A stretch of DNA of 64,000 nt from Rhodoluna sp. Lineage in GTDB: Bacteria; Actinomycetota; Actinomycetes; Actinomycetales; Microbacteriaceae. Shown piece after piece: positions 1 through 64,000 of this stretch (position 1 is the stretch's first letter; each line of letters begins with the position of its first letter). The stretch lies in the NCBI RefSeq assembly GCF_024641065.1, contig NZ_JAHEDV010000001.1:310001-374000 (forward strand), given 5' to 3'. Made by a program: the position numbers and the translations under genes. The notes below the pieces were generated by a model. It saw only the letters and a list, made by a program, of their open reading frames with translations. It had not been told where the DNA came from and ran no database searches.

Positions 1-449
1 ATGTTTAGCGGCACACCCTGAACGATGTTGGCAAATGCAACGCCCCATAGCAAAGCTGGCAGCGCCGAACCAACCACAATCATCCAATCAAAAGTCGCCT
101 TCCAACGAACCTCGTTTGCCCCGATTGTGTGGCCTTTTCCGCGGTATTCAAACGCCACACCGCGTGCAATAAGTGCAGCCAGAATCAACAGAAGAGGCAG
201 GTAGAAACCGCTAAATAGCGAGGCATACCACTCAGGGAAAGCCGCAAACAAGCTCGCACCTGCAACGATTACCCAGGTTTCATTTAGGTCCCAAACCGGA
301 CCAATGGTGTTGATAAGGACTCGACGATCGGTGTCATCTTTGCCGAGGAACGGTAACGACATACCAACGCCGAAATCAAAGCCATCGAGCACAAAGTATC
401 CGATGAACAAGAAACCGACGATTAGGAACCAAATTTCATTGAGTTGCAT
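1..449 (-). CDS. cydB: Cytochrome d ubiquinol oxidase subunit II, partial (runs off window start)
   Basis: Minus-strand reading frame ending with CAT at 447-449, directly downstream of cydA; translated membrane segments fit CydB. Confidence 0.8.
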   Translation of the reverse strand, partial: MQLNEIWFLIVGFLFIGYFVLDGFDFGVGMSLPFLGKDDTDRRVLINTIGPVWDLNETWVIVAGASLFAAFPEWYASLFSGFYLPLLLILAALIARGVAFEYRGKGHTIGANEVRWKATFDWMIVVGSALPALLWGVAFANIVQGVPLN

Positions 450-470
450 TTTGTTATCTCCTATCGATTT

Positions 471-1943
471 CTAGTACGCAACGGTTAGTTGGTCAGCATC
501 AGCAGCATCTTCAGATTTCTCTTCTTCGATGCCCTTTTGCGCGGCGGCCAAAAGCAGCTTCATCTCGACCACGGCAAGCACACCGTAAATCAAGGTGAAA
601 ACTATTAGCGAGATAAGTACATCTACTCCATTGATGCCGGGCGAAACTCCGTCCGCTGTTTTCATCAATTTGAACACCAGCCAAGGCTGACGCCCCATCT
701 CGGTGAACAACCAACCGATTGAGATTCCAAGCACCGGTAACGGCGCGGCCCAGATGGCAACGTTCCAAACCCACTTAGGTAGCTCAAGCTTGCCTTTTCG
801 AGTAAGCCATAAACCGACAACGGCAATTAGGAAAGAAAGTGCACCAAGTGCAATCATCCAGCGGAAGGCCCAGTAGGTTACCCAGATGATTGGCATGTAG
901 TCTCCGGGGCCAAAGGCGCTTACGTATTGCGCTTGAAGATCATTAAGTCCTTCGACCTCACCATCCAATGTATGGGTCGATAGATACGAAAGCAGGTTAG
1001 GAATTCGAATAGAGAACAATTCGCTCTTACCGTCTGGTGTACCGAGGGTGAAGATTGAAAATGAGGCAGGTGCCGAGGTGTTGTATAGGGCCTCCGCAGC
1101 AGCCATTTTCATAGGCTGCGTCTGAACCATAGCTAGACCAAGTCCGTCGCCGCTGATTGCTGTTCCGATTCCACCCACGATTACCGACCAAAGACCGAAT
1201 CGAAGTGAGGTTCGCATAGTTGACACCTGCTGGTTGCGCTTTAGGTGGTAGGCAGAAACAGATGCAATCACCGCACCGGCAAACATTAGTGAAGCTGTAA
1301 TGGTGTGCGGAAATTGGTTTAGAGCCACAATGTTCGTCAGAACGGCGCCAATGTCTACCAACTCTGCACGATTCTTGGCTTCATTGATTTCGAAACCAAC
1401 AGGGTTTTGCATAAAAGCGTTAGCGGCAAGGATGAAATAGGCAGAAAGCAGGACACCAAATGCAGTCATCCAGATTGTTGCCAAGTGAACTTTCTTTGAG
1501 AGGCGACCCCAACCGAAAATCCAAAGCCCAATAAAGGTTGCTTCAAAGAAGAAAGCGAGAAGCCCTTCCATAGCCAAGGGCGCACCGAATACATCTCCAA
1601 CGAATCTCGAATAATCAGACCAGTTCATACCGAATTGGAATTCCTGAACGATTCCGGTGACAACACCCATCGCAAAGTTGATCAAAAAGATTTTTCCGAA
1701 AAGCTTCGTCATGTGAAGGTACTTCACGTTATCGGTGCGAACCCAAGCGGTTTGCATAATTGCCACCAAAAGCACCATGCCAATAGTTAGCGGCACGAAC
1801 AAGAAGTGATAAACGGTGGTTAGACCAAACTGCCAGCGTGAAAGATCTAACGCGCTTAGCTCAGTCAGCACTGCGGGAATCGCGTGCATTATTGTCTCGC
1901 TTTCTGAGAAGTAACTGACTTCCCAATTACGGTTTACTCCCAT
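471..1943 (-). CDS. cydA: Cytochrome ubiquinol oxidase subunit I
   Basis: 490 aa; LSRWQFGLTTVYHFLFVPLTIG and GRQPWLVF motifs typical of CydA. Confidence 0.97.
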   Translation of the reverse strand: MGVNRNWEVSYFSESETIMHAIPAVLTELSALDLSRWQFGLTTVYHFLFVPLTIGMVLLVAIMQTAWVRTDNVKYLHMTKLFGKIFLINFAMGVVTGIVQEFQFGMNWSDYSRFVGDVFGAPLAMEGLLAFFFEATFIGLWIFGWGRLSKKVHLATIWMTAFGVLLSAYFILAANAFMQNPVGFEINEAKNRAELVDIGAVLTNIVALNQFPHTITASLMFAGAVIASVSAYHLKRNQQVSTMRTSLRFGLWSVIVGGIGTAISGDGLGLAMVQTQPMKMAAAEALYNTSAPASFSIFTLGTPDGKSELFSIRIPNLLSYLSTHTLDGEVEGLNDLQAQYVSAFGPGDYMPIIWVTYWAFRWMIALGALSFLIAVVGLWLTRKGKLELPKWVWNVAIWAAPLPVLGISIGWLFTEMGRQPWLVFKLMKTADGVSPGINGVDVLISLIVFTLIYGVLAVVEMKLLLAAAQKGIEEEKSEDAADADQLTVAY

Positions 1944-2035
1944 TTATAACGTTTGTGCAACGAAGGTTAGGCAACCCTAATTTATTAGAAAGGATTTCCA
2001 ATCCCTCATTCTGACCCGCATGGGATGATTAATGC

Positions 2036-2680
2036 GTGAACGACATTCTCGACTGGATACTCAATGCGGTTCAAAGCGTTGACCCAATAACCCGCAATCT
2101 TTTAGCCGGGCTGGCAATCCTTCTCGAAACTTCTTTGTTTGCGGGCTTGATCATCCCAGGCGACACAGTGGTTCTGGTTGCCTCTGCCGGTGTTTTGGAC
2201 ATCGGAGACTTCTTCTGGTTGCTTGGCTCTGTTTTACTCGGTTCACTAATTGGCGAATCTCTCGGCTTCTTCATCGGCCGGTTCTTTGGCGAAAAAATTC
2301 GAAATAGCAAACTGGGTCAAAAACTAGGTGAGCGAAATTGGCGAATGGCTGACCATTTTGTTGAGCATCGAGGCGGCATTGCTGTTGCTATATCTAGATT
2401 CTTGCCAATGCTTCACTCGCTCGTGCCAGTGGTTTCTGGCATGACGCGCATGCCCTACAAAAAATTCATCACCTGGACATTTGGGGCCTGCGCAGTTTGG
2501 GCATCAGCCTATGTAGGAGTTGGTTACCTCGCTCGCGCCAGCTATGACCAGCTTGCCGGTCATCTAAAATTTGGCAGCCTCATATTTGTTGGCGTAATTA
2601 TTGTTTTTGTTCTGTTGGTGCATTTTGGCAAGAAACGTCTCGAAAAGAAGTTCGTCGAGCCAGAAGCTGAAGAGGTCTAA
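2036..2680 (+). CDS. DedA family membrane protein
   Basis: 214 aa, DedA/SNARE-associated pattern (E..LFAGLIIPGDTVVLVAS, SRFLPMLHSLVPVVSGMTRMPY). Confidence 0.9.
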   Translation: MNDILDWILNAVQSVDPITRNLLAGLAILLETSLFAGLIIPGDTVVLVASAGVLDIGDFFWLLGSVLLGSLIGESLGFFIGRFFGEKIRNSKLGQKLGERNWRMADHFVEHRGGIAVAISRFLPMLHSLVPVVSGMTRMPYKKFITWTFGACAVWASAYVGVGYLARASYDQLAGHLKFGSLIFVGVIIVFVLLVHFGKKRLEKKFVEPEAEEV

Positions 2681-2682
2681 CC

Positions 2683-3420
2683 ATGTGCGGAAGATTTGTC
2701 GTTGCTCGTTCAGTTGGTCAGCTGCAGACGATTTTTGAGGCAGACGATGTAATTGGCGAGGTGCCAGGGGTTAGCTACAACATTGCGCCAACCCAACCGA
2801 TTGCAATTCTGGTTGATCGCGCTTTCGAAAAAGCCGAAGACGGCTCGCCACTGGGTGAACTTAGCCGCGAAATTCACGCAGCTCGCTGGGGTCTGGTTCC
2901 TCGTTGGGCTAAAGCGGTTGACGAGCATGGTCCGCTGATCAACGGGCGCATCGAAACCATCCTTGAAAAGCCGTCGTTCAAAGATTCAGTGGTTCGTCGT
3001 CGCTGCGTTATTCCGGCTTCTGGTTATTACGAATGGCAGATTGCCGCCGATGGCACCAAGCAGCCGTTTTATATCAGCGCTGGCACCGACGGTATGTTTG
3101 CGCTCGCCGGGCTTTACGAATGGTGGGCAGACCCGAGCAAAGACGCTAAAGACCCGGCTCGCTGGCTGCTCTCGGCTACAACTTTGACCAAAGACTCTGC
3201 TCCCGAGCTGGCGCACATCCATGATCGAAACCCGGTCTTGCTTTCACCAGACACTTATGAAGCCTGGCTTGACCCTCACATCGAGGGCGATGCCGAACTT
3301 CTCGAGGCTGTTTCAGCTGATTCTGATCGAGTTGCCGCCGAGGCTGAGTTTTTCAAAGTTGGCGCTGAAGTTGGCCAGGTTAGAAACAATTCAGCCGACC
3401 TGATTCGCCCAATCTACTAG
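2683..3420 (+). CDS. SOS response-associated peptidase family protein (SRAP/YedK/HMCES-like)
   Basis: MCGRF N-terminus with catalytic Cys2, NIAPTQP, NGRIET and GYYEW motifs. Confidence 0.95.
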   Translation: MCGRFVVARSVGQLQTIFEADDVIGEVPGVSYNIAPTQPIAILVDRAFEKAEDGSPLGELSREIHAARWGLVPRWAKAVDEHGPLINGRIETILEKPSFKDSVVRRRCVIPASGYYEWQIAADGTKQPFYISAGTDGMFALAGLYEWWADPSKDAKDPARWLLSATTLTKDSAPELAHIHDRNPVLLSPDTYEAWLDPHIEGDAELLEAVSADSDRVAAEAEFFKVGAEVGQVRNNSADLIRPIY

Positions 3421-3431
3421 GTTGGTGCGTT

Positions 3432-3728
3432 TTGGCTAATCGGGAACATGACCGTCGAGATTCAGGCAGCCGTTCGCCGCGCGATAAAAGCGGTCACCTA
3501 AAACGCAAGCTGAATGAAATGCCCGAGGATGTAAAACGGGCTCTAGAAGACCGGGGTCTTCGCGCAGATTACAACGCTAGACCGGCCTATCAACGCAACG
3601 ATTACCTGTCTTGGATTATCCGCGCCAAAATGCCACTGACTCGAACCAAGCGCTTGAATCAAATGCTAGAAGAACTTGAAACCGGTGGCGTCTACATGCG
3701 CATGGACCACCCAGCTTCTAAAAAATAA
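3432..3728 (+). CDS. YdeI/OmpD-associated-type C-terminal domain protein
   Basis: 98 aa; MPEDVKRALE...RPAYQRNDYLSWIIRAKMPLTRTKRLNQMLEELETG resembles the YdeI-like family; TTG start. Confidence 0.6.
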   Translation: MANREHDRRDSGSRSPRDKSGHLKRKLNEMPEDVKRALEDRGLRADYNARPAYQRNDYLSWIIRAKMPLTRTKRLNQMLEELETGGVYMRMDHPASKK

Positions 3729-3773
3729 CCCCCAAATATGAATTGTCAGCGTCACCCCATACACTCTTAACGT

Positions 3774-3789
3774 TCGAACAAGTGTTCGA
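3774..3789 (+). promoter_or_regulatory. LexA-binding SOS box TCGAACAAGTGTTCGA
   Basis: Matches the actinobacterial/Gram-positive SOS consensus CGAAC-N4-GTTCG with symmetric flanks; 28 bp upstream of the DUF6504 start codon. Confidence 0.9.
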
Positions 3790-3817
3790 ATAATCTTTTG
3801 ATTGAGAGGGGTCGGCA

Positions 3818-4117
3818 ATGCTGCGGGTTGATGAGAGAGTTTTGGTTTCAACCAACCAGGGAGGTGAGCCAATCGGATTCCGCTGGCGAGGCGGCAGCTA
3901 TCTGGTGAACGCCAAGCCTGTTCGATGGTTCGCTCGCAAAGAGTGGTGGGTTGAAGCGGCACGAGCACAACGCGGAATCGGTGCCGGAGTGCTCGAGGTA
4001 GAAATGTGGCGAATCTGCGCATCAAGAGAAAACAGCTCGCTAGCCCAATACGAATTGGTGCACACCCTTGAAACCAGCAATCAAAATGCTTGGCGCCTAG
4101 TGCGCGTCTATTCATAA
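3818..4117 (+). CDS. DUF6504-like protein (small protein that usually accompanies dnaE2/imuB)
   Basis: 99 aa; VDERVLV..GEPIGFRWRGGSYLV..ARKEWWVEA..EMWRI..YELVH..WRLVRVY; GAGAGGGG ribosome-binding site. Confidence 0.7.
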   Translation: MLRVDERVLVSTNQGGEPIGFRWRGGSYLVNAKPVRWFARKEWWVEAARAQRGIGAGVLEVEMWRICASRENSSLAQYELVHTLETSNQNAWRLVRVYS

Positions 4118-4132
4118 AGGCTCAGCAAAGTC

Positions 4133-7100
4133 ATGAGCGGGTTTGTTCACCTCAATGTGGCATCTGCCTACTCGGGGCACTACGGAGTCACCAGACCCGA
4201 AGCAATGGCCGAGGCGGCGGCAGCCATGGGGTTCAGTGCACTGGCGATAGTTGATCGAGATGGCCTGTATGGAGCGGTAAAACACATCGGAGCCTGCCTG
4301 CAACTAGGTATTGCCCCGATAGTCGGAGTTAACCTTGCCGTTTTTGATGATGATCAAGCTGAATTGGCAAGGTGCACGATTTTGGCACACGGTCAAAATC
4401 AAGGTCACGGGTGGTCAACCCTGTGCTCCATCATTTCGGCAGCGCACTCGGGCAGAACCTTTGGCAGCAGCAAAAAACTAATTGGCATCAAAAGATCTCA
4501 ACTGGCAGCAATACTGAAAGACTCCGGAGGCTGCACAGTCTTGATTGGCTCGAACAGCGATGTAGGTCGATTAGCTCTCGAGGCTAATAAAAACGCGGCT
4601 AGCGTGGCGCTGGAGCATTGGAAAAACCTGTTCAGGTCTGCGGGAACCTTGGGAGTAGAAATTTCTTGCCACCTCACTGAGCCGGGAACAGAGCAATCAG
4701 TGATCCATGCCAGAAGAATGATTGAACTGGCAGATTCACTATCGGTGCCCACCGTTCTAACCAATGCGGTTCGCTATCTCACCCCTGACGACGCACTAAC
4801 CGCAGACATTCTTGATTCGGCACGACACCTTGAACCACTTGGTGTATTCAAGCTGCAACCCAATGCTCAGGCCTGGCTAAAACCTGACCAAGCAATGCAA
4901 TCTCTTGCTAAAGAGATAACCGAAGATCAACCGAGAGCTATTGCATTACTCGAAAGCACCTCGAAGTTGGCTGAGCGTTGCCGATTAGAGCCGATCAGTG
5001 ATTGCGGCTGGGGAAAACCCAAAACCCCTGAAAAATCGACACTAGGAATTGAAGGCAACCCATTCGAAGTTTTGTGGCAGAAGGCACATGAGGGCATTAA
5101 TCGCTATTACCCACACGCAAGTGGCGAGACCCTTAGGCAGGTGCAACACCGCCTTGGCCAAGAACTAATCACCATAAACAAGCTCGGTTTTGCAACCTAT
5201 TTTCTGACCGTTGCCGACGTAGCCCAGATGATTCGCGACATGCGCATTCGAAGCCAGGCTCGAGGATCAGGCGCTGGTTCACTAACCAACTATCTCTTGG
5301 GTATCAGCGGCGTAGACCCGATCGAGCACGACCTGCTGTTCGAGAGGTTCTTGAGCGTTGAGCGCTCGAGCCTGCCCGATATCGATATTGACGTTGAATC
5401 AGCCCGTCGCCACGACATCTATCGCGCAATTTTCAAACGATACGGAAGCCAGCGAGTTACTTTGCTTTCGATGCAGAGCACATACCGCGGCCGAGGTGCC
5501 ATGCGCGATTCAGGGATGGCCCTCGGTTTAGACGAAGATCAAATTGACGAGTTGGCTAAAAACATGTGGCGCTTCAGCGCCCGCAGCTTCAGAGGCGCCT
5601 TACAAACCAAACCTGAATTGGCAAAATTTGCCCAAGAGGTAGAAACCGATCGACAAATGAATCTATTGGTCGACATCACCGAGAGATTAGATCGACTCCC
5701 CCGACATATATCCATGCATCCGTGCGGTGTGATTCTTGGCGACATGAGCTTGCTCAATCTAACGCCGGTTGAACCTAGCGGCATGGGGTTGCCGATGAGC
5801 CAATTCGATAAAGACGACATGGACCCAATGGGTTTCTTGAAGCTCGATGTTCTCGGTGTTCGCATGCAAAGCACAATGGCTTATGCGGTTCGCGAGATCG
5901 AAAGAGTGCAGGGCAAAATTGTTGACTTAGACGCTGTGCCCAGAGATGACGCTGAAACTTTTAAGGCAATTCGCACCACCAATACACTTGGCATTTTTCA
6001 AATTGAAAGCCCGGGCCAGAGAGAGCTGACTGGCAAACATCAGCCAACCGAATTCAACGATCTAACAATTCAAATCTCGCTGTTTCGTCCAGGCCCGATG
6101 AAGGGCAACATGATTGCCCCTTACCTTGATGGTCGCCACGGATTCGCAAAAGCCGACTTTATCCATGCAGATTTAGAACCAATTCTTCGTGAGACCTGGG
6201 GTGTGGTTATTTTTCACGAGCATGTGATCCGCATATTCAACAAGATGACCGGCTGCGGCTTAGCCAAAGGCGATGAAATGCGCCGGTCTCTAGAGAACCC
6301 GAGGCTAAAACCAAAAATCGAACAGCTCTTTAGGTCTGAGTCCAAGGCGCGCGGTTATCCGCCAGCGGTCATCGAACGAGTGTGGTCTGTGATTGAAGGC
6401 TTCAGCAGTTTTGGTTTCTGCAAAGCACACGGTGCGGCTTTCGCCCTGCCGACTTATCAAAGCGCGTGGCTAAAAACCCACTACCCCGTTGAATTCATGG
6501 CAGGCCTATTTACCCACGACCCCGGCATGTATCCACGTCGGCTTCTAATATCAGAAGCTCGCCGCCTTGGCGTAAAGCTTTTGCCGGTAGATGTGAATAA
6601 ATCCACGGATGAATATCGCGTAGAGGGTGACGGAGTTCGAATGGCGATTCACGAACTATCGGGGATAAGCACTGCTGAGGTCGAGCGAATACTCAAGAAT
6701 CAACCGTTCAAAGACATCGGTGATTTTTATCTGCGAGCTAAACCGGCAAGACGCACCCTAGAAAACTTGGCACTGATTGGCGCGCTAGATTCGCTAACCG
6801 GTGAAGGGTTCGCAACAACCCGAGGAGACATTCTGGCTCGAGTCAGACAACTAAATGCCATAAAAAACCGACCACTCGGTGATTCCATGCAACCCACGTT
6901 AGATTTCACCCTGCTCGAGCACCTACCAAGCGGTAACCCCGAAATGACAACTGCCGAAAAAGTTGGCCATGAGATGAGCATCATGAAAATGGATGTCAGC
7001 GAACATGTGCTTGAACTGTATCGACCGATGCTCGATGAAATGGGAGTCTTGAGAGCTGACGAGCTGGTCGGCCTTAGAAGCAAAACCGAGGTATTGGTTG

Positions 7101-7375
7101 CCGGTGTGCGAGTGGCCACTCAAACCCCACCAATGCGATCTGGCAAGCGTGTGGTCTTTGTCACCTTGGATGATGGAACCGGTTGTAGCGACAGCACCTT
7201 CTTTGACGAAGCTCAATCGCGGTGCAGCCACATTTTGTTCAACACCCGATTGGTGCTAATCGCCGGAAAAACCAGACGCACCGGTGTGCGCGGAGTTTCA
7301 ATCATGGCTGAAAACGCTTGGGACATTCGTGAACTATGGCAACAATGGCAACAAAAAACCCAGGCGGCCGGTTAG
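4133..7375 (+). CDS. dnaE2: Error-prone DNA polymerase DnaE2 (ImuC)
   Basis: 1080 aa C-family polymerase; intact LPDIDIDVE palm motif, QARGSGAGSLTNYLLGIS, SMHPCGVIL, C-terminal OB-fold; located behind an SOS box. Confidence 0.93.
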   Translation: MSGFVHLNVASAYSGHYGVTRPEAMAEAAAAMGFSALAIVDRDGLYGAVKHIGACLQLGIAPIVGVNLAVFDDDQAELARCTILAHGQNQGHGWSTLCSIISAAHSGRTFGSSKKLIGIKRSQLAAILKDSGGCTVLIGSNSDVGRLALEANKNAASVALEHWKNLFRSAGTLGVEISCHLTEPGTEQSVIHARRMIELADSLSVPTVLTNAVRYLTPDDALTADILDSARHLEPLGVFKLQPNAQAWLKPDQAMQSLAKEITEDQPRAIALLESTSKLAERCRLEPISDCGWGKPKTPEKSTLGIEGNPFEVLWQKAHEGINRYYPHASGETLRQVQHRLGQELITINKLGFATYFLTVADVAQMIRDMRIRSQARGSGAGSLTNYLLGISGVDPIEHDLLFERFLSVERSSLPDIDIDVESARRHDIYRAIFKRYGSQRVTLLSMQSTYRGRGAMRDSGMALGLDEDQIDELAKNMWRFSARSFRGALQTKPELAKFAQEVETDRQMNLLVDITERLDRLPRHISMHPCGVILGDMSLLNLTPVEPSGMGLPMSQFDKDDMDPMGFLKLDVLGVRMQSTMAYAVREIERVQGKIVDLDAVPRDDAETFKAIRTTNTLGIFQIESPGQRELTGKHQPTEFNDLTIQISLFRPGPMKGNMIAPYLDGRHGFAKADFIHADLEPILRETWGVVIFHEHVIRIFNKMTGCGLAKGDEMRRSLENPRLKPKIEQLFRSESKARGYPPAVIERVWSVIEGFSSFGFCKAHGAAFALPTYQSAWLKTHYPVEFMAGLFTHDPGMYPRRLLISEARRLGVKLLPVDVNKSTDEYRVEGDGVRMAIHELSGISTAEVERILKNQPFKDIGDFYLRAKPARRTLENLALIGALDSLTGEGFATTRGDILARVRQLNAIKNRPLGDSMQPTLDFTLLEHLPSGNPEMTTAEKVGHEMSIMKMDVSEHVLELYRPMLDEMGVLRADELVGLRSKTEVLVAGVRVATQTPPMRSGKRVVFVTLDDGTGCSDSTFFDEAQSRCSHILFNTRLVLIAGKTRRTGVRGVSIMAENAWDIRELWQQWQQKTQAAG

Positions 7376-7389
7376 ACCACCTGGGTTTT
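7355..7389 (+). terminator. Hairpin overlapping the dnaE2 stop codon
   Basis: aaaacccaggcgg...accacctgggtttt inverted repeat with T-rich end. Confidence 0.75.
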
Positions 7390-7415
7390 CTTTGGGCGAC
7401 AAGACCCGAAGAAAA

Positions 7416-8174
7416 TTAGTCGCGGTTAAAGATTGCTGCCAGTCGCAGAATCTCCATGTACAACCAAATCATGGTTGCGGTTAGACCAAAAGCTGCACGC
7501 CACTCGTTCTCAACCGGAAGACCCTCGCGTGCGCCAACAACGATTGCCTCGAAGTCAAGGTTCAAGGTGAAGGCTGCAAGAACAACACCGACCAAACCTG
7601 CCAACCAAGCCATACCTGACGAATAGACGCCGCCGTTGCCAGCAATCATTCCAACAACAAGGTTGATGATTGCAAAGCCCATGTAACCAAATAGGGCAAA
7701 AGTCATCACACGGGTGAAACGAGCATTTACCTTGATCCAGCCAAAGCGATAAGCCGCAAACATCGCACCAGCGGTGGCGAAGGTTCCAAGAACCGCGTTC
7801 TGCACGATGCCCGGGTACTGTGCCTCAAAAATCGATGACAAACCACCGATAACGACGCCCTCAACCGCTGCATAGGCAACGATTACGCCTGGGCGAACCT
7901 TCTTGCTAAACGTTGCCCAGAGAGCCAAACCAAGACCAACAAAAACGGCAGGCATAAACAGTGCACCAACGGCTGGAATCAACCATGATGCAGTTGCGCT
8001 AGCAACCAGGATCAGCAACAAACCGAAAACCTTGCCAGCTGTGCCTTCAATGGTCATCTTGGCGATCGAAGTAATTTTTGCAAATTCAGCGTCAACTGCG
8101 CGCTGGTCGATCTTGGCAACCTCTGCGCCAGTCTTCATTGCACTGTTGAAAATCGGGTTATGCGAAATAGCCAC
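7416..8174 (-). CDS. Bax inhibitor-1/YccA family membrane protein
   Basis: 252 aa multi-TM, actinobacterial YccA-like (NPIFNSAMKTGAEVAKID...FGLTATMIWLYMEILRL). Confidence 0.92.
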   Translation of the reverse strand: MAISHNPIFNSAMKTGAEVAKIDQRAVDAEFAKITSIAKMTIEGTAGKVFGLLLILVASATASWLIPAVGALFMPAVFVGLGLALWATFSKKVRPGVIVAYAAVEGVVIGGLSSIFEAQYPGIVQNAVLGTFATAGAMFAAYRFGWIKVNARFTRVMTFALFGYMGFAIINLVVGMIAGNGGVYSSGMAWLAGLVGVVLAAFTLNLDFEAIVVGAREGLPVENEWRAAFGLTATMIWLYMEILRLAAIFNRD

Positions 8175-8214
8175 GTTGAATTACCTTTCCGAGAAACTAC
8201 TGGACAAGGCGAGT

Positions 8215-8850
8215 TTATGGGAGATTTCTGGCAATTTGCTGAATGTGGTCTTTGGCAATCAGGTGGCCACCCGGGTGCACCATCAACTCGACTTCGGCGC
8301 CAAGCTGGGTGAATTCCTCAATCATGGCCTCAGTGCGGCTCGATGGAGAATAATCATCGGTAGCGCCATTTGCTATCCACACGCGCTTGCCGATCAAGTT
8401 TGGCCTAGCTCCACGAAATGGGGTTTTCAAAAAAGATTTCGTGGTTCCAAACGCGGCAATGCCGCAGACCGTGTCAGGGTGTAGCAAAAGCAGGGCCCCA
8501 GACGCGTTTGCACCGTTCGAGAACCCAACTGCCCACACTCGGTCAGGATCAAAGCCATACTCCCCCGAAGCAGCCCAGACAAAGTCAGCCAATTCGCTAA
8601 CTGCCTTGATGATTCCTGCCTCGTCGAAACGACCATCGTCATAGCGCATGAAGAACCGATCGGCACCATCCATGCGCACTAAACCTCTTGGTGAAAGCAA
8701 ATTGGCGTTTGGGTCAAGGGCTTTTCCGAGTGGCAACAAATCGTGCTCGTTCGCACCCGAACCGTGCAGCAGCAAAAGCGTTCTAGCGCTTGCCGCATCA
8801 TTAGCTGGGCGCCAAACATGAGGCCTTGAAGTATCGCGGGGGTTCACCAA
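8215..8850 (-). CDS. Alpha/beta hydrolase (phospholipase/carboxylesterase family)
   Basis: LLLHGSGANEHDLLPLG, VGFSNGANASGALLL nucleophile elbow, HPGGHLI. Confidence 0.88.
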   Translation of the reverse strand: MVNPRDTSRPHVWRPANDAASARTLLLLHGSGANEHDLLPLGKALDPNANLLSPRGLVRMDGADRFFMRYDDGRFDEAGIIKAVSELADFVWAASGEYGFDPDRVWAVGFSNGANASGALLLLHPDTVCGIAAFGTTKSFLKTPFRGARPNLIGKRVWIANGATDDYSPSSRTEAMIEEFTQLGAEVELMVHPGGHLIAKDHIQQIARNLP

Positions 8851-8851
8851 A

Positions 8852-9634
8852 CTAGGCTACTTCGAATGACCGCTTAGCTAAGCCCATAAAGTAACCATCG
8901 ATTTTGGTTTCGGCAATGTTCTCAGGGTTGCTGGCAGCACCCAGCGAAATGAAAAGCGGAGTGAAGTGCTCAACGGTCGGGTGCGCATAAGGCATGCCCG
9001 GGGCACTGTTTCGGTAGTCGATCAAAGTGTCAACGTCTCCTCGGGCAAGCGCTTCTTGTGCCCAGTGGTCAAAATCTGCTGACCAACCAGGCGCCGCTGC
9101 TTCAGGTCGCCAGTCACGAATGTAAGGCAATCCGTGAGTCATAAAGCCCGATCCAATAACCAAAACTCCCTCTTCGCGAAGAGCACGAAGCCTTTTACCA
9201 AGGTCAAGCAACTTCACTGGATCACTAGTTGGCATAGATAGCTGCAAGACCGGAATATCTGCATCTGGGTACATCACTCTAAGAGGAACCCAGGCGCCGT
9301 GATCAAGCCCGCGCGTGGTGTGACGGTGCAGTGGCTCGTTGTCTGGCATCAACTTTGCAACCATGTCACCCAACCAACCTGAATCAGGTGTTGCGTATTG
9401 CATCTGGTAGAACTTGGGTGCAAAACCACCAAAGTCATAGATAAGCGGAGTATTTGCAGCAGTCGAGCTAATCGAGATTGGGGCGCTCTCCCAGTGTGCA
9501 GAAACAATCAAAATCGCTTTTGGCTTCGGTAGATTCGCCGACCAAGCGGCTAGCTGGGATGTCCAAAGTTCGTCATCCAGCAGCATGGGTGCGCCATGCG
9601 AAATGTAAAGCGAAGGAAGCACTAAATCGTTCAT
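8852..9634 (-). CDS. Class III extradiol ring-cleavage dioxygenase family (DODA-type)
   Basis: LPSLYISHGAPM, LIVSAHWE, DHGAWVPL, VIGSGFMTHGL motifs. Confidence 0.92.
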   Translation of the reverse strand: MNDLVLPSLYISHGAPMLLDDELWTSQLAAWSANLPKPKAILIVSAHWESAPISISSTAANTPLIYDFGGFAPKFYQMQYATPDSGWLGDMVAKLMPDNEPLHRHTTRGLDHGAWVPLRVMYPDADIPVLQLSMPTSDPVKLLDLGKRLRALREEGVLVIGSGFMTHGLPYIRDWRPEAAAPGWSADFDHWAQEALARGDVDTLIDYRNSAPGMPYAHPTVEHFTPLFISLGAASNPENIAETKIDGYFMGLAKRSFEVA

Positions 9635-9662
9635 GTGTTAAGTAAACACCCTCTTGACAGAT

Positions 9663-10364
9663 TTATTCCGATTTTTGGTCGAATTGCTTCAAAATTTCAC
9701 CAGCGGCTGAGGTGCCGCAGCGTGATGCACCAGCAAGCATAAAATCAACCACCTGGTCAAGATTGCGAATACCCCCTGAGGCTTTAACCTTTAGACGATC
9801 ACCAATACATGCCTTCATGAGGGCAACATGCTCGAGAGTCGCACCTGCTGCCGCGAACCCGGTGGAGGTCTTCACAAAATCGGCTCCTGCCCGCTCTGCC
9901 AATCGGCAACTGGTAATAATTTGCTCTTCAGACAACAAGGCGGTTTCAAAGATAACTTTCACGGGAATATCTAAACGTGACTCCCGCACAGCCGATACGA
10001 CCGAGACGATATCTCGTTCTACATAATCCAGATCGCCTGAAATCAAAGCCGAGATATTCATAACCATGTCAATCTCTCTGGCACCGTGGATGATTGCCTG
10101 CTGAGTTTCAAAAACCTTGGTCTCAGTGGTGGTTGTTCCGTGCGGAAAACCAATCACGGTACAAACCGGAACACCAGAGTTGGTTAGCTCTAGCGAGGCG
10201 AAAGCGACATCCATTGGCCGAATGCAATACGAGGCAACCTGTTCAGTTTTGGCCAATTGAGCGCCAGCGAGGGCTTCATCCATGGTGGCATTTGGTTTCA
10301 AAACAGAATGGTCAAGGGTTTTAGCAATTTGTTCACGACTGAAGCCACGATAAGTCTTTGACAT
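9663..10364 (-). CDS. deoC: Deoxyribose-phosphate aldolase
   Basis: 233 aa; DHSVLKPNAT, CTVIGFPHG, VKVIFET, FVKTSTGF, VKASGGIR. Confidence 0.96.
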   Translation of the reverse strand: MSKTYRGFSREQIAKTLDHSVLKPNATMDEALAGAQLAKTEQVASYCIRPMDVAFASLELTNSGVPVCTVIGFPHGTTTTETKVFETQQAIIHGAREIDMVMNISALISGDLDYVERDIVSVVSAVRESRLDIPVKVIFETALLSEEQIITSCRLAERAGADFVKTSTGFAAAGATLEHVALMKACIGDRLKVKASGGIRNLDQVVDFMLAGASRCGTSAAGEILKQFDQKSE

Positions 10365-10386
10365 TTCTTCAGTCTAAGTTTTAACC

Positions 10387-10611
10387 ATGAGAATCACGGT
10401 TCAAGTGAAACCCGGATCAAAAAAGGGTCCGTTGGTAGAAACGAACCCTGATGGTTCACTCACTGTGTTTTTGCTTCAACGTGCGGTTGATGGAGCAGCT
10501 AATGAGGGGCTCATCGCCCTGCTAGCAAAACATTTTGAGGTATCGAAATCACGGGTAGAAATAGAATCAGGATTCACGTCAAGAATCAAAAGAGTTTCTG
10601 TAGACCTTTAG
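10387..10611 (+). CDS. DUF167/YggU family protein
   Basis: MRITVQVKPGSKKG...VDGAANEGLIALLAKHFEVSKSRVEIESGFTSRIKRVSV. Confidence 0.93.
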   Translation: MRITVQVKPGSKKGPLVETNPDGSLTVFLLQRAVDGAANEGLIALLAKHFEVSKSRVEIESGFTSRIKRVSVDL

Positions 10612-10637
10612 CACCAACAACAAGTTAGGAACATTTC

Positions 10638-11105
10638 GTGAAAATTGCTATGGCAAGTGACCACGCAGGCAGATCACTCAAAGAAGAAATCAAGGCTTTG
10701 CTAGCAAAAGACGGCCACGAGGTTGTCGATTTTGGCACTGATAGCGATGACCCTGCCGATTTGCCCGACCATGTTTACCCAGCAGCGCTTGCAGTAGCTC
10801 GAGGTGAGGCCGACCGAGGAATCTTTGTTGATGGAGTCGGCTATGGCAGCGCCATGATTGCCAATAAGGTAAATGGCATCTACGCAGCAGTTTGCCAGGA
10901 TTCGTTTTGTGCAGAACTGGCTAGGTCGCACTCTGACACGAATGTGCTTTGCCTAGGCGGAAAAATCATCGGCTCAGCTATTGCGCTTGAGATTGTTCGA
11001 GTTTGGATGAACACCGATTGGCTAGGCAACGACGAGCCTAAATACGCCAGAAGAGTGCAAAAAGTTGTTGAAATCAATAATCAAAACCTGAAACCAGTTG
11101 GTTAG
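10638..11105 (+). CDS. RpiB/LacA/LacB family sugar-phosphate isomerase paralogue with altered active-site motif
   Basis: MKIAMASDHAGRSLKEE, ANKVNGIYAAVC, HSDTNVLCLGG; DGVGYGS replaces the usual (C/G)G(S/T)GxG. Confidence 0.88.
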   Translation: MKIAMASDHAGRSLKEEIKALLAKDGHEVVDFGTDSDDPADLPDHVYPAALAVARGEADRGIFVDGVGYGSAMIANKVNGIYAAVCQDSFCAELARSHSDTNVLCLGGKIIGSAIALEIVRVWMNTDWLGNDEPKYARRVQKVVEINNQNLKPVG

Positions 11106-11116
11106 AACTTAAACGA

Positions 11117-11145
11117 AAATCCCACCTACTTGAGGTGGGATTTTT
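11117..11145. terminator. Terminator hairpin
   Basis: aaaatcccacctacttgaggtgggattttt. Confidence 0.85.
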
Positions 11146-11151
11146 CGTTTG

Positions 11152-11224
11152 TGGACCCGACGGGATTTGAACCCGTGACCCCCTGCATGCCATGCAGGTG
11201 CGCTACCAGCTGCGCCACGGGCCC
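11152..11224 (-). tRNA. tRNA-Ala (anticodon GGC)
   Basis: Minus strand GGGCCCGTGGCGCAGC...CCTGCATGGCATGCAGG...GGGTTCAAATCCCGTCGGGTCCA; complete cloverleaf. Confidence 0.97.
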
Positions 11225-11263
11225 GAATGTTGCCAAGGCAACTTAGACAGTTTACAACAAGTT

Positions 11264-11662
11264 TTACTCAGCTGCGACGATGTCTAGTTTCACAACTGGC
11301 TGGTCGCTGTAAAGACGCTCTAGCGAATAGAACATGCGATCTTCTTCGTGCATCACGTGGCAAACAACATCACCAAAATCTAGAAGAATCCAACGGCCCA
11401 GCTCTTTACCTTCACGGTGCAGCAACTTGTAGCCGCTCTCAAGCATCTTTTCTTCGACGTTGTCAGAGATCGCTGCGACCTGACGCTCAGTTCTACCCGA
11501 AGCCAAAACATAGATGTCGGTCAATGGCATCACGGCTGTGATGTCAAGGCCAATAATGTTTTCGGCTAGTTTGTCAGCTGCAGCGTTAGCTGCGATGTTG
11601 GCTTGGATGATGGCCTGAGGGGTTGCAGTCACGGTGTCCTTTAGATTACTTGAAGAATCCAA
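11264..11662 (-). CDS. rsfS: Ribosome silencing factor
   Basis: 132 aa; GLDITAVMPLTDIYVLASGRTERQVAAISDNVEE...GRWILLDFGDVVCHVMHEEDRMFYSLERLY. Confidence 0.96.
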   Translation of the reverse strand: MDSSSNLKDTVTATPQAIIQANIAANAAADKLAENIIGLDITAVMPLTDIYVLASGRTERQVAAISDNVEEKMLESGYKLLHREGKELGRWILLDFGDVVCHVMHEEDRMFYSLERLYSDQPVVKLDIVAAE

Positions 11663-12326
11663 GCATAAACGCTGCGAGCACGAGCCCGCCCACTGTGACC
11701 ATAATCACCGATAACGCAACCACAATGTAAACCTGGTTTTGACCCTTGGCAAGCTTTGCCGGCATGATTCCGATTTTGCCCGCTGTGTTGACAACACCAC
11801 TGGCGCGAAGTGGCGCAATGGTCGAAACATAGCCACTGATGCTGTCTGCCTGAATCGCTTCGTCTGTCTCGGTGGCGTCAAGAACTGTGGCAATTTCGCC
11901 GGTGGCGGTGCTGATCGGTGGCAGCTCAATAGAGCCGGTTTTTAGCCACTCACCGTTTTCGTTGATAGCGCCTAAATCATCGACGCTGGCAACATTTTCA
12001 AGAATTATGGTTGAAGTCGACACTTCGGTCACCAAGTTTGGCGACACATCAAAGAGCGACTCTGATTCAGCCTCTAGTTCTTCTTCAACTTGCTCCAGAC
12101 CAAAGAAGTCGGCAACACTCTGCTCGGGTTCTTCGGCCTTTGGATCTGCGCCTGGGTTCCACAACTCGCCATCAATGATTTGAGGCACAACCACAGCAGC
12201 AATTTCAACCGGAACCGGCTTTAGGTCAAAAAACTTTGGTGCACCTGATTCAGTTGAAGATTCGACGCTCGTGCCCAACTCAGCATCACGAAGTTGACGA
12301 CGAGTTAGAAACTCTCCATCTGTCAT
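11646..12326 (-). CDS. Hypothetical acidic protein with C-terminal transmembrane segment
   Basis: 226 aa; overlaps rsfS and nadD ends (operon-like); C-terminal [24 protein letters not shown]. Confidence 0.75.
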
Positions 12327-12910
12327 TTCGACTCCTGATACAGCTCGTGTTTGGCAATGTATTGAACTACTCCATCTGGCAATAAGTACCAGATCGGCTT
12401 TGAAGAATTAACTCTTTCACGAATATCCGTTGAAGAGATAGCAAGTGCCGGAATTTCTAGGATAGTTACTTTGCCATGTGCGGTTTCAGGCACATTTAGT
12501 TCATGTCCTGGCCGAGTGACTCCAACGAAATCTGCCATTTCTAGAACATCGTCAACCGACTTCCAGCTCAATAACTGTGATATTGCATCTGCGCCGGTAA
12601 TGAAAAAAAGTTCAGCATCTGGGTGAATTGCACGGATGTCCGTCAAAGTATCGACGGTGTAGGTTGGGCCGTCTCGATCGATATCAACGCGAGACACCTT
12701 GAAACGCGGATTCGATGCGGTTGCGATCACGGTCATGAGATAACGGTGTTCGCCAGAAGTGAAGTTATGTTTTTGCCACGGTTCACCAGTGGGAACAAAA
12801 ATAACTTCATCAAGGCTAAGAGCGTGAGCAGCTTCATTTGCGGCCACGAGGTGACCGTAGTGAATTGGGTCGAAGGTTCCGCCCATCACCCCGATGCGAG
12901 CTGTACTCAT
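12323..12910 (-). CDS. nadD: Nicotinate-nucleotide adenylyltransferase
   Basis: [40 protein letters not shown]. Confidence 0.96.
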
Positions 12911-12943
12911 GCCTGTTGACCTCAGGGCCGGTTATGCGCCTGT

Positions 12944-13141
12944 TTAGTGGTGCGAGTGAGAATTGCTTGATTTGTGGTCGTGACGGTTGGCTACGTCGCG
13001 GTATGACCAGGTGATGAAACCAAGAAGAATGAATACACCCATGGCAATAACACCGAACCAGAAGCTAGGAAAAGGTAGGGTCACGAATGGCTCGTGCTCA
13101 GACTCAGCTGCACTTTTGAATACTGAAAGAATGGCGTTCAA
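12944..13141 (-). CDS. Small single-pass membrane protein with His-rich C-terminus
   Basis: 65 aa between nadD and proA; one TM helix, tail RHDHKSSNSHSHH. Confidence 0.7.
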   Translation of the reverse strand: MNAILSVFKSAAESEHEPFVTLPFPSFWFGVIAMGVFILLGFITWSYRDVANRHDHKSSNSHSHH

Positions 13142-13188
13142 TTTTTCTCCTAAGAACTAATTCCAGAATAGCCTAGCCAGCGGGCTTT

Positions 13189-14436
13189 TTAGGCTCTAAC
13201 CTGCCCGTTACCGCGCACCAACCACTTGGTCGAGGTTAACTCCTGCAGTCCCATTGGCCCGCGGGCGTGAAGTTTTTGGGTTGAGATTCCGACCTCGGCA
13301 CCGAATCCAAATTCGCCACCGTCGGTGAACCTGGTTGAGGCGTTTACCATCACGGTAGATGCGTCAACTTCATTCAAGAAACGTTCGGCGTTGATGTGGT
13401 CATCCGTGATGATCGATTCGGTGTGCTTGGTCGAATACTGCTTGATGTGAGCCAGCGCCTCATCAATGTCTTTGACTACTCGAACTGCTAGGTCGAGGTC
13501 GTGGTATTCGGCTCGCCAGTCATCTTCAGTTGCCGGAACCGCAGCAAAATAGGCCTTTTGAGTAGCCTCGTCGCCGTGAATGGTGACACTTGATTCAGCA
13601 AGGCGATCTAGAACTAGCGGGAGCACACGCTCAACCGCTTTTTCATGCACCAATAGTGTTTCTACGGTGTTGCAAACACTCGGGCGCTGCACCTTGGCAT
13701 TGTGAACGATGTCGGCAGCCCAATCGACCCTGGCAGTCTCATCGACAAAGATGTGAACCACGCCATCGCCAGTTTGAATAACCGGCACCTTGGCCTCTTC
13801 TACGACCTGGCGAATCAGGCCTGCACCACCGCGAGGAATGAGAACGTCAATCAACCCAACTGCACGCATCATCTCAACGCCGCCATCGCGACCAAATTCA
13901 TCCACGGTTTGTACCGCAGCAGAATCGAGGCCAGCAAGCGCTAGTGCGTCTTGCAACAGTCGAACCAACACAGCATTGGTATTTTCGGCTGCTCTGCCGC
14001 CGCGCAGCACCGTTGCGTTACCACTCTTGATGGCAAGTGCAGCAATGTCGATGGTCACATTTGGGCGAGCTTCGTAAATAACACCAATTACGCCTAGCGG
14101 CACTCTGACCTGGGTTAGCTTCAGAGCGTTAGGCAAAGACATTCCACGGATAACATCGCCAATTGGGTCTGGCAACCCGATGATCAGGCGAACCGCATCA
14201 GCGATGGCCTGAATTCTCGTGTGATCTAGACGCAAGCGATCTTGCAAGGCAACTGTCATGTCTTCAGCAATGCCACGGTCTAAATCTTTTTGGTTTGCAG
14301 CAATGATTTCGTCAGCACGTGCGGGCAACAGATCGGCAATTTGTCGCAGGGCTTCGTTTTTGTCGTTGGTAGAAGCTTGGGCTAGCGATGGGGCTGCGCC
14401 TGCTGCCAAACGGATTTTTTCGATTGCGGTAACCAT
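13189..14436 (-). CDS. proA: Glutamate-5-semialdehyde dehydrogenase
   Basis: 415 aa; GVIGVIYEARPNVTID, VQRPSVCNTVETLLVH, FGFGAEVGISTQKLHARGPMGL. Confidence 0.98.
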   Translation of the reverse strand: MVTAIEKIRLAAGAAPSLAQASTNDKNEALRQIADLLPARADEIIAANQKDLDRGIAEDMTVALQDRLRLDHTRIQAIADAVRLIIGLPDPIGDVIRGMSLPNALKLTQVRVPLGVIGVIYEARPNVTIDIAALAIKSGNATVLRGGRAAENTNAVLVRLLQDALALAGLDSAAVQTVDEFGRDGGVEMMRAVGLIDVLIPRGGAGLIRQVVEEAKVPVIQTGDGVVHIFVDETARVDWAADIVHNAKVQRPSVCNTVETLLVHEKAVERVLPLVLDRLAESSVTIHGDEATQKAYFAAVPATEDDWRAEYHDLDLAVRVVKDIDEALAHIKQYSTKHTESIITDDHINAERFLNEVDASTVMVNASTRFTDGGEFGFGAEVGISTQKLHARGPMGLQELTSTKWLVRGNGQVRA

Positions 14437-14455
14437 GCTCTAAGCCTATTCGGGT

Positions 14456-15247
14456 CTAGTTGTTGATCGAAGGGTCTGATTCAAACCAGGTGCCAACCTC
14501 AGCGCCCTCAAGCGCTTGGGCAACTAGGTCGGTGCTGGTTAGCAATACTGAAACACCAGAGTCGGTAGCCACTCTCGCCGCAGAAACTTTGGTGACTGCA
14601 CCACCAGTGCCAACTGCTGAGCTGCTGCCACCGATTTCTACACCTGAAAGATCTTCATCAAAGCCAACGTAGTCAATGCGCTTTGCACCTGGGTTTGAAG
14701 GTGGCACGTCATAAAGCGCGTCTACGTCGCTAAGCAAAATTAGGGCGTCTGCCTTGACCAAGATTGCAACCATCGCAGCCAACTTGTCGTTGTCGCCGAA
14801 TCGAATTTCTTGGGTTGCAACGGTGTCGTTTTCATTTACGATCGGCAAAACGCGAAGCGATACCAGTCTGTCCATCGCGCGTTTAGCATTTTCGCGAGTT
14901 TCGATTGCCTCTAGGTCACCTGCGGTGAGAAGTACCTGACCGGCCACGATTCCAAAGCGTTCGAGCGACTGCTGGTAGCGAGAAATCAGTCGACTTTGCC
15001 CAACCGAAGCCAAGGCCTGTGAGGTTGCAAGATCTTCAGGCTTTGAGTCCATACCTAAAAGTGGCATACCGGTAGCAATAGCGCCAGAAGAGACCAGAAT
15101 TACTTCGACACCGGCAGCGTGTGATTTTGCCAGTGCGTCGACCAAAAGCTCAAGCTTGCCTTCGTTGGCTCCCGTAATTGAAGATGAACCAACTTTGACA
15201 ACAACTCGCTTGGCCGTTGCCAACTCGCTTCTGTCTTGAAGTCCCAC
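14456..15247 (-). CDS. proB: Glutamate 5-kinase (short form, no PUA domain)
   Basis: VVVKVGSSSIT, VSSGAIATG, NENDTVA..EIRFGDNDKLAAMVA; 263 aa. Confidence 0.97.
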   Translation of the reverse strand: MGLQDRSELATAKRVVVKVGSSSITGANEGKLELLVDALAKSHAAGVEVILVSSGAIATGMPLLGMDSKPEDLATSQALASVGQSRLISRYQQSLERFGIVAGQVLLTAGDLEAIETRENAKRAMDRLVSLRVLPIVNENDTVATQEIRFGDNDKLAAMVAILVKADALILLSDVDALYDVPPSNPGAKRIDYVGFDEDLSGVEIGGSSSAVGTGGAVTKVSAARVATDSGVSVLLTSTDLVAQALEGAEVGTWFESDPSINN

Positions 15248-16768
15248 TTAGTCTTCCTTTTCGAAGTCCTCAGGAGATGACCAAATGCCAGCCTCTCCTT
15301 CTTTTCTCAGTTCTTCACGGGCGGCAGCCTTGCCATCCATGCGCTCTTTATAGGTCTGGCGACGTTCTTTAGTGGTTCGTCGTTCGCGCATGTCGAATCG
15401 CGCGTCTGTGCCTCGAGGGCCAGCAATCAGCTCGGCGTTAGAAGCAATTGCCGGCTCCCAGTCGAAGACGATGCCCTTGTCTGGGCCGATAACCACGGTC
15501 GAGCCAGCTACAGCACCAGCTTTATAAAGCTCTTGCTCGAGACCGATTTTGCCCAAACGGTCTGCCAAGTAGCCAATAGCTTCTTCGTTTGCAAAGTTAG
15601 TCTGGTGAACCCAACGCTCTGGCTTAGGGCCGAGAACACGGAAGATCTCTTCGTCGCCAACCATCTCACGACGAATCTCAAACTTGTTTTCGCTGCGCTT
15701 TTCTTGCATCAACTGAATGCGAGGCTTGACCGGCGCTGACTCTTTGTCTCGTCTTGCTTCTTCAACCAACTTGGCCAGCGCAAAGTTAAGTTCGCGCAAA
15801 CCCATTTTGCTGATCGCAGAAATGATGAACACTTTGTAACCGCGAGCCTCTAGGTCTGGCTTTACAAACTCAGCTAGTTCTAGTGCGTCTGGAACATCGG
15901 CCTTATTCAAAGCAATCAACTGTGGGCGCTTCGTCAAAGGCAATTCACCCTCAGGCACCTCATAGGCGTCAAGTTCTTTGAGAATCTTGTCTAAGTCGGT
16001 TAGTGGATCGCGGTTTGGCTCTAGGGTTGCACAGTCAATTACATGCAACAAAGCTGAACAACGCTCAACGTGACGCAAGAACTGCAGCCCTAGGCCTTTG
16101 CCCTCGCTAGCACCCTCGATCAAACCAGGAACATCGGCAATGGTAAAGCGAGTTTCGCCTGCCTGAACCACACCAAGGTTTGGGTGCAAAGTCGTGAATG
16201 GGTAGTCGGCAATTTTTGGTCGCGCGGCACTCAACGCTGCAATAAGTGAAGATTTTCCGGCGCTTGGGTAACCCACAAGTGCTACGTCGGCAACAGTCTT
16301 CAATTCAAGGATGATGTCGCCGCGCCAGCCTGGTACACCAAATAGTGCGAATCCAGGAGCTTTGCGCTTTGAGCTTGAAAGAGCTGCGTTTCCGAGGCCA
16401 CCGAGACCACCCTCGGCAATGATGAGCTCCATGCCCTCTTCATCGAGGTCGGCAATAACCACACCACGCTGAGTCTTTACAACGGTACCTACCGGAACAG
16501 AAAGCTGAAGGCTTTCGCCGTGGTGACCGTTTCTAAAGTCACCCGCGCCATCGCCACCATCGCCAGCGGCACGGTGAGGGTGAAAGTGAAAATCAAGCAA
16601 GGTAGTGACGTTGGGGTCTGAAATCAGACTGATGCTGCCACCCTTGCCGCCGTCGGCGCCGTCAGGGCCGGCAAGAGGCTTGAACTTCTCGCGCTTAACT
16701 GAAACACAACCATCGCCGCCATCCCCAGCGCGAACGTGAAGAGTCACTTGGTCGACAAATGAAACCAA
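15248..16768 (-). CDS. obgE: GTPase Obg
   Basis: 506 aa; Gly-rich Obg fold, GYPSAGKSSL, DVPGLIEGASEGKGLG, Obg C-terminal domain. Confidence 0.98.
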   Translation of the reverse strand: MVSFVDQVTLHVRAGDGGDGCVSVKREKFKPLAGPDGADGGKGGSISLISDPNVTTLLDFHFHPHRAAGDGGDGAGDFRNGHHGESLQLSVPVGTVVKTQRGVVIADLDEEGMELIIAEGGLGGLGNAALSSSKRKAPGFALFGVPGWRGDIILELKTVADVALVGYPSAGKSSLIAALSAARPKIADYPFTTLHPNLGVVQAGETRFTIADVPGLIEGASEGKGLGLQFLRHVERCSALLHVIDCATLEPNRDPLTDLDKILKELDAYEVPEGELPLTKRPQLIALNKADVPDALELAEFVKPDLEARGYKVFIISAISKMGLRELNFALAKLVEEARRDKESAPVKPRIQLMQEKRSENKFEIRREMVGDEEIFRVLGPKPERWVHQTNFANEEAIGYLADRLGKIGLEQELYKAGAVAGSTVVIGPDKGIVFDWEPAIASNAELIAGPRGTDARFDMRERRTTKERRQTYKERMDGKAAAREELRKEGEAGIWSSPEDFEKED

Positions 16769-16811
16769 GATGTCCTCCTTTTTTTAGAACCTAATGAATT
16801 GTTGCAAGAAA

Positions 16812-16842
16812 CAGGAAAGGCGAGCCAAAGGCCCGCCTCCTG
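16812..16842. terminator. Inverted repeat downstream of rpmA
   Basis: caggaaaggcgagccaaaggcccgcctcctg. Confidence 0.45.
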
Positions 16843-16858
16843 GAAAAGCTAGTTTTTA

Positions 16859-17113
16859 CTAAGCAGCGTCAATCACGTTGACAACGCGGCGGCCACCCTT
16901 GGTGCCGAACTCTACTGAGCCAGCTGACAGAGCGAACAGAGTGTCGTCTTTACCCTTGCCCACGTTTGCACCTGGGTGGAAGTGGGTTCCGCGCTGGCGA
17001 ACTAGAATCTCGCCTGCGTTTACTTCTTGACCTGCGTAACGCTTAACGCCTAGACGCTGTGCGTTTGAGTCGCGACCGTTTCGGGTCGAGCTAACACCTT
17101 TTTTGGAAGCCAT
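16859..17113 (-). CDS. rpmA: 50S ribosomal protein L27
   Basis: [48 protein letters not shown]. Confidence 0.99.
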
Positions 17114-17127
17114 TTTGTGTCAGTCCT

Positions 17128-17436
17128 TTACTTGATCTCAGTGACCTGAACGCGGGTAAGGTCTGCACGGAAACCCTGGCGCTTCTTGTAACCGGTCTTG
17201 TTCTTGTACTTCTGGATGATGATCTTTGGACCACGTAGGTCGTTTAGAACCTCAGCGGTAACCTTCACCTTGGCAAGTGCCTTGGCATCGGTGGTGACCT
17301 TGTCACCGTCAACTAGAAGAAGAGCTGAAAGCTCAATCTTGCCGTTGGCATCAGCCTTAATACGGTCGAGAGTCACGATGGTGCCTACTGACACCTTCTC
17401 TTGACGGCCGCCTGCGCGGACTACTGCGTAAACCAC
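17128..17436 (-). CDS. rplU: 50S ribosomal protein L21
   Basis: [18 protein letters not shown]...[21 protein letters not shown]. Confidence 0.99.
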
Positions 17437-17539
17437 AGATCTACCCTTTGTTCGAAAGTCTTATTGTGTTGCAATTGCGAATACTCAACAGGCAACGAGA
17501 ATTCAGTCTACATTGCCATTGGGCTATGGTCAAACCTAT

Positions 17540-19792
17540 TTAGCCCTCATTTTGAGTATTGCTTGAATCAATTGGTGCTGGGGCGCTGCCACCGCTGGTT
17601 GCACGGCGTGGCTTGCGGCGACCCTGACCAGGTGCCTTTGGCTCTGGAAGAGCTTCTAGCACTGCTTCAAGCATTTTTTCGGCCTCTACCGAGGTGTCAG
17701 CGACAACCTTGGCCTGAGGAAGAGAAATCGGCGATTCTTCACCGGCAGCTTCGTGGGCGGCGACGGTGGATGCGGCAATCTTGGCGACAACGCTGTTGAT
17801 TTCAACTGCGCGTTCAGGAGTAACCACCTTTGCAGGCTCAGGCTTTTGGTTGCGGTCATTGCGACCACGCTTGCCCTGTTTCTGCTGCTGTTGAGGTTTG
17901 GCGTCATCCGAGTGATTGCGGTTCGAACGCATGATTGGCTCGTGGTGAACGATCACACCACGGCTAGCACAAGCCTCACAAGGCTCTGAGAAGGCCTCTA
18001 GTAGGCCGATGCCCAACTTCTTACGAGTCATTTGAACCAGTCCCAAAGAGGTAACCTCAGCCACCTGGTGCTTGGTGCGGTCGCGGCTTAGACATTCCAT
18101 AAGGCGACGCTGAACTAGGTCGCGGTTTGATTCCAAGACCATGTCGATGAAGTCAACCACGATGATTCCACCGATGTCACGGAGGCGAAGCTGGCGAACG
18201 ATTTCTTCAGCCGCTTCAAGGTTGTTCTTGGTGACGGTCTCTTCGAGGTTTCCGCCCGAACCAACAAACTTTCCGGTGTTAACATCGACCACAGTCATAG
18301 CTTCGGTGCGGTCTATAACCAATGAACCACCTGAAGGCAGGTAAACCTTGCGGTCGAGCGCCTTGGCGATTTGCTCGCCTACTCGGTATTCGTCGAAGAC
18401 ATCCCTGCTGCCCTCGTATTTTTCAACACGCTCTAGCAAGTCTGGGGCTACCGATTTTAGGTACTCTTCGATGGTTTCGCGAGCGTCATCGCCGGCAATA
18501 ACCATCTTTTGGAAGTCTTCGTTGAAGACATCACGCACGATTTTGACCAAAAGGTCTGGTTCGCTGTGAAGCAGAACCGGGGCCTGGCCCTTTTCAACCT
18601 TCTTGCTGATTTCTTCCCATTGCTGTTGCAAACGTTGAACGTCAAGAGTCAATTGCTCTTCGGTTGCGCCTTCGGCTGCAGTGCGCACAATCACGCCAGC
18701 ATCTTCAGGAAGAATCTCTTTCAAAATTTTCTTTAGTCGGGCACGCTCTGAGTCAGGTAGCTTGCGCGAAATTCCGTTCATTGAGCCATTTGGCACATAA
18801 ACCAGGTATCGACCAGGTAGCGAAACCTGACTGGTCAGACGAGCACCCTTTTGACCAACCGGGTCTTTGGTTACCTGAACCAAAACAGTGTCGCCAGACT
18901 TTAGAGCAAGCTCAATTCGACGAGGTTGATTGCCGGTCTCGGCAAGTTCCCAGTCAACTTCGCCAGAGTAAAGCACTGCGTTGCGGCCACGGCCGATGTC
19001 AACGAACGCTGCCTCCATGGATGGAAGAACGTTCTGGATCTTGCCGAGGTAGACGTTGCCGATCAGGGAAGCTTCAGAAGCCTTAGCTACGTAATGCTCA
19101 ACGAGGATGCCGTCTTCAAGCACTCCAATTTGAATCTTGCCGTCTTTAGAGCGAACCACCATGGTGCGGTCGACTGCTTCACGACGAGCCAAGAATTCAG
19201 ACTCGGTGATGATTGTGCGGCGGCGGCCAGCATCGCGACCATCTCGGCGACGTTGCTTTTTAGCCTCGAGACGAGTTGAGCCCTTAACTCGGGTCGGCTC
19301 GTTGCTTGGCGCCTTTGGCTCTCGTGGAGTGCGAACCTTCACGACGGTGTTCGGGTCTTCAGCTACCGGAGCTTCTTCACCAGCGCGACGACGTGAACGA
19401 CGACGAAGGTGGCTTTCGTCGCCTTCTGGTGCTAGGTCAACCGGGCGGCCACGCTTGGCATCGATTACCGGAGTTGGCAGATCAGGTGCCATGAACATAA
19501 GTGAAGTTGCAGAAACAGGTGCGGTTACCGGAGCCTCAACTGACGCGGCACCAGGCTCGTTTGACTCAGAAGCCTTTTCAGACGAACCAGAAGTTTTTGC
19601 TGGCGCCTTCTTTGTCGGTGCCTTTTTAGCAGGAGCGCGTTTAGCTGCAGGCTTCTTGGCCGGTGCTTCACTCTCTACAGTTGCGTCAACAATCGTTTCG
19701 ATTGATTCGGCTTCGATTTTTCCCACTGGCTTTTTAGCGCGGGTAGCACGAACGGTTTTTTCTGCGGGTGCGTTTGTTTCTTTATTCACCAT
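17540..19792 (-). CDS. rne: Ribonuclease E/G family
   Basis: 750 aa; S1 domain GNVYLGKIQNVLPSMEAAFVDIG, ALDRKVYLPSGGSLVIDRTEAMTVVDVNTGKF; Lys/Ala-rich N-terminus. Confidence 0.96.
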   Translation of the reverse strand: MVNKETNAPAEKTVRATRAKKPVGKIEAESIETIVDATVESEAPAKKPAAKRAPAKKAPTKKAPAKTSGSSEKASESNEPGAASVEAPVTAPVSATSLMFMAPDLPTPVIDAKRGRPVDLAPEGDESHLRRRSRRRAGEEAPVAEDPNTVVKVRTPREPKAPSNEPTRVKGSTRLEAKKQRRRDGRDAGRRRTIITESEFLARREAVDRTMVVRSKDGKIQIGVLEDGILVEHYVAKASEASLIGNVYLGKIQNVLPSMEAAFVDIGRGRNAVLYSGEVDWELAETGNQPRRIELALKSGDTVLVQVTKDPVGQKGARLTSQVSLPGRYLVYVPNGSMNGISRKLPDSERARLKKILKEILPEDAGVIVRTAAEGATEEQLTLDVQRLQQQWEEISKKVEKGQAPVLLHSEPDLLVKIVRDVFNEDFQKMVIAGDDARETIEEYLKSVAPDLLERVEKYEGSRDVFDEYRVGEQIAKALDRKVYLPSGGSLVIDRTEAMTVVDVNTGKFVGSGGNLEETVTKNNLEAAEEIVRQLRLRDIGGIIVVDFIDMVLESNRDLVQRRLMECLSRDRTKHQVAEVTSLGLVQMTRKKLGIGLLEAFSEPCEACASRGVIVHHEPIMRSNRNHSDDAKPQQQQKQGKRGRNDRNQKPEPAKVVTPERAVEINSVVAKIAASTVAAHEAAGEESPISLPQAKVVADTSVEAEKMLEAVLEALPEPKAPGQGRRKPRRATSGGSAPAPIDSSNTQNEG

Positions 19793-20061
19793 TTCTGGTG
19801 TACTCCAAGCTGCCTATTTTCTGGGCCACACTCACCAGCCAATAAGGCGTAAATCCTTGTTGCTTACTTTTGCAAACAACCAAAACTATGTACGAGCAAC
19901 TCTTTTATTTGCGATTGCCGCTGCCCGATGGGTCTTAAGCGAATACAACTCGCAGGTTCTCGTGAAATCTTCGTCGAACCAGGTGTGGCCTGCTTCAACT
20001 TCTCTAAGTATGACACTTTGCCCGAGGATTGTCACCCATGGCGCGTGGCATACTTGAAAAC

Positions 20062-20682
20062 ATGAGCAACGCTGAAGCTAAAAACGGCATCCAACTGCAG
20101 CCAACCAGGGGCTTTGCATGGCACCTAATCATCACCGGCCTCATCGGTTGGATTGCAGCATTTAGCCTGACACTTGAGCGAATTCACGTGGCAACTAACC
20201 CGGATGCAACCCTCAGCTGCGACATCAGCATATTTATTTCATGCAAATCGGTAATGCTTACACCGCAGGCGTCGCTATTCGGCTTTCCTAACCCGTTGAT
20301 TGGCCTGGCGGCATTTATCGCTCCCATAGTTGTGGGCGCCGCGATTCTTGCCGGCGCAAAATTTGCAGCCTGGTTTTGGCGCCTCTTCGCCGTTGGCGTG
20401 AGCTTTGGTTTTCTCTTCGTGCTGTGGCTCTTTAGCCAAAGCGTTTTTGTCATCAACGTGCTTTGCCCTTATTGCATGTTGGCATGGGCCGCGATGGTTC
20501 CAATGTTCTGGAAGGTCATATTGTTCGGAGCTAAGGATGGCTTCATTGACACTCCCCTGCGTTTCGTCGATTTCTTCGACCGCGCGTATTCAAAATCTTG
20601 GGCATTCACTCTGGTTACCGAACTAGTCGTAATCCTGGTAATCGTGATTCACTTCTGGACTTGGTGGCCAACCCTTTTCTAA
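20062..20682 (+). CDS. Vitamin K epoxide reductase family protein
   Basis: Five-TM VKOR pattern, LSCDISIFISCKSVM Cys pair and VLCPYCML CxxC; ORF opens at 20029 but ATG at 20062 (MSNAEAK) is the better start. Confidence 0.92.
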   Translation: MSNAEAKNGIQLQPTRGFAWHLIITGLIGWIAAFSLTLERIHVATNPDATLSCDISIFISCKSVMLTPQASLFGFPNPLIGLAAFIAPIVVGAAILAGAKFAAWFWRLFAVGVSFGFLFVLWLFSQSVFVINVLCPYCMLAWAAMVPMFWKVILFGAKDGFIDTPLRFVDFFDRAYSKSWAFTLVTELVVILVIVIHFWTWWPTLF

Positions 20683-20704
20683 GCCTGATTTGCAAGCCTT
20701 CTCG

Positions 20705-20745
20705 AATAGAAAAAGCCCTCCAATTGATGGAGGGCTTTTCTATTA
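20705..20745. terminator. Bidirectional terminator between VKOR gene and ndk
   Basis: aatagaaaaagccctccaattgatggagggcttttctatt. Confidence 0.9.
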
Positions 20746-20748
20746 AAC

Positions 20749-21159
20749 CTAGAACCAGAGGGCCAATTCACGTTCGGCGGACTCGACCGAATCTGAGCCG
20801 TGAACCAGATTCTGCTGCACTTTCAAACCCCAGTCTCGACCAAGGTCTCCACGAATTGTTCCCGGAGCAGCAACTGTTGGGTCGGTAGCGCCAGCAAGCG
20901 ATCTAAAACCTTCGATGACACGGTTACCTTCAAGGCGAATGGCAACCACATCTCCTGAGTTCATGAACTCTACGAGTGGTTGAAAAAATGGCTTTCCCTC
21001 GTGCTCGGCATAGTGCTCAGTTAGAAGCGCAATTGAAGGCGTGAACTTTTTCAAGTCGGCAACGACATAGCCCTTTGCCTCGCAGCGAGCGATGATCTCG
21101 CCAATCAAGTTGCGCTTGGTGCCGTCTGGCTTGATGAGTACGAGTGTTGCCTGAGACAT
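20749..21159 (-). CDS. ndk: Nucleoside-diphosphate kinase
   Basis: MSQATLVLIKPDGTKRNLIGEIIARCEAKGY, NLVHGSDSVESAEREL. Confidence 0.98.
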   Translation of the reverse strand: MSQATLVLIKPDGTKRNLIGEIIARCEAKGYVVADLKKFTPSIALLTEHYAEHEGKPFFQPLVEFMNSGDVVAIRLEGNRVIEGFRSLAGATDPTVAAPGTIRGDLGRDWGLKVQQNLVHGSDSVESAERELALWF

Positions 21160-21555
21160 TTACTGCTCCTCTTCTAGAGTCTGACCAGCAGCCAGATTTT
21201 TTTCGAATACTGCACGAGCTTTATCGATGGTTGATCCGGCAATCATCGCCCAAGCCCAAAGGCAAACGAAGATAGCGCCAACCACATACATGAGCGGCAC
21301 CCAGATTCCCAAAGCTACGACTACGAGCTGAAGAAACCAGCCAAAAACATATGAGAACTTGCGACCCAAAATGGCAGGCGTGGCGATCAGAATAAACGCG
21401 AGCGAGAGGCCAATTGCCCAGACCACCGGGCCGTCTGCAACTTTCAAACCAAATGCAACCAGGGTTGCAAAAAACACGACAAATGATTCAAATGCCAGAA
21501 GCATTGACCCCAGTGTTCGTTGAGTTGATTTTTTACGCATCTTGTTCAGCCTCAA
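21160..21555 (-). CDS. DUF4233 family membrane protein
   Basis: 131 aa 4-TM between folC and ndk, the conserved actinobacterial position of DUF4233. Confidence 0.85.
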   Translation of the reverse strand: MRLNKMRKKSTQRTLGSMLLAFESFVVFFATLVAFGLKVADGPVVWAIGLSLAFILIATPAILGRKFSYVFGWFLQLVVVALGIWVPLMYVVGAIFVCLWAWAMIAGSTIDKARAVFEKNLAAGQTLEEEQ

Positions 21556-22915
21556 TTTGTTTTAGTTTAAGAACATCGCCAACCAGCGTGATTGACCCAG
21601 TGACCACAACCGCAGCCGCTTGCCCCTTTGGCAAAAGAAGTTGCGCCTCAGCCAATGCCCATTGCACATTTGGCTGCACCTTCACACGGTCAGCACCTAG
21701 AACTTCTCGTGCTAACTCGGCAAGCTCTTCAGCAGGAATAACGCGATCAGACGATGACTGAGTAACAATTACTTCAATCAGCGAATCATCTAGTTCAGAA
21801 AGAAGCGCACGGGCATTTTTCTCAGCCAAAATCGAGATGACTCCGACCACATAAGGAGAGCCGAAATTATCTTTCAAGGCTTTCGCGAGCGACTGAGCCC
21901 CCTGTGGGTTATGCGCTGCGTCAAGAATTACTAGAGGCTCTCGTGAGACGACCTGAAGTCGACCCGGTGATGAGAAATCAGCGAAAGCAGCTCGAACAAC
22001 GTCATCCATGATTCTTTGCTCGCCGCCGCCAAGAAAAGCCTCAACGGCAGCAACAGCGAGAGCTGCGTTCTCAGCCTGATAAAAACCGTGAACCGGAAGG
22101 TTCAAGTCGTGATATTCGCCGGCCAATGTGCGCAGCGAGACAGTCTGACCAAGGATGTTTGGTTCACTAGACAGAACCTCGAAGCCAACGCCGTAGGCAG
22201 TCATCTTCTCGGCTAATTGGGCCGACTTAGCCTCTAGCTGTTCGAATGCCTCTGGTTCTTGGCTCGCGCTTAGAACGATGGCATCCTGCTTGATGATTCC
22301 AGCTTTGGTCTTGGCAATCTCAGTCAAAGTAGAACCTAGGCGATCTGCGTGATCGATTGAAATCGGTGTGAAGACAGCCACATCACCATCGGCGACATTG
22401 GTTGAATCCCATTCGCCACCCATTCCCACTTCGAGAACCAGCACGTCAACCGGCGCATCGGCAAAGATAGAGAAACCGAGCACGGCGAGGGCCTCAAAGA
22501 AAGTAAGTGGCTCATCACCCTGTGTGGCAAGTTCAGCATCAACCATTTCAATAATTGGCTCAATTTCAGACCAAATGTTGAATAGACGCTCATCTGAAAC
22601 CGGTTCGCCGTCGAGTGACATGCGCTCGTTCAACTTCACCAGATGAGGGCTAGTGAAACGACCGGTTCTCAAACCGTGTTCACGAAGCAATCGCTCAATG
22701 AAACGCGCTGTGCTGGTTTTGCCGTTGGTTCCGGTTACGTGAATAACTCGATAGGCCTTTTGCGGGTCGCCAAGCAGAGCGGTTGCTCGCAGAGTGGGTT
22801 CAAGCCGAGGGCGAATCTGGTTTTCAGGAACTCGCTTCAGCAGAGCTGCCTCTACCTCGCGACCTTTGGCAGCCCAGTATTGTTCGTCGTCGAACTTGTC
22901 GAACTCGTCGCTCAA
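21533..22915 (-). CDS. folC: Folylpolyglutamate synthase/dihydrofolate synthase
   Basis: [55 protein letters not shown]. Confidence 0.97.
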
Positions 22916-25900
22916 ATCTTCTCCACCACAACTGCTACTTGCTGGCCTTCGCCAACTGCCACGGCGTTGACTGAAGCCACACCGTTGATTGAAATAAGTT
23001 CAAGAGTCAGAGTTTCTGACATAACTAACTCTTGGTGTGTAGAAATCGCTGCCAAAACCGATTCGTCAGCTGTGACTGAAAGTTTGATTCGGTCGCTGAC
23101 ATCGAAGTCAGCTTCTTTTCGAGCATTTTGAACCGCACGGATAACGTCGCGTGCCAGACCTTCAGCCGCCAACTCTGGTGACACTTGGCCATCGAGAATC
23201 AGGAATCCGGTTGGCAAAATACCGATGTGGTCAGTTGACTCTTCGGCACCGTCTGTAGTTCCGGCAACTAGATCGATGATGAACTCTCCATCGACAAGCT
23301 CGATTCCACCCACGATCACTGCTCCGTTGGCATCTGACCAGTCGCCTGCCTTTGCTGCCGCGATAACGGCCTGAACTGACTTTCCGATGCGAGGGCCAGC
23401 CGCGCGTGAGTTGACGGTTAGTCGCTTGACCACACCGAACTCTGATGTTGAGCCAAGTGACATCTCGACCAAGGCGACAGATTTCACGTTGAGCTCTTCA
23501 GCAATGATGGCCGAGAACTGATCGAGCGATGCTGCATTCTTGGTAACCACGGTGAGTTTAGCCAAAGGCAGACGAACACGTAGCCCTGAGCCTTTTCTCA
23601 AGCTGTTCGCAACCGAGCTGACTGTTCGAACCTGGTCCATAGCTTCGACCAGAGCTGAATCATTTGGAATGCTGGCGGCATCAGGCCACGACTCAAGGTG
23701 CACGCTTCGGCCTGCGGTTAGACCGCGCCAAATCTCTTCGGTGACCATTGGAAGCAGCGGCGCAGCAACTCGACAAACGATTTCGAGAACTGTGTAAAGC
23801 GTGTCAAACGCTTCAGCAGAGGCATCCCAGAATCGATCGCGCGAGCGACGAACATACCAGTTGGTCAATACGTCGGCGAATTCGCGAAGACTGTTAGTCG
23901 CTGAATAAGAATCAAATTTATTCAGGTGCGCTTCAACTTCGTTCACCAAATCGTGAGTCTTCGAGAGCAAGTAACGGTCGAGAACATCCTGGCTTGAAAC
24001 CGACCACTTAGCTTCATAGTTCGATGCATTCGCATACAAAGAGAAGAAGTAGTAGGTGTTCCAGAGTGGCAATAGAACCTGTCGCACTCCCTCGCGAATA
24101 CCCTGCTCGGTAACAATCAAGTTGCCGCCGCGAAGAATTGGGCTCGACAGCAAGAACCAACGCATAGCGTCAGCGCCATCACGATCGAAAACTTCATTCA
24201 CATCTGGATAGTTACGCAATGACTTTGACATTTTTTGTCCGTCATTACCCAGGATGATTCCGTGCGAAACCGCTGATTTGAAAGCTGGGCGATCAAATAA
24301 CGCAGTAGACAAAACGTGCAGCGTGTAGAACCAGCCGCGGGTCTGACCAACGTATTCAACTATGTAGTCGCCAGGGTTGTGGGTTTCAAACCACTCGCGG
24401 TTTTCAAATGGATAGTGGGCCTGGGCAAATGGCATTGAGCCAGATTCAAACCAGCAGTCAAGAACTTCTGGAACGCGACGCATGGTCGATTTTCCGGTTG
24501 GGTCATCAGGGTTAGGTCGAGTCAACTCATCGATAACCGGGCGGTGAAAGTCTGCCGGGCGAACTCCAAAATCACGCTCAAGCTCGTCGAGCGAGCCATA
24601 AACATCAATTCTTGGATAGTTCGGGTCGTCTGATTTCCAGACTGGAATTGGTGCACCCCAGAAACGGTTGCGGCTAATTGCCCAGTCGCGAACGTTTTCA
24701 AGCCACTTGCCAAACGAACCATCTTTGGTGTGATCTGGTGTCCAGTCGATTTGCTGGTTGAGCTCAATCATGCGGTCACGAAGTTTGGTTGTCTCAACAA
24801 ACCACGAAGAAACTGCCTTGTAGATCAGCGGGTTCTTGCAGCGGTAACAGTGCGGGTATGAGTGCTCGTAGCTTGCCTGGCGCAAGACTCTGCCGGCGTT
24901 TTTCAGGTGCTGCGAAATTGGCTTATTTGCTTCGAATACATGCTGGCCTTCGAAGTCGGTGACGATTGAATTGAACTCGCCGCGCTCGTTGATCGAAACG
25001 TAGGTCGGAATTCCAGCCTCGTTACATACGTTTTGGTCATCTTCACCATAGGCCGGTGCCTGGTGCACGATACCGGTTCCATCTGAGTCGGCAACGTAGT
25101 CGGCGACAACAACCTGCCAAGCGTTGGTAACCTCAAATTTTTCGGTGTCTGAGTAGTAATCAAAAAGGCGCTCGTAACGAATGCCGGCCAGGTCTGCACC
25201 CGGGTGAGTTTCAACTACTGCGGCAAGAGCCTCTTCAGCTGATTCGTAGCCCAAGTCTTTGGCGTAACCGCCGAGCAATGACTTTGCGATTACGTACTTG
25301 GTTCCGGCTGGGCCGCCATCACCTGCACCTTCAGGGCCAGCTGCAACAACCGCATATTCAATTTCAGGGCCAACCGCCAGTGCAAAGTTAGTCGGGAGAG
25401 TCCACGGAGTGGTGGTCCATGCCAGCAGACGCGCACCCTCTAGTTTTTGACCAGCTGAGATCGGGAAGGTAACGGTCAGGGTTTGGTCTTGACGGTTTTT
25501 GTAAACCTCGTCATCCATGCGAAGTTCGTGGTTAGACAGCGGAGTTTCGCAGCGCCAGCAATAAGCCAAAACTTTGAAGCCTTCATAAATCAGGCCCTTT
25601 TTGTAAAGCTCGCCGAATGCCCAAAGAACGCTCTCGGTGTAGTTGGTGTCTAGAGTTTTGTAGTCATTGTCAAAGTCAACCCAGCGCGCCTGGCGGGTTA
25701 TGTATGAACGCCATTCCTCGGTGTACTTAAGCACGGATGACTTGCAATAAGCATTGAACTTATCGATTCCATACTTTTCAATTTCAGGGCGACCCGAAAT
25801 GCCTAGTTGACGTTCAGCCTCAACTTCGGCTGGCAAACCGTGGGTGTCCCAGCCAAAGCGACGCTCAACGCGGAACCCCTGCATTGTTTTAAAACGCGGA

Positions 25901-26142
25901 ACCATGTCTTTTGCATAACCGGTTAATAAGTGCCCGTAGTGCGGAAGGCCGTTTGCAAAAGGTGGGCCATCGTAGAAGACAAACTCTTCGGCGCCTTCTG
26001 CTGCACGCTGATCAATTGATGCTTGGAACGTCCCGTCTTTCTCCCAGTATTTAAGAATTTGCTCTTCAACACCCGGAAAACTAGGGCTTGGGTTTACACC
26101 CTCGCGCGCGGCGTTTGAGGAGTCATTGTTCTTGGGATACAT
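22912..26142 (-). CDS. ileS: Isoleucyl-tRNA synthetase
   Basis: 1076 aa; [41 protein letters not shown] motif. Confidence 0.98.
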
Positions 26143-26225
26143 GCAAGGCTTTCTTCGCTGTAATCAGGAGGATTTCTACTATCAATGTTAACCTGTAATA
26201 AACCCTTTTCTTGGAGACTTTCAGC

Positions 26226-28853
26226 GTGAATACTGCCCCAAACGGCTCATTAGCCAGCATCCTTGCCCCTGCGACCGCACCCGACAAGGTGGGAGTCGAA
26301 GGACTCGAGGACAAATGGGCACTTAAGTGGGAGCAAGACGGTGTCTACCGCTTTCGTCGCGAAGCAAGTCGAGGCGAGATTTATTCAATCGACACTCCCC
26401 CACCGACTGTCTCAGGTTCGCTTCACGTAGGCCACGTTTTTAGCTACACCCACACCGATGTTGTCGCTCGTTACAAGCGAATGATGGGCTTCGAGGTCTA
26501 TTACCCAATGGGCTGGGATGACAACGGTTTGCCTACCGAACGACGAGTGCAGAACTTCTTCGGAGTTCGATGCGACCCATCTTTGCCTTACGTTGAAAAC
26601 TTTGTCCCACCGTTTGAAGGTGGCGACAACAAGAGCGCGAAGGCCGCCGATCAAGTTCCGATTTCTCGTCGAAACTTCATCGAGCTTTGCGAAAAATTGA
26701 CCACCGAGGACGAAAAGCAATTCGAGGCACTATGGCGTCGACTTGGCCTTTCAGTTGACTGGAACCAGACCTACCAGACCATCTCGCCGGCAGCGATTGC
26801 CGTTTCGCAAAAAGCATTCTTGAACAACCTTGCACGCGGCGAGGCCTATCAATCGATGGCACCAACTCTGTGGGACATCACCTTCAGAACTGCAGTGGCA
26901 CAAGCCGAACTTGAAGACCGTGAGCAGCCTGGCGCCTATCACCGTCTTGGCTTTGACGGCCCAGACGGCAAGATTTTTATCGAGACCACCCGCCCTGAAT
27001 TGCTTCCGGCTTGTGTTGCTCTGGTTGCCCACCCTGACGACGAGCGTTACCAAGGACTGTTTGGCAAGACTGTTAAAACTCCGCTGTTCGGTGTTGAAGT
27101 TCCGGTAGTTGCTCACCGCCTTGCACAGATTGACAAAGGCTCAGGCATCGCAATGATCTGTACCTTCGGCGATGTTACTGACGTAATTTGGTGGCGCGAG
27201 CTTGATCTACCAAACCGTGCAATTTTGGGCTGGGATGGCCGCATCATCGAAGAGATGCCAGAAGCAATCACATCTGACGCGGGTAAGGCTGCTTATTCAG
27301 AATTGGTTGGCAAGACTGTGTTCTCAGCCAAGCAGCGCGTGGTTGAACTGCTGAAAGAATCGGGTGACATGGTTGGCGAGCCAAAGCCAATTACGCACGA
27401 TGTTAAGTTCTTTGAAAAAGGCGACAAGCCACTCGAGATCGTTTCAACCCGTCAGTGGTACATCCGCAACGGTGGGCGCGATGCAGCGCTTCGTGATCGA
27501 CTAATCGCACTTGGCAAAGACCTCAACTTTGTTCCAGACTTCATGCGGGTTCGCTTCGAAAACTGGGTAAACGGTCTCACCGGTGACTGGTTGATCTCAC
27601 GTCAGCGATTCTTTGGTGTACCAATTCCAGTTTGGTATTCACTAGATCAAAACGGCGAAGCCAACTTTGAAACTCCACTGGTGCCTTCGATTGAATCGCT
27701 ACCGATTGACCCATCAACTGATGTGCCTGCAGGCTTCAGCGAAGCGCAACGCGGTGTACCAGGCGGCTTCGTCGGCGAGATGGACATCATGGACACCTGG
27801 GCTACTTCATCGCTAACCCCTCAACTTGCCGGCGGCTGGATCGAAGACCCAGAGAAGTTCGCAAAGGTTTACCCATATGACCTTCGCCCACAGGGCCAAG
27901 ACATCATTCGAACCTGGTTGTTCTCAACCCTGTTGAGAGCAGAGCAAGAGCACGGCGAATTGCCATGGAAGAACGCGGCAATTTCGGGCTGGATTCTTGA
28001 CCCAGACCGCAAGAAGATGTCTAAGTCAAAAGGCAATGTTGTCGTACCGGCTGAGCCAATTGACAATCACGGTGCCGATGCAGTTCGCTATTGGGCGGCT
28101 TCAGCCCGACTAGGCACCGATGCTGCGTTTGACGAAGGACAGATGAAGGTTGGTCGCCGTCTTGCTGTGAAGCTTCTAAACGCTGCCAAATTTGCCCTAT
28201 CTTTCGAGGTTCCAGCTGGGGCAACCGAGGTTAGCGAACCGATTGACCAGGCAATGCTGCTGAGCCTTGCTGACGTGGTTAGGGGCGCTACCGAGGCTTT
28301 CGAAGCTTATGACCACACCAAGGCTCTAGAGCTTGCTGAAAAGTTCTTCTGGGGCTTTACCGACAATTACCTAGAGATAGTGAAAGATCGCGCCTATAAC
28401 GCGAGTGGCGAATCAACCGCAGCTCAGCAAGCTTCTGCCGCGATTGCACTTCGCAAAGCACTTCACACGATGCTGCGACTCTTTGCTCCGTTCTTGCCCT
28501 TTGCCACGGATGAAGTCTGGGGCTGGTGGCAAACCGGTGCCGGCTCAATTCACCGAGCAGCCTGGCCAACCGCAGAAGAACTGACTGAAGGTTTGGATGC
28601 ATCAAATCACGGCCTGTTGGAGCTTGCAGCAACCGCACTATTTGGTGTTCGCAAGGCTAAATCTGACGCCAAGGTTTCGATGAAAGCGGCAGTTGAATCT
28701 GCAGTGATTGAAGCACCGGCTGCCGTATTGACCAGCTTGCGTCTGATTGAAACTGACATCAAGGCTGTCGGCAGAATCGCCTCACTCGCCTACGCCGAAG
28801 GCGAAGAACTAGCGATGGTTGACGTCGTACTCGCTGAGGTAGTCGAAGGCTAA
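26226..28853 (+). CDS. valS: Valyl-tRNA synthetase
   Basis: TPPPTVSGSLHVGHVFSYTHTD, DRKKMSKSKGNVV; GTG at 26226 with upstream ggaga RBS is the likelier start than 26211. Confidence 0.97.
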   Translation: MNTAPNGSLASILAPATAPDKVGVEGLEDKWALKWEQDGVYRFRREASRGEIYSIDTPPPTVSGSLHVGHVFSYTHTDVVARYKRMMGFEVYYPMGWDDNGLPTERRVQNFFGVRCDPSLPYVENFVPPFEGGDNKSAKAADQVPISRRNFIELCEKLTTEDEKQFEALWRRLGLSVDWNQTYQTISPAAIAVSQKAFLNNLARGEAYQSMAPTLWDITFRTAVAQAELEDREQPGAYHRLGFDGPDGKIFIETTRPELLPACVALVAHPDDERYQGLFGKTVKTPLFGVEVPVVAHRLAQIDKGSGIAMICTFGDVTDVIWWRELDLPNRAILGWDGRIIEEMPEAITSDAGKAAYSELVGKTVFSAKQRVVELLKESGDMVGEPKPITHDVKFFEKGDKPLEIVSTRQWYIRNGGRDAALRDRLIALGKDLNFVPDFMRVRFENWVNGLTGDWLISRQRFFGVPIPVWYSLDQNGEANFETPLVPSIESLPIDPSTDVPAGFSEAQRGVPGGFVGEMDIMDTWATSSLTPQLAGGWIEDPEKFAKVYPYDLRPQGQDIIRTWLFSTLLRAEQEHGELPWKNAAISGWILDPDRKKMSKSKGNVVVPAEPIDNHGADAVRYWAASARLGTDAAFDEGQMKVGRRLAVKLLNAAKFALSFEVPAGATEVSEPIDQAMLLSLADVVRGATEAFEAYDHTKALELAEKFFWGFTDNYLEIVKDRAYNASGESTAAQQASAAIALRKALHTMLRLFAPFLPFATDEVWGWWQTGAGSIHRAAWPTAEELTEGLDASNHGLLELAATALFGVRKAKSDAKVSMKAAVESAVIEAPAAVLTSLRLIETDIKAVGRIASLAYAEGEELAMVDVVLAEVVEG

Positions 28854-28860
28854 TGAACCT

Positions 28861-28902
28861 AAAGAAGAAGCCGTCCGAAATCTATCGGACGGCTTCTTCT
28901 TT
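28861..28902. terminator. Bidirectional terminator between convergent valS and clpX
   Basis: aaagaagaagccgtccga-aatcta-tcggacggcttcttcttt, perfect 18-bp stem. Confidence 0.95.
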
Positions 28903-28911
28903 TAAGAATGA

Positions 28912-30189
28912 TTAGGCTGATTTTGATTCGCGCGAACTTTTGAATGGTTCGATCTGCGGCTCAACGCCATCGACAACTACCCGCTTGGTAATGCGCACGA
29001 TGCCTTGAACTTCGCTGCCAGGAATTTCAAACATAACCGGGCCAAGAATTTCTTCCATGATTGCACGCAGGCCGCGGGCTCCGGTTTCGCGAGCGACAGC
29101 TAGGTCGGCGATTGCTTCTAGTGAGTCTTTGTCAAAAGCCAACTCAAAACCATCAAGTTCAAACATGCGCTGGTACTGCTTGACCAGTGCGTTCTTTGGT
29201 TCGGTCAAAATCTGCATCAGTGCAACTTGATCAAGCGGGGTGACAGTCGCCAGAACCGGCAAACGCCCGATGAATTCTGGAATCAAGCCAAACTTGCGTA
29301 GATCTTCAGGCTGAACCTCGGTGAAAATCTCAACATTGTCAGACTTGCCCTGGATAGGCGAACCAAAGCCGATTCCTTTTTTGCCCGAGCGCGCCGAGAT
29401 GATTTCTTCAAGCCCAGCGAAAGCACCCGCAACGATGAAAAGCACATTGGTGGTGTCTACCTGAATGAACTCTTGCTGAGGGTGCTTGCGGCCACCCTGA
29501 GGTGGAACCGAAGCGACAGTGCCTTCGAGAATCTTTAGTAGTGCCTGCTGAACGCCCTCGCCAGAAACATCACGGGTGATTGAAGGGTTCTCGGCTTTTC
29601 TCGAAATCTTGTCAATTTCGTCGATGTAGATGATGCCAGTTTCAGCACGCTTCACATCGAAATCAGCAGCCTGAAGCAACTTCAAAATGATGTTCTCAAC
29701 ATCTTCACCGACGTAACCGGCCTCGGTTAGAGCTGTGGCATCGGCCACAGCAAATGGAACGTTGAGACGCTTGGCCAAGGTCTGAGCCAAATAAGTCTTG
29801 CCACAACCGGTTGGGCCAATCATCAGAATGTTTGACTTGGCAATTTCGATTGCATCGTGCTCTTTGCCCGCCGCGGTTAAGGTACCGCGTGAACGAAGAC
29901 GTTTGTAGTGGTTATAGACAGCCACCGCCAAGGCTTTTTTAGCCTGGTCTTGACCAATAACGTATTCGTCTAGAAAGCCCTTGATTTCTCGAGGCTTAGG
30001 CAGATCAATTTCTTCTACGCCTTCGGCAACTTCTGCACCGAGCTCTTCTTCAATGATTTCGTTGCATAGCTCGATGCACTCGTCGCAGATATAGACACCT
30101 GGACCAGCAATAAGCTTGCGAACCTGCTTTTGGCTCTTTCCGCAGAAAGAACACTTAAGTAGGTCACCCGATTCACTAAGCGAAGTCAT
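28912..30189 (-). CDS. clpX: ATP-dependent Clp protease ATP-binding subunit ClpX
   Basis: [30 protein letters not shown] zinc finger, [15 protein letters not shown]. Confidence 0.99.
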
Positions 30190-30256
30190 GTAAAAACCTT
30201 ATTCCCATTAACTGACAAAGCGGATGAGCCTCGCCCATCCGCTTTGAAAGAACTAA

Positions 30257-30889
30257 TTACGCGTTTTTGCGTGAGGTTAGAACCTGGTCGATCAGACCAA
30301 ACTCCAGCGCCTCAGGTGCAGTAAGAATCTTGTCGCGATCGATGTCTTTGCTAACTTCTGCAACAGTGCGCTTTGAGTGCTTGCTCAGAGTAGCCTCGAG
30401 CCATTCGCGAAGACGCATGATTTCACGGGCCTGAATCTCAATGTCTGAGGCCTGACCACGACCAGATTCGCCAGCAGACGGCTGGTGAATCAAAACACGC
30501 GCGTTAGGCAGTGCCAAGCGCTTGCCCGGGGCTCCCGCTGCCAACAGCACAGCAGCTGCAGAAGCAGCCTGGCCTAGGCACACGGTTTGAATCTGTGGGC
30601 GAATGTACTGCATGGTGTCGTAAATGGCTGTCATGGCAGTAAATGAACCACCAGGTGAGTTGATGTACATGGTGATGTCGCGGTCTGGGTCTTGAGATTC
30701 AAGAACTAGCAACTGCGCCATTATGTCATCAGCAGATGCGTCATCAACCTGAACACCTAGAAAGACAATGCGGTCTTCGAATAGCTTGTTGTATGGGTCT
30801 TGACGCTTGAAACCGTAAGAGGTTCGCTCTTCAAAAGTAGGCAGGATGTAGCGGGCATCCGGGCTCTGGAACAGGTTTGGGTTAGTCAT
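30257..30889 (-). CDS. clpP2: ATP-dependent Clp protease proteolytic subunit (ClpP2)
   Basis: 210 aa; [45 protein letters not shown]. Confidence 0.97.
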
Positions 30890-30904
30890 AATTCTTCTCC
30901 GGCC

Positions 30905-31486
30905 TTAGTTCTTGCCAACGCCAGTTTGGCTGGCGGCGTACTTCTGGATGTGGTCAATGAAACCGTATTCGAGGGCCTCTTCAGCGCTAAACCAACGGTC
31001 GCGGTCACCATCGAGCATTACCTGCTCAACCGTTTTGCCAGTCTGCTCAGCGGTGATGGCTGCCAACTGGCGCTTCATTGACATGATCAATTGAGCCTGG
31101 GTCTGAATGTCTGAGGCTGTTCCGCCGAAACCGCCGTGCGGCTGGTGCAACAACACACGCGTGTTCGGGGTTGCGTAGCGCTTGCCCTTGGTGCCCGAAG
31201 ACAACAAGAACTGCCCCATAGACGCACACATGCCGATACCGACGGTAACGATGTCATTAGGCACGTACTGCATGGTGTCATAAATTGCCATACCAGCGGT
31301 GATCGAACCACCAGGTGAGTTGATGTACAAGAAAATGTCTTTGGTTGAGTCTTCAGCAGCAAGCAAAAGAATTTTCGCGCAAATTTCGTTCGCCATGTCG
31401 TCGCGCACTTCGCTGCCAAGCCAAATGATGCGATCTTTTAGCAGGCGGTCGAAGGTACTGTTCGGGCCCTGTGGGTGCTCAGCCAT
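30905..31486 (-). CDS. clpP1: ATP-dependent Clp protease proteolytic subunit (ClpP1)
   Basis: 193 aa; [45 protein letters not shown]. Confidence 0.97.
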
Positions 31487-31584
31487 TGAAGAACTCCTAA
31501 ATCTTGTGGTTGCTTGTCAAAGATAACTGCCACGGATGCCAAAACACGGCGTTGTTCGCCAGTGGCTAAAGCGTGGCTAAAAAA

Positions 31585-31614
31585 GAAAGACCCGACCTGA
31601 CGGTCGGGTCTTTC
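31585..31614 (-). terminator. Terminator downstream of tig
   Basis: gaaagacccgacc-tgac-ggtcgggtctttc, 13-bp stem. Confidence 0.9.
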
Positions 31615-31626
31615 AGAAACTACTGA

Positions 31627-32943
31627 TTAGTCGTGGTCGTGACCTGCGTGGTCGTCAGCTGCTTCAGCGTCTGACTTGGTGAATTCGCTTAGGTCTACAG
31701 CCTTGCCCTTTGAGTCGGTAACCTTTGCTGCCTCAAGCACAACTGAAAGTGCCTTGCGACGGCCAACCTCGGCTACGAACATTGGAACCTGGCCCTGCTC
31801 GCTAATTGCCTTGATGAAGTCGTTTGGAGCCATGCCGTACTGCTGTGAGCTCTGAACCAGGTACTGAATAAGCTCCTGCTCGCCAACCTTGATGTCTTCT
31901 TTCTCAGAAATAACGTCAAGAAGCATCTGAACCTTGAATGAGCGGATGCTCTGCTCTAGAACCTCGGCCCGGTGTGCGTCGTCTTCTAGACGGCCCTCAC
32001 CCTCAAGGTGGCGGTTTACGTCACCCTGAACTAGCTCGTCAGAAACTGGAACGTCGATAAGCTCAAGCAGCTTGTCGGTAAGTAGGTCGCGAGCCTGGAT
32101 TCCCTGACCGTAGCTCTTTGAGCGTTCGATCTGCTTCTCTAGGTCTGCCTTTAGCTCAGCGATGGTGTCGAACTCGCTAGCTAGCTGAGCAAATGCGTCG
32201 TCAGCCTTAGGTAGTTCGCGCTCTTTCACTGCAGTTAGCTTGACTGAAACCTCAGCCTCAACACCAGCCTTGTCGCCGCCAACAAGCTTTGACTTGAAGG
32301 TGGTCTCTTCGCCAGCAGTTAGGGTCTCTAGAGCCTCGTCGATGCCGTCAAGTAGGTTGCCTGAACCAATTTCGTAAGAAATGTTCTCAGCTGAGTCGAT
32401 CTTGTTGCCGTCGATTTCTGCAGAAAGGTCGATGGTCACGAAGTCGCCAGACTTAGCGGCACGCTCAACGGTCTTTAGGCTTCCGAAGCGAGCACGAAGA
32501 GCATCTAGCTCCTTCTCGACTTCAGCCTTCTCTACCTTGATCTCGTCAACCTTTACTGAAAGACCCTTGTATTCCTTTAGGTCGATCTCTGGGCGAACCT
32601 CAACTTCGATCTCAACGATTAGGTTGCCTTCGAAAGTCTTCTCGTCTGGAGACTGCTTAACATCTGCAGAAGGCTGACCTAGAGGGCGAACGCCGGCCTC
32701 TTCAACTGCCTTGCGGTAGATGGTGTCTAGCCCATCGTTGATGGCATGTGCCAAAACTGCTGGGCGACCGATGCGCTGGTCAAGAATGGCTGCAGGGATC
32801 TTGCCCTTGCGGAAACCAGGGATGTTTACGGTCTCAGCGATGTGCTCGTAGGCGTGGTCGATGCTCGGGCGGAACTCCTCAGGAGTTACCTCAATGGTTA
32901 GCTTCGCGCGAGTTGGCTTGATGCGTTCTACTGCAGTTTTCAA
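31627..32943 (-). CDS. tig: Trigger factor
   Basis: MKTAVERIKPTRAKLTIEVTPEEFRPSIDHAYEHIAETVNIPGFRKGKIPAAIL. Confidence 0.98.
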   Translation of the reverse strand: MKTAVERIKPTRAKLTIEVTPEEFRPSIDHAYEHIAETVNIPGFRKGKIPAAILDQRIGRPAVLAHAINDGLDTIYRKAVEEAGVRPLGQPSADVKQSPDEKTFEGNLIVEIEVEVRPEIDLKEYKGLSVKVDEIKVEKAEVEKELDALRARFGSLKTVERAAKSGDFVTIDLSAEIDGNKIDSAENISYEIGSGNLLDGIDEALETLTAGEETTFKSKLVGGDKAGVEAEVSVKLTAVKERELPKADDAFAQLASEFDTIAELKADLEKQIERSKSYGQGIQARDLLTDKLLELIDVPVSDELVQGDVNRHLEGEGRLEDDAHRAEVLEQSIRSFKVQMLLDVISEKEDIKVGEQELIQYLVQSSQQYGMAPNDFIKAISEQGQVPMFVAEVGRRKALSVVLEAAKVTDSKGKAVDLSEFTKSDAEAADDHAGHDHD

Positions 32944-33037
32944 GTGTTTCTCCTGATTTTGAAAATGGCCCGCCTCCGTTATGGAAGACGAGCCGGATTT
33001 ATTTCAACGACCCAGAAGTGGCATCTGGACCTTTTGG

Positions 33038-33110
33038 TCGGGGTGACAGGACTCGAACCTGCGATATCCTGCTCCCAAAGCAGGCGCGCTAGCCACTACG
33101 CTACACCCCG
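33038..33110 (-). tRNA. tRNA-Pro (anticodon TGG)
   Basis: Minus strand CGGGGTGTAGCGTAGTGGCTAGCGCGCCTGCTTTGGGAGCAGG...GGTTCGAGTCCTGTCACCCCGA. Confidence 0.97.
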
Positions 33111-33209
33111 GTGGTTTCAAGAAAAATTTCTTTCTCGTGAACAACCTCAGTAATACTAACCCATAGAATGGAGATGTTGCGCCGATTTCTCAAAATCGGT
33201 TCACAGCTT

Positions 33210-33283
33210 GCGGGCGTAGCTCAATGGTAGAGCCTCAGTCTTCCAAACTGATGGTGCGGGTTCGATTCCCGTCGCCCGCTCCA
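33210..33283 (+). tRNA. tRNA-Gly (anticodon TCC), CCA encoded
   Basis: GCGGGCGTAGCTCAATGGTAGAGCCTCAGTCTTCCAAACTGATGGTGCGGGTTCGATTCCCGTCGCCCGCTCCA. Confidence 0.97.
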
Positions 33284-33343
33284 ATTCGCAAGATACCAGC
33301 AAAACAAAGCCCTGCAGGGGCGTCATCCATGAATTTCACTTGG

Positions 33344-34144
33344 TTATTTTTGACAGCCTGCGCAAAAATAAAGTTTGCGACCAGCCATGATTTCAATCGA
33401 AATATTTGTGCCACAAACACGGCAAGGTAAGCCTTCGCGTTTATAGATGAAGTTTCGCTCTGACTTATTAGGTTTCTTGGTTCGCAGTTCATCTCGAGTA
33501 ATCATGAAGCCTGTTTTTACGCCGATCTTGAGCAATTCGACGCTGTCACGCCAAATTTCAGTCAATTCATCTTTGGTCAGCTGATTGGCTGGTCGATGAG
33601 GGTCAATGCCAGCTCGAAAAAGAATTTCTGCCCGATAAACATTGCCGATGCCAGCAATCACGTCTTGATTCATGAGCAGCAAGCCGATAGCCGATTTGCT
33701 CGAGTTTGCCCTTTCGATAAATCGGTCACGTTCAACCCCGTGAGGGTCAGCGTTTAGTGGGTCTGGCCCAAGTTTTTGCTCGATTTTACGAGCCTCTTGC
33801 TTAGTAATTACTTCACAAACAGTTGGCCCGCGAAGATCGGCAAGCCAGGATAAATTGCTGAAACGCGCACGAACCTGACCAATAGGCTCGGGGTGAATCT
33901 CTGGAGCGACCTCGCGAAAGGCCCACTTTCCGTATATTCCCAAGTGAATTCTCAGGACCAAATCGTTTTCAAACCTCAGGAACAGCTGCTTGCCAACAGC
34001 TTTGGCCTTAACCAATTTGCGACCGGACACCAGTTTTGCTGATTCAGAAAACCTGCCCTGGGGTGAAGTTATGTCTAAAGGCGCGCCAGCGAAGTGGCGA
34101 TTGAAATCATTCGCGTTCCGATGAACAATGTGCCCTTCAGGCAT
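33344..34144 (-). CDS. nei: Fpg/Nei family DNA glycosylase
   Basis: MPEGHIVHR N-terminus, GIGNVYRAEILFRAGIDP, C-terminal zinc finger CRVC...CAGC. Confidence 0.93.
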   Translation of the reverse strand: MPEGHIVHRNANDFNRHFAGAPLDITSPQGRFSESAKLVSGRKLVKAKAVGKQLFLRFENDLVLRIHLGIYGKWAFREVAPEIHPEPIGQVRARFSNLSWLADLRGPTVCEVITKQEARKIEQKLGPDPLNADPHGVERDRFIERANSSKSAIGLLLMNQDVIAGIGNVYRAEILFRAGIDPHRPANQLTKDELTEIWRDSVELLKIGVKTGFMITRDELRTKKPNKSERNFIYKREGLPCRVCGTNISIEIMAGRKLYFCAGCQK

Positions 34145-34147
34145 GAT

Positions 34148-34618
34148 TTAGAGGATGTCGCCGGTCTGCTCGTAGGTAGCGATTTTTGCGATGCGGCGCT
34201 CGTGGCGGGCATCCTTGCTGAAAGGCTCGGCAATGAAAAGGTTGATCAAGTGAAGCACCTCATCTGGGCTGTGTTGTCTGGCACCAATTGCAATCACATT
34301 GGCATCGTTGTGTTCGCGAGCCAATTTTGCGGTTGATTCGTTCCAAGCCAAAGCCGCGCGAATGCCCTTGACCTTGTTCGCAGCGATTTGTTCACCGTTA
34401 CCTGAGCCGCCAAGAACAATTCCAAGTGATTCAACCTGGGCTTGAGAGTCAGCAACCACCGCCAAGGCAGCATTGATGCAGAAAGAAGGGTAGTCATCAA
34501 GCGGGTCGTACGATGATGGCCCGTGATCAAAGACCTCGTGACCGAGCTTGGTCAATTCACGAATAAGAAAGTGGCTCAATTCAAGGCCGGCGTGGTCAGT
34601 GGCAATGTGAATTCGCAT
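34148..34618 (-). CDS. rpiB: Ribose-5-phosphate isomerase B (mycobacterial type)
   Basis: MRIHIATDHAGLELSHFL, GIVLGGSGNGEQIAANKVKGIRAALAW. Confidence 0.96.
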   Translation of the reverse strand: MRIHIATDHAGLELSHFLIRELTKLGHEVFDHGPSSYDPLDDYPSFCINAALAVVADSQAQVESLGIVLGGSGNGEQIAANKVKGIRAALAWNESTAKLAREHNDANVIAIGARQHSPDEVLHLINLFIAEPFSKDARHERRIAKIATYEQTGDIL

Positions 34619-34654
34619 TGGTCTTCTCTCTAAAAACTATTGAGTCAATGATAA

Positions 34655-35830
34655 CTAGCGCTCGAACTTGCTTCTAAAGAAGCGAAGGGCAATCGAGGCA
34701 GTAAGCGATGTGATGAGAACGTAGGTCCAGGTGAGTGCTTGAATCTGCCCACCAAAAGTCACCGATCCAGCAGCTAGAGCCGCAATAACGATCGAGAATT
34801 CACCCCTGGGAATCAGGAATGCACCGGCTCGCTTCCAGCTCATGTCGTCGGTCATGTCACGAGCAACCCACCAGCCGGTGAACATCTTTCCGGCAATTCC
34901 GACCACGGCCAGCAAGAGTGCAAGTGGTAAAACGGCTATGACTTCAGTGACCTGAATGCTTAGACCGAAGAACAAGAAGAAGATCGCTGCGAACAGGTCG
35001 CGAAGTGGCGAAAGTCGCAAACGGGCGGCATGGGCAACTTCACCGGTAAGCACGAGGCCGACTAAGAAGGCAGCAACTGCGCTCGAAAAACCAACCAATT
35101 CGGCAAGTCCAGCGGCGACCAAGGCAGCGCCGAAAACCGTCAACAACAAACCACCGGGGGCATCTTTGTTTAGAACCCTAGAGACTGCGCGTTGACCCTT
35201 GAAGCTGAACACCAAAGCTAGACCAGTCATCAACAACGCAACAGCGACTGACAAGAAACCTGCGATAGCACCAAGACCGGCAAGTATGGAGGTGAGCAGC
35301 GGCAAATAGGGTGCCAAAGACAAGTCTTCGGCGACCAGCACACTGGCAACGCGCTTCGAAAGCAGTGAACGCTGCCAACCGGTTTCTTTCATCATCTGCG
35401 CTGCAATACCTGAAGAAGATACGTAGGTGATACCCCCGAGAACGAGAGCGCCGATCCATCCCCATCCGAGGATTAGAGCAATCAAGGCACCAGGAACCGC
35501 ATTTGAAAAGAAATCGATTGCGCCAACTGATTTTTTGGTGTTGAAAGCTTCAGCAAGTTCGGCACCCGAGTATTCAAGCCCAAGCATTAGCAGCAAAAGA
35601 ATTGCGCCGATTTGAGCGCCGGTATTTAGAAAGTCTTCGCTAAGTGTTAGCGGAACGATGCTGCCCTGCCCCAGGGCCAGACCGGTGATGAGGTAGAAGG
35701 GAACAACCGAAATCTTGATTTTGACTGCGCCGAACGCCAAAATTCCCAGCACCAAAAGGGTTAGGCCAATCTCGAACAGGGTCAGGGACTGATCTGCAGT
35801 AGTTGCAATTGCTGTAAATAGTCCGCCCAT
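34655..35830 (-). CDS. Cation:proton antiporter (Kef/CPA2-type membrane domain)
   Basis: 391 aa, multi-TM; LLLLMLGLEYSGAEL, VAEDLSLAPYLP, IPRGEFSIVIA. Confidence 0.9.
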   Translation of the reverse strand: MGGLFTAIATTADQSLTLFEIGLTLLVLGILAFGAVKIKISVVPFYLITGLALGQGSIVPLTLSEDFLNTGAQIGAILLLLMLGLEYSGAELAEAFNTKKSVGAIDFFSNAVPGALIALILGWGWIGALVLGGITYVSSSGIAAQMMKETGWQRSLLSKRVASVLVAEDLSLAPYLPLLTSILAGLGAIAGFLSVAVALLMTGLALVFSFKGQRAVSRVLNKDAPGGLLLTVFGAALVAAGLAELVGFSSAVAAFLVGLVLTGEVAHAARLRLSPLRDLFAAIFFLFFGLSIQVTEVIAVLPLALLLAVVGIAGKMFTGWWVARDMTDDMSWKRAGAFLIPRGEFSIVIAALAAGSVTFGGQIQALTWTYVLITSLTASIALRFFRSKFER

Positions 35831-35902
35831 CTCCCAATTATCCCACCGACTTTCGAGCGATTAGGCTTTATTAATCAACTAGAAACAATCAGAGAGCAGA
35901 TT

Positions 35903-38458
35903 ATGCCTGGAGAAAACCTCACCCGTATTGAAGCCCAACAGCGTGCAGAGTTGCTTGAGGTTGATCGCTATGAGATTGAGCTTGATCTAACCAGCTCTGA
36001 AACAACTTTCAGAACTAGCACTCGGGTATTTTTCAGTGCCAAATCTGCCGGCTCGAACACATTTATTGATGCCATCACCAACCAAGTGCACAGCGTCACC
36101 TTGAACGGCCGCGAACTTGACCCATCGGTGGTTTCAGATGGCGTTCGAATTCAACTTGATGACCTAGCGCTTAAAAACGAACTGCTAGTCGTAGCTGACG
36201 CGAACTACATGAACACTGGCGAAGGTTTGCACCGATTTGTTGACCCAGTTGATAACGAGGTTTACCTTTACAGCCAGTTTGAGGTGCCTGATTCACGTCG
36301 CGTCTACTCGGTATTTGAACAACCAAACCTGAAGGCTAATTTTCACTTCAGTGTGATCGCACCCGAGAACTGGAAAGTCGTTTCTAACCAAGCGGCAAGC
36401 AGTGTCGAAGGTCTATCAGAGGGCAAGGCTAAGTGGACTTTTGCACCAACTCCAAAAATTTCTAGCTACATCACGGCTCTCATCGCAGGCCCATACACTG
36501 AGGTTCGAAACGAACTGACTAGCACCGACGGAAGGATCATTCCGCTAGGTGTCTTCTGCCGTTCTTCACTTGCTGAGCACCTTGATGCTGACTATGTATT
36601 CGAAAAAACTCGACAGGGCTTTGCTTTCTTTGAATCTCAGTTCGACCAGCCGTACCCGTTCGACAAGTACGACCAGTTGTTCGTTCCTGAATTCAATGCT
36701 GGCGCCATGGAGAATGCCGGAGCTGTGACATTCACCGAGATGTATGTCTTTAGAGGTCAGGTCACCGATGCAATTCGTGAGCGTCGCGTGGTGACCATTC
36801 TGCACGAGTTGGCACACATGTGGTTTGGTGATTTAGTGACCATGAATTGGTGGAATGACCTGTGGTTGAACGAGTCATTTGCCGAATATGCCTCAACTTT
36901 GGCTACTGCCGAAGCCACCGAATGGCATGGCGCCTGGGTTACCTTTGCGGCTCTAGAAAAGTCTTGGGCATATCGCCAAGACCAGCTACCGTCAACCCAC
37001 CCAATTGTTGCTGACATCAATGACCTAGCCGATGTTCAGGTGAACTTTGACGGAATTACCTACGCCAAGGGCGCATCTGTTTTGAAGCAGTTGGTTGCCT
37101 GGGTTGGCCAAGAAAAGTTCATGGCCGGCGTCGCCAGCTATTTCAAGAAGCACGCTTTCGGTAACACCGAACTAAATGACTTGTTGGTTGAACTTGAAGA
37201 ACAATCAGGACGCGAGTTGCGTAGTTGGTCAAAACTTTGGCTTGAAACCGCTGGAGTTAACACTCTGCGCCCTCGCATCGAGGCTAACGATCAGGGCGTA
37301 ATCACTGCATTTGCAATCGAGCAAACAGCAATTGCCGAACACCCGACTCTTCGCCCTCACCGAATGGCAATTGGTTTCTACAACCTGGTCGATTCAAAGC
37401 TGAGCCGCGTTCACCGCCTAGAACTTGATGTTGATGGCGCACTAACCGAAGTAAACGCGTTGGTTGGCCTTGAGCGCCCTGACCTCGTTCTGCTCAACGA
37501 CGACGACCTGGCTTATGCCAAGATTCGACTCGACCAAGAGTCTTGGAAGTTTGCCATCGACAACCTGAGTAAATTTGACGATGCACTGGCTAGAACTCTC
37601 ATTTGGGGTGCCGCTTGGGATGCGACTCGCGATGCTGAAGCCAGCCCACGCGAGTTCATCAAGCTAGTGCTAAACAACATTGGCAGCGAAACTGAATCAA
37701 CCACCATGTTGACGCTTCTTCGTCAGTTACTGACAGCAGCGAATTTGTATGTCACTGAAGAAGCCAGAGCAGAAACTGTCAAGTCAATTGGCGCTGGGCT
37801 TCTCTCCTTGGCTCGCAATGCCGCGGCAGGTTCTGACGCGCAATTGCAATTCACTAAGTTCTTTGCGCAATTTGCACGCGGTGACGAGCAACTAGACGCG
37901 CTTCAGGCGATCATGGATGGCGTCGAACAGCTTGCTGGATTAAAGATTGACGCCGATTTGCGTTGGGACTTGCTTGGTGGCCTAGTGGTGGGCGGAAGAG
38001 CAAATTCTGCCCAAATTGATGCTGAATTGGAGCGCGATAACACTGCAAACGGGCAAAAAGCCGCCGCAGGGGTTCGTGCGGCACTCCCAACACTCGAAGA
38101 CAAGAAAGCTGCTTGGCACCTGCTGACCGAAAAATCCGAGCTTTCAAACGCATTGGTTGATTCGGCCAGTTTGGGATTTGTTCGCGTTCCGCGTGCTGAG
38201 CTGCTCGAGCCATTTGTCGACACCTATTTTGCAAACGTGGTTCGAATCTGGAACAGCTACACATTCAAGATTGCCGAGTACTTGGTTGAAAACCTTTACC
38301 CAGCTCACCTAGCCAACGAAGAATTGGCAGCGAAGACCCGAGCAGCTATTGCAACCCCAGAAATTGCTGAGATTGCTGCACTTCGCCGCATCTTGGTTGA
38401 AGGCCTTTCAAATGTTGAGCGAGCCTTGGCAGCCCAGGCAAGAGACAGAAAGAACTAA
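35903..38458 (+). CDS. pepN: Aminopeptidase N
   Basis: 851 aa M1 peptidase; GAMENAG, HELAHMWFGDLVTMNWWNDLWLNESFAEY. Confidence 0.98.
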   Translation: MPGENLTRIEAQQRAELLEVDRYEIELDLTSSETTFRTSTRVFFSAKSAGSNTFIDAITNQVHSVTLNGRELDPSVVSDGVRIQLDDLALKNELLVVADANYMNTGEGLHRFVDPVDNEVYLYSQFEVPDSRRVYSVFEQPNLKANFHFSVIAPENWKVVSNQAASSVEGLSEGKAKWTFAPTPKISSYITALIAGPYTEVRNELTSTDGRIIPLGVFCRSSLAEHLDADYVFEKTRQGFAFFESQFDQPYPFDKYDQLFVPEFNAGAMENAGAVTFTEMYVFRGQVTDAIRERRVVTILHELAHMWFGDLVTMNWWNDLWLNESFAEYASTLATAEATEWHGAWVTFAALEKSWAYRQDQLPSTHPIVADINDLADVQVNFDGITYAKGASVLKQLVAWVGQEKFMAGVASYFKKHAFGNTELNDLLVELEEQSGRELRSWSKLWLETAGVNTLRPRIEANDQGVITAFAIEQTAIAEHPTLRPHRMAIGFYNLVDSKLSRVHRLELDVDGALTEVNALVGLERPDLVLLNDDDLAYAKIRLDQESWKFAIDNLSKFDDALARTLIWGAAWDATRDAEASPREFIKLVLNNIGSETESTTMLTLLRQLLTAANLYVTEEARAETVKSIGAGLLSLARNAAAGSDAQLQFTKFFAQFARGDEQLDALQAIMDGVEQLAGLKIDADLRWDLLGGLVVGGRANSAQIDAELERDNTANGQKAAAGVRAALPTLEDKKAAWHLLTEKSELSNALVDSASLGFVRVPRAELLEPFVDTYFANVVRIWNSYTFKIAEYLVENLYPAHLANEELAAKTRAAIATPEIAEIAALRRILVEGLSNVERALAAQARDRKN

Positions 38459-38460
38459 TC

Positions 38461-39375
38461 ATGGAATTCTTGGCTGGAGCGTTTGACTGGTTCGACAGTT
38501 TTTGGCGTGACTGGAGCACTTTGATTCGAATTGTGCTCATCATTGTCGGCGCCCTAGTACTTCGAATTTTGCTCTTACTCTCAGTAAAGCGAGTAGTGAA
38601 AGGCGTAATAAGTGGTGCGCGAAAGTTCGGCGGCTCTAAGGTTGCCAGCGCCGCCACCTCTCCCCTAGATCAGGCCCGTGTTATTCAACGTGCCCACACA
38701 ATGGGGTCAGTGCTCAGCAATTTCATCATCTGGAGCATCTACATCATTGGCATCACCATGGTGTTGGGTGAGCTGGGCGTTGCAGTGGGCGCATTGGTGG
38801 CTGGTGCCGGAATTCTCGGTGCAGCGCTTGGTTTTGGTGCCCAAAGCCTGGTTCGAGACCTAATTTCGGGTTTATTTATTGTTTTTGAAGACCAATACGG
38901 TGTCGGCGATTCGGTAGATCTTGGCCAAGCCACCGGAGTGGTTGAGAGCGTCGGACTTCGAGTAACTCAGGTTCGTGACTCAGCCGGAACCCTTTGGTAT
39001 GTGCGCAACGGCGAGATTATTCGCGTTGGAAATTCTTCACAGGGATGGTCACGAGTGGTTCTGGATATTCCGCTCGACTATAAAGCTGATGTCGACAAGG
39101 CAACCAAGGCTATTGGTGATGCAGCAGCGAAGCTTGCCAAGAGCAAGGAATTCTCTGCAGATTTGATTGGTGCGCCTGAGGTTTGGGGCATAGAGGCACT
39201 AAGTGGCGAGCAGATTGTGATTCGACTAGCTCAGCAGGTATTGCCAACCAAACAAGACTCGACCGCACGCGCTCTGCGAGCAACCATCAAAAAGGCACTT
39301 GACTCGGCTGGCATTGAATTGGCCAACGGCTCACAGGCAATTTATGTCGAAGTTGCCGGTAAGGCAGTCAAATAG
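38461..39375 (+). CDS. Mechanosensitive ion channel family protein (MscS)
   Basis: 304 aa; GVAVGALVAGAGILGAALGFGAQSLVRDLISGLFIVFEDQYGVGD. Confidence 0.95.
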   Translation: MEFLAGAFDWFDSFWRDWSTLIRIVLIIVGALVLRILLLLSVKRVVKGVISGARKFGGSKVASAATSPLDQARVIQRAHTMGSVLSNFIIWSIYIIGITMVLGELGVAVGALVAGAGILGAALGFGAQSLVRDLISGLFIVFEDQYGVGDSVDLGQATGVVESVGLRVTQVRDSAGTLWYVRNGEIIRVGNSSQGWSRVVLDIPLDYKADVDKATKAIGDAAAKLAKSKEFSADLIGAPEVWGIEALSGEQIVIRLAQQVLPTKQDSTARALRATIKKALDSAGIELANGSQAIYVEVAGKAVK

Positions 39376-39824
39376 TGGCAAACGGTTTCGAAGAGGCCGC
39401 GAAGATTGAGCCTGTTCGCATCCGTGGCATAGACGGCCAAGATGTTGGCGGTAATTTCTTCGAGTTAGTTGGCGGAAGTGCCACCTTTGAGAAACTCGCA
39501 AAGAAGTTTTATGAAGGCATTGCCGCCGACGAGGTTTTGAAGCCGATGTATCCGGCTGAAGACCTAGATGGCGCAACCCGTCGCCTGCAGCTGTTCCTTG
39601 AACAGTACTGGGGTGGGCCAACCACCTATCAAGAAGAGCGCGGGCACCCACGCCTTAGAATGCGGCACAACCCTTACAAAATTAACCAGGATGCTCGCCA
39701 GCGCTGGCTGAACTGCATGGAAGCAGCTGTTGACTCTCTGTCGTTGCCACCGCTTCAAAAAGCCGAGATGTGGGCATACTTCGACCGAGCTGCAACCTCG
39801 ATGCTCAACACCTTTGAAGACTAG
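39375..39824 (+). CDS. glbO: Group II truncated hemoglobin
   Basis: FFELVGGSATFEKLAKKFYEGIAADEVLKPMYP, GHPRLRMRHNPYKI; adjacent to pepN/mscS. Confidence 0.92.
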   Translation: MANGFEEAAKIEPVRIRGIDGQDVGGNFFELVGGSATFEKLAKKFYEGIAADEVLKPMYPAEDLDGATRRLQLFLEQYWGGPTTYQEERGHPRLRMRHNPYKINQDARQRWLNCMEAAVDSLSLPPLQKAEMWAYFDRAATSMLNTFED

Positions 39825-39827
39825 TTT

Positions 39828-40490
39828 TTAAAACTTAGTAGCCGCTTTAGCCAAAACATGCCCGTGGGCACTGCTCAGCCTTACCCAACCCTCAGCCTCA
39901 TAAAGGCCAACCTCTTCGTTTTCGGTAAGAAAACCAAGGCCAGCGGCAGCGAAAGCTGCACCGGTTGGCACTTTTGTTTCAAGGTCGATGCCTCGACCCC
40001 AAATTTCACCACGGATGCGCGCGGCAATTGGGCCACCAACTGATTCAGGGAGTGAAGCAGCTACTTCGGCAATGCCATCTCTAGCGATTTGAGTAAGTCG
40101 AGTTTCATTGATTGTTCCGGCTGCCTGCCAACCCTGGCGGGGTGGCGAAATTCCCGCCCAAGGAGCCCGCTGAGTATCGACGAGCTGAATCTTGAATTCC
40201 TTGGTTTCTGAATCTCCAAGTAGTCGGGCCAGTCGCTCTAAAACAGCAGAGATTGGAACCAGAACGTCAATTTCGGCTGGTCGATCTAGTTCACAGGTGC
40301 GTAGACCAAGCACTGTTGGTCCGCCATCCATGAGGCTGCCGGCAAAGATTGGTGCGACATAAGCAGCCAAGACCGAACCGAAAGCACGCAAACGCACCAA
40401 ACCCTCAGGGTCAAGTCGCTTGGCGCGGGTCAAAAACGATTGAAGGTCAGCTGCGGTCTGCTCATCAGCAAGGAAAAACGGGTTAATCAT
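39828..40490 (-). CDS. Hypothetical protein conserved in Actinobacteria
   Basis: 220 aa uninterrupted ORF between convergent/divergent neighbours; no recognised catalytic motif. Confidence 0.75.
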   Translation of the reverse strand: MINPFFLADEQTAADLQSFLTRAKRLDPEGLVRLRAFGSVLAAYVAPIFAGSLMDGGPTVLGLRTCELDRPAEIDVLVPISAVLERLARLLGDSETKEFKIQLVDTQRAPWAGISPPRQGWQAAGTINETRLTQIARDGIAEVAASLPESVGGPIAARIRGEIWGRGIDLETKVPTGAAFAAAGLGFLTENEEVGLYEAEGWVRLSSAHGHVLAKAATKF

Positions 40491-40538
40491 GTCCTGTCTA
40501 AACTAACTTGTGTAGGCCTAAGTTGCCTACAAGAGGAG

Positions 40539-41441
40539 ATGAAAGTCTTGAACGCTTTGATTCCAGACAATCCGCTAGCCGAGATGATCGCGACTCTTGA
40601 TTTGAGTGATGCAAATGGTGCTCAAACCAAAGAGGACATCTTCACCGGGCCGAGTCAATGGATGCCCCATGGTCGAGTATTTGGCGGGCAGGTACTTGCA
40701 CAGAGCCTGGTTGCAGCAACCCGAACAGTTGAGGGTCGACCAGTTCATTCTCTCCACGGATACTTTCTGCGACCTGGTGACATCAACCTTCCGATTACCT
40801 TTTCTGTTGACCGATTGCGAGACGGGCGTTCGTTTAGCACGCGAAGAGTGCAGGCTTATCAAAAGGGTGAGCCGATCTTCTCGATGATTGCGTCTTTTCA
40901 AGATGAAGACCCCGGCCTAAATCACCAGGATGAATTTCCGAAGGACATTCCAGCTCCTGCAACGCTTCCGAGTGCTGCCGAGCTTATTGGAGACAACCCA
41001 CACCCGGTCGCTCAATACTGGGCGAAAGCAAGGCCTTTCGACATGCGCCATGTAGGTTCACCGATTTATTTCAAGGTTGAGGGCAAGCCGGTCGCGCATC
41101 AGGCGGTTTGGCTCAAGGCTTTGGGAGACCTTCCGGCTGATGATGCCCTGCACACGGCCGCTTTGGCTTATGCCAGCGACTATTCAATTCTCGAAAGCAT
41201 TTATCGAGCGCACGGAATCGCCTGGGCTCACCCGGGTCTTAAGTCAGCGAGCCTTGACCATGCCATGTGGTTTCATCGCCAGGCACGAGTAGACCAGTGG
41301 ATGCTTTATGTTCAAGAGTCACCAAGCGCCCAGGGCGGTAGAGGTCTGGCACTTGGTCGTATTTTCAGCCAGGATGGCGTTCTGTTAGCAACCGTTGCCC
41401 AAGAGGGAATGGTTAGAGTTCCCGAACTGAAAAGCGAATAA
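40539..41441 (+). CDS. tesB: Acyl-CoA thioesterase II
   Basis: MPHGRVFGGQVLAQSLVAATRTV, HSLHGYFLRPGD, SLDHAMWFHR; ATG at 40539 with GAGGAG RBS is the likelier start than 40440. Confidence 0.95.
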   Translation: MKVLNALIPDNPLAEMIATLDLSDANGAQTKEDIFTGPSQWMPHGRVFGGQVLAQSLVAATRTVEGRPVHSLHGYFLRPGDINLPITFSVDRLRDGRSFSTRRVQAYQKGEPIFSMIASFQDEDPGLNHQDEFPKDIPAPATLPSAAELIGDNPHPVAQYWAKARPFDMRHVGSPIYFKVEGKPVAHQAVWLKALGDLPADDALHTAALAYASDYSILESIYRAHGIAWAHPGLKSASLDHAMWFHRQARVDQWMLYVQESPSAQGGRGLALGRIFSQDGVLLATVAQEGMVRVPELKSE

Positions 41442-41446
41442 CGCAC

Positions 41447-41481
41447 AAAAAATCCCCCTGCCAACAGCAGGGGGATTTTCT
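41447..41481. terminator. Terminator between convergent tesB and ettA
   Basis: aaaaaatccccctgccaacagcagggggattttct. Confidence 0.9.
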
Positions 41482-41501
41482 ATCGAACTCTGTGTCGCGA
41501 G

Positions 41502-43184
41502 TTAGTCGCGAGTTAGTCGACGATAGGTAGAACGATGCGGCTTTGCCGCGTCGGCACCCAAGCGTGCAATCTTGTTCTCTTCGTAGGCCTCGAAGTTTCC
41601 TTCGAACCAGTACCACTGGTCAGGCTTGTCGTCGTTGCCCTCATAGGCAAGGATGTGTGAAGCCACTCGGTCTAGGAACCAACGGTCGTGAGTGATAACC
41701 ACGGCACAACCAGGGAACTGGAGAAGCGCATTCTCAAGTGAACCAAGGGTTTCAACATCCAGGTCGTTTGTAGGTTCGTCGAGTAGCAACAGGTTGCCAC
41801 CCTCTTTTAGAGTCAAGGCCAGGTTGAGTCGGTTGCGCTCACCACCAGATAGAACGCCAGCAGGTTTCTGCTGATCTGGGCCCTTGAAACCAAACGCTGC
41901 CACATAGGCACGTGACGGCATTTCTTGATTGCCGACCTGAATGTAGTCGAGACCACCTGAAACGACCTCCCACAGGGACTTCTCTGGGTCGATGCCTCCA
42001 CGAGACTGGTCAACGTATGAGATCTTTACGGTCTCGCCGACCTTGAGGTCGCCGCCGTCAAGTTTCTCAAGCCCAACGATGGTCTTGAACAAGGTTGACT
42101 TACCAACACCGTTTGGACCAATAACACCAACGATGCCGTTGCGAGGAAGACTGAAAGACAGGCCGTTGATGAGTGAACGTCCGTCGAAGCCCTTCTGTAG
42201 GTTTTTCGCCTCGATAACGATGTCGCCAAGACGAGGACCCATTGGAATTTGGATCTCTTCAAAGTCGAGCTTTCTGGTGCGGTCAGCCTCAGCCGCCATC
42301 TCTTCGTATTTAGCCAAACGCGCCTTTGACTTTGTCTGACGAGCTTTTGGAGAAGAGCGAACCCAGTCGAGTTCTTCAGAGAGGCGCTTCGCAAGCTTGG
42401 CGTCTTTTTTACCCTGAACTTCTAACCGTTCGCGCTTCTTCTCAAGATAGGTCGAGTAGTTGCCCTCATAAGGGTAGGCGCGGCCGCGGTCTAGCTCGAG
42501 AATCCACTCGGCCACGTTGTCTAGAAAGTAACGGTCGTGGGTAACAGCAAGAACTGCACCAGGATACTTAGCCAAGTGCTGCTCTAGCCAAAGCACAGAT
42601 TCAGCATCAAGGTGGTTAGTTGGCTCATCTAGAAGTAGCAAATCTGGCTTCTCGAGCAACAACTTGCAGAGAGCAACTCGGCGACGCTCACCACCAGAAA
42701 GGTTGGTAACCAGGGTGTCACCCGGCGGGCAACGAAGTGCATCCATGGCCTGTTCGAGCTGAGAGTCTAAGTCCCAGGCGTCGAGGTGGTCGATTTGCTC
42801 TTGAAGCACACCCATCTCTTCTAGAAGAGCATCGAAATCTGCATCAGGCTCTGCCATCAAAGCTGAAATTTCGTTGAAGCGGTCTAGCTTTTGCTTGGTC
42901 TCTTTAACAGCAAGCTCAACGTTGCCAAGCACGGTAAGACTCTCGTCTAGCGGTGGCTCCTGCATGAGGATGCCAACGGTGTGCTCTGGGCTAAGTCGGG
43001 CTTCACCATTGCTTGGGGTGTCGAGCCCAGCCATGATTTTTAGAACTGTGGATTTACCAGCACCGTTTGGCCCTACGACACCGATCTTTGCGCCTGGCAA
43101 GAAGGCCAGAGTGACGTCGTCAAGAATTACTTTGTCGCCGTGCGCTTTGCGCGCTTTGATCATCTGATAGATGAATTCAGCCAT
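41502..43184 (-). CDS. ettA: Energy-dependent translational throttle protein EttA (ABC-F)
   Basis: 560 aa with two ABC cassettes (GPNGAGKST, LSGGERRRVALCKLLLEKPDLLLLDEPTNHLD; LSGGERNRLNLALTLKEGGNLLLLDEPTNDLD). Confidence 0.97.
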   Translation of the reverse strand: MAEFIYQMIKARKAHGDKVILDDVTLAFLPGAKIGVVGPNGAGKSTVLKIMAGLDTPSNGEARLSPEHTVGILMQEPPLDESLTVLGNVELAVKETKQKLDRFNEISALMAEPDADFDALLEEMGVLQEQIDHLDAWDLDSQLEQAMDALRCPPGDTLVTNLSGGERRRVALCKLLLEKPDLLLLDEPTNHLDAESVLWLEQHLAKYPGAVLAVTHDRYFLDNVAEWILELDRGRAYPYEGNYSTYLEKKRERLEVQGKKDAKLAKRLSEELDWVRSSPKARQTKSKARLAKYEEMAAEADRTRKLDFEEIQIPMGPRLGDIVIEAKNLQKGFDGRSLINGLSFSLPRNGIVGVIGPNGVGKSTLFKTIVGLEKLDGGDLKVGETVKISYVDQSRGGIDPEKSLWEVVSGGLDYIQVGNQEMPSRAYVAAFGFKGPDQQKPAGVLSGGERNRLNLALTLKEGGNLLLLDEPTNDLDVETLGSLENALLQFPGCAVVITHDRWFLDRVASHILAYEGNDDKPDQWYWFEGNFEAYEENKIARLGADAAKPHRSTYRRLTRD

Positions 43185-43220
43185 GTGAATGGTCTCTTTC
43201 GATAAGTACGCAGCTCTCGC

Positions 43221-43404
43221 GGGCGCCTTATGAAAATGGCGCCCTCCAAATCTTGGGCTTGCTTGGGTATAAGTTTACCCGACCAATAATGGCTTCTGAT
43301 GAGCCTGTAATGCATGCCTAGATTTGAAGGGCGCCGTTGCCTCCCGAGGGGTGGGAGGGTTAAGTGCTGGGCCAAGGGTTGAGGGGGTCGCTACTTGACC
43401 CAGC
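43221..43404 (-). ncRNA. Candidate structured RNA / 5' leader between ssb and ettA
   Basis: Intergenic; 11-bp stem (43366-43376/43394-43404) with C-rich loop, 6-bp CCTCCC/GGGAGG hairpin with ACCCCTC loop, 16-bp stem (43238-43253/43320-43335), GGGCGCC hairpin at 43221-43244; non-canonical positions are G-U only if transcribed from minus strand. Confidence 0.6.
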
Positions 43405-43418
43405 GGTCTAGTGGCTTA

Positions 43419-43880
43419 TTACTTTGCCTTGATTTTTGCAGCGGGCGCAGTGGCAACAAGATCGGTTGACTCGAACTCTTCTTCAAAGTTAGAGTCAGTG
43501 TCTGTTGGCTCGGTTTCTCGAACCAAAACGGTGCGGGTGAACACAGAGCTACCCCATGCAAGATCGTGCCCCATCGAATCGGCTTCAACTTCAACTGAAG
43601 TACCTGCTCGTTCACCGTTATCCCAGTCGCGAACACGCAACTTTCCGGTTACTGAAACGCGGTCGCCTTTATTGACCGAACCGGCCGAATTGATCGCTAG
43701 CTGTCGAAAACTTGTGATGGTGAACCAATTTGTTTCGCCGTCGATCCATTTGTTTTGAGCGCGATCAAATCTTCGACTAGAAGATGCCAGTCGAAACGAG
43801 GTAATTGGCAGGCCATCTTGGGTGACCAGGTGGCGAGGTGTAGTCGCAACCAAACCCGCGACCGAAAGAGTTTCTGACAT
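43419..43880 (-). CDS. Single-stranded DNA-binding protein (ssb paralogue)
   Basis: OB-fold SSB: NWFTITSFRQLAINSAGSVNKGDRVSVTGKLRVRDWDNGERAGTSVEVEADSMGHDL. Confidence 0.93.
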   Translation of the reverse strand: MSETLSVAGLVATTPRHLVTQDGLPITSFRLASSSRRFDRAQNKWIDGETNWFTITSFRQLAINSAGSVNKGDRVSVTGKLRVRDWDNGERAGTSVEVEADSMGHDLAWGSSVFTRTVLVRETEPTDTDSNFEEEFESTDLVATAPAAKIKAK

Positions 43881-43984
43881 TTGATGCCTTTCTCGATTTC
43901 ACCGAAAACCCTTGCTTTCGGTTCTGAATCGAGTTTGCCCACCTGCCGGCAGCGAAATCCTTGAATCTTAAAAACTGTGGAGAA

Positions 43985-44509
43985 CTAAGCCTTTAAATAG
44001 CTTGTGAATGCAGAACGAATCTTCGCCATTTTCGGTGCGACCACCGCGTTGCAGTAACCCTGAAATGGGTTTTTAGCGAAGAAGTCTTGGTGGTACTCCT
44101 CGCCAACCCAGAAAGCCGACGATGGCTCAATTGCAGTCACGATGTGGTCTCCCCAAATCAATTTCGCACGCTCGAAAGCTTCTTCAAATTGCGCCTTCTG
44201 GATTTCATCCTGGTAAAACATCACCGAACGATACTGAGTGCCAATGTCATTGCCCTGGCGATTCAACTGGGTTGGGTCGTGCATGGTGAAGAACATGTCC
44301 AGAATCACATTTGGCGAAATTATTGCCTCGTCGAAAATGACCTCGGCAATTTCAACATGCCCGGTGGAACCAGAGCACACGGCTTCGTAGCCAGGATTTT
44401 CACTCGGGCCACCCATGTAGCCGACGACCACGTCAGAAACACCGGCAACCTGCATGTAAGCACTGTCGAGACACCAAAAACAACCGCCACCGAGATAAAA
44501 ACTAGTCAT
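43985..44509 (-). CDS. msrA: Peptide-methionine (S)-S-oxide reductase
   Basis: FYLGGGCFWCLDSAYMQVAGVSDVVVGYMGG, FFTMHDPTQLNRQGNDIGTQYRS, EEYHQDF. Confidence 0.98.
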   Translation of the reverse strand: MTSFYLGGGCFWCLDSAYMQVAGVSDVVVGYMGGPSENPGYEAVCSGSTGHVEIAEVIFDEAIISPNVILDMFFTMHDPTQLNRQGNDIGTQYRSVMFYQDEIQKAQFEEAFERAKLIWGDHIVTAIEPSSAFWVGEEYHQDFFAKNPFQGYCNAVVAPKMAKIRSAFTSYLKA

Positions 44510-44531
44510 GGTCCTAGCCTAGGCTTTACAC

Positions 44532-45539
44532 ATGAGCTATCAAGCAGCCAATAATCGCTATGAATCAATGCCTTATCGTCGCTGTGGCAAGAGCGGGCTC
44601 AAACTGCCCGAACTTTCACTTGGTCTATGGCACAACTTTGGCACCAATGATTCGATGTCTAACCAGCGAGCAATATTGCGTCGCGCCTTTGATTTGGGCA
44701 TCACCCACTTTGACCTAGCTAATAACTACGGCCCAAAGCCTGGCTCTGCCGAAGAGAATTTTGGCATTCACATGGAGCGCGACTTCAAGCCCTTCCGCGA
44801 CGAACTAATTATTTCTACCAAGGCTGGCTATGACATGTGGGCGGGCCCATACGGCGAGTGGGGTTCACGCAAATACCTGCTTGCCTCGCTCGACCAGAGC
44901 CTGAAGCGCATGGGTCTTGATTATGTCGACATCTTTTATTCTCACCGTTTCGACCCGAACACTCCCCTAGAAGAAACTATGGGTGCCCTCGCACATGCGG
45001 TTCATTCGGGCAAGGCGCTTTATGCCGGAATCTCTTCTTACGACGCTCAACAAACCCGCGAAGCCAAGGCCATCCTTGAAAGCAAGGGTGTGCCGCTTCT
45101 GATTCACCAACCTCGGTATTCAATGTTTGATCGCACGGCTGAGCAGTCACTTTTTGACACCCTAGGAATCGAGGGCATTGGTTCAATCGTGTTCTCACCT
45201 CTAGCCCAGGGGCTGCTGAGCGATAGATACCTGACTGGCAAAATTCCTAAGGGCTCACGCGCGTCTAAGCAGCACTTTTTGCAGCCATCAAATATCACGG
45301 ATGAATACCTCGTTCACGCAAATGCCCTAAATCAAATTGCCAAGGATCGTGGCCAGACACTTAGCCAGCTGGCATTGAGCTGGGTGCTGCGCCAGCCGAC
45401 GGTCACTTCTGCCCTAATCGGTGTCAGTAGCGTTACCCAGCTGGAACAAAACGTTGCAACTTTGAGTTCACCAAAGTTGAGTATGCAAGAGATTGCAGCA
45501 ATCGAGCCCCACGCCATACACGGCTTGGGAATGAAATAG
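44532..45539 (+). CDS. Aldo/keto reductase (YghZ/MgrA-like)
   Basis: YRRCGKSGLKLPELSLGLWHNFG, FDLANNYGPKPGSAEENFG, YSHRFDPNTPLEETM. Confidence 0.96.
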   Translation: MSYQAANNRYESMPYRRCGKSGLKLPELSLGLWHNFGTNDSMSNQRAILRRAFDLGITHFDLANNYGPKPGSAEENFGIHMERDFKPFRDELIISTKAGYDMWAGPYGEWGSRKYLLASLDQSLKRMGLDYVDIFYSHRFDPNTPLEETMGALAHAVHSGKALYAGISSYDAQQTREAKAILESKGVPLLIHQPRYSMFDRTAEQSLFDTLGIEGIGSIVFSPLAQGLLSDRYLTGKIPKGSRASKQHFLQPSNITDEYLVHANALNQIAKDRGQTLSQLALSWVLRQPTVTSALIGVSSVTQLEQNVATLSSPKLSMQEIAAIEPHAIHGLGMK

Positions 45540-45551
45540 AAAGTTAGAACC

Positions 45552-45944
45552 ATGGCAACTATCGAACTTGGCGCATCGACCTTTGGTGACACAGTCGTAA
45601 AAGAAGGCATCACCATCGTAGATTTTTGGGCAGAATGGTGCGGCCCGTGTCGCCAGTTCGCTCCAATATTTGAAGAGGCCTCAACCAAGCACCCAGAAAT
45701 CACCTTCGGCAAGGTAGATACCGAAGCCGAGAAGCAGCTGGCGGGCGAAGCGGGCATCAGCTCTATTCCAACCCTTATGGTATTTCGCGACGGAATTCTG
45801 CTTTACAACCGGCCAGGCGCACTCCCAGGCGCTGCGCTTGAAGAGTTGATTGCCGCAGTTGAAGGCCTAGACATGGATGAAATTCGCAAAGAGGTAGAAG
45901 CCCAGGGCGGCGAGCTCGGCGACGTTTCTGAAGTCAACGAATAA
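45552..45944 (+). CDS. Thioredoxin
   Basis: [20 protein letters not shown] active site. Confidence 0.97.
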
Positions 45945-45948
45945 AACT

Positions 45949-45993
45949 TAAATGTTTGTGCCCCGGTCAATACGACCGGGGCACAAACATTTA
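45949..45993. terminator. Bidirectional terminator, perfect 20-bp stem with 5-nt loop
   Basis: taaatgtttgtgccccggtc-aatac-gaccggggcacaaacattta between convergent genes. Confidence 0.95.
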
Positions 45994-46003
45994 ACTCAGA
46001 ACG

Positions 46004-46468
46004 CTATTCGGCTACGTGTACACCGTGAATCGAACGATCAGTGTGCCTAGCCTTGAGTTCAAGCCAAACCGATATTAGAAACAGCGGCAGTAGCAAATCG
46101 GTAGCCACAAAAATTGGGTAGTCAAGCAGATATCCCGTGTACCAGACACCATCACGAATAAACAGGCTCACGTGGTTGATGATCAAGGCGATAGGCCAAG
46201 TTAGGGCAATCACCGGTAGCAATCGAATTACCGAATACTTGCCCATCGCATACATGGCAAAAATCACTAAAGGTCCGTTAGCAATAAGCAACCAACCGGC
46301 TGTGGTCAAAGTGAGAATCGTGCTGCGAACCGGTTCTCCGTTGGCAAAGGGGCTGAATAGAAAAAAGTCTGGGTAGGTAGCAACCACCAGCCAGAAAAGG
46401 CTTGAGATGAAGATTCCGAGGGTAGCCACGACAGCTCTCGTGGTGTTGGGAATCGGTAGGTTAGACAT
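46004..46468 (-). CDS. Hypothetical 4-TM membrane protein
   Basis: 154 aa, RBS-spaced, downstream of collagen-like gene on same strand. Confidence 0.75.
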   Translation of the reverse strand: MSNLPIPNTTRAVVATLGIFISSLFWLVVATYPDFFLFSPFANGEPVRSTILTLTTAGWLLIANGPLVIFAMYAMGKYSVIRLLPVIALTWPIALIINHVSLFIRDGVWYTGYLLDYPIFVATDLLLPLFLISVWLELKARHTDRSIHGVHVAE

Positions 46469-46483
46469 TTTTCTCCTGAGTTC

Positions 46484-47611
46484 CTATGGGTAATCGCAAA
46501 CAACAATCCAACGGCTTCCGGCAAGGTTATGCCAGCCATAAACGCCGGTTCCGGCTTGACCCGGAACCTGGCAAATGCCGCCGATGATTGGTTCGAAATT
46601 TTGAATTGGCGCTACATAAATGACGCCTTGTGATGAATCTTGGGTAACCACGAACCCGAGTTGAACGATTCGACCGTTGGTAGGTCGAACGTTAGTTAGT
46701 TGACCTGTACCGTTTAGGTAAAGCGGTGCACCTGGGCTCCACTGCGAGGTGTCTAATTCGTGAACCAAACCGTAGGTGGTTACGTAGCCATTTTCACCCG
46801 TTAGTACATCTTCGGTGAGTACCCCAATTACACCGGTAGCCCCTGTAACTGAATTATTGTCAGCGTGTTCCACTGTGATGCGACCACCACTAGAGCCGGT
46901 CACACGAACAGCGCGACCATTTAGCAAGGTTGATCCGGTGATGTTTTTAACCAACTGCACCGACTCTTGACCGATTTGAAGAGTTACAGCTCCATCTTTG
47001 AGCTGTAGATTCGCGGTTCCATCTGCGTCGTTCCAGGTGATGCGACCTGGGGCCTCTGGAGCATCGACGCTGGTGTCAAACTGCAGGTAGCCGAGTGCGC
47101 CGAGGCGATCAATCTGATCAAGATTGAGGCTGAGTGTCTGAGTTTCAGCGTCATAAATCAAAGGTGCGGTAGCGGAAACAACCCCGGTTGGCCCCTGTGG
47201 GCCGGTTAGACCAATTGGCCCCTGAATTCCTTGGATGCCCTGTTCACCGATTGGGCCTTGATCTCCGACTGGTCCTTGCGCTCCGGCGGCGCCATCCTGG
47301 CCGTTTGCACCATCTTGGCCATCAACACCGTCTGAACCATTTGCGCCAGCGGCACCTTGATCACCTGAAGCTCCAGCAGGCCCCATTGGTCCGGTCAAGC
47401 CAGTTGCGCCTCTTGGGCCAGGTTCGCCTTGGGGTCCGGCTGCTCCGGTTTCACCGGTGTCACCCTTTGGCCCGGCAACGAGCGTGCTGCCGAGTTGCTC
47501 GGTAATGTGAGCAAACCCAGTCAGAGAGGTTGTCATCAGGCCAGCATTGACGAGGGTTAACGCAGCAGCAGTTACTAGAACTGCATTCGCACCCAAATTT
47601 GAAAATCGCAA
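46484..47611 (-). CDS. Secreted collagen-like (Gly-X-Y repeat) protein
   Basis: Signal/TM-like N-terminus then about 32 uninterrupted G-X-Y triplets (GPKGDTGETGAAGPQGEPGPRG...GPQGPTG), non-collagenous C-terminal domain with two Cys. Confidence 0.9.
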   Translation of the reverse strand: MRFSNLGANAVLVTAAALTLVNAGLMTTSLTGFAHITEQLGSTLVAGPKGDTGETGAAGPQGEPGPRGATGLTGPMGPAGASGDQGAAGANGSDGVDGQDGANGQDGAAGAQGPVGDQGPIGEQGIQGIQGPIGLTGPQGPTGVVSATAPLIYDAETQTLSLNLDQIDRLGALGYLQFDTSVDAPEAPGRITWNDADGTANLQLKDGAVTLQIGQESVQLVKNITGSTLLNGRAVRVTGSSGGRITVEHADNNSVTGATGVIGVLTEDVLTGENGYVTTYGLVHELDTSQWSPGAPLYLNGTGQLTNVRPTNGRIVQLGFVVTQDSSQGVIYVAPIQNFEPIIGGICQVPGQAGTGVYGWHNLAGSRWIVVCDYP

Positions 47612-47655
47612 GTTACCTCCCCCGGCTAGAAAATTAGTCTAAATCGCGAGAGCAA

Positions 47656-48138
47656 CTAACTGGGTAGATTCGCTTCGATTAGGGCAACAATTTCTTCATC
47701 ATCTGGTTTGGTGGTTGGCCTGAATCTATGCACTTCGCCGTTAGGCAGAATCAAGAACTTCTCAAAGTTCCACAACACTGGTCCAGCCAAACCAGAGTGA
47801 TCTTTAGTTTTGACTAATTCTTTGTAGAGCGCGTGCCGATTGCGGCCATTCACCTTGATTTTCTCGGTCATCGGAAAGGTCACACCCCAAGTGGTTGAGC
47901 AAAACTCAGCAATTTCATCACTGCTACTCAGCTCTTGCATGAACTGGTTCGATGGCATTCCTAAAACGTTAAAACCTCGTGATTGATACTTCTCCTGTAG
48001 CGCCTCCAGAGCGCCATACTGAGGAGTCAAGCCACATCTAGATGCAACGTTCACAACCAGCGTGACTTTGCCTGAAAACTCTTTTAGCGATCGAGATGTG
48101 CCATCCAGCATTACAACTTCAAACTTAGAAATGTCCAT
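47656..48138 (-). CDS. Glutathione peroxidase family protein
   Basis: VVNVASRCGLTPQYGALEALQEKY, GMPSNQF, LWNFEKFL. Confidence 0.95.
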   Translation of the reverse strand: MDISKFEVVMLDGTSRSLKEFSGKVTLVVNVASRCGLTPQYGALEALQEKYQSRGFNVLGMPSNQFMQELSSSDEIAEFCSTTWGVTFPMTEKIKVNGRNRHALYKELVKTKDHSGLAGPVLWNFEKFLILPNGEVHRFRPTTKPDDEEIVALIEANLPS

Positions 48139-48225
48139 GTGAGGTGCAACCTAATCTTTTCTGGCTTATTCCAATAGGGTGAAGTTAAGACACCACAATA
48201 GCTAGCCAAAACGAAGCAGGACCAA

Positions 48226-48816
48226 TTGAAAAATAACAAAGGTAAGCTTCTGGGCATTATGGCTGGGGTGCTGGTCTTCCTTTCGGTCACGGTTTTTGCT
48301 GCGCTCCAATCACAGAACCCAACTGCGCTACCAACTTCGAGCGAGAGCCCAAATGCTGTTGCATCTGCAAGTTCAAGCACCAGCCCAAGCGCTAGCGAAA
48401 GCCCATCTTCGCCTGCACCCTCACCAAGCAGATCTGCTACAAAGCGGCCCACACCTAATTCATCGACAAAAACATTTGTGAGTGAAAATCGCATCCTGGT
48501 TTCGTCGATGCACAGCATCTTGGATGAAATGGTTGAGCGCGCGTTAAACGAACAAATGGACATCTTGATGTCTAAAAATGATGAACTTCGAACCAAATTC
48601 GAAAAACTTGAATCCGCCACACCACCAGCATCGATTTCGACCCGCTGGAGAGATCAACTTTCAAGAACTTCAAATGAGATTTCTGATCTGCGATTCGCCT
48701 CAATTGAATACACCAATGCGCGAATTGGAGTTGATGAATTTCTCAGCAACTTTGCTCCGTTGCGAATTGAATTGGTGGCCCTTGACGCCCTGCTCGATGA
48801 GGCGGTAGCCAAGTAG
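48226..48816 (+). CDS. Hypothetical secreted/membrane-anchored protein with Ser/Pro-rich linker
   Basis: N-terminal TM then SESPNAVASASSSTSPSASESPSSPAPSPS linker; stop overlaps next ORF start. Confidence 0.65.
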   Translation: MKNNKGKLLGIMAGVLVFLSVTVFAALQSQNPTALPTSSESPNAVASASSSTSPSASESPSSPAPSPSRSATKRPTPNSSTKTFVSENRILVSSMHSILDEMVERALNEQMDILMSKNDELRTKFEKLESATPPASISTRWRDQLSRTSNEISDLRFASIEYTNARIGVDEFLSNFAPLRIELVALDALLDEAVAK

Positions 48817-49154
48817 TGTCGGCTTCATCGACGGTGGTGACCAAAGCATCGATTGGCGCAGCCGGCCTGGGATACCTGCTGCTTGTTCCAGATGCTCTCT
48901 GGTGGAAGTGCCCTGTTCACCTAACCACCGGCTGGCTGTGCCCAGGATGCGGAGGTCAAAGGTGGCTGTTTGCAATTCTGCAAGGAGACTTCGCTGCCGC
49001 CTGGCAAGCGAATCAATTCTTGTTCGCGGCACCGGCTTTGATCGCAATCGGTTTTCTATTGCAACGCGCAAGAATCGCAAATCGCTGGAAGGTCAGTTAC
49101 CTAACCTGCATCGCAGTTTTGACTCTTGCCTTCACGGTTTATCGCAACGCTTAG
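48816..49154 (+). CDS. DUF2752-like membrane protein
   Basis: WKCPVHLTTGWLCPGCGGQRW (CPGCG motif) followed by TM helices. Confidence 0.85.
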   Translation: MSASSTVVTKASIGAAGLGYLLLVPDALWWKCPVHLTTGWLCPGCGGQRWLFAILQGDFAAAWQANQFLFAAPALIAIGFLLQRARIANRWKVSYLTCIAVLTLAFTVYRNA

Positions 49155-49170
49155 GCGCCAAAATTAACCA

Positions 49171-49527
49171 CTAGTTGCGAGGAAAGTCCTCAGGGTGGTT
49201 TTTGAAAAATGCATTAAAAACATTGAATGCCGTAATTAGTGCCGCCGGCAGGAGCGCGAAGAAGGGCACCAGCGAAATGGTGAGATACACCATCGGATCA
49301 GTGGTTTCATCGATAAAAACCATCGAGATGCCTAAAAGCGTCAGGAACAGCAGGCCCCCCATCCAAGCGAAGAATGCCCAAAAGGTTTTTGGTGATTCTT
49401 TTCTAACAGTTCGCCATACTTTTTTAGTCAAAGCTTCACGCTCGGCCCCGCGGGTGTAAACGTGATTTGACGTCCAAAACATGATGATCTCTAAGGCACG
49501 TGGTGGCTGCATTCTGAATCCCCTCAA
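49171..49527 (-). CDS. 2TM-domain hypothetical membrane protein
   Basis: 118 aa with two TM helices. Confidence 0.6.
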   Translation of the reverse strand: MRGFRMQPPRALEIIMFWTSNHVYTRGAEREALTKKVWRTVRKESPKTFWAFFAWMGGLLFLTLLGISMVFIDETTDPMVYLTISLVPFFALLPAALITAFNVFNAFFKNHPEDFPRN

Positions 49528-49549
49528 TCAGACGACGACGTTTATTGCG

Positions 49550-49622
49550 CGCCCTCGGTAGGAATCGAACCTACGACCAAGAGATTAGAAGGCTCTTGCT
49601 CTATCCACTGAGCTACGAGGGC
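49550..49622 (-). tRNA. tRNA-Arg (anticodon TCT)
   Basis: Minus strand GCCCTCGTAGCTCAGTGGATAGAGCAAGAGCCTTCTAATCTCTTGGTCGTAGGTTCGATTCCTACCGAGGGCG. Confidence 0.95.
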
Positions 49623-49774
49623 ATGCCCAACAAAGGGCAAATGCCAGTCTACAAGAGCAGTGAAGATTAATTCGGCCGACCAAGTGAACCCAAAACTATG
49701 ATTTTTCGGGCTTATGTAGGCAATAGCGCACATCCTTGGATACCCATAAAAACCAACTAAATAGGCTCATTTTC

Positions 49775-52700
49775 ATGCGTATTTCTATGGGGAAAATATC
49801 CAAGCGAACCTGGTTTTTCATTGCCGCTTCGGCTGCATTGCTCTCAACCGCAATTGTTTCGAGCCAAGCCTTTGCAGTGTCATCACTCAGCACCAGTTTG
49901 TCTACCACCAGCGTGACAGCAGGCTCAAAAGTAGACCTGACAACTCAGATTCCTGCTGTTAGCGCAGTCGATAATTCAGCCCAAGAAATTATTCAGTCGA
50001 TTGACGCCACAAAGGTTCGCCTAACAGCTGCCACGGATGTAAAAGCACCGTCTGGCTGGACAGTCACGTATTCAACCGATGGAACAACCTTCGCTGCGAC
50101 CCCAAGCAGCTGGGCAGCGGTGGTAAAAGTTAAAGCCACAGGTCCGGTAAATTCTGGCGGTGCCACCTCAAGCGGCAAGCAGATCACGCAAACCACAGCA
50201 ACAATGCCAGGAACCGTCACAACGGTTGATGGCGCTGCACGAAGCGGTGGTGATGGTTATGACACCGAATTCGATAGCCGCGGATACATCTACAACACCT
50301 ATCACCATGACTACGCAAACGGTGGTCTTGACTGCCGTAAACGCTCGGATGGCTCATTCTGTAGCGCTAACTGGCCTTTTGGTTTGGCTAGCGAGGGATT
50401 TAACTCGAACTTCTCGTCAACACAATTCTTCGACGAAACCTACAAGCACTTGTGGATGCCAGTATCAGACCGATCAACCGGCACCGGTTTTCTCTGTATC
50501 GATGTATCAGTAGTTGAAACTCCGGCTTACTGTGGCGGATCAAAAGCTGCAGCCTGGCACATGGTTCAAGCTCGAGCTGGAGCAAACGAGGCTGGTGTAA
50601 CCGACATCATTGCGAGCAATGGCCGCGTTTACGCTTGGGACATCCTTGCCCCACGCGTTCTTTGCTATGACTACCTAGCTAACAACGGCCAAGGTGCAGC
50701 TTGCACCGACATGCCAACCTTTAGCAGCGTGATCGCCGGAACCACACGTGCAACAAACCTGATTCCTTACACTCACACAGGTTTTGAAACCGCTTTTGGA
50801 AACGTCTATGGCCAGTTGAATGGTGTTGCAATCTGTTTCAATGGCGAAACCCGAGCTAAATGTGCGGGTTGGGCAAACTATGACCTAGTTCTTGGCTCTA
50901 CTTCTGCCAAAAAGATTCTTTACATTCAACCGACAGCAAATGGACAGGTTGCTGGTGTTTGTACTTCTGCAGATGCCAAATGTTTTGCAGCTGACGGCAC
51001 CAGATTCGCCGCAAACGCGACTGTGCAGGCAGCACTCAACAACGGAAACACTTCTTACTGGAAGGGCGCGGTAGAAAGCGCCGGTAGCAAACTGATGTGG
51101 GTCAGCTACTTTGACACACCGTCTACCACCTTCTGCTACGACTACGCCACCTCGGCCGCCTGTGCTGGCTGGGCAGCTCCAACCCGTTTCGGAGTTACCG
51201 GGGTGGGCCAAATGAACACCGATGCTTGGCGCATTTACACCTTGAAAGTTGACCCACTTTCAACAGATTGCATGTGGACCAACGGTGACCTCGGTCAAGG
51301 TATTAAACAGTTCACAATCTCAACTGCAACGGCTGGCTGCGCAATCAAAGTCAATGACGTCAGTTATACCCAAACCAGCGTTCAGCCAAGGCTCACCTGT
51401 GTGATGGGCGCCGATGCTGCCTATCACCGCTTCACTATTGGCGGCCTTGTTTCCGGAACCGATTATTCATCTGCCAAACTTACGATTCTTAAATCTGATG
51501 GCTCAGTGGTCAGCGCAGCGGGATCTACTTGGTCAGAGGTGAGCTTCAATTCATCTGGTTTCGTTGAGCTAACCGGCCTTACCTACTCCGATGTAGGCGC
51601 AGGAGCGGTGTTCAAGGTGAGTTATGCCGGCAGAACCTCAAACGCAAACACAACTGGAACACTGACCATGGAGAGCGAATCGGCTCAACTTTGCGTTTCA
51701 GTCACAGCGAACGTAGCATGCCCAGCGACAACTCAGATCAATAATTTGCCGACTCAGACAACATCATTCACTGCCACCGCGGCAACGATTAGTTCGACAA
51801 ATACGCGTATCGACTACTCAACCACTTCTGAGGCGCTGTCGATCGCTCCCCCTGCACAACCTTCTGCTTGCGGATTCCAATTGGTCGGACAAGTTGCAAG
51901 GGGCAACTATGCAACCAGCTATCCATCGACAGTGGTTCCTGTTGCAGGCGCCATTGCAACATTGCTTGACGCATCGGGCAACGTGCTTAATGACCCATCT
52001 GGCAATCCAATCACCGCCGTTTCAGATGCAAGCGGAAACTACAGTTTTGGCTATCTCAAAGCTGGAACCTACAAAGTTCGCTTCGGTGACTTTCCTCTGG
52101 TGAACGGTGTTGGCGCCGGCGATGTCTCAATGGTTTACATCTCGCCGTATACCTACACAACCGGTGCCGTAACCATGACACCTCAGAACCCGGTGAGCTT
52201 CACTGCGATTCAAACACCGCTCAGTTCACAGGCGATCTCGGGCACAACTGCTGGCGCAGATGTCTCGGTGAAAGCCACCTACATCATGCGAGCCGTTGCT
52301 GTAGCTGACACTGTTTCAGTCAAAGCTGGAGCGACAGCCAACACCATTAACGTTTTGGCCAACGACACTCCAACCACGACAACCACGCTTACAACCAGCA
52401 CTCTAAAGTTGTGTGCTGCTGGAACCACTACTGGCTGTGCGTTAACCACGCTTACAGTTCCGAACGAGGGCACATACACGGTTTCATCGGGATCAGTGTC
52501 TTTCACGCCGCTTTCTACCTTCGTTGGTGTTGCCACTCCGGTAAATTACGAGGTCAAAGACGGCTACTCGAACACACCGCAGACCGTTGGTTCAACCATC
52601 AACGTGACTGTTGTTCCCGCACCAACAACTGCAGCCGACTCGGTAACCGGCAACATGCTGGCTCCAATCTCCGTGGATGTAACTACTAACGACACATCAG

Positions 52701-55700
52701 CTATCGGAACCACGCTGAACAAGGCATCCGTGAAATTGTGCGCTGCAGGCACCACCACCGGCTGCGCGCTCACATCTGTGACGATTGCCGGCAAGGGCAC
52801 TTACTCGGTGACCTCGCTTGGTGTAGTCACTTTTGCACCAGAATCGGCATTCATCGGTATTGCACCAACCCTGACTTACTCGATCACCGATGGCGTCGGC
52901 AACATTGCGACCAGCACGATCACAGCGACAGTCACGGCTACTCCACCGGCAATCACCACTCCAGCATTACCAAATGCCGCCAAGGGTGTTCTGATGACTA
53001 GCGTGAATCAGACGGTAACCATCGGCAACGTCGGCATTCCTGCCACCGGAGCATGGATAGTTTCAAGCGGTTCATTGCCACCTGGCTTGAACTTGGACGC
53101 AAACACGGGTGCAATAACCGGTACCCCGACCACTAACGGTGTGTTTAATTTCACGGTTCGCGTTACCGATGCAAATGGATTGACAGCCACTAAAAATGAG
53201 TCGATTTCAGTTTTTGATGGCCCGACGATTACCACCTCACCCTTGACTTACAACGTCTACGCCAACGCATCGTTGACTATCACTGATACGGTTTTGGCCG
53301 GATCAGGCGCAATCAAACCAAGTGCGGGCTGGTCAGCCACGGGGCTTCCGGCTGGAATGACTATCAACTCAACCACAGGTGCAATTTCTGGCACCCCAAC
53401 AGTTGACGGCAACTACTCAGTGGTGGTTTCGGTCACCGACATCAACAATTTGACCGACACCGAGACGATTTTGATTCGGGTAACTTCAAAGCCGATCATC
53501 ACAACCACCACGCCTTTGACTAGGGCTGTTCAGGGCGTGCCAATCACACCTATCCCACAAACCAAAACGGTTGGAACGGCAGCCATTCCTAGCACTGGAG
53601 CCTGGTCAATCATCACCGGATCTTTGCCTGCAGGCCTGGTGCTTAACCCAGACACCGGAGAAATTTCGGGAACAGCCACTGTCACGGGAGTCTTTCCATT
53701 TACCGTTCAGCTAACAGACAGCGCCGGCGAAGTAGCGGTAAAGGCTGAAACCATCACTGTTTTGGCGCCACCAACCATTACTACCTCGACTCTGACCTAC
53801 AAGTTCTATACCAACAGCTCGAACTCTGTAGTGAACACGGCCACCGCAGGTACAGGGGCCATCGCCTCTGTTGGCTGGACAGCCACGGGAATTCCTACCG
53901 GCATGTCGATTAACGCGACAACCGGCTTAATTTCGGGAACACCTACCGTCACTGGCGTTTACACGGTTCTCGAACGAGTCACAGATGTTAACGGTCTCTT
54001 TGACGAAGAAACAATAACCATCAATGTGGTTACCAAGCCAACAATCACTACCGTCACGCCGCTTGCACGTGGAGTCGTTGGGCAACCCGTTTCACCTATT
54101 GCTCAGACTAAGACCGCTGGCAGCGCTGTAATTGCGTCAACCGGAGCTTGGTCAATTGCATCTGGTGCACTACCAACCGGCTTGGTTCTAAACGCCGATA
54201 CCGGTGAGATTACTGGTACACCAACTGCCACGGGCATTTACAGCTTCACGGTTCAACTAGTTGACACCGCTGGCGAGATTGCAACCAAGGTCGAAACAAT
54301 GACCATTCTGGCGCCACCTCGCATTTCGACGACACCGACGACAGTCAAGTATTACGTTGACACAGCCAACACTCTTGCGAACACATCCGTGGCAGGTTCA
54401 GGTGCTCTTCCAGCAACAGGTGCTTGGACAATTACCTCGGGAGCCTTGCCTACAGGTATGACTTTGAATGCGAACACTGGCTTGATCTCGGGCACACCGT
54501 CAGTCACTGGAACTTTCACAATCACTGAAAAGTTGACTGACATCAACGGATTGTTTGACGAAGAAACCATCACAATCAATGTGGTCAGAAAACCCGTCAT
54601 TACGACAACAACTCCGCTACGCGAGAACGTTGTTGGTGTCGCGATTGCACCTGAGGCCCAAACCTCAACCCCAGGCTCTGCGGCAGTTCCAGCCACAGGC
54701 GCTTGGAGCCTAGTTGACCCAGCTACCTTGCCAGCAGGGTTGCAGTTCAACGCTGACACCGGAGAAATTACCGGAACGCCAACCACGTCTGGAAACTTCA
54801 CTTTTGTTGTGAAACTTACCGACACTGGCGGCGAGATTGCAACCAAGACGTTGACCATGAAGGTGGTTGCACCGCCAACCATTACTACTGCGGTTATCAC
54901 CTACAAGAAAATGGTCGGTGAATACGCCAACATGCCAAACACAGCGGCTAAGGGCACTGCAGCCATCAACTTGGTTGGAGCCTGGTCTGCAGCGAACCTG
55001 CCGGATGGTTTCACCATCGACCCAGCCACCGGTGCCGTCAATGGCGTCGGCGAAGTCGAAGGCGTTTACACATTCGACGTCACGGTGACTGACGCTGCCG
55101 GATTGACTGACACCACCACGATCACAATCGAGGTGGTTGCTCCGCCGACCATCACAACCAGCCCGGTCTCTTATCTAACTCAGATCAATACGGTCATGAC
55201 ACCCATTACTGACACAGCAACCAAGGGCACTGGCGACATTCTGCCAACCGGCGCCTGGACAGCCGTTGGCTTGCCACTGGGACTAACCATCAACCCAGAT
55301 ACTGGAGAAATTACCGGAACGCCTACCAAGGCTGGCTCGTACCAAGTACTGGTAAAAGTTACCGACGAAGATGGGTTCTTTGATGTGAAGGCTTTGACGA
55401 TTGCTGTCGAAGACCCAGCCAAGAACCTGACCATCCTTACCCTCCCGAGCGAGATTATTGATGGAACCATCGCAGATGGTAAGGGTTATTTGATGACCTC
55501 GCGAGGCACCAGCACCATGGATCTTGCAGTCACTTACTCGGCCGGTCCGGCTAGCGTCTGCTACATCGACAGCACTAAAACGTTGAGAACTCTTGGCGTT
55601 GGCAAGTGTGAGGTGACTGCAACTAGCGGCACGGGCACCAAGCTATCCGTGGATAAAAAAACCTTCGACGTGTTGAAGGCACCACAGAGCGTGACCATCA

Positions 55701-56476
55701 TCGCGCCGGGAACCACAGTGAATGGAGTGACTGCGCCTGCAGCAACCGACTCGGCAAACGGCTTCAAATTGGTCTCGACAATGAGCTCGGGGCTAAACCC
55801 GGTTTACACCTCGCTCGACCCAGCGATTTGTATCGTTGAAGACGATGGCACAGTGTCATGGATGTCGGATCTGGTTGCAGACCCAACCCTCAACACCTGT
55901 CGAGTAAAGGTAACTCAACCCGGCGACAAGAACTTCTACCCGTTGGTTGACACCCCAGAAAACATCATCTCTGTGGTTGCCACACATTCCACCGTCGTGC
56001 TACCGGCTCCGGTGAATCCTCCGAGTGCACTGGGTACGCCGCACGCACCTGGTGTCTACAACATTGGCGGACAGTGGATTATTACTGTCACTTCAACGAA
56101 GGTAACCATCAAGCCTTGGTCTTCAGGCAAGTTCATCGGACCAGTTACGGCAGACATTAGCATTCCTTACACCGTGAAGGTTCGCGGCAAGGTCGTAAAA
56201 AAGACGCAAACCTGCAAGGTTGTCTTCGGCATCACAAAGAAGTACGCGCCTTCTGACCCGATGGCCTGGAAGTCTAAGGCCTACGACAATGCCATTCCTT
56301 GTGTATTGAATGCAGACGCATTTGCCTATTACAAGTCTGGCCAAACAGTGAAGGCCACCGCGAAGGTCACCCGTGACCGTCGATGGCCAACCACGATGTT
56401 GCCTTTCAAGGGCGATGACGGCAAAGGCAAGGCTATTCCAAAAGACATTAAGAACTGGAAGCTAAACATCGGTTAG
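49775..56476 (+). CDS. Giant secreted repeat protein: Cys-hairpin region, CshA-type-like repeats, putative-Ig (He_PIG-like) array, distinct C-terminal domain
   Basis: About 2233 aa from ATG 49775; signal peptide KRTWFFIAASAALLSTAIVSSQAFA; repeated PxGLxxNxDTGEITGTP; LCAAGTTTGCALT repeats; no LPXTG or terminal TM. Confidence 0.93.
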   Translation: MRISMGKISKRTWFFIAASAALLSTAIVSSQAFAVSSLSTSLSTTSVTAGSKVDLTTQIPAVSAVDNSAQEIIQSIDATKVRLTAATDVKAPSGWTVTYSTDGTTFAATPSSWAAVVKVKATGPVNSGGATSSGKQITQTTATMPGTVTTVDGAARSGGDGYDTEFDSRGYIYNTYHHDYANGGLDCRKRSDGSFCSANWPFGLASEGFNSNFSSTQFFDETYKHLWMPVSDRSTGTGFLCIDVSVVETPAYCGGSKAAAWHMVQARAGANEAGVTDIIASNGRVYAWDILAPRVLCYDYLANNGQGAACTDMPTFSSVIAGTTRATNLIPYTHTGFETAFGNVYGQLNGVAICFNGETRAKCAGWANYDLVLGSTSAKKILYIQPTANGQVAGVCTSADAKCFAADGTRFAANATVQAALNNGNTSYWKGAVESAGSKLMWVSYFDTPSTTFCYDYATSAACAGWAAPTRFGVTGVGQMNTDAWRIYTLKVDPLSTDCMWTNGDLGQGIKQFTISTATAGCAIKVNDVSYTQTSVQPRLTCVMGADAAYHRFTIGGLVSGTDYSSAKLTILKSDGSVVSAAGSTWSEVSFNSSGFVELTGLTYSDVGAGAVFKVSYAGRTSNANTTGTLTMESESAQLCVSVTANVACPATTQINNLPTQTTSFTATAATISSTNTRIDYSTTSEALSIAPPAQPSACGFQLVGQVARGNYATSYPSTVVPVAGAIATLLDASGNVLNDPSGNPITAVSDASGNYSFGYLKAGTYKVRFGDFPLVNGVGAGDVSMVYISPYTYTTGAVTMTPQNPVSFTAIQTPLSSQAISGTTAGADVSVKATYIMRAVAVADTVSVKAGATANTINVLANDTPTTTTTLTTSTLKLCAAGTTTGCALTTLTVPNEGTYTVSSGSVSFTPLSTFVGVATPVNYEVKDGYSNTPQTVGSTINVTVVPAPTTAADSVTGNMLAPISVDVTTNDTSAIGTTLNKASVKLCAAGTTTGCALTSVTIAGKGTYSVTSLGVVTFAPESAFIGIAPTLTYSITDGVGNIATSTITATVTATPPAITTPALPNAAKGVLMTSVNQTVTIGNVGIPATGAWIVSSGSLPPGLNLDANTGAITGTPTTNGVFNFTVRVTDANGLTATKNESISVFDGPTITTSPLTYNVYANASLTITDTVLAGSGAIKPSAGWSATGLPAGMTINSTTGAISGTPTVDGNYSVVVSVTDINNLTDTETILIRVTSKPIITTTTPLTRAVQGVPITPIPQTKTVGTAAIPSTGAWSIITGSLPAGLVLNPDTGEISGTATVTGVFPFTVQLTDSAGEVAVKAETITVLAPPTITTSTLTYKFYTNSSNSVVNTATAGTGAIASVGWTATGIPTGMSINATTGLISGTPTVTGVYTVLERVTDVNGLFDEETITINVVTKPTITTVTPLARGVVGQPVSPIAQTKTAGSAVIASTGAWSIASGALPTGLVLNADTGEITGTPTATGIYSFTVQLVDTAGEIATKVETMTILAPPRISTTPTTVKYYVDTANTLANTSVAGSGALPATGAWTITSGALPTGMTLNANTGLISGTPSVTGTFTITEKLTDINGLFDEETITINVVRKPVITTTTPLRENVVGVAIAPEAQTSTPGSAAVPATGAWSLVDPATLPAGLQFNADTGEITGTPTTSGNFTFVVKLTDTGGEIATKTLTMKVVAPPTITTAVITYKKMVGEYANMPNTAAKGTAAINLVGAWSAANLPDGFTIDPATGAVNGVGEVEGVYTFDVTVTDAAGLTDTTTITIEVVAPPTITTSPVSYLTQINTVMTPITDTATKGTGDILPTGAWTAVGLPLGLTINPDTGEITGTPTKAGSYQVLVKVTDEDGFFDVKALTIAVEDPAKNLTILTLPSEIIDGTIADGKGYLMTSRGTSTMDLAVTYSAGPASVCYIDSTKTLRTLGVGKCEVTATSGTGTKLSVDKKTFDVLKAPQSVTIIAPGTTVNGVTAPAATDSANGFKLVSTMSSGLNPVYTSLDPAICIVEDDGTVSWMSDLVADPTLNTCRVKVTQPGDKNFYPLVDTPENIISVVATHSTVVLPAPVNPPSALGTPHAPGVYNIGGQWIITVTSTKVTIKPWSSGKFIGPVTADISIPYTVKVRGKVVKKTQTCKVVFGITKKYAPSDPMAWKSKAYDNAIPCVLNADAFAYYKSGQTVKATAKVTRDRRWPTTMLPFKGDDGKGKAIPKDIKNWKLNIG
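53489..55430 (+). repeat. Protein-level tandem Ig-like array with a two-domain superrepeat
   Basis: K-P-x-I-T-T-x-T-P-L units start at 53489, 54035 and 54590 (546 and 555 bp apart), each followed by a second, different Ig-like unit. Confidence 0.8.
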
Positions 56477-56531
56477 TTCGGTGAGTAGGCCTTGAAAAGC
56501 CATAATTGGTGCGCTGTGCTAGCGTGCGGTT

Positions 56532-56933
56532 ATGAAGCTATTCAAGTTGCTGGCCCAGTTGACACTCGGCGCGTTCTTGACGTTTGCCGGAGTTGCGCAT
56601 CTGAGTTTTGGCCGCAGTGATTTTCAGGCACAGGTGCCCGCGTGGGTTGAGCTCGAACCTGACTTCGTGGTGGTTGCCTCCGGTGTTGTCGAGATCTGCC
56701 TAGGGTCGGCGCTAATTCTGGCCAGAAAGCGCAAGGCATGGGCGGGTATTGCCGCAGCCTTGTTTTTCATTGCGATTTTTCCGGGGAACATTTCGCAATA
56801 CCTCACTCAAACAGATGCATTCGGCCTGAACACCGACGAAGCTCGATTGGTTCGCCTGTTCTTTCAACCGATTTTGGTTCTATGGGCAATATGGTCAACC
56901 AACGCCTGGCAACAAATTAGAAGAGTATTCTGA
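56532..56933 (+). CDS. DoxX-like family membrane protein
   Basis: 133 aa; AGVAHLSFGRSDFQAQVPAWVELEPDFVVVASGVVEICLGSALI...FPGNISQYL. Confidence 0.85.
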   Translation: MKLFKLLAQLTLGAFLTFAGVAHLSFGRSDFQAQVPAWVELEPDFVVVASGVVEICLGSALILARKRKAWAGIAAALFFIAIFPGNISQYLTQTDAFGLNTDEARLVRLFFQPILVLWAIWSTNAWQQIRRVF

Positions 56934-56964
56934 TTTTTAGGTACACCCCTCAAAGGAGCAGGTC

Positions 56965-59081
<2,117 letters not shown>

Positions 59082-59095
59082 AACTCTTTTCTAGG

Positions 59096-59133
59096 AATAC
59101 CTCTAGGCAGCCACGGGTTAGCCTAGAGGTATT
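59096..59133. terminator. Hairpin downstream of argG
   Basis: aatacctctaggc-agccacgggtta-gcctagaggtatt, 13-bp perfect stem. Confidence 0.75.
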
Positions 59134-59152
59134 GCTTTAACTAAGGGGTCTC

Positions 59153-62100
59153 ATGCATCGTCTTGCCAAACTCAGCCTTGCCAACCGGTCTGTGGTTGCT
59201 CTAATCACAGTGATCATCGCCATATTTGGATTCATTTCACTTGGCTCGTTGAAACAAGAGCTGATTCCAAGTTTCGAAACTCCGCAAGCTGCAGTAGTGA
59301 CGACTTATCCGGGCGCTTCGCCAGAGGTTATCGACAAGCAGGTTTCACAACCAATCGAAAACGCAATTCGCCAACTCGATGGTCTGGTGACTTCAACCTC
59401 AAGCTCTCAAAGCAATATTTCAATTGTTCGAGTCGAGTTTGACTATGGCGTAACCACAGCCAAAGTGAAAGAAGACTTGGCAGCAGCTCTCGCAAGCATC
59501 ACCTTGCCGGCAGATTCAAGCACCAAAATTCTCTCTGGCAGCTTCGATAGCGTTCCGATTATGGTGCTCGGCGTATCAGCTGATTCTGGCGACAACGAGT
59601 CGCTAAGCAAGACCCTGCCAGACATTGCTGGCCCGCTATTTGGCGACATCGCAGGAATGCGTGAAGTTAGCGTTACCGGAGCGACCGAAAAGCGCGTAAA
59701 TCTCGTTTTTGACCAAACCAAACTTGCCATGGCCGGCTTAACCCAGCAATCGGTAGCTAGCGCTCTTGCAGCAAACGGATTCGTTATTCCTGCCGGAACA
59801 ATCGACGACGCAGAAGGCTCGATTTCAGTTGAGGTCGGCACTCCGGTGAACAGCCTCGAAGACTTCAAAGCTTTACCTCTATTGGGCGGATCAAGCGCTT
59901 TTAGCATCCCTGGAATGCCAACACCGAACAAGGTGGTCACTGTTGCAGACGTTGCAAAGGTGACACTCGAAGACGCACCGGTCACAAGCATTGCGCGCGT
60001 GAACGGCAACGCAGTTCTGTCAATCGCTTTCACCAAAACCCAGGATGCCAACACTGTTGCTGTTTCTCACGCGGTTACCGACCGACTTGACGAACTGAAG
60101 CAGAAGCTTGGCGGCGGCATCACCGTAGTCACGGTATTTGACCAGGCTCCATACGTTGAAAAATCACTGGAGAATCTAAGCACCGAAGGCCTGCTCGGCC
60201 TTGGCTTTGCAGTCATCGTGATTCTTTTGTTCTTGATGTCAGTACGTTCAACTTTGGTAACCGCAATTTCGATTCCTACCTCAGTCTTGATCACATTCAT
60301 TGGCCTAAACGCATTCGGCTATTCGCTGAACCTCTTCACACTTAGCGCGCTAACCATCGCAATCGGTCGTGTTGTAGATGACTCGATTGTGGTCATCGAA
60401 AACATCAACCGTCACTTGGCTTATGGCGAGCCGAAGCGCAAGGCCATTCTTCGAGCTGTCAAAGAGGTTTCTGGCGCAATCACTGCAGCGACTATCACCA
60501 CGGTTGCGGTATTCCTTCCGATTGCACTTGTCGGCGGCCTAGTCGGCGAACTCTTTAGACCGTTCTCATTCACTTTTGCGATCGCGCTCGTTGCCTCGCT
60601 ATTTGTCTCTCTGACAATCGTTCCTGTTCTCGCCTACTGGTTCTTGAAGGCACCTGCACAGGCCCAGCATGATTCTGAAGAACAAGCTCGCGCGCACGAA
60701 TCTGAGATTCGTGAAGTTGAAGAAGCCAAAGAGCGCAAGAGCTGGCTGCAGCGTGGCTACATCCCAGTTCTTAAGTGGACTCAACGCAGACCGGTAATCA
60801 CTGTTTTGGCTTCAGTCCTAATTCTGTTCTTGACCTTCGGACTGGTTCCGCAGCTGAAGACTGACTTCATTGGCTCATCAGGCTCGAACAGCTTTGTTCT
60901 CAACCAGACTCTGCCGGCCGGAGCCACTCTGGCTCAGCAAGACGAGGCAGCCGCCAAGGTTGAAGGCATTTTGCTTGCTGACGAACGCATCGAAGTTGTT
61001 CAGACCACGATTGGTTCATCTGGCGACGGTCGCGTGGCCTTCGGTGGTGCAGCTGGTGGCACCTCAATTCAGGTAACTACCGTTGAGGGCACAGACCAAA
61101 CCTCTACCCAAGCCGACCTCGAGGCATTATTTGCCAAGGATGAAACCCTCGGCGAAGTGAAGTTCACCGCAGGTGGCGGCGAAGCTTTCGGTGGCTCAAG
61201 CACGATTGATGTCAAAGTCAACGCAACCACCGATGCAAACCTAAAGACTGCTATCGACGCGGTCGAGAAGGCTATGCAGGGTACCGCTGATGTTTCTGAA
61301 ATCACCAACTCATTGGCCAAAACCCAACGCACTCTACGCGTTACCGTAGACCGTTCGAAGGCCGCCGCAATTGGGCTAACCGAAATTCAGGTTGGCGGAA
61401 TCGTATCTGCCACCATGCGCCCTTCAAGCATCGGCAAGGTCAACATCGACAACACCGAAACTGCCATTTACGTGGTTCAAACCAATTCGCCTGACACGGT
61501 TGCCGAGGTTAGCGACATTTTGATTCCGAGCACCAGCGGAATGGTGAAGCTATCTTCTATCGCAAAAATTGAGCAAGCCGATGTACCAGTTTCGATCAAC
61601 AGCGAAAAGGGTGAGCGCACTGCCAAGGTTTCACTCACCCCGTCGGGAGATAACCTCGGAGCTATCTCAGCTGATGTGACCAAGCGACTAGACACGGTTG
61701 AGCTACCTTCTGGTGCCACCGCAACTATCGGCGGCGTCAGCGCGTCTCAGGCTGAATCGTTCGGTCAGCTGGGTCTAGCGCTGCTGGCGGCTATCGCAAT
61801 CGTGTTTATCGTCATGGTCGCAACCTTCTCAAGCATCATTCAGCCACTGATTCTGTTGATCTCGATTCCATTCGCGGCAACCGGTGCGCTGGGCATGCTT
61901 TTGATCACCGACACCGCCCTGGGTGTGCCGGCACTTATCGGCATGTTGCTGTTGGTTGGCATCGTAGTTACCAACGCGATCGTTTTGATCGACCTGATTA
62001 ATCAGTACCGACGCGATGGCAAGCCAACTCAAGAGGCAATCATGGATGGAGCGCGTCAGCGCCTTCGCCCGATTCTCATGACAGCGCTAGCGACTATCTT

Positions 62101-62320
62101 TGCGTTGACCCCGATGGCACTCGGAATCACCGGAGGCGGAGGATTCATTTCGCAGCCACTTGCCGTAGTCGTAATCGGAGGGCTGTTCTCATCAACCGTA
62201 CTGACCCTGGTTATTGTGCCGGTTCTGTACTGGTTGGTTGAGGGCCGAAAAGAACGCAAGGTAGCCCGAAAAGCTGCCAAGGTGGCCGGGGTTTCAAGAA
62301 AAGCTCGCCGAGCAGCCTAG
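59153..62320 (+). CDS. Efflux RND transporter permease subunit (AcrB/SwrC-like)
   Basis: 1055 aa; AAVVTTYPGASPEVIDKQVSQPIENAI, GRVVDDSIVVIENINRH, two TM domains. Confidence 0.96.
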   Translation: MHRLAKLSLANRSVVALITVIIAIFGFISLGSLKQELIPSFETPQAAVVTTYPGASPEVIDKQVSQPIENAIRQLDGLVTSTSSSQSNISIVRVEFDYGVTTAKVKEDLAAALASITLPADSSTKILSGSFDSVPIMVLGVSADSGDNESLSKTLPDIAGPLFGDIAGMREVSVTGATEKRVNLVFDQTKLAMAGLTQQSVASALAANGFVIPAGTIDDAEGSISVEVGTPVNSLEDFKALPLLGGSSAFSIPGMPTPNKVVTVADVAKVTLEDAPVTSIARVNGNAVLSIAFTKTQDANTVAVSHAVTDRLDELKQKLGGGITVVTVFDQAPYVEKSLENLSTEGLLGLGFAVIVILLFLMSVRSTLVTAISIPTSVLITFIGLNAFGYSLNLFTLSALTIAIGRVVDDSIVVIENINRHLAYGEPKRKAILRAVKEVSGAITAATITTVAVFLPIALVGGLVGELFRPFSFTFAIALVASLFVSLTIVPVLAYWFLKAPAQAQHDSEEQARAHESEIREVEEAKERKSWLQRGYIPVLKWTQRRPVITVLASVLILFLTFGLVPQLKTDFIGSSGSNSFVLNQTLPAGATLAQQDEAAAKVEGILLADERIEVVQTTIGSSGDGRVAFGGAAGGTSIQVTTVEGTDQTSTQADLEALFAKDETLGEVKFTAGGGEAFGGSSTIDVKVNATTDANLKTAIDAVEKAMQGTADVSEITNSLAKTQRTLRVTVDRSKAAAIGLTEIQVGGIVSATMRPSSIGKVNIDNTETAIYVVQTNSPDTVAEVSDILIPSTSGMVKLSSIAKIEQADVPVSINSEKGERTAKVSLTPSGDNLGAISADVTKRLDTVELPSGATATIGGVSASQAESFGQLGLALLAAIAIVFIVMVATFSSIIQPLILLISIPFAATGALGMLLITDTALGVPALIGMLLLVGIVVTNAIVLIDLINQYRRDGKPTQEAIMDGARQRLRPILMTALATIFALTPMALGITGGGGFISQPLAVVVIGGLFSSTVLTLVIVPVLYWLVEGRKERKVARKAAKVAGVSRKARRAA

Positions 62321-62332
62321 TTCGGCTGGCTA

Positions 62333-62378
62333 GAATTGGGAGGTCTCCGGCTTTTGTCGGGGGCCTCCCCTAATTTTT
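62333..62378 (+). terminator. Terminator between RND gene and orn
   Basis: gggaggtc...ggcctccccctaattttt-type inverted repeat with T tract. Confidence 0.75.
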
Positions 62379-62383
62379 GGAAT

Positions 62384-62992
62384 GTGATTGAAATTACTGA
62401 GCATTTAGTCTGGATCGACTGCGAAATGACCGGCCTAAACCCAGAGGCTGACTGTCTGGTCGAGGTTGCTGTTGTGATCACAAACTCCGAGCTTGAAATC
62501 TTGGATGAAGGTTTTGACGTGGTAATCAAGCCTCGCGAAGACTCATGGCAGAACATGAACGATTTCGTTCGCAACATGCACACCGAATCGGGCCTGATCA
62601 ACGAGGTAGCCGATGGTGTCAGCCTCGAAGAGGCCGAACAGCTGGTGCTTGACTACATCAAACAATTTGTTCCGAATGCTAAAGAGGCACCACTTGCCGG
62701 AAACACAATCGGCACCGACCGCATGTTCCTCAATCGCTACATGCCTGAGCTAGACAATTTCTTGCACTACCGAAACATCGATGTTTCTTCGATCAAAGAG
62801 CTCACCCGTCGCTGGTATCCGCGGGTGTATTTTCAAATGCCTAAAAAAGAAGGCGGCCACCGCGCACTGGCAGACATCCTTGAATCAATTCAAGAGTTGC
62901 GCTACTACCGCGAGGCTGTCATGGTGCCACTACCCGGACCAACTTCTGACGAAGCCAAGCAGATATCTGCGCGCATCACTGAAAACCGGTAG
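62384..62992 (+). CDS. orn: Oligoribonuclease
   Basis: [51 protein letters not shown] at 62384 preferred because the 62336 ATG lies in the upstream terminator. Confidence 0.96.
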
Positions 62993-63041
62993 TCCAAATC
63001 TGTTAGAATTATCAGGTTGTCTTGGTTAGTCAAGACTCATG

Positions 63042-63117
63042 GTGGGTATAGCTCAGTTGGTAGAGCACCTGGTTGTGGTCCAGGGGGTCGCGGGTTCAAT
63101 CCCCGTTACTCACCCCA
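63042..63117 (+). tRNA. tRNA-His (anticodon GTG), CCA encoded
   Basis: GTGGGTATAGCTCAGTTGGTAGAGCACCTGGTTGTGGTCCAGGGGGTCGCGGGTTCAATCCCCGTTACTCACCCCA; G at 63041 can serve as G-1. Confidence 0.97.
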
Positions 63118-63120
63118 TGA

Positions 63121-63160
63121 AACAAATAATCCCCAGACTTGAGTCTGGGGATTATTTGTT
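63121..63160. terminator. Bidirectional terminator
   Basis: aacaaataatccccagact-tg-agtctggggattatttgtt, 19-bp perfect stem. Confidence 0.93.
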
Positions 63161-63172
63161 TAAGTCGAACTT

Positions 63173-64000
63173 TTAGCTATTGGCTTTTTCAATCAAGAGC
63201 TCACGAACGCGGCCTGCATCAGCTGAACCCTTCATTGCCTTCATAACCGCGCCGATTACCGCGCCTGCTGCCTGCATGCGACCCTCACGAATAGCATCAA
63301 GCACGTCTGGTTGCCCCGCAAGAGCAGCATCAATTGCTGCGATTAGCGCGCCGTCGTCAGAAACCACTTCAAGACCGCGGGCAGTAACTACCTCTGCAGG
63401 GCTACCCTCGCCAGCAAGCACGTAAGTCAAAACCTCGCGGGCCAGGCGGTCATTAATCTTGCCCGCCTCAATAAGTGCTGCAAGTTCGGCAACCTGAGCG
63501 CCTGAAATTGGCAATTCGGTTACGTTCTGGTCTTGCGAGTTAGCAATACGAGCAAGCTCACCAGTCCACCACTTACGGGCGTCCTGAGGTTTAGCTCCGG
63601 CCGAAACAGTTTCTTCAATCTGATCTAGCAAATCAGCATTAACTACGTCTCTGAACTCAAGGTCAGCGAAGCCCCATTCAGCCTGAACACGCTTGCGGCG
63701 TGCAGCTGGCTGCTCCGGAAGCTTGGCACGAAGTTCTTCGATCCACTCTTTAGATGGCTGAACCGGCACCAAGTCTGGCTCTGGAAAGTAGCGGTAGTCA
63801 TCGGCGTCAGACTTAGGTCTACCCGAACTGGTTGCGCCCTTGTCTTCGTGCCAGTGACGAGTCTCTTGAATGATCGCCGTACCCTTAGCCAAAAGAGCTG
63901 CCTGGCGCTGGATCTCGTAACGCACAGCGCGCTCAATCGAGCGAAGCGAGTTTACGTTCTTGGTTTCAGTTCTGGTTCCAAGCTTTTCTTGACCGTGCGG
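63173..64000 (-). CDS. gatB: Asp-tRNA(Asn)/Glu-tRNA(Gln) amidotransferase subunit B, partial (runs off window end)
   Basis: KSDADDYRYFPEPDLVPVQPS, MRYEIQRQAALLAKG, C-terminal YqeY-like tail; frame stays open past 63925 to window edge. Confidence 0.97.
   Translation of the reverse strand, partial: PHGQEKLGTRTETKNVNSLRSIERAVRYEIQRQAALLAKGTAIIQETRHWHEDKGATSSGRPKSDADDYRYFPEPDLVPVQPSKEWIEELRAKLPEQPAARRKRVQAEWGFADLEFRDVVNADLLDQIEETVSAGAKPQDARKWWTGELARIANSQDQNVTELPISGAQVAELAALIEAGKINDRLAREVLTYVLAGEGSPAEVVTARGLEVVSDDGALIAAIDAALAGQPDVLDAIREGRMQAAGAVIGAVMKAMKGSADAGRVRELLIEKANS

Follow-up and report, generated by a model that had tools for sequence, protein, structure and literature searches.

What is the role of the branched RNA fold that fills the spacer between the ssb and ettA genes of a Rhodoluna sp., and does it, as a preliminary description of the locus proposed, serve as a riboswitch or attenuator leader for ettA? 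The fold lies on the minus strand of what we term the window, that is, the whole 64,000-nucleotide stretch of DNA that was analysed, and all coordinates below are window positions. The next gene downstream of the element on this strand is ettA, an identity supported by the NCBIfam models PRK11819 (EttA; 915 bits, cut-off 599) and TIGR03719 (896 bits, cut-off 807). The upstream neighbour encodes an ssb-like protein that matches NCBIfam PRK07772 with an E-value of 1e-26, under the curated cut-off of that model; a transcript bearing both arms of the closing helix would be that of ssb. The features of the locus are listed here in the order in which the minus strand is read.

43419–43880, minus strand: ssb-like gene (single-stranded DNA-binding protein), the upstream neighbour (open reading frame list, NCBIfam)
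43366–43404, minus strand: hairpin H1, with the C-rich loop ACCCCCUCAACCC, close behind the ssb stop codon (fold, C-run counts)
43340–43358, minus strand: H2, a second small hairpin with the loop CACCCCU, in some close relatives only (folds)
43320–43335, minus strand: 5' arm of the closing helix P1, probable terminator stem (MFE fold, covariation in 31 sequences)
43291–43305, minus strand: inner hairpin P3, optional among relatives (MFE fold; the hairpin recurs with different sequence)
43265–43280, minus strand: inner hairpin P4, GGGTA/TACCC, overlapping the TAAACT box (MFE fold, position counts)
43272–43277, minus strand: TAAACT, which we predict to be the −10 box of the ettA promoter, in the P1 loop (near-invariance in relatives, genome-wide box counts)
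43264, minus strand: an A at which ettA transcription is predicted to begin, for a 5' UTR of 80 nt (from leaderless-gene spacing and purine preference)
43238–43253, minus strand: 3' arm of P1 (MFE fold, covariation)
43232–43237, minus strand: AUUUUC, the U-rich sequence that abuts the 3' arm of P1 (U content over 45 relatives)
43221–43227, minus strand: third GGCGCC segment, able to pair with the 3' arm of P1 within the 5' UTR predicted for ettA (fold of 43182–43264)
43194–43200, minus strand: GAAAGAG, probable ettA ribosome-binding sequence (by sequence; GAAAGUG precedes the ATG in close relatives)
41502–43184, minus strand: ettA, energy-dependent translational throttle protein of the ABC-F type (NCBIfam PRK11819 and TIGR03719)

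A conserved RNA structure upstream of ettA

Folding of positions 43185–43420 on the minus strand yielded an energy of −91.4 kcal/mol, compared to −62.5 ± 4.6 kcal/mol for shuffled sequences (z −6.3), and none of 200 dinucleotide shuffles equalled the spacer. The MFE fold reproduced exactly the 16-pair closing helix that the preliminary description had drawn between 43320–43335 and 43238–43253, with its single non-Watson-Crick pair being U-G on the minus strand, and it contained the two hairpins reported within (43265–43280 and 43291–43305); the paired arms and inner hairpins upstream of ettA are thus confirmed. The P1 arms enclose a loop of 66 nt in the window, and the 3' arm ends 53 nt before the ettA start at 43184, on the same strand. 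The element is present as one copy in the 1.43-Mb genome. Rfam families, sought at or near their gathering scores, gave no match for the element in the window, the spacer or the relatives at the ssb–ettA locus.

The loci of relatives, 69 of them named, were retrieved by an SSB protein search, mostly from Rhodoluna and Aquiluna metagenome-assembled genomes and other Microbacteriaceae, with further relatives added by a DNA search of the family. About 60 Rhodoluna and Aquiluna spacers display the same architecture in different letters, in the shared order of ssb stop codon, H1, P1 with species-specific sequence, inner hairpins, U-rich letters and ettA. Among 31 aligned elements, 99% of the P1 cells were paired and the outer P1 pairs had changed on both sides in 10 of 10 cases; the whole-structure covariation score was 0.474, as opposed to 0.207 for shuffles and at most 0.11 for slid controls, with the whole-structure measures matched by 0 of 500 shuffles. 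Compensatory changes and retention of the arms, on both of which the preliminary description had staked its claim, are accordingly found in relatives. A covariance model matched 14 of 400 genomes of the family, in 3 of 85 genera, always once per genome.

Inside the loop, P2 covaried at four of its six pairs and P4 pairs were nearly invariant; the P4 pair counts were omitted from the covariation result, the structure being one column off there. RNAalifold run on a MAFFT alignment recovered P1 only, probably owing to misalignment of the inner columns. P3 is lacking in L010, L045, L047, L051, L070 and L090, junction lengths differ between relatives, and the loops between the P1 arms span roughly 25–90 nt. 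The inner region is more stable than its shuffles (mean z −2.4, 45 relatives), and the GC/GCA letters flanking P4 are conserved. Exceptions to Watson-Crick pairing in P1 were G-U in 13 cases and A-C in 3 (p 0.02; arms picked by Watson-Crick pairs only), an excess which indicates that it is RNA transcribed in the ssb-to-ettA direction that pairs; the difference in folding energy between sense and antisense strands was not significant (p 0.14). The element is a selected RNA structure upstream of ettA that belongs to no described family.

The TAAACT box in the P1 loop

The loop holds a single near-invariant block, TA(A/T)A(C)T preceded by GG, within a conserved TCGG surround that reads TCGG(G/A)TAAACT. 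One of TAAACT, TATACT, TAAAGT or TAAAAT is found in nearly every spacer of the Rhodoluna/Aquiluna type, usually as the only TAnAnT of that spacer, with TAAGCT in its place in L011. This box survey is the less filtered check, as the position counts were filtered for TA(A/T)A(A/C/G)T and reach 100% at positions 1, 2, 4 and 6 by construction. Four spacers that lost P1–P3 (L037, L039, L041 and L049) retained the box, and the structure around it is a different one in L054, L064 and L095. A box that outlives the fold in this way is more likely to be part of a promoter than part of an aptamer.

We queried 750 kb of the genome of the window for boxes of this kind. The motif TAnnnT occurred 75 times at position −12 of start codons, versus about 8 times at other positions, and this peak is the signature of leaderless genes; its commonest forms were TAGGCT (22), TAAACT, second with 13, and TAGACT (11). 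TAAACT is therefore a −10 box type of this genome. Leaderless genes seem common in the same 750 kb, with the consensus TA(G/A)NCT followed by T. A T also follows the box both in the element and in leaderless promoters, and a purine occupies the predicted start position in 90% of relatives; a sigma-A start would lie 6–8 nt past the box. In many Microbacteriaceae that lack the element, TAGACT or TACACT is positioned 12–15 nt before the ettA start.

Conservation of a −35 sequence, for which a spacing of 16–18 nt would be usual, was found neither upstream of TAAACT in the relatives nor at the leaderless promoters within the 750 kb. This absence counts against a promoter in the P1 loop; however, since the leaderless promoters of this organism also lack a −35 box, such a box does not define its promoters. 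In Corynebacterium glutamicum, the sigma-A −10 element is TANANT and the −35 is weak (PMC3890552). The TAAACT hexamer, the lack of a conserved −35 and the purine at the expected start are shared with these sigma-A promoters, from which the ettA box differs in its placement within a conserved RNA helix. Likewise, the leaderless promoters of the genome of the window use the same box, whereas the ettA box predicts a 5' UTR of 80 nt rather than a leaderless mRNA.

Terminator features of P1 and a proposed promoter nested in its loop

The preliminary description had set aside an intrinsic terminator on the ground that a U-tract was lacking. This overstates the case: in the window the 3' arm is followed by ATTTTC, and across 45 non-redundant relatives U accounts for 52% of the 10 nt after P1, compared to 20% in the next 10 nt and 18% before P1. 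The symmetrical arrangement of a textbook terminator (A-run, stem, T-run) is apparent in L010, L013 and L021, with that of L010 reading AAAACCCTCTTT...AAAGAGGGTTTTT. The resemblance to intrinsic (Rho-independent) terminators comprises a GC-rich stem that leads into U-rich sequence, its position behind a gene on the same strand and, in some relatives, A-stem-U symmetry; as RNA, the stem is conserved in the ssb sense, and the U-tract comes right after it. The element departs from such terminators in that its loop measures about 25–90 nt (66 nt in the window) in place of 3–8 nt, is structured, and holds a conserved promoter box. A short loop is usual for intrinsic terminators and is not strictly defining; given the long loop, we claim the element as a variant of the class. 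A further difference is that the U-stretch of the window is short, at four U, and with just AUUUUC to follow the stem termination may be partial. A standard terminator scan of the window, which accepts loops of 3–8 nt only, found none.

Taken together, these observations favor a nested arrangement, to which we assign a probability of about 0.68: the element would be an intrinsic terminator for transcripts arriving from the ssb side, with the predicted ettA promoter inside its loop. A polymerase coming from ssb would transcribe both P1 arms; the inner hairpins P2–P4 would shorten the 66-nt loop so that P1 closes, and the U-rich stretch behind it would let the ssb-side transcript end. Upon read-through, P1 would sequester the region before ettA. 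A polymerase starting at the TAAACT box would instead begin past the 5' arm, near 43264, and because an ettA mRNA from this position lacks that arm, it would form no P1 terminator and run into ettA. Its 5' UTR could form the local GGCGCC hairpin instead of P1. In L042, L045, L047, L051 and L097, the P1 3' arm, with GAGGG-like letters, holds the only Shine-Dalgarno candidate and ends 3–5 nt before the ATG. A sole Shine-Dalgarno candidate in this position fits an ettA mRNA without the 5' arm, as read-through RNA would keep it paired.

Several observations weigh against the nested arrangement. Beyond the missing −35, the short U-stretch and the empty scan, the inner fold and the conserved GC/GCA around P4 exceed the needs of a loop, the conserved TCGG surround goes beyond a plain −10 box, and ettA is possibly also transcribed from upstream. 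Phrase searches of the literature for a nested promoter and terminator returned nothing relevant, which is weak evidence given literal matching and partial coverage. Our verdict is that the element is conserved in three genera and that the nested arrangement would represent a new combination of known parts. If it is correct, streamlined genomes can fold a transcription stop and a transcription start into the same ~100 bases, and it depends on where a transcript began whether the arms halt polymerase or let it continue, a self-insulating design that requires no extra DNA. For motif finders, the warning is that a covarying terminator with a near-invariant promoter box in its loop can mimic a riboswitch exactly.

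The same genome contains a second case, in which a probable terminator of deaD (DEAD-box helicase) precedes rplJ (L132:11342–11458, G000:C14); its 18-bp stem encloses a 19-nt loop with TAGGCT, the −10 box that occurs most often in this genome. The rplJ leaders of relatives carry the same letters (AAAGACCGCYGGTTT) without a matching 5' arm, and among 30 rplJ loci the nesting is confined to the genome of the window; we thus do not count rplJ as a conserved second case.

Regulatory RNA and repeat alternatives

The riboswitch or attenuator leader of the preliminary description survives in part: the RNA upstream of ettA is structured and bears compensatory changes, and its function as a leader of the ettA mRNA is unsupported. 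Given the −10 box, ettA transcription likely starts within the element, and the ettA mRNA would lack the 5' arm, which disfavors a riboswitch leader; P1 is better read as a terminator of the upstream transcript. As for the switch between GGCGCC segments, pairing with 43221–43227 is real in the window (7 nt, reached by 0 of 100 shuffles) and recurs only in L020, L056 and L073; over 36 relatives, the alternative pairing averages 3.7 nt compared to 3.5 nt in shuffles. As a mutually exclusive pairing it is hence a property of the window and a few relatives and is not conserved, and the conserved core is not tied to the fold.

An aptamer embedded in the terminator, in the form of a new riboswitch or a protein-binding ettA leader transcribed from ssb or further upstream, is the strongest competitor and nonetheless unlikely. 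A ligand or protein on P2–P4 and the UAAACU loop would set whether P1 forms. This would agree with the covariation of P1 and P2, the inner fold that beats its shuffles, the conserved loop block TCGG(G/A)TAAACT, the constant placement upstream of ettA, and the Shine-Dalgarno sequence in the P1 3' arm of some species and the U-tail in others. Against it, the conserved loop letters are those of a −10 box of this genome and survive the loss of every helix as well as changes of structural context; some relatives do without P3, the junctions differ in length, P4 is too invariant for covariation to support an aptamer there, and Rfam has no match. One clue to the discovery of the HMP-PP riboswitch was a terminator loop conserved to an unusual degree (PMC6478431). 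The ettA element resembles that thiS riboswitch (PMC6478431) in having a terminator stem with such a loop upstream of one gene; unlike it, the loop letters match a −10 box and persist without the stem, and conserved alternative pairing is absent. A bolder variant, which we regard as less probable again, is that the element belongs to a new class of regulatory RNA embedded in a terminator, in which the loop (P2–P4 and UCGGRUAAACU) would sense a metabolite or translation factor while doubling as the promoter, such that ettA transcripts initiated upstream and internally would be regulated differently. We retain some weight on a regulatory aptamer because the inner fold and the conserved letters flanking P4 are more than a bare loop needs.

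Hairpin H1, which the preliminary description did not mention, brings in a further alternative. An unpaired run of at least four C is found in its loop in 39 of 50 relatives, where 1.1 were expected, and its stems covary with sequences unrelated between species. H1 could bind G-rich ribosome-binding sites, and together with the P1 terminator it may make a stable 3' end, or a small RNA from the 3' UTR of the ssb transcript, that binds such sites. As an account of the element we hold this more doubtful than either aptamer reading. The C-rich loop kept on fully divergent stems speaks for it, as does the occurrence elsewhere in the genus of separate 6C-like RNAs with C-rich loops; it leaves unexplained why the P1 loop contains a −10 box, shows no 6C match at the ssb–ettA locus, and is compatible with the nested promoter and terminator, so that it is no exclusive alternative. 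We rejected H1 as a 6C RNA (Rfam RF01066): it shares the conserved C-rich loop of both 6C hairpins, but it is one such hairpin at a different locus, whereas membership takes two C-rich hairpins and an Rfam score, and the 6C-like matches come from loci that contain neither ssb nor ettA.

A mobile or repeat-derived palindrome (MITE, REP-like) or a DNA-level hairpin with no RNA role, which an intergenic inverted repeat of this length might suggest, is highly improbable and largely refuted, the repeat or mobile origin by the single copy in this genome and the one match per genome in three genera, at the ssb–ettA spacer wherever the locus was read, and the DNA-palindrome reading by the G-U bias for one strand, despite the p of 0.14 for sense-antisense energy alone, next to a U-rich tail on one side only.

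In the nearest relatives (L005–L006) and in the window, the H2 loop reads CACCCCU or TACCCCU; in L007, L034 and L035, H2 is kept as a hairpin and the C-rich loop is gone. A search for 6C-like RNAs found none in the genome of the window. Such RNAs, with two C-rich hairpins followed by a T-run and scoring below the Rfam cut-off, were present in 6 of 21 genomes of the genus (L183:1501–1569, L184 and L185–L188).
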